Origin: Chrysophaeum taylorii
Lineage: Eukaryota; Sar; Pelagophyceae; Pelagomonadales; Pelagomonadaceae
Assembly: GCA_029834535.1 (NCBI GenBank)
Contig: JAQMWT010000528.1
Span: forward strand, 1 to 64,000
DNA: 64,000 bases
Reading direction: 5' to 3'
Shown here: positions 1-64,000 of the stretch, piece after piece
How the letters are laid out: each line of letters opens with the position of its first letter
How positions within the stretch are numbered: position 1 is the stretch's first letter
Made by a program: the position numbers and the translations under genes
The notes under the pieces: model-generated
What the model was told of the DNA's origin: nothing
What the model saw: only the letters and a program-made list of their open reading frames with translations
Database searches by the model: none

Positions 1-601
1 AAACTATTCTAAACACTCTGGTCTTCATTTTCTTTTTGTATCATCACGCATATTAATCATTATCATTCCAAGCCTTTCCTTCTACCCATATTATTATCAA
101 CCGCCGTCTTCTGATTACAACCCTACCAATAATGAAGCCGATGATCCTTCGTCTGAACATGAGCAGAGAGAAAATGTGTTTCCTCTGTAGTCTCGCCCTC
201 CCTTCTTGCTGTTCATAACCTTTCATCGTTGACCGCTCTTACTAAGAAGACTCCAACCCCAACCTAACACTAAAGCTTTCGTTTTTTCGACGTCGTATTC
301 AAACGAAACAACGGCTCTTGCGTGGCTGGCTGGCCACTTCACTTCATGTGACTTCTGCAGTCCACCACCATTTCTCCAGATATCCTCATTGCCTTGCCCA
401 TTCTAGACATCTCGAGGGGGTGTCCTACCCCTTATTATTCCGTCCGTTGAGAATGCGATGTCTCCCTTACCCTTATTTTTTCCTCTTACTACTACGCAAA
501 CAATTAGTCCTTTTCCTCTGATTTGCCGCGCAGGCTCATCAACATATGGTCTAGCGACGTCCCCGTAGGCCTGTAGGATGATGTACCCTTGTTCCCTGAA
601 C
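1..601. other. No gene recognised
   Basis: A+T-richer opening stretch with stop codons in all frames and no recognisable motif. I see no RNA gene or repeat in it. Confidence 0.4.
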
Positions 602-787
602 TTAACCTGCCAGAAGATGGTTCTTCCGTGACTTTTTATACTGCACCAGATTTATAAAACCTCCTTTTGATTGTGGGAAAAAAGGTCGAGGCCAGTCATA
701 GCCTTCCATCGGCGCTGGAGGGCACTCCGCTGGTCGCGGCGGGTCGCGTCGTCGAGGAGGGCTGCCGCTTCTTCGAGGACGTCCCGG

Positions 788-818
<31 letters not shown>

Positions 819-1523
819 ACGGCGGGGATTTGAGGGGTAATGGTTTCGATGGCACGACCCTCTTCTTTGTCATCACCAACGGTTTTGGGGTCTCGGTGGG
901 GGTAATCGTCGTTTTCGTTCGAGGAGGACGTCTTCTTCTCCGCCGTTCCTTTCGCTCTTTCGCGCGAATCAAATCCTCCACTTCTTCCGATACCCGCATT
1001 GGCGCCTTCCGAATGCACAAAAACTCCGTCTCGCGACACGCTTTCGCGCCGCGCTGCAACAACAGCCTCGCTAGATCCAGATTTCCCCAACGAGATCGAG
1101 GGGAGCGTGGCCGGCCTTGTCGACGTGATTGACGTCCGCGCCGTTATCCAGAAGAAACTCGACCAGCTCAAGCCTTGCCCGCGGGCCGCACGCGGTCGAC
1201 AGCGACGACTGGCCGAGCTCGTTGACATGCTGCGGATCCGCGCCGGCGCGGACAAGCATCTTGCAGAGGCGGAGATTGCGCCTGCGAACGGCATAATGCA
1301 GAGGCGTATTCTTGAAATCGTTCGAGTTTCCGATGCGCGGGTCTCCCCTTGGCTCAGCAGCCCGTGGATCTCGATCAATCCCCCAGTCCGACACTCCTCG
1401 TACAGGGACACGCCGTCGCTGTACGGCGGCCCATACTTCGCAAACAAGTACGAATCTAATATATCCATCATTCTTTCCAACGGACCGCTGACTATTTCGA
1501 CTACTACGAAAGGCTAACCTCAA
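602..1523 (-). pseudogene. Ankyrin-repeat protein gene, broken into three frames
   Basis: Read on the minus strand, an N-terminal piece beginning MERMMDILDSYLF gives way in another frame to two ankyrin units: 'NTPLHYAVRRRNLRLCKMLVRAGAD' type helices, then 'LELVEFLLDNGADVNHVDKAGHAPLDL'-like sequence split over the text. A third frame continues with 'LDLARLLLQRGAKA', then a basic stretch and a Ser run coded by a (GAC)n tract at about 788-820. The C-terminal end (RDVLEEAAALLDDATRRD) looks like real helix. Ankyrin units mediate protein binding, and the partner is unknown. The two frame changes lie near 1330 and 1085. Either the gene is decayed or the assembly has short indels there. I favour a recent pseudogene because all three parts still look protein-coding. 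Confidence 0.6.
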
Positions 1524-4230
1524 AGCTTAGATTGGCGGGGCTGAGACCATGAATGGAGCAGCGGTGTAAGGTGGGGGGTCTAGCCTAACCGTCCAGGCGC
1601 CGGGGGTGCAGAACTGGCGGCGGCCGAGAGACAGACAGACAGACGTAGGGGCAACAAGCTGGCGTTTCTGTGCGTCTTGGCGCTCCCTGAAGTGCGCCTG
1701 TGCGCAATGCCGCTGCCGGAGGGGCTGCACCGCCTTCGACATACCGCTGGAAGGAGACGGGCCCGCTCACGGTGGTGCACCGTGATGGAGAGACGTCGGC
1801 AGAGGCGCGTTGTCTGAGCCGCCGTGGCTGCCGCGAGGGAAGGGATGGGATGGGATGGGACGGGATGGGACGGGATGGGATGGGACCGGATGGGAAGGGA
1901 GGAGCACCCTCCATGAGGCCGGTGTTGATGCCAATTTGACGGGCAACACGGTGGAGAAGACCATGTAGATTGTCACTACCCTCCGCGAAATTACCAACTA
2001 CAAACCCCGGCAAGCACTCGGGGTCCAAACTCCGAGAGGCGCTCCCCGCGAGGCTGCCGCAGAATTTCCTGTCCGCGTACGCAGCGTGCTGCGCGACCTA
2101 TTCGCGTTGGATGTCGTTGGCCCGTTGCTCGTCGACCGGGCTCGGGGTGCTGCCATAATTCGCGGCGGCGATCGATATTAGTGGTCGGATACCAAGACGA
2201 TCGTTTTTTTGCCCTCGGCGGAGACCGCCCGGAGGCGTCGTTCCCGGTGGCTCCGCGATTGAAAAGTCAGGAACGGGCCTCGACGCGGACTCGAAAGAAC
2301 GGAAAGCACGCCGGGCGAGGGGTTGGCAACGCAATTCCAGAACAACAAGCCCGAGGGCTCGACCGTGTGCCGGACGCCCCCTTCGCGCATACGAGACCAC
2401 TCAACACGCAAAGCATCGAGTCGTCGTGCATACGCAGGACCGAGCTGCGGTTGACCGAGCGCGATTGTCCGCGAGCAAGACGTTGCCGTACGGGTCGTCG
2501 AGAACCCGCTGGGTGTCTGTCGCCAAGAATGCCACGCCCCTGACAGCGGTACGCAGGCCGGCGACGGCACCCCGAAGAGAAGTTGCCACAACGACTTCCG
2601 GCGGGAAGTCGCTGGTCGAGAATATGCCTAATCTCGGGCACGAAGGTCCACCTCGAAGCGCTCGACGCCAAGAGCCTCGCGTTGTCTCGCCACGACCCGC
2701 TGCACCTTCCCGTACGTACGGGCTCCGGCCGATATGTCAATGCCCGCGCATTGTACTACTGGAGCGGCCAATGGGCCCTCGTCAGGCCTCCCGGCATTAG
2801 GCTGCAAACGGCTCCAAGCGCCACAGAAGAAAAAGAAAAGAAAAGGCGAGCAAGGACGTTGGTTGGGACGCCGCAAGGGGCGAGCTCATGTTGGCTTTGT
2901 CGTCAAAAGAGCTACGCCCCAGCAAGGGCGCGAACGCAGAAGCCGCGCACTGTGCCGCCCATTCCCGGAGAGCGGCTGAGCATGCGGGGGAGGACCGGGA
3001 TAGTGACTCTACTGAAAGCCGCCGCGAGACTCACACGAGACGCAAATCTATGGGGCCGAAGAAGAAAACGACCATGCTGCGTGAATCCAAGCGCGCCTTT
3101 CTTGTTCTTACTACCTCTCGTTGCTGTGATTTAGATGACAGAACTGTATGTTGTGGGATCCGGGACGTGAATGACATTGGATATACACCCTTTTTCCCCT
3201 GGAAACCACCGCCAAACCCAACTACGGGACATGGATGCATGCTCGTTCGTGATTGTTTACCCCACCAACTCGACCATGTCCTCGTGGGCCGTCTGGATCG
3301 CTTTTTGATGCAGGTGTCGCATTACCGATTCTTATCAGCGCTCGAGTGCATCGCTCGATTTTTTGCAGATGCGACTGACTTTTTCGGCCGAACAATGGAC
3401 GAAAAAGCCAGTCTTCGCTGTTCAAAAGCTGACCCGTGCGGCCAGGAATTGGTCGCGCCGTGCACGCGCAACCACGCGGGCTCCGCGTGCACCCAAAGGT
3501 GGAAACAGCGGCGCGAGTGACGGCTTCTGCCTCTGCTGAACCGCACGACTCGGCTGCTTTCGGAATATTCACGGCAGCAGCATCCTCGGCGCGCCGGTTG
3601 CTCCTCACTCCTCGGTGAGAGTTGCTCGCGAAGGGCGTGGTACAGTTAAACGAACGCTCGATCTGCTGCTCTATGATGACGCGTGACGGGCTGGGGATCG
3701 TGAGGTGGCACGAAGCGATATACGGGAGATGGTCGGGCGTCTTAAGAGCGGCGGATTGTGCAAGGATAGGTCGTCACGCCTGACACTCCTGCGCACAAGC
3801 CGGATGGTGCGCCCTGTTCGACACCGCAGGAGGAAAATGCCGAAGCGTTCACGTTTTGCGAAGATTTGTCACCGCCAGGACGCATAGGTCATTGAGGATA
3901 TAGATCAGCGGCCAATCCGTGATGATGAACTTGGTGCTGTACCGTCAGATGACGGACGAGATTCGTCATGCCGTGGGGCGGCGGCAGCCCAATCTTCGAG
4001 CTCCAGGAGCATCGGGCGTTCGATATGGTGGCTGGTCGTCAGAGCAAGTTTAGGATCCTCAGAACAGTAGTGCATGATATAGGGCGGAAGCACGGAATAT
4101 ATATCAACCTTCTTGGTATGTATTTAGCCGAAGAATACGAGGTGACCTTTCTTTCTTTCGCCCTACCTATCGCGGCGCGTGATGATCCTCCGAGGTTTTC
4201 TTTGCTCGCTCGAAGATTGTCTTGAACATC
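1524..4230. other. Unresolved stretch, weak coding-like islands
   Basis: No gene can be supported. On the minus strand around 2180-2800, several overlapping frames read like fragments of an old protein (for example AVRGVAFLATDTQRVLDD), but none is long or recognisable. A G-rich pentamer tract lies at 1845-1895. Near 1525-1540 a short match to the Helitron internal phrase 'cttagattggcgg' is present, possibly a stub of that family. Confidence 0.3.
1845..1895. repeat. (GGGAT/GGGAC)n pentanucleotide minisatellite
   Basis: About ten imperfect copies of a G-rich pentamer, strongly strand-asymmetric, so it could fold into G-rich structures. It lies in non-coding DNA. Confidence 0.85.
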
Positions 4231-5133
4231 ATCATACGTCTCGGTGTCATGTCGGCCGCGCTCGAACACGAATTGCAAAGGGACATTCGGGCGGAACGGG
4301 GGAACTGCCGACGACGTTCAGCCGGAAGATGGCATTGTGATCACGGAATGGAATTCGTGGGTTCTATTCGTTTGTAATATCGAAACGTAGCAAAACGCCT
4401 CATGATGATAGCGTTCTGTATACAAGTGCCGTTTCCCGTCTCCGGCGCTACCGCCTCGACTCCATCATCGGCGTTAAGCAGGGTGATGTCCTAGGTCTTT
4501 ACGGAGGCGGCCTTGACCATTTCATGACGACGACGACGGCGGCGTGAAGGATCGGAAACCACGTTTTCAAGACGAAGCACGATGATGTACTCACGTCGCT
4601 ACAACGCGAAAACGCGGCACGGAGGAAGTCGAAGAGTCAGCGTTGGGGTATGGAAGTCCACGCGGGTGACCGCCAAGCAGGGAAGAGTCGAAATCCGAGA
4701 TATTGTTTGTCGCCAAGCCAGGCATTCTTCACAATGACCCGACAACCTACGATGGGGCCGACGGCCTCCGACATACCTTCGCTGTGCGGAATCATGGTGC
4801 CTAACCCAGGTTGTCTACTTCTACGATGCTGCTTTCACGCGCAGTGTGCGCGCGCGATCGATGTGCCGCGTTACTGTACGTCGCCAGCGTCATATCAAAA
4901 CTTCGAACCATCTTCCCCAGCGCCTCGGCCTGGAGACTATCGACATCTACATTTCGTGCCGACAACTTAACGTTCTTACAACGAACGACCTGGTTCTACT
5001 CCCTCGCTCAAAACCGTGATGTTGCGACAAGAAATCATCTCGTCCTCCCTTTCTACCTCCCCATCTCATCGCCCGGTGACTCTAATCCCGCGCGCCATGG
5101 CATGATTATTGGGCTGGCCTCTAGTTAGTGGTT
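4230..5133 (+). mobile_element. Possible LINE reverse-transcriptase remnant
   Basis: In the plus frames around 4471-4497 the peptide GVKQGDVLG appears. It resembles the 'GV(R/K)QGDPLSP' block of non-LTR reverse transcriptases. It is preceded by IIIRL-like sequence and followed some 330 bp later by VYFYDAAFT. No complete YxDD active site is readable and the frames are interrupted, so this would be an old, dead copy. The last 60 bp match a second place in the window (47966-48055), which fits a dispersed 3' end. It could instead be chance similarity in anonymous DNA. Confidence 0.28.
5068..5133 (+). repeat. Dispersed repeat E, copy 1
   Basis: The phrase 'tcatcgcccggtgactctaat' and, further on, 'ttgggctggcctctagttag' recur in the same order and orientation at 47966-48055. 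The identity is obvious by eye at both ends, with the middle diverged. It is probably the 3' end of a dispersed retroposon. Confidence 0.55.
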
Positions 5134-6489
5134 CGTGTTATTAAACAACCTGCTCGATTACGTCTGCGAGCAAAAAAGGCCGTGGCGTATATTTAAGGAG
5201 GAGAAGAGCACGTCCAGAATTAGTACATCTTGGAGAAGTTTTTGTGCCGACATATGACGAAACAGGCGACCCTCAGTCTACTGACACAAAATAGGAAAAA
5301 CTTAAAAGATTCTCAAAAAAATGTTTACGAGCGAGCGACGCGCGGGAGATAACAATTTGACAGCGTTGATTGACTACTGGCAAACACAATTCTCCTTTAA
5401 TTCTGTCTCTTCAAGTAAGAAATTCTTGCAGAACGAACATATGTGCAATCTGCACCGCCGTGCGCCCCACAACTTCCGCGACAAACAGCGACGTGTCGAA
5501 AAACGTCTTTGCAGCCAGAGCTGCCCCAAGTGGGGAGCAGCCAACACGTTGATGATACCTTCGACTCGCACTGCAAGCAATATTTTTGAACTTCATCGTA
5601 CGTCGTGGGTCCTTTTGTTTCTGATTGTGATGTTCAATGTTCGCGTGCGAAGCTTTTTCATTTATGGACGTTGGGGTGGTGTATTCATTAACAAATAACT
5701 CGTGGTGTAATAACTGCATAGCGAGTCCGCGTCAGTAAATCGCTGACTCTCTTGCGGTCCGCGTCTGAAAAAACGCCGTGGTGATTCTTTCGTTTCGGGC
5801 GATGCGCCGGCCTATAGCAAACGCAACGCTCCTGCTGACTACTGGAAGTTTAAAGCGAAGAAATAGCGTTTCTGGCGCGAGTCGATGTCGTTTGAAGTGG
5901 GCATATCATAGGCACTCGTAGTAGGGTTGCTGCAGCAGTATCAAAGTTCGTTCAACGCACGAAGCGACCCTACGCAGCACGGAACGGTCGGCATCACGCG
6001 ACAACAACACTGAACAACGTAAGGGTCATCACTTATTGTACCGAACGATCGCGCGCCAACGGGGTAGCCACGCGTCGATCAGTTGATCGTGGTATTTGCA
6101 GCGTCCGCGCGTGTCAACACCCGAGTAATAAAATTATCTGGGCGCACTCCTTACTTCAAATCATCAATGCTGCCACGAAACGTCCAATCTGTTTATTTTA
6201 AGGCGCGCGCGCGATATCTTGGGACATCAGAGCGCGCTTAGAAACAGCAGAATATTGTCGTCTCTCTTTGAACAGTACCCATTCTCGCAGAGAAGTCATC
6301 TTTGTGATTGCCGCGAATTGGAGAGTCTTTCTTCTTCGAGCTTCGTTGATCCACCTCTTGATCTCTTCAAGCATCAAAACCTCGTTTTGTCGACGGATCG
6401 TTGTTTTTGCGTTCGTAAAAAAAAAAATTTCCCTGATTTCTTTACTTTCCCTGTTTTACATTACTTTACTGTCGTGCCAACGCCGATTT
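5134..6489. other. No gene recognised
   Basis: Short frames only. No conserved motif, tRNA or terminal repeat was seen. The right part may be the 5' non-coding end of the neighbouring hAT relic. Confidence 0.3.
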
Positions 6490-7438
6490 AGACGATGTCT
6501 GCGTTACGGACCCCGCATGCAACGGCCAGGCCGGGTCCTGAAGCGGAGCAGTCGCCGCCGGTGGTGTGTCACAACGTGGAGGATGAGAGCGAGGGTGATG
6601 CTGATGACGACGGTGAGGAGGAGGAGGAGGAGGACGGCAACGCCTTTCTGGTGCCCAGGGACCAGTACGGCGACAACCCACCACGAATTTAAGGGGGGCA
6701 ACGTCAATTCCTCTGCTAGAGGACCAGCAGCAGCAAACTGGGGGATTCAATTCGGAGGGGGCGACGCCGGAGTTAGTTCAATGTGGAGTTCGAACGCGTC
6801 TTCGTGAACTGGGTCCAGCACGCTCGCAGTACTGATTGGCCCACGCAGTTTCCTGACGACCTCTCGGAGAAATGTCTCCTAAACCATCAGGATCCCCAAG
6901 CTCCTGGACCTGATGATGGCTCAACGTCGGCAAGCTCTACGCGTGAATCGAAGGCAACCACCTTCCGGACATGGTGCGATGTTCGAAGGGCAGTATCGGT
7001 GCGCTGCCTGCTGAGAGCTTCTGCGAGCGCATCATCTCAGTTGCCAACATCGTTATGACCGAGGGCGACGTGGAGCTTGCTTGTGTTCACCCTGCGCACG
7101 AACAAGGAATTTATTAAGTGGGCTCGAAACATGTACGGCCACATGGATCCTCAAGAAGTTGTTCAAGTCTGAGATCATTCCCCTTCGACGAAAACTTCGA
7201 AGAAGACGACGACGACGATTAGTCCACCAAAATAACCACCAAAACTTATTCCAGTCGCTCTTGACGCAGCTGTTGTTTGTGTAAGGCACGAGGTTGGCAC
7301 TGGAATCGTAGCGATGCACCAAACTAATTTTCAGCACGAGCAGCCTTTACATTACTTTAAGCGACACCCCGTTGTTGTATATTGCCCGATCTTTACTTTA
7401 CGTATTACTTTATTCAAAAAGTGTGTAATGTAATGTGT
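6490..7438 (+). mobile_element. hAT-type transposase relic, copy 1
   Basis: An acidic stretch (Asp/Glu run near 6580-6640) is followed by fragments in several frames that match the other three hAT relics of this window. The shared parts are 'LSEKxL', 'RTW', 'RRAxPAESFCERIISxANIV' and 'TLRTNKEFIK'. The 'SFCERIISVANIVMTEG...L..N' string resembles the C-terminal hAT dimerisation motif ('S..SER.FS.AG.I.T...L..N'). The copies also share a 3' tail containing 'gcccgatctttac' and ending 'gtgtgtaatgtaatg'. Many frame breaks are present, so it is dead. It abuts Helitron copy 1 exactly. Confidence 0.5.
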
Positions 7439-8486
7439 CCTAACTACTAATCGACAGATGTTTGTCTGTCTGTCTGTCTGTCTGTTTGTTTGTTTGTTTG
7501 TCCCTCGATTTAGGGTAAGGATCAGGTAGGTGCGAGAGTAAGGATCAGTTAGGCGCGAGAGCCAGACAGTGATCCTCCAAGCCGTCTACGGCGACCTCGC
7601 AGACTATTTCCACGACCCGCGGCGGCTCTTTTAGCCAGCGCGCCATTCTCACGCCCCGTCGAAACGATGTTGTCGATGCTGACAACGCGCGCATGACCGC
7701 GGCCTTTTTCCCGGAGACGAGGCGTCGGAGTTCTTTTCGGCCGACTAGGTTGGGTCGGAAGCCGACGCCTCGCTCTTTACAGTCGAGTTTTCAACTCCCT
7801 GACAACCAACGGCATGCTGACTTTGATCGCGAGCTTAATGTCTTCGCAACCTCGACCCGTCGCACGGCCACTGCAACGGTACCAGATACATGATCGATCG
7901 TGTCGTTGTCACCGAGGCTCCTCCAACCTGTATCCCTTAAGGCCGGCCTACGCCAAACGATCAACAAGAGCCAGGGCCAGACGCCCCGCGAGGTCGGCGT
8001 CCTCTTCCCAAGCCCGTCTTCTGCCACGTCCAGCTCTACGTGGCTCTCTGTCGATCGGCATCCCCGAGGATATACTCATCTGGGTCGACGACTCCACCTT
8101 ACCCCACACGTGCTGCGCAATACCGATAAGCCCCCTCCCGGCGTCTACACGCGCACTGTAGGTGAACTTACTGGGACCACGTGAACTTACAGGGGTTGGA
8201 GACTGGGACTAGGTGAACTGAGTGACCAGGTGAAACTGGGACCAGGTGAACATACTGGGGTTTTTAGAGTAAAGGGTTTTAGAGTAAACTCAAAGGTTGG
8301 CGGCGCGTGCGGATCAAAGCAGCTTAGATTGGCGGAGGCGAGAGCGACGAGCTCAAGGGAGTTGGTGTGAGCTAGGTGAACTTACTGACCAGGTAACTAA
8401 CTAAACTTATACGAAACTTACTGGGACCAGGTGAACTCTCTGGGGTTAGAGATTGGGACTAGGTGAACTTACTGGCCTGCACTTGT
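7439..8486 (+). mobile_element. Helitron-like element, copy 1
   Basis: This is one of four copies in the window. It begins 'cctaactactaatcgacag', followed by a (GTYT)n microsatellite, and ends '...ctggcctgcacttgt'. The interior codes, in broken frames, for the C-terminus of a PIF1-type helicase. 'AILTPRRNDVVD' lies near 7645-7680, and 'QTINKSQGQT' at about 7953-7984 is the Helitron helicase motif preceding the 'GVLLPxPVFxHxQLYVAL' block. The 3' part is a minisatellite of 'aggtgaacttactgg' units. It has no Rep or helicase N-terminal part, so it is non-autonomous. Copy 2 follows with no spacer. Microsatellite-bearing Helitron derivatives are known as Helentron/HINE types, and this placement is inferred. 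Confidence 0.75.
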
Positions 8487-9559
8487 CCTAACTACTAATC
8501 GACAGATGTTTGTCTGTTTGTTTGTTTGTTTGTTTGTTTGTCTGTCTGTCCCTCGATTTAGGGTAAGGATCAGGTAGGCGCGAGAGTAAGGATCAGGTAG
8601 GCGCGAGAGCCAGACAGTGATCCTCCAAGCCGTCTACGGCGACCTCGCAGACTATTTCCACGACCCGCGGCGGCTCTTTCAGCGCGCCATTCTCACGCCC
8701 CGTCGAAACGATGTTGTCGATGCTGACAACGCGCGCATGACCGCGGCCTTTTTTTCCCGGAGACGAGGCGTCGGAGTTCTTTTCGGCTGACTAGGCTGGG
8801 TCGGAAGACGACGCCTCGCTCTTTACAGTAGAGTTTTCAACTCCCTGACAACCAACGGCATGCTGACTTTGAGCGCGAGCTTAAGGTCTTCGAAACCTCG
8901 ACCCGTCGCACGGCCACTGCAACGGTACCAGATACATGATCGATCGTGTCGTGTCACCGAGGCTCCTCCAACCTGTATCCCTTAAGGCCCGCCGACGCCA
9001 AACGATCAACAAGAACCAGGGCCACAAGAGCCAGGGCCAGACGCCCCGCGAGGTCGGCGTCCTCTTGCCCAAGCCCGTCTTCTGTCACGTCCAGCTCTAC
9101 GTGGCTCTCTGTCGATCGGCAACCCCGAGGATATGCTCTTCTGAGTCGACGACTCCACCCTACCCCACACGTGCTGCGCAATACCGATAAGCCCCCTCCC
9201 GGCGTCTACACGCGCACTATAGGTGAACTTACTGGGACCAGGTGAATTTACTGGGGTTGGAGATTGGGATTAGGTGAATATAGTGACCAGGTGAACTTAC
9301 TCGGACCAGATGAACATACTGGGGGTTTTAGAGTAAACTGAAAGGTTAGCGGCGTAAGCGGATCGAAGCAGCTTAGATTGGCGGAGGCGACAGCGACGAG
9401 CTCGAAGGAGTGGTGTGAGCACGAGTGGGTTTACGCCGAACTTACTGGGGTTAGAGATTTGGACTAGGTGAACTTACTAACCAGGTGAACTTACTAGGAC
9501 CAGGTGAACTTACTGGGGTTAGAGATTGGGACTAGGTGAACTTACTGGCCTGCACTTGT
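8487..9559 (+). mobile_element. Helitron-like element, copy 2 (head-to-tail with copy 1)
   Basis: It has the same start, microsatellite, helicase remnant and terminal minisatellite as copy 1. The helicase C-terminus is cleaner here: from about 8936 one frame reads through 'LKARRRQTINK...SQGQTPREVGVLLP' to 'PVFCHVQLYVALCR'. A small in-frame duplication, 'NQGHKSQGQ', lies inside the motif. The direct head-to-tail junction with copy 1 is what rolling-circle replication or nested insertion at a copied end would give. Confidence 0.75.
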
Positions 9560-9754
9560 AGTTGCTTAACTCAAAGTAAATGCAGAACCCTGACTTTCAA
9601 TAAAAGCGCCTGCTTGAAGTGTCTATATTTATGCGTTGGTCGTCCAAGCGAAAACCTGGGAATTAAAAAATTCCCTGGGGGGACTGTGAATGAATGAATG
9701 AATGACCCAGCAGGGATCTTAGATTCAGGGTAATAAGAAGACCAGCTTTTAGAA

Positions 9755-9960
9755 GTCATGACGTCACCTCTTGGCAAACGTTGGTGCAGACTGGCCACGT
9801 AGCATCCCCCCCGTCTTGGTCCGATGCTGCACACAACACGAATACCACCGGCTAGAAACACCAGCGCCCAGCATGGCGGAGCGACCACTGCGGCCTCGAC
9901 GAGGTCGATCTTTGCCGCTGCTTTTAAGAAGGTGCTTACTGGGACTTTTAGAGTGCCTTG
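9755..9960 (+). pseudogene. Stub of the 'MAERPLRP' ORF family
   Basis: A TGACGTCA palindrome at 9759-9766 precedes an ATG at about 9873 that starts MAERPLRP. The DNA for the next 20 codons is clearly related to the ORF at 18387 in element D2 and to the minus-strand start at 14117 in D1. After that the frame is lost. It is a detached 5' end of the same gene family, without visible inverted-repeat ends here. Confidence 0.5.
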
Positions 9961-10928
9961 AACCTCCAGTGTTCTGGAGATGGCGTGCACGGCGTGTGCC
10001 GTATCCAGCTAGGATTTCAGCGAAGAGACGAGGAATGGTGGCCTCGAGACACCGCAAGGAGCGCGCGCACGAACCGTCCAAGCAAACAACCCCAAAACTC
10101 TGGCCGTAGCAGCGTAGCCATCAAGCACGAGGTGCGCTTCCCGAACCATTCGAGGTCGTCACTCTCAGTGCAGATCGTAGCAAGGTTATGCTCTCTCTAC
10201 CTGAGTTCCACAAGCCGCGCTGCACGGTTCAGCGGTGAGCGCCAGAACCAGGCGCTCAACAAAGCCCGGCGGTGTTCCAAAGCTGCTCGAGGGCCCTATC
10301 ATGGCACGCCGACACCAAACCCCACGGCGCGCGCCAGTGGCTCGAGGGGGGGCTGCCGCGTCATCAACACCACGGGGCATCGAGCACGCACTCAGACCGA
10401 TTATCGTGCCCTTCCGCGGTGCCAAAGCCCGCGGCGGACTCGAAGCCCACTCACTACCTCGTCAGTTCCCACTATTCCTGGCGTCTGAGAACCCACCCCA
10501 CCACCGAGCGCGCGAGAGTCGGGGGGTTGCAGCCGCGCGGGCTTCGAACTCGTTAAACACGGCGACCCGGTCCTCCTCGGCAGACTTGTCCTCGAGCGAC
10601 GTAGGGATCGATCGTATCAAACGGTGTCGGAGAGAGTTCGGAACATAAGAAGAGACTCGCGTCGTTGCGGAATTCCTACGCCCAGGAACGAGAATATCGA
10701 GCTGATTTTGGCATTTCCCGAGTCCAATAAGGATCCTTTTAGACTTTCTTCTTCTAGCGTTCAAGTTCCGACACTAGTCGTACTGCCCTCGACGGCACTG
10801 GCTACGTAGAAAGTGTCGTCGACGTCACAAAATAATTAACAAACCTAGGATGTAGTACTCAAGTCAAGACACACGCGAAGGAGACAGGGTGGTAAGGGTG
10901 ATAAGAAGAGATCCGTTGCAGGAGGTCG
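9961..10928. other. No gene recognised; minus-strand coding-like text
   Basis: Around 10190-10760 minus-strand frames are long for their length but contain no recognisable domain. TerC upstream sequence occupies the right end. I see no clear TATA box. Confidence 0.3.
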
Positions 10929-11846
10929 ATGATTGTGTGTAGGATCGCCTGCGTGTTGGGCGTTGTCGGCGGGTTTGTTGTTCCGCAGAAGTCCGTGCGG
11001 CACTCGAGCACCGTGGCGCCCGTCGTGCGCAAAGAAGACTACGCGCCGGCGGTGGTGTCGACGGCGGTCGCGGGCGCCTTTGGGGTGGGGTTGTGGCTCT
11101 GGGACACGCAGACGGCCGCGCTGGAGTTTTTTGCGGGGTATCTGGTGGAGCAGTCCCTCAGCATAGACAACTTGTTGGTGTTTCTGGTATTGTTCGAGTA
11201 TTTCAAAGTGCCGGCGGGGCCGATGCAGAACAAAGCGTTGAGCTACGGTCTGGTCGGGGCCGTCGCGTGTCGGGCAGTTTTCGTCGTCCTCGGCGCCGCG
11301 GCCATCCAATCTTTTCGCCCCGTGCTCCTCGTGTTTGCGGGCATTCTCGTTTTCGCGTCCTTCAAGCTCCTCACCGTCGAGGAAAATGACGACGACGAAG
11401 ACGTCTCCAAAAATTTCGTAGTTCGTTACGTGAACCAACAAACTTTCGTACCTTCGACCGACAGATTCGACCCGATAGACCCGACGAAATTTTTCACCGA
11501 CGGCAAGGCGACGCCTCTCCTCGCCGCCGTCGTCTGCCTCGAGCTCTCGGACATCGTATTTGCGGTAGACTCCGTGCCCGCCGTGTTTGGCGTGACGAGA
11601 GATCCGTTGATCGTCTACTCATCTAACGTATTCGCCATCGTTGGCCTGCGCAGCTGGTACCGCATCCTCGCCCAGGCGGCCCAGGACCTCGAGTACCTCG
11701 ACAAGGCCGTCGCCATCGTCCTCGGCTTGGTTGGGGTCAAGATCGCCGCCTCTTTTTTCGGCGTCGAGGTCCCGACCTCGACCTCCCTCGCCGCCATCGC
11801 CGCCATCCTCGGCGGAGGCGTCGCTTTGTCCCTCTATAATAAGTAA
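10929..11846 (+). CDS. TERC: TerC-family integral thylakoid membrane protein
   Basis: A single intronless 305-residue ORF. The N-terminus (MIVCRIACVLGVVGGFVVPQ) is a signal peptide followed by an aromatic residue at the likely cleavage site and a Ser/Arg/Lys-rich transit-like stretch, as expected for import into a secondary plastid. The mature part is a typical TerC/Alx body of about seven membrane segments. It has 'EQSLSIDNLLVFLVLFEYFKVP' (near residues 80-100, given here split as SIDNLLVFLVLF plus YFKVP) and the second signature ELSDIVFAVDSVPAVFGVT, then SNVFAIVGLRSWY. Acidic residues in these helices are thought to bind metal in the family. Plant TerC helps insert thylakoid membrane proteins, and bacterial relatives handle Mn or tellurite. 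An acidic 'EENDDDED' loop lies between the halves. The start is the first ATG, in a purine-rich context. It is one of the few undamaged genes here. Confidence 0.92.
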   Translation: MIVCRIACVLGVVGGFVVPQKSVRHSSTVAPVVRKEDYAPAVVSTAVAGAFGVGLWLWDTQTAALEFFAGYLVEQSLSIDNLLVFLVLFEYFKVPAGPMQNKALSYGLVGAVACRAVFVVLGAAAIQSFRPVLLVFAGILVFASFKLLTVEENDDDEDVSKNFVVRYVNQQTFVPSTDRFDPIDPTKFFTDGKATPLLAAVVCLELSDIVFAVDSVPAVFGVTRDPLIVYSSNVFAIVGLRSWYRILAQAAQDLEYLDKAVAIVLGLVGVKIAASFFGVEVPTSTSLAAIAAILGGGVALSLYNK

Positions 11847-12195
11847 TAGCTCCATAATTTCGGGTCATCGCTCACCTTTGATGAGTACTGACCATTCTCT
11901 CCACTTCGACCAACCAACAGGTCAATCAATCAATCAATCACGCCTGGTGTTTGTTGCTTACGGGCCCAAAAAAACGAAGGTTGTCTTCGTCAAAACTGTT
12001 GTACCACAGGCTGCAAAGCAAGCACGCAAAGAAGGAGAAGAAGAATAACTTCGGGCGGGCGCCGGCCATCAAGGAGATTATATATGGCCGCCCGCGACGA
12101 GTCCATTATTATTTTTTTTTAAGCGACCATAGAGTAGCTGCGGCTGGCGACGACAACTGAGAGGTGCTTGAAGGCGAGGAGGACGCCTCGACGAC
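11847..12195. other. TerC 3' flank, no gene
   Basis: Contains a (CAAT)n run at about 11922-11940 and a T-run near 12110. No RNA gene was seen. Confidence 0.4.
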
Positions 12196-12762
12196 TCAGA
12201 TGACCTCAGATGACGACACGCTGGCCGATGCGCGCAACGCAGGCAGACTGTCGAAGAACTTGAAAGGCGCGGCGAAGGCCTCCTCCTCCTCCGGTAACTC
12301 GTTGATTACGAGCTTTCTCAAGCCCAACACCAGGCGGGGTCGTCCGTCCGTCCGTCCGAAGGGGTCGATCGACGACGAAGAAGTCGAAGCGCGGGCGTCG
12401 CTTACAGCCGCAAAAGTCGCCGGCGCTTGGCCTCGGTCTCCTGAGCTCGGGCAGCCTTGTGCGCTTTGCGCTTCCCCAGAATGTTCGACAGCCGAACCGT
12501 GGCCGTCGGTGACCTTGATCCTGGACACGTCGGTCTTGCGACTCGGCTTCTTCACTGGCAGGATGCCGGCCTCCTTGGGGTCGACTTCGCGCGAGGACTG
12601 GTGGTACTCGATGATGGCCTGGGCTTGCTCGAGCTTGGGCTTAAAAGTAGTCGACAGTGTCCTGCGCAACGCCCGCGGGGGACACGATGGTCAGGTCGAA
12701 AAGTCTCGGGCTTCTTGCCGACCGGTGGCGGCGAATGCATCACGAGCTTGAGTTCTCCTCCA
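12196..12762 (-). CDS. Hypothetical protein fragment, disordered
   Basis: Minus-strand reading starts near 12760 with DPKSDPGGELKLVMHSPPP and VGKKPE, shifts frame to FDLTIVSPAGVAQDTVDYF, and continues as FKPKLEQAQAIIEYHQSS, then a Lys/Ser-rich tail ending at 12196. I do not recognise it. Codon use and long open frames suggest real coding DNA, with one probable indel. Its start overlaps the left end of element D1. The right flank of D1 (14250-14647) also reads as minus-strand protein, so D1 may lie inside a former gene. Confidence 0.35.
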
Positions 12763-14247
12763 GGGTCGCTCTTGGGATCATGGTTTACGTACCCAGGGAT
12801 AATAAATAAATTTTGGGGAAAAACCCCTATGGCACTACTATAAGAAGTGTCAATCTTCGGATCAAGTGTTTAACGGTGCTACGTGGCTGCCCTGACTCGT
12901 CGCTTGAAACCGCTCTAGAAAGAAAGAGGGACGCGCACAGTGGTGGCGGTGCGGGTGCTCGAAAAGGTCTTGGTGTGTGTGGGCACGCGCACAGAGGTGG
13001 TGTGGTGTGGGGTGGCAGCCGAGCCTGGAATGGCAGCGCGCTTAGTTGCGGCCGCGATGTCCCGCGATGTCGAGCAGGCTTCGCGCTCAACGCCTCTCCG
13101 CCGTGCGCTTTGGCACCGCGGCCACGGCCGCGCTTGCGGAAGGGTAGAGGATAATCGTGTTTTTCCGCCGGGACTTGAGCGTGCTTGAGGCGGATTGCGA
13201 GAGCGAGAACGTGCTTGCACTTGTAATAATAGTGCCTGAATTTGCACGGCAGCTAGCTGCACGTGTAGAACGTGTATATGCGATTGATGTTCCCCGGGTC
13301 CAGCCTTTTTGAGGACGTGGGCCGCCCCGACGATGCTCAGAGCCTCGTGTCCAGGGACTTCCCGTCCAGGGTGGTGCGAGACAAGCCGCCGTTTTCTGCG
13401 ACGACGACAACAAAGTCGCGGAGAAATCGAAGGGTCTGCTCGCTCTTGGTCGCCTCGACGACAGAAAAAAATGCCCCCCTTGACTGCTTCGGGTCCGGCG
13501 GACACGAGAGTAAGACGAAGGAGTCGGACTTGATGAGGAAGTCGCCATCATGAGCTTTTGCCAGCGTGTGAATGTACTCCTGCGCCTCCTTCTTCCAATC
13601 CCTGCCTGTTGATCTATATGCGGGTGCTGAGCAATAAAATAGCCATCGTTTTGGCTCCTCCGAGACTCGAGGTACCGGACGATGCTTCTCCAGAGGCTGG
13701 AACCTACTACCCCGACGACCTCGCGGGCAGTGCCATCCGCCTAGATGAAGTTGTCGCAGGATTCGTCGTTGCCGTTGTTGTTGTCGCGCGGCGTACCGGG
13801 AGCGCACCCGTTCGAGATCCAGCCGGCAATTTTTTTCTCATACTTCGCCAGACCGTGACTCCACGAGCACCAGAGACTTGGATGATGAATGCGGGGCACT
13901 TCTCGGTCCACTCGTCGTGGGTGAAGCGACGACGCAGGAGTACCTTGTCGTCGAGACAGACCGCCGCCGATCGTGACGACGACGACGAGGCTAATTTGCG
14001 CCATGATTCTCGAGCACACAGGACGTTCCGTCGCACTCGTTCCCAGCGAGCATCGCATCTTCAAAGCAGCCACAAATATCTCGTTGATTTGTGGTCGCAG
14101 CGCGGTCGCTCCGCCATATGCTGAATTTTTTAGTCGTGCATCAGGAGTGACGTCACGACTTCAAGACTTCTTATAGTGCCATACCCAAAATTTATTTATT
14201 ATCCCTGGGTGCGTAAACCATTATCCCCTCAAGGGAATTTTCCCCCG
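12763..14247 (-). mobile_element. Inverted-repeat element D1
   Basis: The two ends carry inverted copies of a sequence that includes 'ttgggatcatggtttacg', 'tacccagggatmataaat' and 'ggcactataagaag'. Left arm is about 12763-12850 and right arm about 14160-14247. The same two arms bound element D2 at 18183-19861 in the opposite orientation. Beyond the shared core the two arms differ: one ends 'gggtcgctcttggg', the other in a 'gggaaaattccc' palindrome. No transposase was recognised. The interior holds broken frames, so it looks like a gene-carrying non-autonomous DNA transposon. The superfamily is unassigned and I could not fix a target-site duplication. Confidence 0.6.
13337..14117 (-). pseudogene. 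Cargo ORF of element D1 (MAERP family), broken
   Basis: The start at 14115-14117 is homologous to the D2 ORF (same DNA, with an indel changing frame after about five codons). A TGACGTCA site lies at 14148-14155 just upstream. Later frames contain 'LLRRRFTHDEWTEKCPAFIIQ' (a split phrase) and 'YIHTLAKAHDGDFLIKSDSF', both coding-like but unrecognised. No J-domain like the one in D2 was seen. Several breaks are present. Confidence 0.4.
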
Positions 14248-14830
14248 TCAGCCGCGACTGGTCCCGGCGCACGTGCAGCTCGATGTCCTCGTCGAACGAC
14301 ACTCCCCCTTCTGAGCCGATCATCGAGCTGCCGCCACGAGATCCATTCACATTCCACTCAGAGTTCTTCGACATGCACTTTCTCGCTCCGACGCTTTGGA
14401 TCCTCCCGGCAGTATGTTTTTCAAGGCGTTCTTCAAAAAAGTCAGTTGCTGATTGCGCTTCTTGGCAGCAGCAACGGCGTCCGCCGTCGCCTTGTCGCTT
14501 TTTGGGTGCGTCCTTCGGCACCGCCCGTCGCGCCTCGAGCCTGTGGACGGCGGCTGCGTGTTGCCCGTTAGTCATGTCGCCCCATTGATATTGAAATGAG
14601 TATTTTTTTGTGACCAGTAATTTTTGGTGACCAGCATATCTCGACACTCATATTTGATTCAAAGACCGAGTCAAACCGAGCTTCACAACTCAACGAACAC
14701 GCTTGGCTCCACTCGGGATTCGACGTGAAACCCTGCGCGCGGTGATGTCGCAAGGCCGAAGCGAAACAAAGATCCATCCTAGTTGCGGCTCCAAAACCTC
14801 GCGATTTTCCCCTCTCTGAATCTGAGGAGG
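14160..14830 (-). other. Coding-like minus-strand text right of D1
   Basis: Frame 14192-14647 is open for 151 codons (for example SRLTGENSLEGIMV at its end) and is rich in Arg, Lys and Ser. I do not recognise it. It may belong to the same interrupted gene as 12196-12762. Confidence 0.3.
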
Positions 14831-17800
14831 TCAAACGCTAGCCCCGAGTCCGGATACCATCTTTTCCGAGCCCGCTCGACCCCGACCGGAGATCCTCCTC
14901 CAACCACGTCGCCACGGCAATCCCACGAGTTCCACGATATACGCCCAATTTATGTCCAGGATCACACCTTGAGCCCGTCGTCAAGCCAAACCGGACGTCA
15001 TCGGGTTTTCACTTATGACCAAGTCAGAAGATCTCTCTGTGCAGCCATCCCACCTCGACCCTAACGATACCGAGGAGTACTCCACTCCCTCCGACTTGAA
15101 TCTGGCTGCTGATGGCCTTCTCGACGGTCTCCTCATCAAGCTAGCTACCTACCTCAGGACCGCGTAAAAGCTTTATTCCGAAACATCAAAAAAAACCATC
15201 GCGGCCCAATTGCTGCTCAAGTCACATGTTCCCGCATCAACTCGTGCGCAACAGCAACTACCACGGGCACGTTCACCGCATGGCACCTTATCCACCGCCA
15301 CATATATACTTCTTCCTCAAGGCGCCCTTTGAACCCTCGCAGCACATCTCCGAGCGAACGATCCTCGACTATATCCCTGATTCTGTACGGCTTCTGAGCT
15401 CGCCGGACATCATCGATGATCCACCACATCATAATACACGACGCCCATTTGCGTTCCGCACGTGCTCGCGTACCTAGATTATCAGTTCAAAGTTCAGGGC
15501 GAGGAGTCCGTTCACGACTCACTCCTCGCGTTGCCTCGTCGGCATATCATCGCCTCCGGGCTCTCCCTACTCGGAGTCCCAATGCTTCGGGGGGCATCTC
15601 ACGGTGCGCGAGCCCCCCTCGGATGCTTCCACCAGTGATCCTGCCGACGAACACGAGGCGCATCCCACTCCCCTCGATGCATCCGATGATGGCGAACACG
15701 AGTCGCGATCTCGATACAGGACGATTATTCGCGTTGGCGACTCGTCCTGCATAACGGGGAGCATCAGAACCGTCGACCCCGTCGCGGCCCCGAGAACTCC
15801 CGTCCCGTCATCCCCGGCTTAACTAGCTCATCGTCGTCTCACCACCAAACGACCCTCACTCCTTCCACGCAAACGGCTTCTTCATCCTTGCCTTCGCGCA
15901 TAGATGAAAACTCCGTCGTCCGCGTGACGAGCAAGACCCCCCCCCCCGTTTCAAACACCGACGATGCCGCGGTCGTGGCGACCCGCCCGATCGAGCCCTC
16001 GGGCAAACTTCCGTAATCAAGAAAACCCCGGAGTGAACGTCGTGACACCCTCCCTCATCGCGACCACCATTCAACAACGACTCCATATCGAAGAGGCTAT
16101 CGACGCATTTCTTCTTGGAGCCGATGATTCTGAATACGATGGTGTTGTTGCCGATCGGTGTCAAAGACGTGGGCGGCTCGTACGCGTACTGCGCTCTCCC
16201 CACGACCCCACACTCTATCTTAGCATCCAACTCTTTCTCCAGCGGTCGGCGCCAATAGTTTTCCCTCCTAGTTCCTCCCTTAGAAGAGTTCGCTCCTGTA
16301 CTCCTTCAACTCCTCTCCTCCCGTAGAACTAACTGTCTCTAATAACGACATCTCATGCTTCACATCTTCCGTCGACCCTATATGTCGCTCAAGCATGAAC
16401 ACTCTTCCAAGGTATATATCACCAAAGCTCGTTTCTGACACTGGCGCCACCTTCAACTTTGGCCACGCGTGCGTCGTCGCCTCTCGTCAGTGAAAGGTCA
16501 GAAGTTGATTATGTCACCCCTGTCAAGATATATCTATGGCCACCACTGTTGCGCTCTCCCAGCTGGTGGGTGGTGCAGACGCTCCCCGACACTTGCGTAT
16601 CTTGCGCCACTTCTCCAGCTGGATGATTTCCGCGAGGACATATTCCTCCTCTCTCGTCCGCCACTGGCCACCTCTTCAATCATTTTCGATGCAGGGTCCC
16701 TCTCCGTAAAACGTTCTGTGCGGCACCCACAACTACTCACCCCCACGAGCTGCCCGAGAACTTGACGCCTCAGCCGCTGTCTTCACGCGTGAGAAAAGTC
16801 ACCAAACACGACACCTTTCTCTCGTTGTCTCGTGCTATCTCTCGGTCAGGTTCGAGCCGTCGATGTTCGCGAACTCGCCGGCATCCGCGGCACGCCTCAC
16901 CCTTGCGCTGCATCTCAACTAAAGGCCCTTTCGTAACATTCAACTCTTCTCCGCGTCTGGTCAGCTCAACGTCACTGCCGACGTTATCACGTTGTCCACG
17001 GAATGCACCTCCGAGTCCGCGCTCAAGGACACCTATCCACACGACGCAAAGTCGGCCTGGATGTTCCGCTCCGACTTGCGGCGATTTAGCATCGATCTCG
17101 CCCTCCCCGCCACATTCATTCTTGAAGAGATTACCCTACCGTCCTCGACGAATCACGGGCACCACCAACACTCGCCCAAGCCCGCAAGTTTGGCCACTTT
17201 CTCTTCTGGACATTCTTCGCCTACAATGCCCGTCTGCCGTGGGTTTCGACTCTGACCCCTCAAAGCCACGCTTTCTTCGGCGGACGCGGTCGATACCCCG
17301 AAGATGATGCCGCGGTTCCTCCGCGCGCAGATCACACGTTGTCCATCTCCTGCAGTGCGAACGATCTAACTCCAACACCATCATTCTAGGACTGGGACCT
17401 ATGTTCTCTGCCTGCCATAATGCAAGCATCATGCCGGCTTTTTCACATATGGCACAAAAAGGCATGGTCGTTGTATTACGAGAAGCTTTCTTGGACGCAG
17501 CAGGAAAAAATCAACGCTTGTCTATTCGTTGTACGTGCTTGATCAACTTGAGTTCACTCGGAAGCGATCCTTACCCTCGGTTTCTTCACCGGCGGACAGC
17601 TGAACAAAGAAACTCTGTTGGTCATCAACATACGCGAAACGCGCGCGTGGTAAACCATTCGTGCTATAAAGTGTCAAGCATCAATTCACATCAGGGATAC
17701 ATCGTGACTGCGCTTGCGTCTCGACCCAAACTCTCTAAGACGGACCACAACTCGGTAGATCTGAGTCTGCGAGTAGCTGAATTGGCTGACATGCAGAACC

Positions 17801-18040
17801 CCAAGGCTTTTTTTCGCGCTCGATTATCAAACGATGACCATCGCACGACCCTCGCAACAAACACTCTGTATCCTCAGACGCGCATGTCACTGGCTTGCCG
17901 GTGACGGGTCATTCTGATGATGGTAACCTGCCGATGCGCATGAGCTCTACAAGGCTATAAGACCGGTACGTCACACCGGTAAAAAACTGCACGGATCTGC
18001 TGAGCTCCAGACGACTCAGTCTCCTGCATGAGAGACGGCG
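14830..18040 (+). mobile_element. LTR-retrotransposon fossil
   Basis: A degraded plus-strand element. A gag-like stretch lies in the left third. A retroviral-type aspartic protease signature (VSDTGATF) lies near 16430-16460, followed by pre-integrase/integrase-like text to about 17400 and unassigned pol-like text to about 17900. I could not find a matching pair of LTRs by eye, and the superfamily (Copia or Gypsy) is not assigned. It is clearly broken in many places and looks old. It lies between elements D1 and D2. Confidence 0.42.
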
Positions 18041-18279
18041 TAACATGCCACCCGGACAAGTGTTCAAGGAGCAAGCGTCAATGATTCCTCCGCCGCAGCT
18101 TTTGGCGCTTCATCGCGTGACGCCTAAATACGTCGCGCGTCGTGTGATATATCACAGACTTCATGACAGCGCAACAAACAAAACGGGAAAATTCCCTTCC
18201 CTTGGGGGATCATGGTTTGCGTACCCAGGGATCATAAATATTGGGTACCCCTACAGCACTATAAGAAGTCATCAAGTCG

Positions 18280-18287
18280 TGACGTCA
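18280..18287. promoter_or_regulatory. TGACGTCA (CRE/bZIP-type) palindrome
   Basis: A perfect 8-bp palindrome about 100 bp before the D2 ORF. The same octamer sits before the related starts at 9873 (9759-9766) and 14117 (14148-14155), in a longer shared context 'agtcrtgacgtcac'. Conservation in three copies suggests a promoter element. Its function is inferred. Confidence 0.45.
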
Positions 18288-18386
18288 CTCCTGGGGCACA
18301 CGTGGCGCGGCGAGTGATCACGCGATGGTGCTCGGTGCTCGCGACACAAAAAAAAAAGAACGACTAAAAAAATTAGCGCTCAGCAT

Positions 18387-18872
18387 ATGGCGGAGCGACC
18401 GCTGCGACCACTCAACGAGGTGTTTGCCGCTGCTTTGAAGATGCTGAGACTGGGAAAGAGTGCGACGGAACGTAATGTGTGCTCGATATGGCGCGCGAGG
18501 CGTGCGACGCTTTCGGTTGGCGCCGCCGCCGCCGCCAAGATATTACTCCATAACAACAAACGGACCTCGGTTTGGACGGATGTGGCGGCGGCGGCTGATG
18601 TCCACGACGGTATAGCGTGCACCGTGCTCGGGTGCAAGCCGGGGGCATCGTGCGAGGAGATCCGCGCGGCTTACCGGCGGTGCGCGCTGCGCGGCCCCAT
18701 CCCGACGCGTCCGCGACGGGCGAAAGCGGGCGGCGGCGAGCGCCGAGTTCGTCGAGCTCACCCGCCGCGGCGAGGATCCTGCTGCGCGAGGCGTCGTCGT
18801 CGTCAAAGGTCAAAGTCTTTCGCTTTCGGAAGAGTGTGCGAACGAACGAACGAAGAAACCCCGTCGGAATGA
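18387..18872 (+). pseudogene. DnaJ-like (J-domain) cargo ORF of D2
   Basis: Starts MAERPLRPLNEVFAAALKM. From about residue 75 it reads CTVLGCKPGASCEEIRAAY and RRCALR, which fits helix I/II of a J-domain ('YxVLGVxPxAsxeEIrkAYRrlAlrxHPD'). The HPD tripeptide follows immediately, but in the neighbouring frame (PHPDASATGE), and a third frame then gives AEFVELTR. Thus one or two short indels break an otherwise recognisable J-domain, which normally stimulates Hsp70 ATPase. The Asn/Ala-rich N-terminal segment shared with 9873 and 14117 has no known match to me. Confidence 0.5.
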
Positions 18873-19861
18873 ATGGGTGCCGGCGGTGCGGCGCGCGACG
18901 AGCCCGGAGGAGGTGCTGCTCTCCGCAAGGTGCGGGACGGCCCGCGACGACTCGAGGTCGCCAACGACTTTTGTTTCCGGACATATATTCGAGATGGAGG
19001 AGCGATATCTCGGGACCGACCCGCGTGGTGCCCCTCCTGAAACTCGTGCGCGGCCAGAGCCGGATCGGCGCTGTCGATGAGATACCCGCGGAGACGGTTT
19101 CCTCGCCTTATCGCTCTTCGACCGCGAGGTCGCAACGGCGACGCGGGTGCGACGCGGCGGCGTTGACGAGACGATTTTGCGGCGGCGCGACGGTGGTTTT
19201 TAAGGCCAAGCTCTTCGCGAGTCTGGTAAAGCGCCACGGTGTTTGGGTGGGGGGGCGCGCAAGACCCACTTCGTGCGTTACGCGGCTGGCCGGACGACCC
19301 ATCATCGCCTCCTCCTAAAGAGCGCGAGCCCCGGGGTCACCTCGATGCTGTGGTATGTTGTCGCGCGGCCCGGCCTTCCGCCTTAGGTTTGTTTTTCACC
19401 CCCGGTATCTCTTCAAACAAAGTGCACGCGGGCCTGGTTTCCCTCCGCGGGCTTTTAGCTCCCGTTCTTTTCCACGACTTCCGGTCCGACCACTACGCCG
19501 AGCGCGACGAAGTCGAAGTCTGCTCGAAGTCTGCTCGACGTCGCGGGACATCGCGGCCGCACCTAAGCTCGATGCCATTCCAGGCTCGGCTGCCACCCCA
19601 CCCCACACCACACCACACCACACCACCTCTGTGCGCGTGCCCACACACCACACAAAAACCTTCAAGCACCCGCACCCCCTCCTCTTTGCGCGTCCCTCTT
19701 TTAAGAGCGGTTTCAAGCCAGTCAGGGCAAGGGTTGCAGGCACGTAGCAGCGTTAAACACACTTGATCCCAACATTTGACTTCTTGTACAAGCGCAGTGC
19801 CATAGGGGTACCCAAAATTTATGATCCCTGGGTACGTAAACCATGATCCCAAGAGCGACCC

Positions 19862-20049
19862 GGTTCAGAAACGATGGCTGGAGTTATAACACGCAAGAAC
19901 GACTTGAAGAGCTCCTTCCTACACGCGCATCAGTCCGAGTGACACCGCCAACAGCCCTCCTTCGAACCCCCTCCAAGACAACCAGTTTCCACCTTTCTAT
20001 CTCCAGTCCCCCTTCCGCGTGATCTTCCTTCGCTGATATCCTATTACCG
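19862..20049. other. Spacer, no gene
   Basis: Short anonymous sequence between D2 and the Harbinger relic. Confidence 0.4.
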
Positions 20050-21245
20050 GCCGCTAAGATGGTATGCAGTCGTTGGCGGCGGGCGGACGATTGCGGTGTT
20101 TCGGCTATTTCTTCCATAACACGCGACGTGCGTCTGCATGGGCTGGCCAGGAAGGGGGCGGTTTCGGGATTTGGAGGTCCTCAATAGGGCGGCCGAAGAC
20201 GGGCGGGCGAATCCAGGTGTCCGGCTGGAGACCTCGAGCCAAGGAGGTCGGACCGGAGGTTGTCGGTGGCGGGTCGACCATCGATACAGAAGTTGTGTGG
20301 TGGAGGCGGGCACAACAGCATACGAGTGGAGCTCGCCGCCGATCGTGGCGTACTTCAAGTTCTTGCGCCAGAGCACACCCCGCTTGCGAACGAGCATGCC
20401 AAAATTCGATGATATTCATGCGCGGTGCGCGCTCTGAGCGTAGTTGAAGCTGTCTTCTGGTGATCCTGCGAGCCAGGGATTGGTGAAAGGAGCCACGACC
20501 TGCAGCAGGAGGCCGCGTCGCCGACGTGAAAGAAAGAAACTCCCCGGAATGCTGCCGTTTTCAAACTGCTCAAACAGTGACGTGGAGCGGAAGTGGTTCC
20601 AATCATGCAAGGGAAGAAGTCAAAGAAGAGGAAACGACGCGCCGCATCACACACCGCCATAAGAGGCCGTACTTATTATCTTTGCGTGGGACGTGGTAAC
20701 GCTGTCCACCGCCGCACGACCCGGGTTTTGTATCTCGAATATGGAGCCGTCGATGGCGGCATCCCTTAAAGCAAAAGCACTGGTTGCGTCCAGACTTGGC
20801 CCTGAAGCCCTACTACTCCACAGCACTCAAATTCAGGAACCTTGTTGTCGCGAGCTCCCTCCGCGTCGATGACGGAGTCGATAGCGTGCCAGATGGAGTC
20901 CTAAAACCCCGCAGTTGAGAGAGGCTGTAGCGGTCGGTGATGTCCCAAACTTGACCACCCGCCAAGAATCTGAGCGTCGCCGCCACAACGCGCGTCCGAT
21001 CGTCGCGCGCCCGAGCGACGCGCTGAGTCGTCGTGATCCGATGCCGAATCATCCCCAGCAGGACGTTGACGTCGTCTATTCCCATTCGGAAGTTCCGCCG
21101 GAACACCCTGGACGACACCCGCGCGTTTTCCAGTTGTAAAGCGCTCCTCAGAGTCCGGGGCAGTTTCGAGGCCCGAGCAGCAGCACCACGATGTCGAACT
21201 CACTTTCGCTTTTTCACGTGTTGGAGATATACGCAGGGTAAGGAT
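20050..21245 (-). mobile_element. PIF/Harbinger transposase relic
   Basis: Minus-strand frames give, in order, FRRNFRMGIDDVNVLLGMI and LRFLAGGQVWDITDRYSLS (typical N-terminal helices of DDE-4 transposases), 'VWHAIDSVID'-like text, 'VGAIDGS'-position text near 20730 (DGSIFEIQ), GDAA plus WLLSPI or TPF text near 20460-20530, then FNYAQSAHR and FWHARSQAG near 20390-20440. The order and spacing are those of a Harbinger transposase of about 380 residues. At least five frame changes are visible, so it is dead. No partner Myb-like Harbinger protein and no terminal repeats were found nearby. Confidence 0.65.
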
Positions 21246-21343
21246 CAAGGTTTTTTTTCATTATTGCTGTCAGTCAAAAGGGCGCAAAAAACGACGTCGT
21301 CAAAAGCCGAAGCCCTACCTTTGGCCGCCGAATTAAGAAGTAC

Positions 21344-21808
21344 TTAATCGGAAGCAAGGAGGCGCTCGAGGCCGGCCGAGAGAAAGGTGAGGGCCATGTG
21401 AGTCGAGAGGATGGGAAGGATGAGGGGGTCGAAGGCGGCCTTGACGGCGGCAATGACCGCGTCATTCTGGAGAGCGTAGAGCGAGAAGACGCCATACAAA
21501 AACCATAAGAACAAGGCGACGATCACGACAAAGTTAACCCCCAAGACTACCCCGAGCGCTCCGACGACTTTTTCGAGGCTCCTTGGTTCTTCTTCCGTTG
21601 CAACGGACGACGGAGCTTCGCGTTTCAGGCGCGCGATGTCGCTCTTCAGATCCTTGAGGGCATCGCTCTCCTTAACTCCCTCGCCCTCCTCAAAGACCTC
21701 GCTGCTCTCGCTCTCCCGCGCGCGGAGGACCCCGCGACGCGGGAGCGAAGGGAACGACTGCTGTCCCGCATATTTCAAAGCGCTCGCGCATGCGACCACC
21801 AACAACAT
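21344..21808 (-). CDS. Small plastid-targeted membrane protein, unknown function
   Basis: 154 residues from the first ATG at 21806-21808. The upstream extension of the frame starts only at TTG, so I reject it. The N-terminus MLLVVACASALKYAGQQSF is a signal peptide with an ALA/ASA-like cleavage site followed by a basic transit-like segment (PRRGVLRARE), as in secondary-plastid presequences. Then comes an acidic, Lys/Glu-rich helical stretch (coiled-coil-like, about residues 40-75), one strong membrane helix (VVGALGVVLGVNFVVIVALF), and a second hydrophobic region ending LSTHMALTFLSAGLERLLASD at about 130-154. I do not recognise the family. It is undamaged and intronless. By presequence it probably sits in a plastid membrane. 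Confidence 0.72.
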   Translation of the reverse strand: MLLVVACASALKYAGQQSFPSLPRRGVLRARESESSEVFEEGEGVKESDALKDLKSDIARLKREAPSSVATEEEPRSLEKVVGALGVVLGVNFVVIVALFLWFLYGVFSLYALQNDAVIAAVKAAFDPLILPILSTHMALTFLSAGLERLLASD

Positions 21809-22290
21809 TACGCTTACCCTCCTCCTCACGCGTTTAAACAAACCCTCTCGTCTTTGGGAAAGAAAAAACGCCTACCTCACGCTAAAACCCGCATACAGTT
21901 ATTAAATCTTCTTTAGTGTGTGCCTACCATAAACTTCCCGACGACGACGAGGCATCCTCCAGCACCGGCCGTATCTTCAATTCTTCTTCATTCCGCGGAC
22001 ACGCTTCCGTAGTACGCCAAAGAAAAGTGGGCGAAACTCGCCGCAAGGCTCGGGGAGATCGATCGAGAGAGCTGCCGAGCGCGAGGGTGGGGACGACCCA
22101 GGTGCTGCCGCCCACGTGGACCCCGGCAATCGAGGGCAGAGTTCGATAATTTGGAGAACGCAACACGATCGCGCCTCGTGCCGATGGCCACGCCGAGTAA
22201 AGAAAGGAGGGCAACGCTAAGCGGGTGCCAGAAGAGCGGGGCAAGCGCATCAAGGGCGGCGGGCGACCACCCCGAGTGCCTGCTGCTTAA
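21809..22290. other. No gene recognised
   Basis: Intergenic text between the membrane-protein gene and the next hAT relic. Frames are short and unrecognised. Confidence 0.35.
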
Positions 22291-23695
22291 AGCCGCACGC
22301 CAACAAGTCCAAGAAGACGCACGCGTGCTTGAACAAAGGACGATACCGGCTACGCATTGCTGAGGCTGCAGTACGACAAAAAGAAGAGGGGCTGGAACAT
22401 GACCGCGAGTCTGTCGAACAATTTTCGAGCCAAGAAGCACCTAGCAGAGCGATCGCGGCGGGGGTTACGCCCGACTCGTTCGTGCTGAAAGGGAACAACG
22501 ACGAGCGATGTCGTTGGCGCTCGCCGCTAAGACGGCACACTTCTAGATCTAAATGCCACGTCTCTCAAGTCAAACTTCGAGGACGAGTTCTTCTTCCGGG
22601 ACATGCGAGTTCACGAGCTCCTGACTCACGTCATCAACATCTGCTTTGACAGGACCTTCATGATGCCATCGCGGACAAGACTAAGGGCCTGGCCGCCGGG
22701 TTTCAATTTGTGTCACGTCCTGAGTGAGTGAAGTGTTTAAGGCCGCCATAATCTTGGACCTGCGGCTGGTTTTTTGTAAGGCTTTCGTCAATCAAGACGA
22801 GTCGGACAAGGCCATCCTCAAGAAGATCTACGTGGAATATGCTTCGACCGCATACCACCGGGCAAAGGAAGCCAACGTAGCTGACTCCGCAGCAGCGACG
22901 GTGGCGGCTTCATTCATTGGAGGCGGGCTGCGTGTGCGACGGTGCCGGCGTCCGAGATGACGACGTCTAGCCCGACTGCTGGGCTGAAGCCATTCCTCAC
23001 AAACCGAGGAGGAGGAGCAGCAGCACACTGGGGATTCAATTCAATTCAATTCAATTCAATTCAATTCGGAGGGGGCGATGCCGGACTTCAACGTGGAGTT
23101 CGAACGCGTTTTTCGTTCGAGTACGCTCGCTTGGCCCGAGGAGCTTCCTGACGGACGACCTCTCGGAGAAATTTCTCCAAAACATCCAGGATCCCCAAGC
23201 TCTTGGACCTGATGATGCTCGCTTCTCAAGGTCGGCAAGGTCTCTACACGCGATTCGAAGGCAACCAGGAGTACTGTTAGGACATGGCACGAGGTTCGAA
23301 GGGCAAATCCATATCGTCGCGCAGCCTGCAAAGAGGGGACTTCGCGCATCATTTCGGCTGCCAACATCGTTGTGACCGGGGGCAACACCCTCCTGAGCGA
23401 CGTGGAGCTCGACATGACCCTGCGCACGAACGAACAGGGGATTTATTAAGTGGAAACGAGTACGGCCGCGTGGATCCTCTTCAAGTCCGAGATCATTACC
23501 CCTCGATGAAAACTTCGAAGAAGACGACGATTAACCATAAGAACAAATCGCTCATCATCACATTGTTGTCGACGCAGGCACTGGAATAGAAGTGATGTGG
23601 CAAAACTAAATTTTCAGCCGCCTTTACATTACTTTACACAATGCCCGATCTTTATTTTTACTCAAAGGGTGTGTAAGGTAATGTTGTTACTTAAC
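22290..23695 (+). mobile_element. hAT-type transposase relic, copy 2
   Basis: Successive frames give FEDEFFFRDMRVHELLTHV, AIADKTKGLAAGFQF, then KAAIILDLRLVFCKAFVNQ and KKIYVEYASTAYHRAKE (the internal 'all-helical' part of hAT transposases). After an (ATTCA)n tract the C-terminal dimerisation-like string follows at about 23290-23450 (RRAACRE... RIISAANIVVTGG). The 3' tail 'gcctttacattactttaca ... gcccgatctttat' matches copies 1 and 4. Many breaks are present. Confidence 0.5.
23034..23067. repeat. (ATTCA)n microsatellite
   Basis: About six copies of a pentamer inside the hAT relic. It is absent from the matching place in copies 1 and 4, so it expanded after insertion. Confidence 0.9.
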
Positions 23696-26600
23696 TCTGT
23701 TGAGTTTTGACTGGACATCCAGTGGAACCATCTGAAGTACGGTATATGAACTGGGCCAAGCAGAGTAGCGGAGAGCTTGCAGTAGTTCCAAGCGCGTCAT
23801 CGTTTGCGACTATGGTGTTGTCGTCCGTCCGTCCGTCCACAGATTAAGCTGCAAATAAAAAAGCTACGCGTACATACAGATAAGAATCTGCCTAGGAAGA
23901 GCTTTTCCTTGTTCCGGGGCGAAGGCGATTGCCGAAGGGCATATAGTTGAGACTTGAGCAAGCGGCGGCCGCGATATTATTTATCGCAGCTTGATGCCGT
24001 CTCGAGGAAGTGAAGACGTGCGCTGTCGGACTGGACGAAGGCGTTCGGCACGTCCACAGAGGTTCTTGAGAGCAGCCGTGGCTAAGATGACGCGGTCATC
24101 GTGGGACTCAAAGCCCAAAAAAGTCGGCGGCGCTTGTAGCGAGGCTTTTAGAAAAAAATCACGCATCCTGGCTTTATGTTTGATGTACTCGCGGGCCGAC
24201 TTCGTCTTGATATCTTGAGCGTCTATGGGACGAGTAGACTTACCAGCTTGAAAAAAAAAAAAACTATGTCGTGAAGAATCCTGGCTTATCGTGGAGCAAG
24301 TCCTGAGCAGCTTGTACTCATCGATGTGGATGTCGGATTCTTTGTATTCATCAGGAGACCCAGAGTTTAACGACATTTCGGTCGAAGCAGCGTACAGCAC
24401 TTCAGAATGAATAAAGCGCGTGTAGAGTGAGCGGTTGGAGATGACTCAGGTTAATATGAAGAGGACGTATATTCAGGTGATGATGACCAAGGATTGTGTT
24501 GTGATCGATAAAGCTAGAGGGTGTCATAGAAAAGCATAGGCATACTGTAGCGGAGAGCCACAACGGACAAAAGGGAGGGAGTGCCACCATGCGCAGCAAG
24601 ATGAGTAGTAGACACTGGAATGCTGGCAGCACATTTGGTTTGCGAGAACACACCACAAAGCAGAGGGTAGCGAGACAGAAGGTTGGTGCGCAATGGGAGA
24701 AGGTGTTGAATAAGCAAAGCCTCTTCCCCCTCTGGGCTGATAGTAGAGTGAATACCACCAGAGGGTGTTGGAGAGGGCCGGGAATTTGAAATCGAAAAAG
24801 CGATGCTGAAGATGCGGCGAGTTTTCCACCAGCAGCTTTATACGCACCAACAATAGAAGCTCGAGCTGTAATGGAAGCCATGGATTTGCGCTGGTTGGGG
24901 CGACGAGAACCTGGGATGAGTTCAATGTTATCTTTAGCAAAGAAGGTAAGCGTGGCGATGAGGTTGATATCTTTAGCAACGGGGTGGTGACATGCGGGCC
25001 ATAAGGCGTCTTCTGAGAGTAGACTGTGCGGAGATGTATAATCAGCTGCTGGGTGCGGCGAAACCTATAGAGAGAATCAAGAGCCTGCGTGAATTCATTC
25101 GGTGGCGTTGGTGGTTCGCGTCGAAGAAGGTACTTTGACAGTGATTCTTTGAATAAAATGATGTACACCATTCAAGAAGGAATGGATACGTACCCACCAT
25201 CGCGAGCCCAAACTTCACCAGGTTGATGGGCCTGCTCAAAGTTTGGCTTGGTGGGGTTAAAGCGATGATTGTGGCTGGCGATGCTGCTTTTTCTTGTTAT
25301 GCCATCGGTACACACGTCTCGATATTGGATATCAGAAGATGCAGAAAAGCCAGGACGAGCGAGTAGGTCCTTTGGCTGCAACGTTATCAGGGCAGTGATG
25401 CGTGCGATGGAATCCTTTTCATTCTGGTGTTCGACGGTGCCTTGGAGATATAATTTACGAGAAATCGCGTTGACGGCGGGGATGCGCGTGTTGAATTTTG
25501 AATTCAGTGCGCGGATCTAAAGAAGGAACGTTGTCAGCATCTTCGGAGGCGTCGTCTCAATGCCTCTTCGGGTATATCTTCCGTAGCTTCTGCACGCAAT
25601 GCGACTCATAAATGCGTGCGCTCGAGTGATAATGTCACAGCTGTCATTGAGTTGAGATAACTCGCGTGTGATAAAGGGTAGGTTCATAAGTCTTGTTGCG
25701 CATGGCAGCGTCATGCTGAAAGTTAGGAGACAACATGAGCGAGATTTCATGTCACAGGCGGGTATACAGAAGATGATGGTACGCGGTAACGCACTGTTGA
25801 GCATATCACAGCAGAGGTCACTCACTCTCTTTGAGGGAAAGCAAGAAGGACTCCTGAGCACGTGTGTGGTGGTTATTAAGAGTTCAGGGCGCACAGTAGG
25901 GTATCGGAGTTTGCGAGGATTGGGATGATGATGTTTGCGTATCCACGTATGGTAGGCAAGGGACCAAGAATGGAATGGATTTTGGAACCAAGGTTGCGAT
26001 CGCAGTTTCGTAAGTAATCAAGGTAGCGGCTGTGGGACAAATGGTAGCGCGAAATGCTTATCCTCAAAGCATAAGTTGTCGGCCGCAGGATCATACGTCT
26101 CAGACAGTGCGGGATAACAAGATTCCCATTGGCAAGAAGATGTTTAAAGCGCAAGGTGGTCGGGTCGCCTTGAGCTGCGTTGATCTGTGGTTAAAGCCCG
26201 TAGAAGCCTCTAAGTATATGGACTTTTGTCTATTGGATGATGTCATGGTGTAAGTCGATCCAAAAATGTCAATTGACGCTTCATAATTGTTGAATTCATT
26301 TTCGACAAGGAGGTAGCCGTGTGTGAATGTTTACCTCCTGTGAGGAAGTAGATGTTGTGGTTAGTTGTGGAGCTTGTGGGAAATAAATAAATATCCTGTG
26401 TGCGGATTGGTTAGTTTCGAAAATCGTAAAATAAGAGGACACGGAAGTTGGAGACTTTGGCAACAAAAGCCTAGCGAAGACGTTATAGAGAGGATAGTGA
26501 AGGCTTTAATCAAGTCGAACAGGATTGGAGGAACTGGGGGCAATGGCTTGTTAGAATTGCGCGTGTTTCACCGAAATGATGGTAGGAAAAGAGGTATGCG

Positions 26601-27697
26601 TTGATCCAATGCTAGAGTGTGTAGCCTGAGAAACTAGAGAGATTTAGAGTTTCAAGCAGCTCATGATTATATACTCAGCCGGACGGATGTTGTGCGCGAG
26701 AAGACACACAGTAGGAGGATCTGGGTATACCCAATCCTTTGAAAGCCATATAGAGTTTTCGGGATGGCAGAAAGATCATCATCTGCAATAATATCCAGAG
26801 CGTTATTAGAGTGTTGGTTAGGCCAAGATTAGATGTTCGAGTTACCCTGCGGGCGATGCATACGTTCGCGGGATTGGCAGTTGCCGCACAGATAAGCTGG
26901 AAATCGATCTATCGTCGACCGAATAGTCGAGGGTGGCGTGAATTAAATTAGCAACGGAGATATATGATCACGATGTACCTCGTTATTTATTCCCGCCAGT
27001 AGCACAAGGGGCTTGAGCAGCAGCAGCTTTATAACAGTCAGCATGCTGACCGTCGTCAAGGGCAAGTCAGATGTTTTGGTGTTCTTCAAAAGACAAGGCG
27101 GTTAGTACGCGTGGCGCCGCGTTGACGACGTCACAGTAAAGGGCACGCCTCTCATCTTCAGCAATAGCGTGGAGGAGATGGTTACTAAAGGACGGATTGG
27201 AATATCAACACACTATGCGGGAATCGCTGCCGTAACATTCTCACAACAGTTTCATCAGACAATAAGTTTCAGATTGATGTGCAAGACTACGTCATTATTA
27301 TTGAATTGTGAGAGAAACGCTAGCAGCGGTTGATAGACCAGAACATGACGGAAGAAGTTTTACGGGATGAGCCATCTTCGACAGAGAGAAACACAATGCG
27401 GTCATGTTGGCGGGGTTTGTGTGTCTTGCGCGCGAACTCATCGTTTTACCGTATGTTAAGCAGCAGAGGGCGGAGCCAGGGTCGCGATGCCAATTTACGC
27501 ATAAGGAGTAATAGTGACGTAGGTCACGATTCTAACACTTAAGCGGGAAAAAAAGCCAAGGAGCGTAACTCCACATATTTTCTGTCACGAGCAAGAGTGT
27601 AATGCAAAACAGACGCTGGCAGGATCAACGAAATGGATTGGGTCCTTGACATCCTAATCGATGATACTTGTGACAAATGAAATGTTTGGGCTTTCAC
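23696..27697 (-). other. A+T-richer stretch with old minus-strand coding fragments
   Basis: Base composition is visibly lower in G+C than the flanks. On the minus strand, 24400-25380 holds overlapping long frames (for example KDINLIATLTFFAKDNIEL and LIPGSRRPNQRKSMAS) that look like diverged protein. At 26860-27060 minus frames give 'CGNCQSRERMHRPQG'-like Cys text. I suspect a decayed retroelement but cannot name one. No host gene, RNA gene or LTR pair was seen. An A-run tract lies at 24248-24260. Confidence 0.3.
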
Positions 27698-28610
27698 TAC
27701 AGGCGGGTCGACACTAAAAATCACCCGACACTAAACGTGGTCCGTTCGCAACTCAGCTTCCGCAGTTGTAGGAAGGGGCCACCAGAGCCAAACCGAAGGT
27801 GGGTCTAAGCGCCCCAAGGCATAGAAGGAGCCTGGGCGGGCCCCTATGACAGACAGACAGACAGACAGACAGCCCGGGATAAGCGGCAGCGAGAAATAAC
27901 GGCTCCTTAAACAAGGGCGACGTCTGCTGCTGGGCCGAAGCCTACGAAAACCGCGAGTGCAACACTGTCATTGTGTGCTGGGGCCTGTGTGGGCCGCGAT
28001 GGATGTCTCGGCGCGCTTCGAGAGTTTGCAGCGCTGCAAGGTCGCCCGCGTCTGCGGCCTTGACAACTAACTTCGCCGTCTCTGCGACGCCAGCGAACTC
28101 AAGTACTGCTGCGAGATCTGCGGGGATCTCAATAACGGAAGCGGTGCAGTAAAAAGGCGCGCAATAAGGCGCTGGAGGATCTTGCATTTGCCGTGCCGGA
28201 TGATGCTGATGCTGAAGATGAGGAGGAGGAGGAGGACAGCGACGCCGAATTCGAGATCGGTCACGGTCGTCGCCGCCGTCGGCGACCCCAGGCACGAACC
28301 AACCAGCTACATCAGACCCGCCCCAAAGCAGCGACCCCACCGACACTCCGGGAGCTACGGTCATAATGCTTATTTCGACACCTAGTGTGGTGGCTCGCCA
28401 TCCTCTCCATGCGTGATAATTTTTAGTGTCGGGTACTGCTAGACGTCACCCCACACCATACCACGATCACGGTAAACTGGGGTATGGCGTGCCTCAGGTC
28501 AAAACGGAGTGTGGTCGGGAGTACGCCTGAGCGTCTCACATCGCTCGTTGGTCGAGTTCGGTCTATGGTACGGCCCTGGCAACAAACTGTAATTCTTAGT
28601 GTCGACCGTA
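27698..28610 (+). mobile_element. TIR element C, copy 1
   Basis: Bounded by inverted repeats: 'tacaggcgggtcgacacta' at the left and its imperfect complement ('ttagtgtcgaccgta') at the right. Inner copies of the same motif ('cccgacactaaa', 'tttagtgtcggg') lie inside each end. Copy 2 at 59619-60571 is inverted and has the same interior. A possible 2-bp TA duplication flanks it. It codes for no transposase I know. The interior carries remnants of a Lys/Pro-rich, Cys-containing protein. A (ACAG)n tract at about 27846-27872 interrupts text that is contiguous in copy 2, so it arose later. Confidence 0.62.
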
Positions 28611-31600
28611 CTGTCGAAAGTTGTGGTCAATTGAGCCGCGTTCCACTCGGGGGCTGAGAGTATGAGCAAATGGCGGCCTTTGACAGGCTGCAAGAAGAGT
28701 GCGCAGTCGATCTTGACATGTCCTATTTCAGGATGAGCTGGTAGATGATCATCTTATGATATGTGAAACCTGCTGTTGGTTGACCTGTGGCGGTTTGAAA
28801 GTCGTTTTCACTCGCTGTTGACACTGGTGGAAAATGCTCGCTGCACACAAACTAGGCTGCTCCAATTATTTAGGAGCAACAATGGTAAACTTCATAGGAG
28901 CCACGGGAGCAGTCGGTTCACCATTATTGTAGCACCAAGACCGTTTTGAATATCGAAAGGCGAGTATAGTCTCGTTATAGAAGAGTTAGGCTGAGCCGTT
29001 TGTGATGATGAACATTGCTGCTGTCACGTGTGATGACAGCATTTGCAGCTGGTGAGGTAGGAGCCTCTTCAGTGAAGTGTATAGGCGCTGTGGACATAGA
29101 AGCAGCAGCGTTAGGAGTCGAGTTGGGTGCCGCCGCTGAAACAGTAAATTGTTTCTTAACGACGTCGTGAAAGCAGACGTGTGAACACGTCATGGACGAT
29201 GTCTTCTGTGGAGTTAACTTACTCGTTAGGTCGGAGTACTTCGGTCGTCGTCATAAACCACGGGTAGTGATAACGTCCGCCCGCAGCAACGACAGTTCAT
29301 CAATGTTGTCCTGCAGTTGCGTTGGCGCGAAGGCCCAACTCCAGAATGTGATGTCACAGCGTCTCAGAGTCATGGGTGAAGAGCGTGTTTCATAGAAGAT
29401 GCAACCTCGATCATAGGGTTTTTCGGAAAATGTATGTTTAAGCACCTCTTCATAGATCTTCCGACCCAAGGTCGATTGGTCTCGAACACTGAAGATGAGT
29501 CTCCTTCTCCGGGTTAAGGTGATAGGAGAGATGTCCGAAAGATTGCACACACTCAGCAAAAACGTGTACATACCAGTTAGGAATGTAAAGAGTGCTGTTA
29601 AAAGCTATTTTCGTTTTGTTAGGGAGGTAGTGTGTATTATACACGTTACCAGGCTTACAGACTCATCATTAACATGCGTTCGAAGAAGTACGTAAACAAG
29701 AAAGTTGCACACGCATAATTTGATAAGTAGGGTTAAAGCAAACATGGACACCAGGCAGATCATCAACTGATCCCAGTTCTGCCACTCGCGGAAGACCTCA
29801 TCAAGAAAGAATCCTATTGCGAAGTACTTCATAGTCAGTCAGCGCAGGCTTCGTACGAATCGTACTCAAACAGGGCATCGGCGTGGTGAAACCGAAGCAT
29901 CTGCCGAATAATTTGTCGGATCTGCAAAGAGACCTTACGGCTTTGGATGCGATTCCCGTATGCTTTATCAGCGCCCGTGACCGACCGCCTTAGGCGCTGC
30001 TCTACCTACTCGTTCTGCCATGCGAACTGTGTGAGGTTCTTGTCAGAGCAGAGCTAACTAACTACCTCTAGACTCTGAGGGGCCCTGTCTATCGGGAGTC
30101 TATGGAGACCCATCGGTTAGTAGATGCATATACTGCTACTGTACAAACTGTGGTTCCCAATCAATGAGTGCGAGGTGAGCACTGACTACTGGCAGTTAGC
30201 TGAAAGGTGGTGCTCTCTATAATGAGAGAGCTCTTCGTATATCCATAATATTATTCCATAGCGCGCGTGCAATCAGTACAGTTAGCACACGACGAAGACA
30301 TATAAACAGACACACGAAGAACGTGTGTGTGGTGTACAGCCCTATGTATACGAGCGTGTTGCATGGCTAGACTGGCGCGGTAACAGTCTAATACCCAACA
30401 GTTACGTGCATGCAACACACGACTTTTCGGGACCTTGCTGGGGCCCATAACGTGCAGAGTATTTTCCGCAAGTCAGTCACCGAAAAAAAAGAACCATCCC
30501 GACACCGTGTGAGTCTGGCAGGGAAGAGGTTCGTTCCCCTGGCATCAGCAGACGACACGTAGAACTAGACCTAGTTTAACATGTAAGTCTACGGGACGCC
30601 CTAGACATGATGATGCACAAACCAGACGATTATCGATTTGGCGAAAAAAGGAAGAAGAGAAAGAGATCGCGTTCTCAACAGATACCCACCCCGGCCGATA
30701 CGTATGCCTCGCATCAGCAAAGGGAACGGCCTTGGTGAGGACGTAAGTCGGGCGCTTTAATTAATTAATTAATTCATTCATTCATTCGAGCGCATAGCCT
30801 TCTGTTGATCTCTTCGTGTGTTCATACCTAAAAGCCATTGGATAAGGCGATTAACTCCACGCGATAAGATAAGATAAAATAAACTAGTGGCCGGCGCAGC
30901 AGGGCCTTTGGTTGAAACAGACGTTCGTCTACGCGAAGACGACGGAATTATGACTCCTAGGGTAAAAAAAAGAGTAAGTGATTTGATTACCGGCAATTTC
31001 CGGAAATTACTAAGGGCCTCCCTCCTCAGGGCCCCGATAAAAGTGTCAGCGATGATGAAAGTGATGACTTTCCTGTCTTGAATGGGTGATGCGTACGACC
31101 TACGAGCGGGGCCCGTCCTCTTCGCCTGTCCCGCGGTCTTTCTCGGCGCCGGCCCCGACTAGGCATACCTATCTACGGCCGTCCTTCATACTCCACACAA
31201 AAAGGACAGCACCATCCTCAGTCGGCATTACCGGAAATGTAGGAGTCATAGATGGAATCGCGTTTGTTTATTTATCGCGGCATTCTGCTGCTCCTCCGGA
31301 AGCAGGCGAGTCTTCTGCGACCCCCTTTTCACGCCGATCGATATGTCGATTCGACCTTCACGATCAACCAACCTGGCGATTCCGCCCCGTCCTTTATTGG
31401 GGTCGAAACTAGCCAACGTGCGCTGCAAACAGTGGAGACGCAACATCCCGAGCCGCTCCCTACGTCCACGAGGTGTTGTTTTAAGGACTTCAATTTGTAG
31501 AAGCTGTTGTGGCCAATAAAACTTCTAACGCAAGACTCTCTCATCACCCAGTGTCGCTACTACGAAAAAAAACTTGGTTATATACTTCATCCAAAAGAGA

Positions 31601-31634
31601 CTTGACAAATATACTCTTGAATTTACTCAAAATT
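28611..31634. other. No gene recognised; possible membrane-protein relic on minus strand
   Basis: Minus frames between 29832 and 28975 read like one old protein. A hydrophobic helix (MICLVSMFALTLLIKLCVC) is followed by SLLSVRD-type text, DRGCIFYETRSSP and a Pro/Ser/Ala-rich end, with few interruptions. I do not recognise it. Plus frames at 30887-31500 (for example PRVKKRVSDLITGNFRKLL) are also coding-like and unrecognised. An (ATTA/ATTC)n tract lies at 30762-30787. Confidence 0.3.
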
Positions 31635-31711
31635 GTTGACGGCGAGATTCGAACTCGCGCCCGAAGACCAGTGCCTTAAACTGGCGCCTTAGACCGCTCG
31701 GCCACATCAAC
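31635..31711 (-). tRNA. tRNA-Leu (anticodon AAG)
   Basis: On the minus strand a full cloverleaf reads from GTTGATG to CGTCAAC. The acceptor stem pairs 7/7 with one G-T. The D-arm is GCC...GGC, the anticodon stem CCAGT/ACTGG carries loop TTAAGGC (anticodon AAG), and the T-arm is GCGAG-TTCGAAT-CTCGC. No intron, and no encoded CCA. The variable region (TCTTCGGGC, 9 nt) is short for a leucine tRNA, but the anticodon and the TGG-CCGAGCGGTCTAAGG D-region are typical of Leu. Internal A and B boxes are intact. Confidence 0.93.
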
Positions 31712-31768
31712 TCCTAAACCGATCTTACTTTACTGTAGTCGTTTAACGATTTAAATTATGTAACCACA

Positions 31769-31851
31769 CCGAGAGTCTGTCTATCCGTGAGGTGTCGACG
31801 CATAGGGCCGTGACAACGAAAGATCGTTTGGATGGATAGACAGACTCGGAA
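31769..31851. repeat. Inverted repeat upstream of the RAP gene
   Basis: 'ccgagagtctgtctatcc' pairs with 'ggatagacagactcgg' about 45 bp downstream, giving a stem of 16 pairs with a small bulge. It lies between the tRNA and the RAP gene start and could be a transcript hairpin, a tiny MITE or a tRNA-gene boundary. I cannot decide. Confidence 0.6.
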
Positions 31852-31882
31852 AAAAACCCCTACGTAAGATAATCATGAGGGT

Positions 31883-34651
31883 ATGTGTCGCGTCACCTCA
31901 CCCTTGAATGAGGGTAAAGATTCATTAGCGGTCCTCTCGATGGATCGACGCGCTGGAAAAAAAAAAAGGCGCCACGACGACGATCTTATTACGAGCGTCG
32001 ACGGGGCATCGCCTCGCCGTCGACAGATGGTGTGGCGCAGCGATGATACCTGTCCTCGAGGAAGGGACTTGGAGACGACAACATTTCGGAAGCGACGCGA
32101 AGCCCTCGACGAACTACGACGAGCGCCACCAAAAAAGGCAGAACCCGGACCGCGGAGATACGAAGGCCACCAGGGGCGAGAGGACCGGCGTCGCGCCGAT
32201 CGAGACCGACGCCGTTCGCAGTCCCCGATACGACGAATCCCTGACCTTGCAGACGGTCGAGAAGACTGGCGGCGCGATGGTCGAGACTTCGTGCGCCGGT
32301 CTCGATCGCCGGCGCGACGACGAGGGGGTGAGACGCAGCGCCGCGACGCGAGCGGCGTTCGAGCTACAAGTGCCGAGGCACCGCGATGGCAACAAATCAA
32401 GTGGGGGAAGCAGATGACTGACCGCGGTGCGACTCCCGAGACGATTCTCTCACTCTTTGAGGCTCATGGGGATGAATTCAGCGCTCGGAATTTGGCGACT
32501 GCCGCGCACCGCGTTGCCAAGTTTGGAGCCCGAAACTGCGACTTGCGACGCGATCGCCGCGTGATGACCCTCGCAGACGCTTGCCGGCGCTGCGTTCGCG
32601 AGTTCGATCCACAGCATCTCGCCAATACTTCGTGGGCCTTTGCGAAAGCGGGTATCAAAGCACCCGAGCTCTTCGCAGCGATCGCCGGCGCGGCTCCTTT
32701 GCAGCTGGGCGCGTTCAATCCGCAGGACCTCGCCAACACGGTGTGGGCCTTCGCGAAGGCGGGCATCGAGGCACCTCGGCTTTTCGCGGCGATCGCCGAC
32801 GTGGCTCCTTCGCGGCTGGGCCAGTTCAGTTCACAGAACCTCGCCAACACGGCGTGGGCCTTCGCGACGGCGGGGATCGAGGCACCTCGGCTTTTTGCGG
32901 CGATCGCCGACGTGGCTCCTTCGTGGCTTTACGAGTTCAAACCACAAGAACTCGCCAACACGTCGTGGGCCTTCGCGACGGCGGGCATCGAGGCACCTCA
33001 CCTCTTCGCAGCGATCGCAGAAGCGGCTCCTTCGCGGTTGGACGAGTTCAATTCGCAGGCGCTCGCCAACATGTCGTGGGCCTTCGCGAAGGCGGGCATC
33101 GAGGCACCTCGGCTTTTTGCGGCGATCGCACAAACGGCTTCATCGCGGCTGGGCGAGTTCAGTTCACAGAACCTCACCAACACGGCGTGGGCCTTCGCGA
33201 CGGCGGGAATTGAGGCACCTCGGCTTTTTGCGGCGATCGCCGACGTGGCTCCTTCGCGGCTGGGCGAGTTCAGTTCACAGAACCTCGCCAACACCGCGTG
33301 GGCCTTCGCGACGGCGGGGATCGAGGCACCTCGGCTTTTTGCCTCGATCGCCGACGTGGCTCCTTCGTGGCTTTACGAGTTCAAACCACAAGAACTCGCC
33401 AACACGTCGTGGGCCTTCGCGACGGCGGGCATCGAGGCACCTCAGCTCTTTGCGGCGATCGCCGACGTGGCTCCTTCGCGGCTCGGCGAGTTCAAACCGC
33501 AGAACCTCGCCAACACCGCGTGGGCCTTCGCGACGGCGGGCATCGAGGCACCTCACCTCTTCGCGGCGATCGCCGACGTGGCTCCTTCGCGGCTGGGCCA
33601 GTTCAATCCGCAGAACCTCGCCAACACGGCGTGGGCCTTCGCGAAGGCGGGCATCGAGGCACCTCGGCTTTTTGCGGCGATCGCAGAAACGGCTCCTTCG
33701 CGGCTTTACGAGTTCAAACCACAAGAACTCGCCAACACGTCGTGGGCCTTCGCGACGGCGGGCATCGAGGCACCTCACCTGTTCGCAGCGATCGCCGACG
33801 TGGCTCCTTCGCGGCTCGACGAGTTCAAACCACAAGAACTCGCCAACACGGCCTGGGCCTTCGCGACGGCGGGCATCGAGGCAACTCACCTGTTCGCGGC
33901 GATCGCCGACGTGGCTCCTTCGCGGCTGGACGAGTTCAATCCGCAGGCGCTCGCCAACACGGCGTGGGCGTTCGCGACGGCGAGCATCGAGGCACCTGAG
34001 CTCTTCGACGCGATTGCTGGAGCGGCTCTTTCGCGGCTGGACGAGTTCAATCCGCAGAACCTCGCCAACACGGCTTGGGGAATGGCTTGCGTCGACTGGA
34101 AAACGGACCCCAAGTTTTTCGCCGAGCTCGCCAACATCGCTGCTGCGGCAGATCTCGATGCCCTCGATGATCGCGCCTTATCGCAGCTCCACCTTGCTTC
34201 GTTGCACTTTCGGCTCGAGTGGCCCGACTACCGGAACTTCCCGCTGACCAACCACCAGCAGATGCTCCTGGCGGCGTATCAACGTCAGGACCCGTCACCG
34301 TCCCAACTCCAGCGCGACGTCGCGACCGCGCTCGACCGAGTTGGCTGGACGCCGCACATCTTCGAGCACGCGACCGAAGAGGGATTGTCGCTCGACATGG
34401 CTCAACCTGACACCAAGCGCGCGGTCGAAGTCGACGGGCCGCACCACTACCTCGAGAGGACCGAAAACGGCTCTACGCGCTTCAAGTCCCGACTGTTGCG
34501 GCGGTTTGGATGGAACGTTATTCACATCCCTTTTTTCGAGTGGCAAGCTCTCTACGGCGAGCAAGAACAAGACGCTTACCTCCGGTCCAGGCTGCAAACG
34601 TTCACGGCGACACGCGCGCAAAAACCAGCCGTTTGGTCGTACGGGATTTAA
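31883..34651 (+). CDS. 37-residue-repeat (HPR-like) RAP-domain protein
   Basis: One intronless 922-residue ORF. Residues 1 to about 170 are highly basic with Arg/Ser-Asp runs (RRRSQSPIRR, RRSRSPARRR), like RS domains. Residues 255 to about 735 (DNA 32648-34090) are thirteen tandem 37-residue units of the form AGIEAPRLFAAIADVAPSR, then L-x-x-F-x-x-Q-x-LANTAWAFAT. A RAP domain closes the protein (EVDGPHHYL, then LRRFGWNVIHIPFFEW). HPR/RAP proteins of apicomplexans and FASTK relatives bind organellar RNA, and the RAP domain has a nuclease-like fold. Target and compartment are unknown here. No clear transit peptide is visible, and the RS-like head is unusual. The repeats are almost identical, so they are recent or homogenised. 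An alternative start is the ATG at about 31940. Confidence 0.85.
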   Translation: MCRVTSPLNEGKDSLAVLSMDRRAGKKKRRHDDDLITSVDGASPRRRQMVWRSDDTCPRGRDLETTTFRKRREALDELRRAPPKKAEPGPRRYEGHQGREDRRRADRDRRRSQSPIRRIPDLADGREDWRRDGRDFVRRSRSPARRRGGETQRRDASGVRATSAEAPRWQQIKWGKQMTDRGATPETILSLFEAHGDEFSARNLATAAHRVAKFGARNCDLRRDRRVMTLADACRRCVREFDPQHLANTSWAFAKAGIKAPELFAAIAGAAPLQLGAFNPQDLANTVWAFAKAGIEAPRLFAAIADVAPSRLGQFSSQNLANTAWAFATAGIEAPRLFAAIADVAPSWLYEFKPQELANTSWAFATAGIEAPHLFAAIAEAAPSRLDEFNSQALANMSWAFAKAGIEAPRLFAAIAQTASSRLGEFSSQNLTNTAWAFATAGIEAPRLFAAIADVAPSRLGEFSSQNLANTAWAFATAGIEAPRLFASIADVAPSWLYEFKPQELANTSWAFATAGIEAPQLFAAIADVAPSRLGEFKPQNLANTAWAFATAGIEAPHLFAAIADVAPSRLGQFNPQNLANTAWAFAKAGIEAPRLFAAIAETAPSRLYEFKPQELANTSWAFATAGIEAPHLFAAIADVAPSRLDEFKPQELANTAWAFATAGIEATHLFAAIADVAPSRLDEFNPQALANTAWAFATASIEAPELFDAIAGAALSRLDEFNPQNLANTAWGMACVDWKTDPKFFAELANIAAAADLDALDDRALSQLHLASLHFRLEWPDYRNFPLTNHQQMLLAAYQRQDPSPSQLQRDVATALDRVGWTPHIFEHATEEGLSLDMAQPDTKRAVEVDGPHHYLERTENGSTRFKSRLLRRFGWNVIHIPFFEWQALYGEQEQDAYLRSRLQTFTATRAQKPAVWSYGI

Positions 34652-36059
34652 CAAGCTGACTGCGAAAGTGTACAACCGGGGTTGCGTGAAGTAGCGATAT
34701 TTTGTCTGCGCGCCGTTTCTGTTGTTCGAGATCGCACGCGTGTCGCATATTTTTTTATTTATTTTACCACTTCAAACCATAACAGTCGTCGCTTGGGAGG
34801 TCTATGCTTTGAACCGTTCGTCTCGCAGCCTACATTTTGCTCGATTCCGCATTCATTCGCGAGCTGCATTCGATATGCCCAATGTTGGGCGGCGTGCAAT
34901 TGTGGCCGAGAGAGTAAAAAGTTTCCCGACTACTATACGCATCTCCATCTCGCCGCACTCGAGGTCCGGCCTGCCTCGAGCATTGCGTTCGATGTCGAAA
35001 GTGCACCGCCTCGACATAAAAAAAAAGGCGTCTCTCCGGACGACGAGAAGATGTGCGTCATCATTGGTCTCCCTCGAATGACGGGACCTACTCGTGGTCT
35101 CGCTCGGATTGATTCTCTCAGGTCGTTGGTCGACGATGATAGGTTCGCTCAACAGGAGTAAAGCAGTGGTTGAGTTGAGTGGCGGATGCTATCGATCGTG
35201 TTGTAGTTTTGTGCCTTTGGGAAAACTTGAAGTGGTCGCCGCCAAACCTATCTTTCTGCGAGGTTGTTCGCCTCGTTTAATCATGAGGCGGAGTGGCCAA
35301 TCCAACCGGCGACCAACTCGTGGCCGTCGTCGTCGTCGGTAGAGAAAGATGCTAGGTGATGCCCGATGTATCCCGAGCCGTCGAGAATAAATGCTCGGTC
35401 AACATCCCGCGGTTGACATGCCGTCGAAATTGATGACACCCAATTGTCGAAAATGTGATAACTCTCGTCCGCTCAAAGGACTGCGACTGAAGGAAAATCA
35501 CCGCGTTGACCAGTGGGAAGGCGACGACGACGCACGTGTGTATCCCGTGCTGGGAGGGCCCGAAGGTGACGAGAGACTTCAAAGATGGGTACCTGGCAGA
35601 CGACCATATCTCCTCTTGGGGCCGGCCCACTTTCTAGCCTGCGCATCGTCAACAGCTCACCAAGAAACAGAAGACAGACCAGGAGGGCTGTTTTTATGAC
35701 GGCCGTGGGCGTTTGCAGCCTCGAAGGGTAAATCGGATATTACGAGATACTACTACTTCATGGCCATGCCCAGCCAGGCAAAGCACTCTTCCCTGATGGC
35801 GGCGTTCTCGGCTCGGCACTACGTGTATACGTCGCAGCGGATTTTTTTCCAAGCGCACCTTTGACTGACGACGAAGATCATCGCAACGGTGGCGGCGGAA
35901 AAGGCAAGCGCCCTCGTTCATGACTCGAAAGGCGCTGTTTGATGAATGGGTGGACGCTGAATATGCTTTGTTCGAATCTTGAAGCACGAGTGTTATGAAG
36001 CGGCGGCCTTCGCGTTCGAGTTAGGTGCTGCATGACGGCGGGACGTCCACAAGGATTAG
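34652..36059. other. No gene recognised
   Basis: Fragments such as ALFDEWVDAEYALFES (35935-35985, plus strand) suggest this is partly the 5' end of the following hAT relic, but no convincing domain is readable. Confidence 0.3.
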
Positions 36060-37187
36060 TTCAAGCGACGGGCCATTGGCCTTGTGTCCTTCATCTGGCC
36101 CGATTGGAGTGGCGTTGATTGAGACGGTGTTCCCGCGTGGGCCTCGTTCCAGCTGACGACGTAACTGATTCCGGCACGGCTTCCCTGCTCCGTTCTGTGG
36201 TCGCGGAGCGTGCGGGAATCGATATCGATTTGGCGGCCCCAACCAACCATTGTTCAAGACCGGGCTCCCAAATCGGCGTCGCCGAAGATTTTTTTTTTTT
36301 TGAGGTCGAAGCGAGTGTGACATGATATGATATCTCAAATATTTACCGGCAGCGGCGTGTGGCGACTTGACACGATCCAGAGGCAAGCGGGTGATTAATG
36401 CATTCCCAGCTGGCCAGGAGCTGCTGAGCAGTGCCCACGATGGAGCCACGTACTTTTCTTACGGCGGCACACGTTTGAAGGATCTGCATGCGCTTTTGCC
36501 ATTACAGCCGAGGAAATAAATCGCCGAAGCTCAAGCTCGACCTCAATAAGACGAAGTTCCGGGCGCGCTACCAACTTATTCGTTCGTTGCTGCGTATGCA
36601 CCACGTGCTCAAACTGTACGCGGCTACCTACATTGGACTCCCCTGGACTATCAGTGATGAGCAATGGGTGGCGTTGGCTGAATTCGAGGCGATTTTTGCT
36701 ATAACGGATGAGGCCGTTGTTTTCGTGCAACATGAACACTTATACCTTGGGGGGGTGCGCCGCATTGATCAAGCACAACATGATCGAGTCTCTGCGAGCT
36801 GGGACGCTAGAAGTCATTGATCTCCCGAACATAACTGCGAAATCCATGCCACGTAAGACTGTCTCGATGTTGACGACCTCCTCGGCGAGACCGGAGAAAT
36901 CTGTCTTGAATCTTTCTTTTTGCGGGAATAATGAAAACTACGTGCGTCACCTCGACTACGAATTCAACCATCGCGAGCTGATTGCCTTCCTTCTTGACTT
37001 TCGGACTATCAACTGCCGGCACCTGTGTCGTTCAATCATAGAGCTCGGGCCAGGAAGTTGCTTGCTCAAGGAAGAATATGTGATTTACGCACGGACTGCA
37101 TTCCACCACGAAAAAAAGGCAAAGACTTCCTCCGATCCTGCGCCTGCCCGCAATCTCTTGGCGGCACTCGACGCACCCGACGCTTGG

Positions 37188-37226
<39 letters not shown>

Positions 37227-37870
37227 ATTAGTGGCGATGCGCTTTCTTTTGCTATGCCTGCGACCCAGATGCCCGATTTGAATGTGGAGTTTGAACAGGT
37301 AGGTCTTCTCACAGGCTCAATGGATCATCAGGCTGTCGAGATCGCTCAACTGGAAAGAGCATTATCCCGAGCTTGAGGAAAGAAGGATGAAGTCGGCTTC
37401 ACAGATCTGGCTCGACGTTGGAAAGCTGTATCGACCGCTCACCAAGGAAGGAGCAGTATGGGTTCCTTCTTCCTTCCGGACATGGCGAGAGCCTCATCTA
37501 AGGGATTTTTCAATTAGTAGTACACACATGGCGCGCAGAGCTACTACTGTGAGCGCTGCCCGAGCATTGAAAATCTTGTCCTGACCGAGGGAAAGAAACA
37601 CGTTGCTGCTCGGCGCGCGGACGAGACGGACAAAGTTGTTGCCAGCATACTGCGCGCACGAACAAGAATTTCTTCATTGCGGCGGCGGCGGCGGCGGCCC
37701 GGATTAAGTGACCTCGGACACGAGACCGAGTTTTTCAAAAAAATGCCGAGATCACCATGATTCCTTCCCCGAAGACTCTTTGGGGATGGAGGTTGATGAG
37801 GAAGAAGCAGACGAAGATACCGAGGTCGTTCGTTCACTTCACATAGGTTCACGTAGGGCGACGCGTTCAC
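36060..37870 (+). mobile_element. hAT-type transposase relic, copy 3 (longest)
   Basis: Plus frames give SDEQWVALAEFEAIFAITDEA, then AALIKHNMIESLRAGTLEV, 'YVRHLDYEFNHRELIAFLL'-like text and, after an Asp run coded by (GAC)n at 37188-37226, MPDLNVEFEQ, which matches 'MPDFKMEFER' of copy 4. The C-terminal dimerisation-like region follows, poorly preserved. A GCG tract lies at 37678-37698. It retains the most interior sequence of the four hAT relics, but frames still change several times. Confidence 0.5.
37188..37226. repeat. (GAC)n trinucleotide tract
   Basis: Thirteen uninterrupted GAC units coding poly-Asp in the hAT relic frame. Confidence 0.95.
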
Positions 37871-38046
37871 TTTAGATCACGTCACGCGTGGCTGGTGAAG
37901 CGGTTCACGTTCACTTGCTGAAGTGAATTCCCAACGCTGCTTCCAATCCTCCAGGTTGTCGCATTAGTCGTCTCCAAACTTGAACATCCGAGCTTTTAGA
38001 GCCTCGATTGATTCATTCCCTGCCGTTGTGAGTCATTCGTCTTTGG

Positions 38047-39260
38047 TCGTGCTTGGACATAGACGATACTCGAGTGAATCGACTCAGAAGGTCTTCTCTT
38101 CGCCCGCCCGGATATTCCGTTCGAGATTTATTTTCGTTGCGGCTGATAGCTCGCGCCTATGGCGAATTAAAATATAGCTCTTCGAAGAGGCCGTGGGCGA
38201 CATCACCAAGTTCTCGCACCTTCATCTTCCTTGCCGACGACGACGGCCAGGTGTCGAATGATCTGGAGTTTGTCGCCGACCCGCCGGTGGATTGGCCGAC
38301 GATCGAACGTATCGGCCTCTGTCAGGAAGGCGGCGAAAAAATAATCTCGCGCATTTCGGTCTCGAAAAAAAGAAGGTCGTGCGCCGTGCGGGGTATATAT
38401 CGCGGCATCGGCGACGCGAGCCTCTACGGCCCCGCCGGCACCGAGCCTGCTTCCCGCGGCAGCCTGCTGGGTCCGCCTCTTCAAGCGCCCCAAGGAGGAC
38501 AGTGTCGCCGTGACTCTGCGTCGAGCAGGAAACGTATACCACAAGCTGGAAGCTCGCCCCTCCGGAGAAGATTGAAGCGGCCGTCGGCATGATCAAGACT
38601 TGCGAAGAAGAACGACCCCAAAGGGCCATCAGCCACCACCGCAAGCCCCTTACTACGGCAATAAGCTCAAGCAGATCATCGACTACTCGTTTCACTACTA
38701 TACTTCGGTTGAGCAAAAAGCGAAGCGAATCGAATCCCCCCTGGCATCGCAGTTCGTGGACGATGTAGTGGTGGGTTCCTGTTGTGAGAAAGTCTTGCGG
38801 GACGCCGAAGAAGGTAGCGCAGAGGCAGGACTGGTTGACCACGTAGTTGCTGAAGGCGGAGCCGTGTGACAAGCACGCTCGAAGTATAGTTGTAGCGAGT
38901 AGGCGGCTTGCGCTGTGCTTTCTCCTTGGCCGACCGACCGCAAAGCCGACGCGCACTGGTCGTCGGTGATGAGGGCTCGCACTGGACGCACACGGTCACC
39001 TCGAGTGCGGCGGGCGGCGGCCCGAGCGGGGCGGACGACGCAGACGAGCTGCTCGTCGGAAACGGAAGAGAAGACGTCGAGCTCAGGCTCCGCTTCCTGC
39101 CCCTGGAGGTTCGGTTCGGTTCGGTTCGGTTCGGTTCGGTTCGGTTCGGTTCGGTTCCAGTCGAGCGAGCATCTATACGCTGCGCCAGGTCCGACCATCC
39201 CGATCGTCTTCGACCCGCCGACGAGCAACACCACGGACAACGCTCTCCTACGGGTGAGTG
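38047..39260 (+). CDS. Hypothetical gene, probably intron-bearing
   Basis: Plus-strand text is coding-like in successive pieces: DLEFVADPPVDWPTIERIGL near 38265-38325, KLAPPEKIEAAVGMIKTCEE near 38545-38610, ADELLVGNGREDVELRLRF near 39040-39100, and APGPTIPIVFDPPTSNTTD near 39185-39240. Changes of frame coincide with possible GT-AG borders, but I could not build one consistent model. A (GGTTC)n tract at 39109-39157 falls just after an exon-like end. Domain and function are unknown. It may equally be a decayed gene. Confidence 0.35.
39109..39157. repeat. (GGTTC)n microsatellite
   Basis: Nine to ten perfect pentamers. If translated they would give Phe-Gly-Ser-Val-Arg repeats, so the tract more likely lies in an intron. 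Confidence 0.95.
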
Positions 39261-39894
39261 CTGTCTACGGTAGCTCCTCCATGACGCTTGCGCGGACGTG
39301 GACCGCGCGCCCCCACGTTGAATCTCCGCCTCGTCATCGACCTCCTCGTTTTCATCGACGGCAACGCCTGCAGGCAGAGATCCAATAGGTGCTTCTCCTG
39401 GCCTGCCGTTAGTAGTCGATCCATTCGGTTGCCTCGTTCTCCGCGCGCGCGGGCTCTTGAGGAAATCCGGCTGCGACGCACTCCAAAATCAAATGATCTT
39501 ATTAACATGCTACGAGGATTCTCGACACCGTCACCTTCTTTGTCGTGATGATCCTGCAGGAGATCAATACAAAGTAGAAGCGAGACGGCGAGATGCTCGC
39601 AGCGTCGCGCGGACCTCCTGCTCCGCTCGGGCCGGCATCCGCACGTCTTCGGCATCAGAGCGGCGTGCCGTGTCTCATCACAGCCCTTTGAGCCGTCACC
39701 GCAGGGCTCGCGTATCTCTTCGACCGCAGAATTTTTCCAACGGCGCAGTCGCGCCGCATCGGTCGTTCCGGAACCCGAGTCGCGGCGCCAGTGGGATGCG
39801 ATGGGGGTCGCGCCGCTTCCTTCCAATCCCTAGTCGTGGAGGCCGTGCTCGAGGGGAACGTCGGGGTGCGTCGCGAGGATCTTGTAAATAAGTT

Positions 39895-40295
39895 TATAGT
39901 TGGGGGCCGACCGCGCGATTGGATTGAATAACCTCGCCAAGGAATTGTACGAGGAGGCGATCGGAATCCGCCCGCACCCGGAATTTCTTCGGAACTTTTG
40001 TCTTTTGAATGATAAATCTTTGGAAAGCGCAAGAGGCGAATACGATTTTTTGCTCCGCCGCCGGTGCGTCTACCTCGAGCGCCGGCACGGACTACCCATT
40101 GGAGCGTCCCTGAACAACCTAGCCCTCCTTTTCGCGGCGCAGGGTCGCTTTGAAGACGCGTTTTGTCGCGAAGCAGAAAACCCGAAAATGGAATCAAGAA
40201 TCGAAACGACTGCGTCGCTTCTCCGCAGCCGTCTGTCGCCTTTATCTCAAACACGGCTCGTCTCTACTTTCTCCAAGGGAAGCACGAACAGCGCT
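39895..40295 (+). pseudogene. TPR protein fragment, C-terminal end, convergent with WD40 gene
   Basis: Pieces of kinesin-light-chain-type TPR units: GLNNLAKELYEEAIGI, ERRHGLPIGASLNNLALLF, AAQGRFEDAF, then, in another frame, NTARLYFLQGKHEQ. The 'NNLA.L...GR.EEA' spacing is typical. It runs into the end of the minus-strand WD40 gene at about 40295 with no spacer. A related junction (shared phrase coding AENPK.ESRIETTASLL) recurs at 45880-45945. Two or more frame changes, so a relic. Confidence 0.55.
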
Positions 40296-43200
40296 TTTTT
40301 TCCAGCGATCGGGTCCCAGACGCGAACCGTCTTGTCCTCGGAGGAGCTCGCCAGCCGCGTAAGGGTCTTGATGATCGCCTCGAAGGCCACCACGCACCCG
40401 ATCCTCGTGGCCTTCGAGAGCGTGGAGTTGGCGGCCTGTGGTCGGGTCCCAAACACGTACAGTCTTATTTATCATCGGAGCACGTCGCGAGGCGCACCTC
40501 ATCATCCATCTCGAATGCCACGACGCCAATTACCGCATTCCGGTGGCCCTCCAAATTGTTGATTTCACGGCCCTCGGTGAGGTCCCACGCGCGTAGCGTT
40601 CTGAATCCCAAGAACAGCTCGCGACTCTTACCTCTTCGTTTATCTTGAAGACCGTCACGCCATTTACCGAACTCCGGTAGCCCTCGAGCTTGTGGAGTTC
40701 GCGGCCTGAGGTCGGGTCCCACACGCGCACCGTATTGTCGATGGAGCAGCTCGCAAGGCATATGGCATCGTTCAATTTGAATGCCACGACGCCATATACC
40801 CGATACCGATGCCCCTCGAGGTTCTGGAGTTCGGAGCGAGAGCTCGGATCGCGCACCGTCCCGTCCTCAGAGCTGCTCGCCAACCGCGGCTCGCCATCCC
40901 GAGTCATGCTGCTGAAAGCCGCCAGGCCACACACTTCTTGTCTTCGTGGGTCTCGAGCTCAGACGTTCGTTCTACCGCTCGCGATCGGGTCCCAGATACG
41001 CACCGTCCCGTCGGCTGAGCAGCTCGCGAGCCGCATCACACCTTCGCTCGGCTCGAACGTCACCAGGCGTTCCACCGAGTCATCGTGGCCCACGAGTATG
41101 TTGAGTTGCTGGCCTTCGAACGGGTTCCAGATCCGCACCGTCGCGTCGTCAGAGCCACTCGCCAGCAACCACGTGCCGTCGCTCGTCAAGAACGCTGAAA
41201 AGGACTGTACCGAACCCTGGTGGCCCTCGAGTTTGTGGAGTTCGCAGCCGTCGATCGGGTTCCAGACGCGCACCGTGCTGTCATCGCCAGAGCCGCTCGC
41301 CAGCCGTGGGCCATCGCTCGCCTCGAATGCCACCACGCTCGCCACCGAATTCTGATGGCCTTCGAGTTTAAGGAGTTGGCGAGCCTCGATCGGGTTCCAG
41401 ACGCGCACTGTGGTGTCGCCGGAGCAGCTCGCGAGGCACATGGTGCTGTTCATCTTGAACGCCACTACACCATTCACCTCATTCTGGTGGCCCTCGAGTT
41501 TGTGGAGTTCGAAGGTCGGGTTCCAGACGCGCACCGTCTTATCAACAGAGCAACCCGCGAGGCACGTGGTGTCGTTCATTTCGAGCGTCGTCACGCAAAG
41601 CACCGAAGCCTCGTGTCCCACTATGTTGTGGAGTTCGACGCCTGCATTCGGGTCCCAGACGCGCAGTGTCTGTGTCTGTCTGTGTTGTCGAAAGAACAGC
41701 TAGCCAACAGTTGCGTGCCGTCGCTCGTCTCAAACGCCACCACACCATTCACCCAACTCTCGTGCCCCTCGAGTTTCAAGAGCTCACGGCCCGCCGTTGG
41801 GTCCCACACGCGCACCGTCCGGTCATCGGAGCAGCTCGCCAAACGCGGTTCGCCATCGCTCGTAATAAAAGCCGTCACAGCCGTCACAGGATATCCTCGT
41901 GGCCCTCGAGAACGCACTGGAGTGGCGCATTGGCAGGCGTGAGGCTCGCGTGGCGCGGCGTGATCATAGGCGGTCGCATACTCCGAGCCATCCGCCGCGC
42001 GTCTCGAGCCAATCGAGAAACGACCATCATTCATACGCGAGTTCTCGGCAGGCTCCAGCACGCGCTGCCAGAGCTCATCTGCGAGGACCTCGAACCCCCA
42101 AACCCCCACGTGGTTTTGCGAAAGCACCAGAGCCCGACGCAAGAGCGTCGCCTCGCCCCCCGGAACTTTGGTCGAGTCGGTGATGAGTTCGGCCATCTGG
42201 CCCGCCCCAACTCGCAAAGTCACGAAGTGCAGCGAGCACAGCAGCGCCAACGCGACGTTTCGCAGTTTCGCCGCGACGAGATGCGTGATCGCCCATCGCA
42301 AAGCATAATCATCTGGAGGTCGCGCTCGTCGTCACCCGCACCGCTCCACTCCTCGCGAATCACCGCCGCCGCGTGCGCGTCGCTCTCGTTTACGTTCCTC
42401 CGAACATCGAGTTCGCGAAGGAGCGCGGCGACGCACGCGGCACGGCGGTGCGCAGCGACGCGGTCGATGAAGTACGGATCCTCCTCGCTGCGGAATTCGT
42501 ATGGGAACTCACCCATTAGCCAGTCAGGAATGGACTTGTGAAAAAGCTGTAGACGCACCCGTCGTCGCGCACGGGAAAGAGCTGCGACAGCAACCCAACG
42601 ATATCCTTGCACCTTGGGTCGAAGCGAGGGCCAAATTGGTTCGCGCTTTGAGGTCTCCTCGAGAGGAGGTGACGACCACGGCGACCCGGGCTGGGAGCTT
42701 GGGGAACTCGTGCGCGATGAGATCGAGGAGGTCGTTCTTGGTCGCGTGCTCGGCCTCGTCGAGCGCGTCGATCACGACGAGTAGGCGACCATCCTTGGAA
42801 AGTTCGATGCTGGCGAGCGGCTCGAGCAGTAGGCAGTCGAACAGCTGCGCGATATCGTTCAGGTCGCACCTTCTTGCCGCGAGCACCTCCTCAACTAGTT
42901 TCCGGTACGTCGGCAGCGCTCGTGCGATGTGGTACGCGAGCGACTTGATCATGCGGCACGGGTCTCGCTTGGCTGCGTTGTTGTGTTGGATCAGGTGGAC
43001 GGCGATTACGTCGCGCGGTCTCCAAGCAGCGCATGCAGCTTGGCGACCATGGCCGTCTTGCCGAAACCTGGCCCGGCGAACAACACACAGCATCGCGGAC
43101 CGTCGGTGTTGCGAACCCAGGAAATGAGGAAATCGAGAATCCAGTCGCGCGTGCCGGGGACGAATTGCTCGACGTGGTTGCACTTGAGTTTGCCTTTGAA

Positions 43201-43618
43201 CGAGAGTGGGCGCAGCTGCGACTCGAGCGACGGAGGAGCGTTGCCGCTGACTGCGCGCGGCACCTCCTCCATAACTAACGGGACCTTTTCGGGAAAATAG
43301 GCACCTCGGAACACTTCAAAGTGCGCGTCCGGTGCTACCGGGTTCGCTCGCGCGCCGCAGATGTCCTCCGAGGCCTTTATTGAGACGCAGTTCGCGTTGA
43401 AGGCGATAGCCGATGCCGCTGTGGTGCGTGCGCCCGTGCCGTACGGCGATGTAAGGCCGCGATTCAAAAACCCCCCGCAGCAGACCTGGCCCGAGGCTCC
43501 GTCGTGGGTGCAGAGGGTTTGCAACTTGGCCCGTTTTTCGGGGTCGCTCTTGCAACACTTTTGGATGAGAACCTGAGCTCCGACGCGGCGGTCGAGGTCC
43601 TTGGGGAACTTACCGTAT
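40243..43618 (-). pseudogene. STAND NTPase: DAC C-terminal part, NACHT, WD40 array
   Basis: Minus strand, from the Helitron edge. An open frame gives YGKFPKDLDRRVGAQVLIQ, then 'THDGASGQV' and 'YGTGARTTAASAIA' with 'CVSIKASED' and 'FEVFRGAYF'. These are the second half of a DAC (DisA_N) fold, in which 'DGA' is kept and 'RHR' is 'RTT'. A NACHT module follows: Walker A AGPGFGKTAMV (43049-43078) and Walker B LLVVIDALDEAE (42749-42784), then winged-helix-like FHKSIPDWLMGEFPYE. From about 41940 to 40245 at least twelve WD40 units follow (LASCSxDxTVRVWDP...KLEGHxxxVxGVVAF). The frame changes near 43015 (apparently an extra CG dinucleotide), 42560 and several times in the WD array. NLR-like proteins sense ligands and oligomerise, and the WD40 array would be the sensor. 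Confidence 0.75.
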
Positions 43619-44695
43619 CTTAACTACTAATCGACAGATGTTTGTCTGTTTGTTTGTTTGTTTGTTTGTCTGTTTGTTTGTCTTTAAATGTCGACTGCTA
43701 AGAGGGGGTTTGTTTTTGACTCCTAAGAGGTCTGTTTGTTTGTCTTAAAATGTCGACTGCTAAGAGGGGGGGGTGCGTGTGGGGAGCATGAAGGATGTGG
43801 GTGGGTTTGTGGGGTCTGTTTGTTTGTCCCTCGATTTAGGGTAAGGATCAGGTTAGGCGCGAGAGTAAGGATCAGGTGGGCGCGAGAGCCAGACAGTGAT
43901 CCTCCAAGCCGTCTACAGCGACCTCGCAGACTATTTCCACGAGCCGCGGCGGCTCTTTCAGCGCGCCATTCTCACGCCCCGTCGAAACGATGTTGTCGAT
44001 GCTGACAACGCGCGCATGACCGCGGCCTTTTTTTCCCGGAGACGAGGCGTCGGAGTTCTTTTCGGCCGACTAGGTTGGGTCGGAAGCCGACGCCTCGCTC
44101 TTTACAGTCGAGTTTTCAACTCCCTGACAACCAACGGCATGCTGACTTTGATCGCGAGCTTAAAGTCTTCGCAACCTCGACCCGTCGCACGGCCACTGCA
44201 AAGGTCGGCGTCCTCTTGTCCACAAGCCCGTCTTCTGCCACGTCCAGCTCTACGTGGCTCTCTGTCGATCGGCAACCCCGAGGATATCCTCTTCTTGGTC
44301 GACGACTCCACCCTACTCCACACGTGCTGCGCAATACCGATAAGCCCCCTCCCAGCGTCTACACGCGCACTATAGGTTAACTTACTGGGACCAGGTGAAC
44401 TTACTGGGGTTAGAGATTGGGACTAGGTGAACTTAGTGACCAGGTGAACTTACTGAGACCACGTGTGAACTTACTGGGGTTTTTAGAGTGAACGCAAAGG
44501 CTAGCGGCGTGTACGGATAAAAGCATCTTAGATTGGCGGAGGTGAGAGCGACGAGCTCGAAGGAGTGGTGTGAGCACGAGTGGGTTTACGCCGAACTTAC
44601 TGGGGTTAGAGATTTGGACTAGGTGAACTTACTGACCAGGTGAACTTACTGGGGTTAGAGATTGGGACTAGGTGAACTTACTGGCCTGCACTTGT
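43619..44695 (+). mobile_element. Helitron-like element, copy 3, inside the DAC-NACHT-WD40 gene
   Basis: Same ends as copies 1, 2 and 4. After the (GTYT)n tract it carries a doubled 'atgtcgactgctaagaggg' phrase and the 'gtggggagcatgaaggatg' segment also found in copy 4 and, inverted, at 58860. Its helicase remnant lacks about 135 bp, and the deletion removes 'QTINKSQGQT'. Flanks are 'accgtat' on the left and 'ttcgaac' on the right. Joining the flanks on the minus strand restores one frame across the host gene, so this is a true insertion with no obvious loss of host sequence. Confidence 0.75.
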
Positions 44696-45214
44696 TTCGA
44701 ACAAACTGAAAAGTCGGGCTGCGCGAACGGTAGTTTGGGATCTGGAGCGAGGAGCTCGGTCGAGTCTCCGATGATGAACAAAAAGCCGTGCGCAGGCTGC
44801 TTCTCGCCGAGGCCCTCGGTCGCGATCATGCGCGCGGCCTCGAGGGTCGCAGCGACGACATCCTCGCGGATGTGTGCGGTCAACTTCCCGTCGCCCTGCG
44901 GCAACATCGACGAATTGGCGAAAAGTCCGTCGAGTGCCCGTACGAAGAAGGTTCACAAGGAGATGTACATCACTAGACCTAGCACGCTTTTGGCCCAACA
45001 TCTCCAAAAAAAACCCAAAAATGAACGGCCTGATCCTTGGCGAACGCGTCTGTGCGGCGTCCTGGGGGGGTGCCAAGCCCTCGGTGGACCTCGCGGGGCT
45101 CCTGGCGATCATGCCGGTGCCGGCGACGGGCGAAGTCGATCCGCCGCTTGCCCCGGAACTTAAGGCCCCAAGCGAAGCGAAGAGCGTACCGGGCTCGTCG
45201 GGACGATGCTGCAA
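44696..45214 (-). pseudogene. N-terminal part of the DAC-NACHT-WD40 gene (DAC first half)
   Basis: Minus frame 44907-44696 reads DVVAATLEAARMIATEGLG, EKQPAHGFLFIIGDSTELL and PFAQPDFSVCSK. This fits the start of diadenylate-cyclase domains ('...iA.EGREGkpvGtlFVIGD...'). Upstream the frame changes into Ser/Pro/Ala-rich text (SGASGGSTSPVAGTGMIARS), probably a disordered N-terminus, possibly with an intron near 44960. The frame at 44696 continues in phase with the frame at 43618 across the Helitron. DAC enzymes make c-di-AMP in bacteria and archaea, and I infer a sensor or degenerate role here. Confidence 0.6.
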
Positions 45215-45879
45215 TGTGGCGGCTCGCTCGACTGTGTGCCGCTTCCCGCGTCGAAGGATGCGAGAGAACGCTCCCTATCCGCGGCGTTTTCGCGCTCTTC
45301 TCTCCAGTGAACGGCGCGGACCGCTCGGAATCTCGATCACGCACCGAGCTTATGGTAAACGGTTGGCTTCCCCGCGGCGTGCGCCCGGTACGCGATATGA
45401 GCTTGTCGTAATTCGACCCGCGCAATCAATCAATCGCGCGCGTTGCACTCCTTCTTACAGCTCTTGCTGACGCACGGCGCCAGCTCGCCGTCGTCCGTAA
45501 ACGGTAGCAGCTGCCTCCACTTCAGCTCCTTGATGACCTTCGAGTCGGTCCCGAGTGCGGCAAGTCCATTACTGTTTTTCATCATCACGCTGGCTTGGGC
45601 ATGGGAGCAGGACCCGTCTGCTACTCCTGCTTCTTCTTCTTCGGAGGAGGAAGGGGAAGCAACGCAGCAGAAGAGGAGCCGACGAACTGGTCGTACCTCG
45701 GGCTTGAAGTGGCGCTGGCCGAGGAGTTTGCTTGATCGTTTCTTCTTTGATGGGTTTGAACGTCGACTGCAAAGAGGGGGCTGTGCGATTATTCTTTGAT
45801 GGGTCATTTTATCTTCTGGAAAAATTGCGCAGTCGTCTTCGAAGAAGAAGAAGAAGAAGAAGAAGCGATTCCGTTTTGT
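45215..45879. other. Spacer between tandem STAND copies
   Basis: Minus frame 45430-45942 is open (for example KVIKELKWRQLLPFTDDGEL) and may be an upstream exon of the DAC gene, but has no recognised domain. A (GAA)n tract lies at 45840-45865. Confidence 0.3.
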
Positions 45880-46170
45880 CGCTTGGCAGAAAACCCGAAA
45901 ACGGAATCTAGAATCGAAACGACAGCGTCGCTTCTCCTCCACATCGGCCGCGCTAAAGAGGCTTTCGACCCTCCCTTCACCCCGAAGCCCTCGGGGGGGC
46001 GTTGGCGGAGAAGTGCGAATACGAAAAAGCGGCAGACGTCTACGATTTTAAAAAAAAATCCGAGACTCCTCCATGCTCTCCTCTACGCTCGCCACTCCCT
46101 CAAAGTAGGGAATGGGTCCGTAATTAACCCGCACTCTGAGAACCAAAGGCGCATACTCTGGCGATCCGAC
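45880..46170 (+). pseudogene. TPR fragment, second copy of the convergent junction
   Basis: Begins with the same AENPK.ESRIETTASLL coding phrase as 40166-40232, then LLHIGRAKEAF and ALAEKCEYEKAADVYDF, which are TPR helices. It then meets the minus-strand WD40 relic. Orientation and order match the first junction, so both derive from one duplicated TPR/WD40 convergent pair. Confidence 0.5.
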
Positions 46171-47890
46171 ACCATCAAATACATACGCGCGGCGGACGAC
46201 ACGAAAGTCTCGAGTCTGTTTCGTCGCCGAATTTCAGATCCGTATGTTCCAGTACGTGCTGTTCAATTGCGCGGACCGTATCATCATTCTGATCGTCTGT
46301 TGCCTTCATCTCGAACACGTCGTCGAACTCGCCAGCCGCGGAATCTTGTTGGTCGCCTCGAAGGACACCACGCACATAACTCTGGTGGCCTTCGAGTTTG
46401 TGGAGTTGGCGGACTGTGGTCATATCCCTGACGCGGAGGACCGACCGTTTTGTCGTGGTGGGAACAGCTCGCGAGGCACGCGGCGCCCTTCATCTTGAAT
46501 GCCACCACGCCAAGCACGCAATCCTTCGCGAGCGTGGAGTTGGCGGCCTGTGGTCGGGTCCCAAACACGCACCGTCTCTTCACTGGAGCAGCTCGCGAGG
46601 CGCATCTCATCATCCATCTCGAATCCCACGACACCACGCACCGCGGTGGCCCTCAATTTTTGCGCAGCCCTTCTTCAGTAAGGTCCCGCGCGCGTAGTGG
46701 TGAATCGATCGAACAGCAGGTCGCGAGCCGCATTTCGTCGTTTATCTTGAAGGCCGTCGCACACAAACATACCGGAACCCGGTGGCCCTTGAGCTTGGGA
46801 CGGAGTTCGCGGCCCGCGGTCGCGCGCACTGTACAGCTCGCGGTGCATACGGCATCGTTAAAGTTGTGCATGTTACGATGTCGTTAATTTGGACCCCCGA
46901 TGGCCGTCAAGCTTCTTGAGAGCGAGAGCTCGGATCCCAGACGCGCACCGTCCCATCCCCAGAGCAGCTCGCAGAACGCCGTCCCTCGTTCTAAAAGCAG
47001 CCAGACCAATCACTGCGTCTTCTTGGGTCTCGACCTCAGACGTTAGACCGCTCGCGATCGGGTCCCAGATACGCACCGTCCTGTCCCACGAGCAGCTCGC
47101 CAGCCGCAGAACGCGCCTTCGCTCAGCTCAAACGCCACCAGGCCGTCGCGGCCCTCGAGTTTGTCGACTTGCTGACCATCAACCGGGTTCCAGATCCGCA
47201 CCGTCTTGTATCGAAAGAGCAACTCGCCAACAACCACGTGCCATCATCGCTCGCTCGACAAGAACGCCGCCAAGCTCGACGCCCAACACTGGTGGCCCTC
47301 GAGTTTATGGAGTTCGCAGCCGTCGATCGGGTTCGTCCCTTTTAGCCGCTCGCCAGCCGCGGGCCATCGCTCGTCTCGAATAATGCCACCACGCTGGTCA
47401 CCGATTCGAGTCTAAGGAGTTCGCGGGCCTCCGTCGGGTTCCAGATACGCACGGTCGCGTCGCCGGAGCAGCTCGCGAGGCAGACACGCGTGGTGTTGTT
47501 CATCTCGAAGGCCACTGTCCCTCGAGATTGCGGCGTTCGCGGCCTGAGGTCGGGTCCCACACGCGCACCGTCTTATCTAAAGAGCAGCTCGCGAGGCGCG
47601 CGGCGTCGTTCGTATCGAACGCCGCCAAGCACAAGATTCTCGTGTCCCACGAATTTTCGGATGTGGACTCCCTGCCTTGGGGTCCCAGAAGCGCAGCCTC
47701 TTGTCGTGAGAGCAGCTCGCCAACAGTTGCGCGTTCCGTCGCTCGTCTCAAACAACACCATATACATTTAACTCGTGCCCCTCGAGTTTCAAAACCTCAC
47801 GGCCTGCCATTGGGTCCGTCCCACGCGCGCACCGTCTGGTCATCGGATCAGCTCGCCAGCCGCGGCTCGCCTTGGCGGCAGCCGTGTTAA
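46170..47890 (-). pseudogene. WD40-array relic, second copy
   Basis: At least ten degraded WD40 units on the minus strand (RLASCSSEETVRVWDPTTG, KTVRIWNPVDGQQVDKLEG, RLASCSLDKTVRVWDPTSG). They are clearly related to the array at 40243-41940 but broken far more often. It stops abruptly at about 47890. No NACHT or DAC part is attached, so it is a truncated duplicate. Confidence 0.65.
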
Positions 47891-47965
47891 TAGTGGCTTC
47901 AAGGCTCTCTTTACAATCGGAGGTTTTGAACCGGTGGACGTCGGCGGCACACTCGTCGGTGTTCT

Positions 47966-48055
47966 GGGTCGACCCCTTCTCATCGCCCAGCGACTCTAAT
48001 CACGCAGGGATGATGAGTCTCAGGCCCCATACGTTGGGCTGGCCTCTAGTTAGCA
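47966..48055 (+). repeat. Dispersed repeat E, copy 2
   Basis: Matches 5068-5133 ('tcatcgcccagcgactctaat ... ttgggctggcctctagttag') with a 25-bp insertion in the middle. It lies between the WD40 relic and the hAT relic. Confidence 0.55.
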
Positions 48056-48129
48056 TAGGTACCTCAACGACGTGAGCCCATATTACTCTTGTGATTCACA
48101 TATCGAAAGTGTCGCGTGTTCTACTTACC

Positions 48130-49060
48130 TCGTAAACTCCTCCGGTGGCGTGCCACATCGTGGAGGATGAGATCGAGGGTGGTACTGATGACGACGCGGT
48201 GAGGAGGAGGACGGCAACGCCTTCGTGCGACTGCGCCGGCGTCCGACTCGGACGACGATGGCGACATCGAGCCCGACTGCTGGGCTGGGAAGCCATTCCT
48301 CAGCCCGAAGAGCAAGCTGGGCAATCGGAGGAGGCGATGCCGGACTTCAAGATGGAGTTCGAACGCGTCTTCTTCGTGAAGTGGGTCCAGTACGCTCGCA
48401 CCATCGAGTGAGTGCTCAAGGAGTTTCCTGACTACCTCTCGGAGAAATTTCTCCAGAACCTCCAGGATCCTGATGCTACTCGACGTCGGCAAGCTCTACG
48501 CGCGAATGGATGGCAACCAACCAGAAGTACGGCTGCCTTCCAGACATCATGGCACGAGGTTCAATCAATATCGGCGCGCTGCCTGCTGAGAGAGTTTCTG
48601 CGAGCGCATCATCTTAGCTGCCAACATCGTCATGGCCGAGGGTGTTGCAACACCCTCCTGAGCGACGAGGAGCTGCTGGACGTGCTCGCGTTCACCCTGC
48701 GCATGAACAAGGAGTTTATTATTAGTAAGTGGGGTCGAGCCAAGGACGGCCACATGGATCCTCAAGAAGTTCGAGATCATTCCCCTCGGAGAAAAAAACC
48801 AAAGGAGGCGCACCGGGGTTAACGATTAGACGTAAGCTTGTTCACATATCGCGTCGTTGTGTACAGTGCTCCGTCCCTTCACGAGGCTGGGACTGGAAGA
48901 GAAAAATACGGCATACTTGAATTTTCAGCAGCCTTCTTTACCTTTACTTTACGCGGCACCTCTTAGGCTGCAACGCCCGGCCTTTACTTTTTTACGAATT
49001 ACTTTGCTCAAAACGTGTCGGGTACGTAATGCCCTTGTAACATTCATTGCTAGAAGTTGT
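48130..49060 (+). mobile_element. hAT-type transposase relic, copy 4
   Basis: Plus frames: VACHIVEDEIEGGTDDD (compare VVCHNVEDESEGDADDD in copy 1), MPDFKMEFERVF, FPDYLSEKFLQNLQDPDA, then RRAACRE...LAANIVMAEG and NTLLSDEELLDVLAFTLRM plus NKEFI. The latter is the best-kept copy of the dimerisation-like C-terminus. The 3' tail 'gcccggcctttac' is shared with copies 1 and 2. It is broken but the least decayed at its 3' end. It ends about 200 bp before the UDP-sugar pyrophosphorylase gene. Confidence 0.55.
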
Positions 49061-49159
49061 TTTTTAGCACAACAACGCTGCTGACACAGGGTCTCCCCCA
49101 ACAAAAAAAGCCGGAGTCGAAATCGAAGTCGTCAGCTGGTGAAGGCCTCCTCCTTGAAG

Positions 49160-49257
49160 AAACACGCCCTTTGAAACGGCATTTTTACCCTCAACCCTAT
49201 ATACCTTACCCTCTCAACAATATTATACCCTAAGTAATAATAACCCTAAACCCTATA
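49160..49257 (+). promoter_or_regulatory. Promoter/5' leader of the UDP-sugar pyrophosphorylase gene with telobox-like repeats
   Basis: The 80 bp before the ATG hold a TATATA (about 49199-49204) and six or seven 'accct' pentamers, ending 'aaccctaaaccctata' directly before the start codon. The string AACCCTAAACCCTA is the telo-box of plant-type telomere repeats, which in plants marks promoters of growth-related genes. Its function here is inferred. Confidence 0.4.
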
Positions 49258-50751
49258 ATGGGGTGTTGTTGGTCGTCGTCGGGCGATGATGATGATGTCG
49301 TCGAGCGGCTTCGCGACGGCGGTTTCCTCCTCCTCGAGGACGAAAAGATCACCGCGGCGGCGAGGCGACAGCTGCGGGAGATTGATGATGTCGTGGGGTA
49401 CCTGCAGCGCGCGCGGCGGCTTCTCGAGGAAAAGAAGAATTCTGAGATGCAACCTCCGAAGGCTGCGTTTGTTGTTGACACGTACTTTCCCCCGCGCATC
49501 GAGGCGCTGGGGGAAGCCGAACTCCGCGGACGCACTGCGTTCGTGCTCGTGGCGGGCGGTTTGGGGGAGCGATTGGGGTATTCGGACGTAAAACTCTCGC
49601 TCGAATGCGAAACTTTAACCAATCAAAGCTTTCTAAAGTGGTATTCGAAGTTTATTACCGGGCCGTTGGCGATAATGACCTCGGACGATACGCACGCGCG
49701 GACGCGAGATTTGGTGCGGCGTCTGGGTATGCGAGCGACGCTTTTAAAACAGAAGAAGGTCGCCGCTTTTAAAGAGAACGCTGCGTTGGCGGTCGACGAG
49801 AATGGCAGTCTCATAACTAAACCGCACGGCCACGGCGATGTCCACGCTCTCCTGCACGCGTCGGGCCTCGCGAAGCGATGGGCGAGGACCAAGCGATGGG
49901 TAGTATTCTTTCAGGATACGAACGCGCCGATAATGCTCGCGCTACGAGGCTGCCTCGGAGTTTCGGTCGAAAAAAATTTAGATTTGAATTTTATTGCCAT
50001 CCCGAGAACGAAAGGCCGCGAAGTCGGCGCCCTCGCTCGAGTTGGTGACCGCGTCGTGAACGTCGAATACAACCAAATCTCGGAAGAAAAAGACGGAATT
50101 CTGTCTCCGTTTCCGGGGAATTCGAATTGTCAAATTCTGAAATTAAGTTCTTACGTTGAAGCTTTGGAATCTTGTAAAGGTCTGGTTCCAGAATTTGTCA
50201 ATCCGAAAAAAAACAAAGACGGCACGATGAAGCCGGCGCGTCTGGAGTGCATGATGCAGGACATCGCGCGCCTGGTGAACAACGGCTCTTTTACTCTATG
50301 TCCTTCGTGGTATTACTCTCCGGTGAAAAACAATTTGGAAACGGCGAGGAAATTGGAATCTCGAGGACTTCCGCCGTCCTCCGCGGCTTCGGGGGAGCTC
50401 GACTTGTACGCGGCCCACGCGCACGTCATGCGATCGATGGGCTGCGACGTCGAAGACGGCGCGAAGATTATCGGGTTGGCCAAATTCGAGGATCCAACGA
50501 ATGTGAAAATTTCGTCTCGTTCAGCTCTGATCGTCGAGGGGCAAGTGACGATCCACTCCCTCACCCTCGACGGTGCCCTCAAGCTCGTAGGACCTCTGAT
50601 CGTAAAAAACTTCGCCGAAACGAACGACTCGGTCTCTCTCGAACCCATCGAGGACGACAGAATCCGCGGCTTTCGGATAAAGTACCACCACCTCACCACT
50701 CTAACTGCGCCCAATCGGAGTTACAACAAGCCGCGCATCATTGATATCTGA
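49258..50751 (+). CDS. USP: UDP-sugar pyrophosphorylase (UTP-monosaccharide-1-phosphate uridylyltransferase)
   Basis: A single 497-residue ORF. It makes UDP-sugars from UTP and a range of sugar-1-phosphates. Nucleotide-binding loop FVLVAGGLGERLGYSDVKLS lies at about residues 95-115, with KPHGHGDVHALLHASGLA near 188-205, WVVFFQDTNAPIML near 214-227, VNVEYNQISEE near 265-275 and KPARLECMMQDIARLV near 325-340. The C-terminal part follows as a beta-helix-like end (SALIVEGQVTIHSLTLDG). Plant enzymes are about 610 residues, so this one is short at the N-terminus. The protein begins MGCCWSSS, a textbook N-myristoylation (Gly2) and palmitoylation (Cys3, Cys4) signal, unexpected for this cytosolic family. 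It is intact and intronless. Immediate neighbours are unrelated. Confidence 0.9.
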   Translation: MGCCWSSSGDDDDVVERLRDGGFLLLEDEKITAAARRQLREIDDVVGYLQRARRLLEEKKNSEMQPPKAAFVVDTYFPPRIEALGEAELRGRTAFVLVAGGLGERLGYSDVKLSLECETLTNQSFLKWYSKFITGPLAIMTSDDTHARTRDLVRRLGMRATLLKQKKVAAFKENAALAVDENGSLITKPHGHGDVHALLHASGLAKRWARTKRWVVFFQDTNAPIMLALRGCLGVSVEKNLDLNFIAIPRTKGREVGALARVGDRVVNVEYNQISEEKDGILSPFPGNSNCQILKLSSYVEALESCKGLVPEFVNPKKNKDGTMKPARLECMMQDIARLVNNGSFTLCPSWYYSPVKNNLETARKLESRGLPPSSAASGELDLYAAHAHVMRSMGCDVEDGAKIIGLAKFEDPTNVKISSRSALIVEGQVTIHSLTLDGALKLVGPLIVKNFAETNDSVSLEPIEDDRIRGFRIKYHHLTTLTAPNRSYNKPRIIDI

Positions 50752-51156
50752 TACTTATACATCATATGCCGGGCTGTAGAATGAATGGTACTATTAATTA
50801 AAGAGCTGCTGCTGCTGATTGGAGGGGGTAGGTAGTCATCACTCTCTGGGTAGTCAGTCGGTCGGTCGTCGTGTTGAATCATCATTCGAACCCCCTTCAA
50901 CGGCTCTAAACGCACGCCCGCCCGCCCGCCGTTTGGAATCTCGTTCCAAAAAAACATTCGAACTGCGGCAACGAATTTCAGCATTGAATAAATAAATAAA
51001 TAATAATACTTTGAGGATGTATGCGAGCGACGTCATGCATGATTCGCGGGCGAAGGACCTCTGTGCGAAGCCAAAAATACACTCTTAACTTCTCAGAGGA
51101 CAGAAGAAACACGCCCTCGTCGTCGTCGGAACGAGCTGTCTGTCACCCGCAACATC
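50752..51156. other. Intergenic, no gene
   Basis: 3' flank of USP and 5' flank of the next gene. Includes a short (AATA)n run at 50985-51000. Confidence 0.5.
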
Positions 51157-54100
51157 ATGCCGACCGCCGCGGCCAGCCCCAAGCGCGCGAGCGTCCACTA
51201 CCACTTCTTCACGGCCGACACCTTCCGCGCCGCGAACATCCCGATCCTCGGCCTCCGCCTCGAGCTCCTCCCGCGGTCGCGCCGCCGCGAGGCCGTCGAG
51301 CTTTTGGCCGAGGTGACTTGTCGACTCTCCGTACTACCGTCACACTCCGCACGCAGGCGTTCTGGGGGAACCGGAAACACTTCCGCATGGTCCTGCGGCG
51401 ACTCAAGCCCTTCGAGGAGTGCCAGGTCCGTCACCCGCGCTGTTGTTGTTGTTGTTGTTGTTGTTGTTTTCGTGCTCGCGCGGCAACTCGGCGGGCCCGT
51501 GTCTCGAGAAAGTGCCGAGGCCCTCGTTGTCTGTGGCACACGCCGCGGCTCGTCGTGATCCTCGTCGCGCGCTCCGTGGTGGACCTTGCTGCTGGTTGTT
51601 GCGGTCGTGCCCGCGTCCCGCGGCATGTCTTCTCGCGTGAGCCGAGGGTCTGGTTTTTGGGTGTCGCGCCCCCGGACTCCAGCGCGCCCCGCCACCAACG
51701 TCTCCTTTCGCTCTCCGTGTCGTCGCGCGCCGCACGTTTCGCCCTTCTGCTGCTGTGTTCGCATCGAGCCACATCCACTCTCGTGCCTCAGGCGATCGCG
51801 CTCGTCGACGACACCCTCGGGCTGATCGCGATCGCCGTGGTCGAGGCCATGCACTCAACCCAGCCCCACGGCGACTACAAGATCTTGTACGTCCACGCCT
51901 TCGTCGCGCGCGCGGACTTGAGGAAGCGGCCCGGCCTCAAGCTCGGTGAGAATTTTTTTTTCAAGTTATGTGTCCAACTATCAACCGTCTACACGCTTGC
52001 TTGGCCCAACATCAACCCCCCCTTTCTCTCAGGCACGCGTTTCATCGCGGCGCTGCTCGAGCTCGCGGCGTTCCACTCGTTCCATAGCGTGATCTTCACC
52101 GCGACGCTCGGCGAGCGAGCGAGCGTGCCGTTTTGGATCGCAAACAAGGCGACTCACTTCAACGACAAAAAGTTTGTCTCGATCGTCCTCAAGAACTCGT
52201 ACAACTTCGCCGCCGGGTCTAGGCCTGCCGCGTCCTAGAATCGCCGCCACTTTCGTTCCCTCACCGGGGTTTACCTCGCTCGCAGGAACCAATCTCCGAT
52301 CTTTGCCGCCGACGACTCGACGCCGCAGATGGGCTACTCTATCAGGCACACGCTGCGAGCCCAAAACTGGACCGACCTCTGCGCGCGCCTCCTCCGCATC
52401 TTCCAAGCTTCGACTATTCCGGAGATTCGTGCGTATCCAGGACCGCCCAGCTCACTCATTCATTACCAGGCGCTTTGCGCGACAAGTTTCCGATCCACTA
52501 TTTCAAGGCCGAGACGCGCATCGAGGACGTGATGAATTCGGTCGTCGAGGCCCGCGTCGACTCGCGAGGACGCACGCGCGCCGCCGCCGCCAAGCAACGT
52601 GCCAGCGAAGGCATCAGCCAAACCGACCCGCGGCGACCCGTCTCGCGCGAACCAGGCCCGAACGACGAAGTCCGACCCGAACGCCCCCGCGGCGTCTTCG
52701 TCTACGTCGTCGACGGCCGACGCGCGCGCCTGCTCACCGAGGTATGCTCACACTCGTCGCCGTGTAAAACTTTATCTCCGCAGCTTCAAATGCGTGAGCA
52801 CTCGTCGATCGTTCGCAACTTGTTGCTTGACCAAGTTTCTCTTGTGCATAGTCGCGCGGCTCCAAGAGATGGGCTTTGACGTCGAGAAAACCATCACCGG
52901 CGAGGACTGCTATGTCGGACCCGATCGCATCGCCTATCCTTCTGTCGTCGAAGCCGCCGCCGCCGTGGGTGCGCCGCAGACCGTCGCCGGACTCTTCATC
53001 GTCCTCGCCCACTACACTTTGGTGCCGCGCGCGAACGAGCTCGAGCTGTTACCACCTCGCGAGCAACAGCAGATCCGGTCGACCATCAGGAGCGCGATCG
53101 TTCGTGCCTCCGCCGGCCAGACCAACACGACGAGTCTTTCCTGTCTTACCGATTCCCAGCGTCGATCTTGTCGTTTCGAGATTCTGCACACCGTCCCAAC
53201 GTAGGCATCATCTGCGGCAAGCCGCCCGAGGGCGGGAAAGGCGAGTTCTTCGCGTGCTCGGCGTACCTCATCGAGACGTACTCCAACGACGGCCGCCGCG
53301 GATTGTGCTCGAACGGCGCCCACATCTCCTGCCTCAACTACTACACGCGGTTCAATTTGATTCCGGGGGTGCGACCGGTCGGCGCCATGTTCTGTTCGGT
53401 ACTTTGCCAAGTCCGCGGCGTTGCTTTGAAGCTTCGGATCGTCCACCATCCCGACGACCCCGACATTTTGTTCGTGCCCCAGATCGAATTTCCCGGCGCG
53501 CTCCCGGCGGCGATGCTTCTTTCGACCCAAATCACGCGTCCGATGCGTCTCGCCGACCGCCGAGACCTCCGAAGTCGTCTGCAATCGCTCGGTGTGTCGT
53601 GCGACGGTATCGACGCTCTCGAGACGCCGTGGTCCGACTACGAGTCGAAACGCCACGCTTCACATCTTCTCGACGCCGCGAGCTTGACGTGGTCTGCGGT
53701 TTCGAACGAACACGCCGACCGCATCCCCGCCGGTCTCCCGCCGCTCCCGCCACCCTCGCTCTTGCCGCCGCCGCCCGCTTTCGAAGAGCATCTCGAAATG
53801 TTGTTGGACAACGACGAACCGACGCCGCTGCCCCAAGAGGCCGACGTTCCTCCCGTCGATGGTACTGTCGTCGTCGCCGCCATGTCGGATGATGCGGAGG
53901 CGGAGGCCGCTGAGCAGCAGCAGCAGCATACTGGTGACGTCGCCGCGCAACACCAAAAAGAGTCGCTGAATAAAGCCGGTACGTCAGTATTGTTGGAGAC
54001 ACGCTCCGAGAGCATCGGACGAGAGATGGACCCGTTCCTCCCGGACCAAGCAGAGGACGCTGTTACGAACACTTGTCAACGAACTCCGCGACACGAGCCG

Positions 54101-56119
54101 GCCAATTTGGAACTAGATGTTAGTGTTGCTGCTGCCGAGTCGCTCGACGCACAACATACGCCCGACCAGCTGACTGCATACCCCGAGTTGGCCGAGCGAC
54201 ATCACGGCGTCGAGTCCGTCGACGAAGTCCAGGCAGCTCGCACTCGCGAAGATCGACGAATCGCAAACGAGCCACTGATGGGCTACGAACGTCCTCGCGC
54301 GGCGATGGCAGACGTCGAAGACCTTCCTGACAACGTGGGATTTGTGGACGAAGAGGACGACGATGTGGAAGACGACGATGACAAAGATTCTGATGCCGCG
54401 AAAGACGAGGATGCGCCAAGAGGTGACGACGATCGCGACGACGAAGAATATGTCGACGAGAAGGAAGAGGAGGAGGAAGATGATGTGAGGAGAAATGTGC
54501 TGGGGCATCGTATTTGTGCAACTCCTGCTCCTCGTCGCGCCTGGACACCCGACGAGCACGAGCGGTTTGTCGCTGCCGTCAAGAAATACGACGCAAAGAA
54601 CTGGAAATTGGTCGCGCGCGAAGTCGGCAATCGGACCGATCTGCAATGCAAAAACCACTACTACCGCACCTACGAGGCCGAATACGTCGCGCAGCGCGAG
54701 GCAGACCTCGAGGCACGACGAGAGGCTTTGCAGAAGGAGATCGCGAAGTGCGACGCGTGGAATCACGTATACGATCTCGAAGGAGGGACGTGGGAACTTC
54801 CGTCCACTGTCGATCCCGACGTGCCGATTCACCAACTCAGTCTCGAGGACCACGAGGCCTCGCTCGATGCCTATTTTGCCTTCAAAGCGCAAGAGCTGAC
54901 GCGCGACCAGTCCGAGGAGGAGACGATGGTGGGCTACGTACGAGATCGTGTCATTGGACGTCGGCGAGAGTTCGACATGTACGAGACGTACTTTGGAGCC
55001 CAGCAAGCCTTCGAGGACGCCGTCGTCGAAGCGGTGCTCGCGATGCATCGCCTCCGCCGCCCCGACGGCTCGTACGCGCGTCTTCCCGCCGAAGCTTTTG
55101 ATTTCGACGACGACTTCGAACCAACGCGTGGTGGTCAAGAGGAGAAGGACAACTCGTCAACACCCTCTCCGGAGCCCGTCGACAAGGTCATCCGCATCAA
55201 CCAAACTACTGGCGAGGTCCTCACGCCCACCGAAATCCGCGAACGTATTGCCGTGCGCGAACAACGCGAGCGCGAGTCATCATCATCATCGTCGATGGTC
55301 ACCGACGAGCAGCAGTCGTTCCCGAAAACACTCGAAGACCTCGTCCCGAACCAGCTCGTCGTCTGGCGCCGGTGGGTCGACACCGAACACCTCGGGAAGA
55401 AGCCTTCGACTGCGATCTTCCAAAAAGGTCCTGGAACACGCAGCAAGGTCTGGCCAAAGAGTCCACCTCCATTCTTGCACTCGAGGTTTTCCTTCGTGAA
55501 ACCACCAACAGGCCGCGTGGGCTCGCGCTCAGACGCTTACGCTTTCGGCGGCGCGGCAGCAGCTCGAACAGTGGAGCATCGAGCCCGAAGTGGCGCGCGT
55601 CCTCGAGCTCACGGCACCCGGTGAGTCTTGGTTGCTCTAGCATTCGTGGTGTTCAACTCGCAGATGAATGATCTCGTGTATCACAGGCGCAACCGCAACG
55701 CTCGAGGATGTCGGACACCATGGCCGCGTCGCTATGCTATCACTCGACTTTCTGATTCGTGTCGCGCTGCGCAGATGTTGCCTCACGTCGCGCGCGTCAC
55801 TTATCGTCAACAACTCGCACAGCGTCTTACATCAGTAGTTTCCAATTTTTTTACCCCAATTCGACCGTCTTCCAACCACGCAGGTGCTGTGGCGATCGCG
55901 AACGCGAGTGTGGGTCGATGTCTCAAGGACTTCGATTCCATAAGAAGCCTCAAGTCCCAGACGTGCTACAACGGAATCGCGTGGGACCGCAAGGTTCAGA
56001 AGTGGACCATACCGGGACTGTTTCGCGAAAGGCGCGTGCTGGAGCGCGGGCCGATCGTCGAGGTGTTGATCTACGTCGAGAAGATCGTCCTTGACAACAA
56101 CAACCCGCGTCTTGAATGA
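51157..56119 (+). CDS. Multi-exon nuclear protein with Myb/SANT domain
   Basis: A consistent GT-AG model: exons 51157-51312, 51357-51425, 51792-51945, 52033-52216, 52286-52428, 52470-52793, 52852-53103, 53205-55447, 55512-55620, 55687-55758, 55884-56119, about 1313 codons, with all phases agreeing. A 42-bp GT-AG segment (52742-52783) may also be removed, leaving a 10-nt exon. The N-terminal part (KILYVHAFVARADLRKRPGLK, RFIAALLELAAFHSFHSVIF) has a GNAT-like look, which is weak. Then come a Pro-rich stretch, a long Asp/Glu run (about 54345-54485) and a SANT/Myb repeat (RRAWTPDEHERFVAAVKKY, NWKLVAREVGNRT, QCKNHYYRTYEAEY) at about 54534-54690. SANT domains bind DNA or histone tails. The exact role is unknown. 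The large 366-bp third gap, containing (TTG)n, stays open in frame and might be retained. Confidence 0.65.
51441..51467. repeat. (TTG)n tract in an intron
   Basis: Nine perfect units inside the 51426-51791 intron of the SANT gene. Confidence 0.9.
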
Positions 56120-56221
56120 ATCTCGAGATGATGATTTTTTTTTGGAGTGTTGGTCGTTGTTTTTTCTAGATTCTGTCACTCTATTGCTTATTTGGACCTA
56201 ACCTTTTCGACATCCCCGTAG

Positions 56222-57555
56222 CTTCGCTCACACGGTTTCATCCCGAACGATCCGAGGAGCGTGCTCGAGGCAATGCAGATCCTCGTCGCGATCCTCGAGG
56301 TTTGCAAAACGAGAGGTGGCGTTAAAGGTGGCGTACCTGTTCGCCTCACGGACCGGTTCGACGACCGCACGCCCAAGGAACTTGGGGTACAATCTCACCA
56401 CATGACAACCTTCAAATGGCCGGCGTATGGCGCGAGCTTTCAAGCCCGCGCCAACGACAGCCTCAAAGTCGGCAGATTTTATCAAATCGACTTGGCCCGC
56501 GCCGACGTCCCGTCTTTTAGTGCAACTACCAATATTTGACACACATCCTCTCGTTTGAACACAGATCATCTTCGCTTGCTGGTTGCTTGGGCTGCTGGTC
56601 CCGCGTGTCGCAGTGCCGCTCGAGAACCCCCTGTCGTTGTCGTATCCGTTCTTACACGCGGACGTTTGCGTAGATACCTCAACGCCGTGAGCCCGTTCGA
56701 TCCCGCCGTGCGCAACGAGATCGACCGCGCGCGACTCTTGTGATTGACATTCGCGCGGCGTTTTCGAAGCCAAGCACCTCTATTTCAATTTTTTTTTTCG
56801 CAGGCGCAATCGCTATGAACTCTTTCTGGAGTTCAAACAACGTCGTGCACGCGTGATCCTCGAGGAGCGGTATAAAAAAAAAAATCATCAACCGCGTCCT
56901 GTTTTTATACACCCTCGCTGTCTTATTCGAGCACACCGCGCAGGAAGCACAAGAAGCAGCTCTTGAAGGAAGGCGAACTCCGATGCGGCGGAAGGAAAAG
57001 GAAGGGCATCAACTGGAGCGTCAGGCTCTCGAAGAAAAAGAAATCAAAAGCCAAAACCGCGGCCAAGAAGCCCACGGTCTCCAAGAAAACCGCCGCCAAG
57101 AAGCCCGCATCGAAGAAGAAGAAGCCCTCGTATGATGTCTCCCGGTGGGTGTCCCTACGTACGAAAAAACCGCTTGTCACCGCCGTTGTTGGTGGCTGCG
57201 CAGGGTTATCAAGCGAGCGCTCGAACCAGCGACCGCCGCGGCTCACAGCTCGGGAGCTGACGCGACATCGGCCGCGCCGGTCGCGAGCAAGCCTGCCGAG
57301 ATTGGTCCCGCCGCTGAACTCTCTTCCTCGGGACACACGAGCAGGATCTCGAAAGAAGCGAAGGATGAGGTCTGGGCGTGGTTCGCGAGAACCATCGAAA
57401 CGTGGCCATCTACGAGCCTCCCGAAGGCGGGCGTTTTCCCCGAGCTCGACGTGCTGATCGCGAAACATGGGCTGAACCGTAGGCAGGCACAAACTCAATT
57501 GACCGCCTACAAGAAGAAGAAGAAGAAGAAGACGACGACGCCGCCGGACCTCTAG
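56222..57555 (+). CDS. Lys-rich nuclear-type protein, multi-exon (own gene or 3' part of the previous one)
   Basis: Well-supported exons 56674-56739, 56804-56869, 56944-57144 and 57204-57555 join in phase to give YLNAVSPFDPAVRNEIDRA, RNRYELFLEFKQRRARVILEE, a Lys-rich histone-tail-like stretch (AKTAAKKPTVSKKTAAKKP), and a C-terminus AWFARTIETWPSTSLPKAG with ELDVLIAKHGLNRRQAQTQL. The last part has the spacing of homeodomain helices (TALE-like 'WF..H...P.P......LA...GL...QV...'), but lacks the WFxN core. An upstream exon-like block, 56222 to about 56500 (IPNDPRSVLEAMQILVAIL), could splice in phase to GAG at 56062 of the SANT gene, making one large gene. I cannot choose. Confidence 0.5.
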
Positions 57556-57683
57556 AGATCTTTCTACGACGACGAAACGCTTACCCCATCCAAGGGTAAG
57601 AATTAAGGATAGTAAACAACAGTCTCAAAAAAAAACATTATTACATTGTTGCATTGTACAATTGTAGAACAGAGAAAAACACA

Positions 57684-58697
57684 TCAAAAGAGCTTGGCGT
57701 TGGACTTTTGGGTCCAGTTTTTTGATTCGGGGGAGGGGTTGAGGTGGTTCGGGAAGATGAGTTCGGCGAGGGGGCCGGCGAGGTGGTGGGGCTTGGGGAC
57801 TTGGGAGAATTGGAGGTCGAGGTGGGTGTACTTGATGCGATCTTCGAGGGAGCCAGAGGTTTCTTGGGATTTTTCGTAGGTAAGGGAAAAGTCGGAGTTC
57901 GAGAGGTAAGTGCGGTTTCCCGTTTCCGAAAGTTCGGCATTATCTAGAAGAGTAGCGTTGAACAAGGGAACCGCGGTCATCGCGTCGACCACCGAGATGC
58001 CGTCAAACCACTGGTGTGTCGAATCGTCCTCTTTCCCAAACACGCGACCGGCCAATGCGAATTTCTCGCCAGACAAGAGCGGCACCCACTTCCCAACAGG
58101 CAGCCAGATATCGACCTTGCGACCGTCGATCGTGCGGACGTGCGGATCGTCGCAGACGGATCCCGGACCACATTTCGAAGCGACCGGAGACGGGATGCAG
58201 ACTTCAATTTCCGTAACCGCCGAAGTGTCGTACATCCTAAACGACAACAAATGAACGTGGTCCGCGTCTTCGGGATAGAGCGTCGACGGATAGGGCGTCG
58301 GGAACTCCTGCAGTTCGTCTTCGATGTAAAGCGCGAGACCGTCGGTTCTTTCGACGTCGTCGATAGACGCGTACTCGACGCCCGAAGGACAGATCGGATC
58401 GACGCCGAGGTTCGTGAGATTGAAAACGAGAAGCGAACCCTCCGTCCCGGAACTGATTTGGATTCCCTTGTCGGTCGCCGAGACGATGCCGTCGTACGTG
58501 ATGGATATATACCCTTCGAAGCCGTACAGGTCGATGCGGTCGATGCTCTTCTGGTCTTCGGGGATGATAATGCGACCGCCGTTCAGGGTTGTGAAGTCCA
58601 GCACCTCGCACACGATCGTCTTCGCAATCGGCGACGCCGACTCGCAGGCGGCACCGCTGCCGGCAAACAACAAGAACAACAACATCCACATCATCAT
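57684..58697 (-). CDS. Secreted protein with VWD-like core
   Basis: A 337-residue ORF. The N-terminus MMMWMLLFLLFAGSGAACES is a clear signal peptide with AxA cleavage. A beta-rich N-terminal domain with several Cys follows. At about residues 190-235 comes CGPGSVCDDPHVRTIDGRK then VDIWLPVGKWVPLL and GEKFALAGRVFG. The 'C.DPH..T.DG......' start is the hallmark of von Willebrand type D domains and their protist relatives. Two N-glycosylation-type sites (NATL, NRTY) lie downstream. No C-terminal anchor is visible. It probably acts outside the cell or in the secretory route, and its partner is unknown. Intact, intronless, tail-to-tail with the Lys-rich gene. Confidence 0.72.
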   Translation of the reverse strand: MMMWMLLFLLFAGSGAACESASPIAKTIVCEVLDFTTLNGGRIIIPEDQKSIDRIDLYGFEGYISITYDGIVSATDKGIQISSGTEGSLLVFNLTNLGVDPICPSGVEYASIDDVERTDGLALYIEDELQEFPTPYPSTLYPEDADHVHLLSFRMYDTSAVTEIEVCIPSPVASKCGPGSVCDDPHVRTIDGRKVDIWLPVGKWVPLLSGEKFALAGRVFGKEDDSTHQWFDGISVVDAMTAVPLFNATLLDNAELSETGNRTYLSNSDFSLTYEKSQETSGSLEDRIKYTHLDLQFSQVPKPHHLAGPLAELIFPNHLNPSPESKNWTQKSNAKLF

Positions 58698-59618
58698 GGC
58701 GTTACCTTTTTCTGCGAGACACGTCCGTTACTCGACCCGAAGAATCCGCTGCTGCTCGAGAACCACCTGCTGCTCCTACTGTTGCCGAAGAAAGAAAAGA
58801 AAAAGAAGAATCCGTTTTTTGATCAAAAATAAATAAATCAAACCCTAATGGATTCCTTTTTTTTCTCTCTGCCGACACACACATTCCCTCATACCCCACA
58901 AACCCACCCACATCCTTCATGCTCCCCACACACACCCCCCCCTCTTAGCAGTCGACATTTAAAGACACACACATGCCGCAAACCTTCCCTTCTGGCCACA
59001 CGCACCGGGACCTGCTGGTCCCTGAACGCTCTTCCTGCCCGCGACTCGCCGCTGAGTTTTGCGCTCATGAAATGCATCATCGACTATTCCGAGAGCCAGC
59101 GCATTGAACTATAGAAAAAAAGACGGCGTCTGGCGCTGTGATGATTACGGCGGCCGAATTCCGGAGGCTACGAACAACGAGACGCTTTGGACCTCCAAGC
59201 GCTCGCGATTCTGCCGGCTCCCGCAGCCCCGGTCGTACAGAGCACCGACGCCGTCCGGGAGCGAGCGACGTCTTCGAAGCCAAGTTGCCAGAAGAGCTGA
59301 GCGAGTGGCCCGGAAGAGATAGATGAGGGCGAAAACAGCTACGAGATGGACGGGTTCAGTTTGGAGGAGCTGCTGCGCGATCATAAAGCTCTGGCGAACA
59401 CGCTTCGTAATACCGCAACCGCGTTGCGCGCCGGAGAGAGAGAAAGAGTATGAGCTGACTTTCCCAGCGTCGATTAGATAAATCTCTCCGGGCTGCACCC
59501 GAAAAGCCTACATCGGCGACCTCCTCGCCGATTTCGGCGCGCGAGCCGTTGGCTTTGATGACGATGTTTTTCAAGCTCCTCCCAAAGAGCGGTTTGTACG
59601 CGTTGTTTGGCGGTTTCG
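58698..59618. other. Intergenic with Helitron fragment and coding-like plus text
   Basis: Apart from the Helitron piece listed below, plus frames at 59330-59620 (GFSLEELLRDHKALANTLRN, then YIGDLLADFGARAVGFDDD) look like fragments of a host gene cut by TIR element C copy 2. Not recognised. Confidence 0.3.
58858..58975 (-). mobile_element. Solo Helitron segment, inverted
   Basis: The reverse complement of the 'gtcgactgctaagagggggg ... gtggggagcatgaaggatg ... gggtttgtgggg' part of Helitron copies 3 (43735-43816) and 4 (61240-61310), without the rest of the element. Confidence 0.7.
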
Positions 59619-60571
59619 TACTGGCGGGTCGACCCTAAAAATTACAGTTTTGTTGCCAGGGCCATCGACCAACGAGCGATGTGAGACGCTCAGGCGTACT
59701 CCACGAGGCACGCCATACCCCGATCGGTGTGGGGGGTTGTCTCGCAGTACCCGACACTAAAAATTACCAGGCATGGAGAGGATGGCGAGCCACCACACTA
59801 GGTGTCGCAAGAACCATTATGACCGTAGCTCCCGGACTGTCGGTGGGGTCGCTGCTTTGGGGCGGGTCTGAGGTGGCTGGTTGGTTCGTGGCTGGGGTCG
59901 CCGACGGCGGCGACGACCGTTCAGCAAGATCTTCCAGCGCCTTTTTGCACGCCTTCTTCTTACGGCACTTTTTTGAGGTCCACGCAGCACTTGAGTTTGC
60001 TGGCGTCGCAGACGGCGCCGTTGTCGCAGACGCAGCCGTCCTTGCAGCGCTGCCACGCCTCGCGAAGCATGCCGCCGAGAAAATAAATCGCGGTCGCTTT
60101 CAACGATACATTTCCACAAGCGCCTGCTCCTCCTTCAACGTCCGAGTTGGAGTGTGCGTCGCGGCTCTTTCATCAAAACAAAACACGTCCCTTCAGTCGA
60201 GCTGTCGTCTCCAGGTGATGATGAGCTCAATCCACTCAGGGTGGTCAGTCATGCACTTCTTCCCCCCTATTCCTTCCTTCTCGCAATACGCTAAGGCCTC
60301 TTTCCGCGAAGATAAAAAAACTTTCTGTTGTTGGCGTTTCTTTTCCGCGTCCAAGACAGCTGTTTTTTTTGGTGAAAACTCGCTTCTTCGGAGCCGTTTT
60401 TTTCTCGCTGCCGCTTCTCCCGGGCATAGGGGCCCGCCCAGGCTCCTTCCGTGCTGTCTTGGGGCGCTTAGACCCACCTTCGGCTCTTAAATCTGATGGC
60501 CTTCGTCGCGAACGAACGAACGGGTAATGTTTAGTCTTCTCGGGTGACTTTTTAGTGTCGACCCGCCTGTA
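59619..60571 (-). mobile_element. TIR element C, copy 2
   Basis: Ends 'tactggcgggtcgaccctaa' and, at the right, the complement of 'tacaggcgggtcgacactaa'. The interior is colinear with copy 1 (27698-28610) in reverse. Minus-strand frames keep more coding sense than copy 1: a Lys/Arg/Pro-rich head (KRPKTARKEPGRAPMPGRS), EALAYCEKEGIGGKKCMTD plus HPEWIELI, and a Cys-rich part (RCKDGCVCDNGAVCDASKLKC split over frames). No transposase was recognised, so it is non-autonomous with captured or unknown cargo. Confidence 0.62.
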
Positions 60572-61184
60572 GTAGTGTCTTTCGTCTTGTGTTCCTGGAC
60601 AGCGTCCCAAGCATCGGCGAAGAGGGACGCCGCCGCCGCGTACGTGATTGACACGCGACGAATCTCTGAAGGGTTTGATTTTTTTCGGTCTGGACCTAGA
60701 GAGATAGGGTCTAGTTTTAAGCGTCCACGGCCAGAGGTCATCAACGGACGGTCTACTCCTCTACCGCAATCGCAGGATTACCCATCAGTAGTTCCGTCGA
60801 GCGAGGTGACTTGACTTGTGGAAGCAAGAAAGCAAACCCCCACTTCGTCGTCGGCGGAGATATATGTATCGGTACCCAAAAGTTGGCACTAGGAGATGGC
60901 AAAAACCGTTGGGTTTTAAAAGAGTCCACGAGTCGGAAGTCGGGGATGCCAAACGTTGAGCCGTTGGACCGCGAGAGTTTTTTTCGACACGAAATGTCCG
61001 TTGATAACGGGGCCGGGGAAATAAATGCCCCCCGCCATTTTTTTTGAAGCCGGACGGCAAACGTTATTCCTCGCAATTGAAAGACGCGATCTCCACCGCG
61101 AGTGCTCGCAGCCATGCGCTTCTTCGCATTCTTCGCCGCTCGTCCACCAACGGCTCGGACCACACGAACCGTAGCCTCGTGTAT
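60572..61184. other. Truncated gene ends at Helitron copy 4
   Basis: A frame starting MRFFAFFAARPPTARTTRTV at about 61113 looks like the beginning of a targeted protein (signal-like, Arg/Thr-rich) and is cut by the Helitron at 61185. The preceding open frame 60811-61047 (HFVVGGDICIGTQKLALGD) is unrecognised. Confidence 0.3.
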
Positions 61185-62931
61185 CCTTACTACTAATCGA
61201 CAGATGTTTGTGTCTGTTTGTCTGTCTGTTTGTCTTTAAATGTCGACTGTTGTAAGAAGGGGGTGTGTGTGGGGAGCATGAAGGATGTGGGTGGGTTTCT
61301 GGGGTATGAGGGATGTGCCTGACGGGCGGAGATAAGTACGCGGGACCTAGTCGGGGTCATCGCCGAGGCGTGGGGCAGGCGAAGAGAGGACCAAGGGCCC
61401 CGCCTTGGTAGGTCGTACGCATGCTGCCGCCGGACGTATGTGCGACGACGAAGGGTGACGTCCTGCTGGGATCGGGCGGCCTGGGTGGGGTTCCCCGAGG
61501 CGGCGACATGGGTGAGGGCGGTGAGGGCACAGCGAGCCCGGCCTAATGCGCTGGCGATCCCCCACTCACGGTAGATGCGGCGAGTTTTTTTTGGGCCGCC
61601 TTTGCCTCTGTGAAGTTGGCGCAGCCACTTGCCACCCAGCTTCGCGCAGCGATCCGCTCTGCGCATGTTTGGGCGAGAGCGTGGCACGCCGCGCTGGCCT
61701 CACCGAAGGCACCAAAGACGAGGCCGGCGACGGTGCCGTAGCTACGTAGCCGCTGTTCGACAGGGCCCAAGAAGCCAGGCGGTGGTGCTGTACCCGGCTG
61801 GGGGATGATGGCGTCGATGCCGCGGGCGTGAGCGAGGTATTCGTCGGAGTGGACTTGCGCTGCGCGCCGATCGACAGGCGACGGGTGGGAGGGATGGAGG
61901 GCGTGGGCCGTGTAGAACGAACCCCAAGCGAGGGTGTTTGTCCCCGACTTAGGGTAAGGATCAGGTAGGCGCGCGAGCCAGACATTGATGATCCTCCAAG
62001 CCGTCAACGGCGACCTCGCAGACTGTTTCCACGACCCGCGGCGGCTCTTTTAGCCAGGGCGCCATTCTCACGCCCCGTCGAAACGATGTCGTCGATGCTG
62101 ACAACGCCGCGCGCATGACCGCGGCCTTTTTTTCCCGGAGACGAGGCGTCGGAGTTCTTTTCGGCCGACTAGGTTGGGTCGGAAGACGACGCCTCGCTCT
62201 TTACAGTCGAGTTTTCAACTCCCTGACAACCAACGGCATGATGACTTTGAGCGCGCGCTTAAAGTCTTCGCAACCTCGAAAAACCGTCGCACGGCCACTG
62301 CAACGGTACCAGATACATGATCGATCGTGTCGTTGTCACCGAGGCTCCTCCAACCTGTATCCCTTAAGGCCCGCCGACGCCAAACGATCACCAAGAGCCA
62401 GGGCCAGACGCCCCGCGAGGTCGGCGTCCTCTTGCCCAAGCCCGTCTTCTGCCACGTCCAGCTCTACGTGGCTCTCTGTCGATCGGCAACCCCGAGAATA
62501 TGCTCTTCTGAGTCGACGACTCCACCCTACCCCACACGTGCTCCGCAATACCGATAAGCCCCCTCCCGGCGTCTACACGCACACTGTAGGTGAACTTAAT
62601 GGGACCAGGTGAACTTACTTACTGAGGTTTGAGATTGGGACTAGGTGAACTGAGTGACCAGGTGAGCTTACTGGGGCCAGGTGAACTTACTGGGGTTTTT
62701 AGAGTAAACTCAAGGGTTGGCGGCGCGTGCGGATCAAAGCAGCTTGGATTGGCGGGGGTGAGAGCGACGAGCTCAAAGGAGTGGGTGTGAGCACGAGTGG
62801 GTTTACGCCGAATTTACTGGGGTTAGAGATTTGGACTAGGTGAACTTACTGACCAGGTGAACTTACTGGGACCAGGTGAACTTACTGGGGTTAGAGATTG
62901 GGGCTAGGTGAACTTACTGGCCTGCACTTGT
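61185..62931 (+). mobile_element. Helitron-like element, copy 4, with nested insert
   Basis: Same ends as the other copies. Between the 'ggatgtgggtgggtttctgggg' segment and the helicase remnant it carries about 620 extra bp (61315-61935). The helicase C-terminus at 62327-62557 is the cleanest of the four: LKARRRQTITKSQGQTPRE then VGVLLPKPVFCHVQLYVAL. The terminal 'aggtgaacttactgg' minisatellite spans about 62587-62931. Confidence 0.75.
61315..61935 (-). mobile_element. Retroelement ORF C-terminal fragment nested in Helitron copy 4
   Basis: Minus-strand text such as RLRSYGTVAGLVFGAFGEA, then 'AASTVSGGSPAH' and 'GIASALGRARCALTALTHV', resembles the region C-terminal to the reverse transcriptase in LINE-type algal polyproteins. 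Only this end is present, and it is broken. It was carried or inserted in one Helitron copy only. Confidence 0.33.
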
Positions 62932-64000
62932 ATTGTTGATTTCGAATTTATGGGTAAAAAAGGGTAAGGAATACATGGTCTCAACGGACAGATGAAGCGC
63001 GCCCCTCCCTCTTCATTCAGTTGACGTTGATGGTCAGAGAGAACACATATTCCTCCTTCCTGACACCCCCGCACGTGAAGAGGAAAGGCTCATCATCATC
63101 ATCATCATCATCATCGTCTCGAGGGTGTTTGTTGAGGCCCGATGATTGTCTGTCTTCAACTGCCCAATGAATTTGTCCACGTAGTTTGGCTTTTGGTGTT
63201 TAAAAAACGAGCTGAGTAGTGTCTTCTAAAGGATGGAGAGCCGTCATAGGTGTGCCTTAATAGAAGTAAAAAAATTCCTAAAGAAGAAGTGTTTCAGACA
63301 TTTATATGCAATCAAGCTGAAGATATTTCGAGTTGTGTGGCGAATCCGGCCGGTCTAATCGATTTATTGAGGTCGGATTGCATGCTAAATAGTAGATTTC
63401 AGACACGCCGTGTCCTATAATGTCGACAGACACGTGGCACCCAAAGAGATAGTTGTCGTCTTATTTGACGACGGCGTGGAGACGACGGCACTAGGGTATG
63501 TGCATAGAGGCCTCTCCCAAGAAGAAGAAGAAGAAGAAGAAGAACCGAGGGCGGTTTTTGGTGTCGAGTGTCGAGTGTCCTCGCATCGATATAGTGATGG
63601 GACGTTTTGATCTTTCTAAAAAAAAGGGATCAAGCACGCTGCTAAATAAATAATACACTCCAGCCTTGACTGTCGAGCGTTAGCTAACTGCCGACGCAAC
63701 CTTCAGGAGCCTGAAGATGGACTAGCGTCGTGGGGGTTGAGTCAGTCGCGCGAGAACTACTGCCGGGTTATATCGTCCAAGTTCGGCGGCGGCGAAACGG
63801 CTCATCATCTCGTTATGTAACACCGAAAACTTCCCGTGAGCAGGGTCGGATAAGAAAGTTCGTACGAGCCGTTAACTATGTTTCAGTTTGTACTAAGACA
63901 TACTCAACGGATCGCTGAGCTATGTTCATTTGTACTCAAGCAGTATGTGCCGCCACGCCGCGAGATCGTCGCGATGGAACTAGTCCCCATAGTGAAGTCG
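62932..64000. other. No gene recognised; microsatellites
   Basis: (CAT)n at 63090-63115 and (GAA)n at 63518-63541. Short frames only. The right end (63660-63990) resembles low-complexity intergenic DNA, and no tRNA or TIR was seen. Confidence 0.4.

What the first reader, a model, noticed from the sequence alone, without database searches (positions are those of the whole stretch)
40243..45214. A DAC (DisA_N-like)-NACHT-WD40 protein: possible nucleotide-second-messenger sensor built into an NLR-like gene
Two halves of a diadenylate-cyclase-type fold are readable on the minus strand. The first has 'TEG.GEKQPAHGFLFIIGD'. The second has 'DGA', then 'GTGARTTAASAIA', 'VSIKASED' and 'FEVFRG'. They are followed in the same frame by a NACHT P-loop and then a WD40 array. 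DAC domains are known from bacterial and archaeal c-di-AMP synthases. I know of no described fusion to NACHT-WD40 in an alga. 'RHR' is replaced by 'RTT', so it may bind rather than make a nucleotide.
Basis: partly seen in the sequence, partly recalled or inferred. Interest (0 to 1): 0.86.

Follow-up and report, generated by a model that had tools for sequence, protein, structure and literature searches.

The report
Cyclase-like domain on algal immune-type receptors
A marine alga carries a family of immune-receptor-like proteins whose front end appears to descend from the bacterial enzyme that makes the signal molecule c-di-AMP, with a key enzyme residue lost, and the copy in this window is a broken one.

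The parts
44695..44874 (-). first half of the DAC-like domain (matches P0001 residues 11-70, 82% identical)
   Evidence: tblastn; alignment; (45% to C418 over residues 20-68)
43621..44694 (-). 1074-bp insert that splits the DAC-like domain at 'SVCSK | YGKFPKDL'; several CAGTAAGTTCACC units are visible in it; absent from the intact single-frame paralogues
43261..43620 (-). second half of the DAC-like domain, with GARTTAA (43434-43414) at the RHR site and 'IKASED'; residues of the catalytic DGA site deleted at about 43503/43504
43012..43260 (-). linker and NACHT P-loop GPGFGKT (43074-43054), same frame as the second half
42629..43015 (-). rest of NACHT (NPHP3_N-type, Walker B 'LVVIDALDEAE'), after a frame change
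   Evidence: NPHP3_N 2.5e-14; P0001 275-402, 88%
42316..42653 (-). remnant of the region after NACHT (P0001 513-627) in two frames; P0001 residues 403-512 missing
41897..42316 (-). region between NACHT and WD40, another frame (weak APAF1_C match, E 0.034)
40265..41896 (-). WD40 array remnant in three frames, with an in-frame stop at 40961-40959

Best explanation
The window holds a decayed member of a Chrysophaeum taylorii family of NLR-like STAND receptors. Intact members read: DAC-derived domain (about 185 residues), NACHT ATPase, intermediate region, WD40 array. Most likely mechanism: the WD40 array holds the receptor off and recognises a trigger; NACHT exchanges nucleotide and oligomerises; this brings several DAC-derived heads together. 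DAC domains act only as head-to-head pairs, so such clustering suits them as an output module. Because the RHR His is lost in every fused copy examined, the head probably no longer makes c-di-AMP; it more likely signals as a nucleotide-binding or oligomerisation module, possibly reading a nucleotide made by the free-standing paralogue C418 (CTAYLR_008461), the only one of the 13 aligned copies with DGA and RHR both intact. Shown by tools: homology, domain order, fold of two relatives, motif loss, purifying selection, exchange of the N-terminal domain on one chassis, decay of the window copy. Inferred: oligomerisation, output role, loss of catalysis, link to C418, role in immunity.
Against: No NACHT-fused DAC-like domain was folded; the fold rests on C418 (mean pLDDT 53) and P0008 (73), which are 32-35% and 38-41% identical to the NACHT-fused copies. 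Pfam DAC scores on the fused copies are weak or absent, and the profile-profile match to ten bacterial/phage DACs covers only 53 columns (probability 63%, E 7e-5 with C418 in the profile; 31%, 5.1e-4 without). A change of G in DGA left activity intact in MtDacA, so the DGA change alone does not prove inactivity. The MLKL_N matches are below Pfam's cut-off. No STING ligand-binding domain was found, but that search had no positive control. No expression or biochemical data were examined.
Confidence: 0.6

Rival explanations
1. Nucleotide-sensor reading: the degenerate DAC pocket binds c-di-AMP or a related nucleotide, from bacteria or from C418, and this switches the NACHT-WD40 protein on or off.
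For: First Arg of the RHR site kept in 12 of 12 copies and in C418, P0008 and P0009; domain kept by selection; c-di-AMP is seen bound to a DisA D75N mutant (title of PDB 4yxm).
Against: The domain sits where output domains sit and is exchanged with PNP_UDP and MLKL_N-like domains; the repeats are the usual recognition end of NLRs (PMC4986451, passages). RHR to AAA abolished ATP binding in MtDacA.
Confidence: 0.25
2. The fused domains are still cyclases, or carry out a changed nucleotidyl-transfer reaction, and become active when NACHT clusters them.
For: DAC activity requires pairing (PMC8573169); two NACHT-fused copies keep DGA (C396, C599) and C418 keeps both motifs; RelA_SpoT is a described N-terminal NLR domain in fungi (PMC4986451).
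Against: RHR is lost in 12 of 12 paralogues; the catalytic Asp is lost in 2 of 12 (C165, C454:89 kb).
Confidence: 0.12
3. The DAC likeness is superficial: an unrelated alpha/beta domain with short motif matches.
For: Weak direct Pfam scores on fused copies (9 of 13 rows of A2 match DAC at E<=10, best 1.9e-7 for C418); short profile-profile overlap; PDB sequence search not significant; no relative confirmed in prokaryote or viral contigs.
Against: C418 over the curated cut-off; for the domain part of two separate models the best fold matches are DACs; P0002, C454:85 kb and C677 align with the DAC profile over positions 10-107 of 119, both halves, though at E 0.082, 0.093 and 0.017.
Confidence: 0.03
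4. The window copy is a working gene with introns rather than a pseudogene.
For: The 1074-bp gap falls between two well-conserved halves. dN/dS of the window's second half against 11 paralogues is 0.25-0.63, and 9 of the 11 values lie within the range of the intact pairs.
Against: Intact paralogues are single-frame there; adjoining segments overlap or abut in different frames with no room for an intron (43015/43012, 42543/42534, 41675/41672); about 110 residues and the DGA-site stretch are missing; dN/dS to the two nearest paralogues is 0.56 and 0.63.
Confidence: 0.04

Closest known systems
Fungal NWD/HNWD-type NLRs (HET-E and kin: N-terminal effector, NACHT, WD40)
   Same: Tripartite order, WD40 array C-terminal, N-terminal domain exchanged on a shared NACHT-WD40 chassis (PMC4986451, passages; here)
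   Different: A DAC-derived N-terminal domain; none was seen in the passages of PMC4986451 read here, which speak of 12 annotation classes of N-terminal domains and, besides, of RelA_SpoT
Bacterial/archaeal diadenylate cyclases (DisA, CdaA, CdaS, CdaM; Pfam PF02457)
   Same: Fold of two relatives, order of DGA-, RHR- and SE-like sites; C418 keeps DGA and RHR
   Different: RHR lost in 12 of 12 other paralogues; three conserved cysteines (in VCCGG, and around IKAS); five copies fused to NACHT-WD40 in a eukaryote
DAC-containing phage-defence system DS-2 (CBASS + DAC)
   Same: A DAC used in a defence setting
   Different: Separate catalytic gene in bacteria, not an NLR domain; predicted catalytic residues are needed there (PMC13092281, passages)

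Membership tests
Diadenylate cyclase domain PF02457 (as homology) | Profile score over the curated cut-off | tested here: inconclusive
   Met by C418 only: 30.2-31.1 bits vs 27. Below it: P0008 20.9, C677 15.2, C600 13.4, P0002 12.9, C454:85 kb 12.8; window pieces none
Diadenylate cyclase domain PF02457 (as homology) | DAC fold | tested here: met
Active diadenylate cyclase | DGA and RHR motifs | tested here: not met
   Fused and other paralogues: 0 of 12 RHR, 2 of 12 DGA; C418 alone of 13 has both
Active diadenylate cyclase | c-di-AMP synthesis in vitro | not testable with these tools
   -
NLR-like STAND NTPase (NACHT) | P-loop, Walker B, NACHT/NPHP3_N profile | tested here: met
   Four intact fused ORFs 79.7-82.1 bits vs 24.8 for NPHP3_N; window 54.2 bits but broken
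NLR-like STAND NTPase (NACHT) | N-terminal effector-type domain, C-terminal repeats | tested here: met
   DAC-like head, WD40 tail; other heads on the chassis: PNP_UDP_1 over the cut-off, MLKL_N below it. That the head acts as effector was not tested
NLR-like STAND NTPase (NACHT) | Ligand-triggered oligomerisation | not testable with these tools
   -
Functional gene (window copy) | Open frame across the domains | tested here: not met
   Six frame changes, insert, deletions

The most novel reading that the evidence does not exclude
A eukaryotic cyclic-dinucleotide-type system built from DAC domains: a free-standing synthase (C418, DGA and RHR intact) plus about a dozen paralogues with degenerate DAC heads, wired to NACHT-WD40, to an unnamed middle domain (in one gene model with LRRs), or to an ankyrin-kinase-NACHT chassis, as an alga's innate immune network.
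Probability: 0.2. Interest if true: 0.92.

Novelty: new variant of a known kind. Interest (0 to 1): 0.73.

Why it matters
DAC domains are known to me, and described in the abstracts and passages seen, from bacteria and archaea. Here one is kept by selection in an alga and used, in several architectures, where NLRs carry their output domain. That adds a head derived from a c-di-AMP enzyme beside RelA_SpoT and PNP_UDP, fits repeated recruitment of nucleotide enzymes into immune-type receptors, and gives a testable pair (C418 and the fused heads) for the question whether any eukaryote makes or reads a DAC product.

Full report
What is in the window. On the minus strand of 44874-40265 lies a gene remnant that reads, in order, DAC-like first half, insert, DAC-like second half, linker and NACHT P-loop, rest of NACHT, an intermediate region, WD40 array. 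Compared with the intact paralogue P0001 (1385 aa), best-scoring tblastn rows place residues 11-70 at 44874-44695, 70-276 at 43620-43012, 275-402 at 43015-42629, 513-553 at 42653-42534, 550-627 at 42543-42316, 630-841 at 42316-41675 and 838-1270 at 41672-40365, with a last WD40 piece at 40396-40265; the frames run -2, -2, -1, -3, -2, -1, -3, -1. So the frame changes six times, P0001 residues 403-512 are absent, and 1074 bp split the DAC-like domain. Neighbouring pieces abut or overlap, which leaves no room for introns at those places. It is a pseudogene. The dN/dS of its second half to 11 paralogues is 0.25-0.63, highest (0.56, 0.63) to the two nearest, C454:65 kb and C454:60 kb; 9 of the 11 values are within the range of intact pairs, so this is weak support only.

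'TEGLGEKQPAHGFLFIIGD', 'GTGARTTAASAIA', 'VSIKASED' and 'FEVFRG' are all present. The 'DGA' is a trap: most intact copies read D-N-A or D-G-A, then I/V-V-V-D-G; the first triplet is the DAC active-site position, and the window lacks six residues there, which leaves the second DG next to an Ala. In the P0008 model this place lies in a strand (residues 94-98).

The organism and the family. The window lies in a 70.8-Mb, 697-contig genome. Proteins on contigs of the same lengths (113,456; 118,254; 85,797; 59,938; 104,915 bp) are named in NCBI as Chrysophaeum taylorii, CTAYLR_ numbers, a pelagophyte (PMC10366177, passages; the paper describes annotation with RNA-seq, and its main text does not hold the words NACHT, diadenylate or DAC). 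Searches with the window piece, with C418 and with P0008 show DAC-like copies at C454 (60, 65, 85 and 89 kb), C165 (49 kb, and pieces at 42-43 kb), C396, C599, C309, C575, C600, C677 (two), C418, a broken copy at C675, the window, and short pieces at C670 and C524. Five carry NACHT-WD40: C454:60 and 65 kb, C165 and C396 in single frames, C599 over two ORFs. Five carry a shared middle domain of about 460 aa that Pfam does not name (C575, C309, C600, C454:85 and 89 kb). The NCBI model of one of them, P0002, ends in LRRs, but the genomic open frame stops where the LRRs begin, so that link rests on the gene model. C309's 3406-aa frame goes on with a sub-threshold MLKL_N match, ankyrins, a protein kinase, a sub-threshold NACHT match and a long ankyrin array. 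C418 stands alone.

Active site. At the RHR site the 12 C. taylorii paralogues aligned besides C418 read RTR (6), RTK (2), RTT, RTQ, RTG and RSR; at the DGA site DNA (7), DGA (2), HNA, ENA and DSA. P0008 has DGA and RYR, P0009 DGA and RNQ. The first Arg is kept in all of them. In M. tuberculosis DacA, changing RHR to AAA abolished ATP binding and activity, while G73A in DGA kept activity (PMC3328451, passages). So synthesis of c-di-AMP by the fused heads is unlikely, though not disproved. They are not neutral leftovers: 55 of 55 pairs among 11 paralogues have dN/dS 0.20-0.55.

Position in the receptor. The stretch of P0001 from residue 195, just behind the DAC-like domain, to the start of the WD40 array aligns at 39% with C28, whose upstream part is PNP_UDP_1 (32.3 bits, cut-off 25.1), and at 42% with C359, whose upstream part weakly matches MLKL_N (21.8 bits, cut-off 27); C44 is like C359 (19.8 bits). 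The second C359 gene (L020) was read but not scanned. In a scan of the genome with NPHP3_N, 14 matches were listed: 7 in DAC-type genes (two of them in C599, one the window), 4 in these other-headed genes, 3 elsewhere. Swapping of heads on similar NACHT domains is described for fungal NLRs, where the N-terminal domain is the effector and RelA_SpoT is one of the heads (PMC4986451, passages). DACs need head-to-head pairs and probably higher oligomers to act (PMC8573169, passages). This is why I prefer an output role driven by NACHT clustering, with ligand binding by the head as the main rival.

Spread. Three protein searches of 5.77 billion sequences returned nine proteins, seven of them from C. 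taylorii; P0008 (source 'lgn') and P0009 (an MMETSP transcript, species not shown) are the others. None shows a DAC-NACHT-WD40 protein outside C. taylorii, but candidates must share exact 5-residue words and fall in a length window, so absence elsewhere is not proven. In the DAC tree 11 C. taylorii paralogues group together (99/99) apart from C418, P0008 and P0009, with 7 of 11 inner forks open and a long-branch warning.

In print. Searches of the held library showed me no paper on a DAC-NLR fusion or a eukaryotic DAC: one search listed two papers, of which PMC13092281 was read in passages (prokaryotic defence) and the other seen as a listing only; one search returned none; some searches were judged from the 15, 15, 10 and 8 listed entries out of 215, 241, 364 and 10 papers. 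Most subscription papers are not held.

Noticed in passing
window 46321-47930 (minus): Further frame-shifted WD40 fragments upstream of the remnant, 25-58% identical to P0003 in the rows printed: probably a second decayed WD40 gene.
   Followed up: no
window 43621-44694: Insert with several CAGTAAGTTCACC units that look like scattered 5' splice sites, plus AAACAAACAGAC runs; origin not determined.
   Followed up: no
L017 (G000:C28, match at 9475-9723, minus): PNP_UDP-NACHT protein (1855-aa open frame, WD40-like start visible) on the same chassis; PNP_UDP is also a head of fungal and coral NLRs (PMC4986451 passage).
   Followed up: partly
L018, L019, L020 (G000:C359 and C44): MLKL_N-like helical head before the same NACHT chassis; Pfam match below the cut-off for L018 and L019, L020 not scanned.
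   Followed up: partly
L046/L047 (G000:C309:612866-623083): One 3406-aa open frame: DAC-like, unnamed middle domain, sub-threshold MLKL_N match, ankyrins, protein kinase, sub-threshold NACHT match, long ankyrin array.
   Followed up: partly
L044:958-2430 (minus) (G000:C165): ORF with a caspase/CHAT-like His...NACSS pattern (by eye; Pfam silent) followed by a DAC-like first half; a second-half match lies at C165:42727-42897.
   Followed up: partly
L043, L046, L048, L050 middle region: About 460-aa domain shared by five DAC-like paralogues and, at 28-30%, by four places on C398 and C324; no Pfam match for the two copies scanned alone.
   Followed up: partly
L001 (G000:C301): Apparent bacterial contaminant contig (38% GC) with folP-like and CdaA-type genes in the algal assembly.
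   Followed up: partly
P0008 residues 182-221: Asn/Gly-rich, low-confidence tail after the DAC domain of a 221-aa protein on a 7.6-kb contig of unstated organism; what follows is unknown.
   Followed up: no
A6 alignment (DAC-like family): Three cysteines invariant in all ten aligned members (in VCCGG, before and after IKAS): possible metal or redox site; no cysteine is invariant in the bacterial/phage set A5.
   Followed up: no
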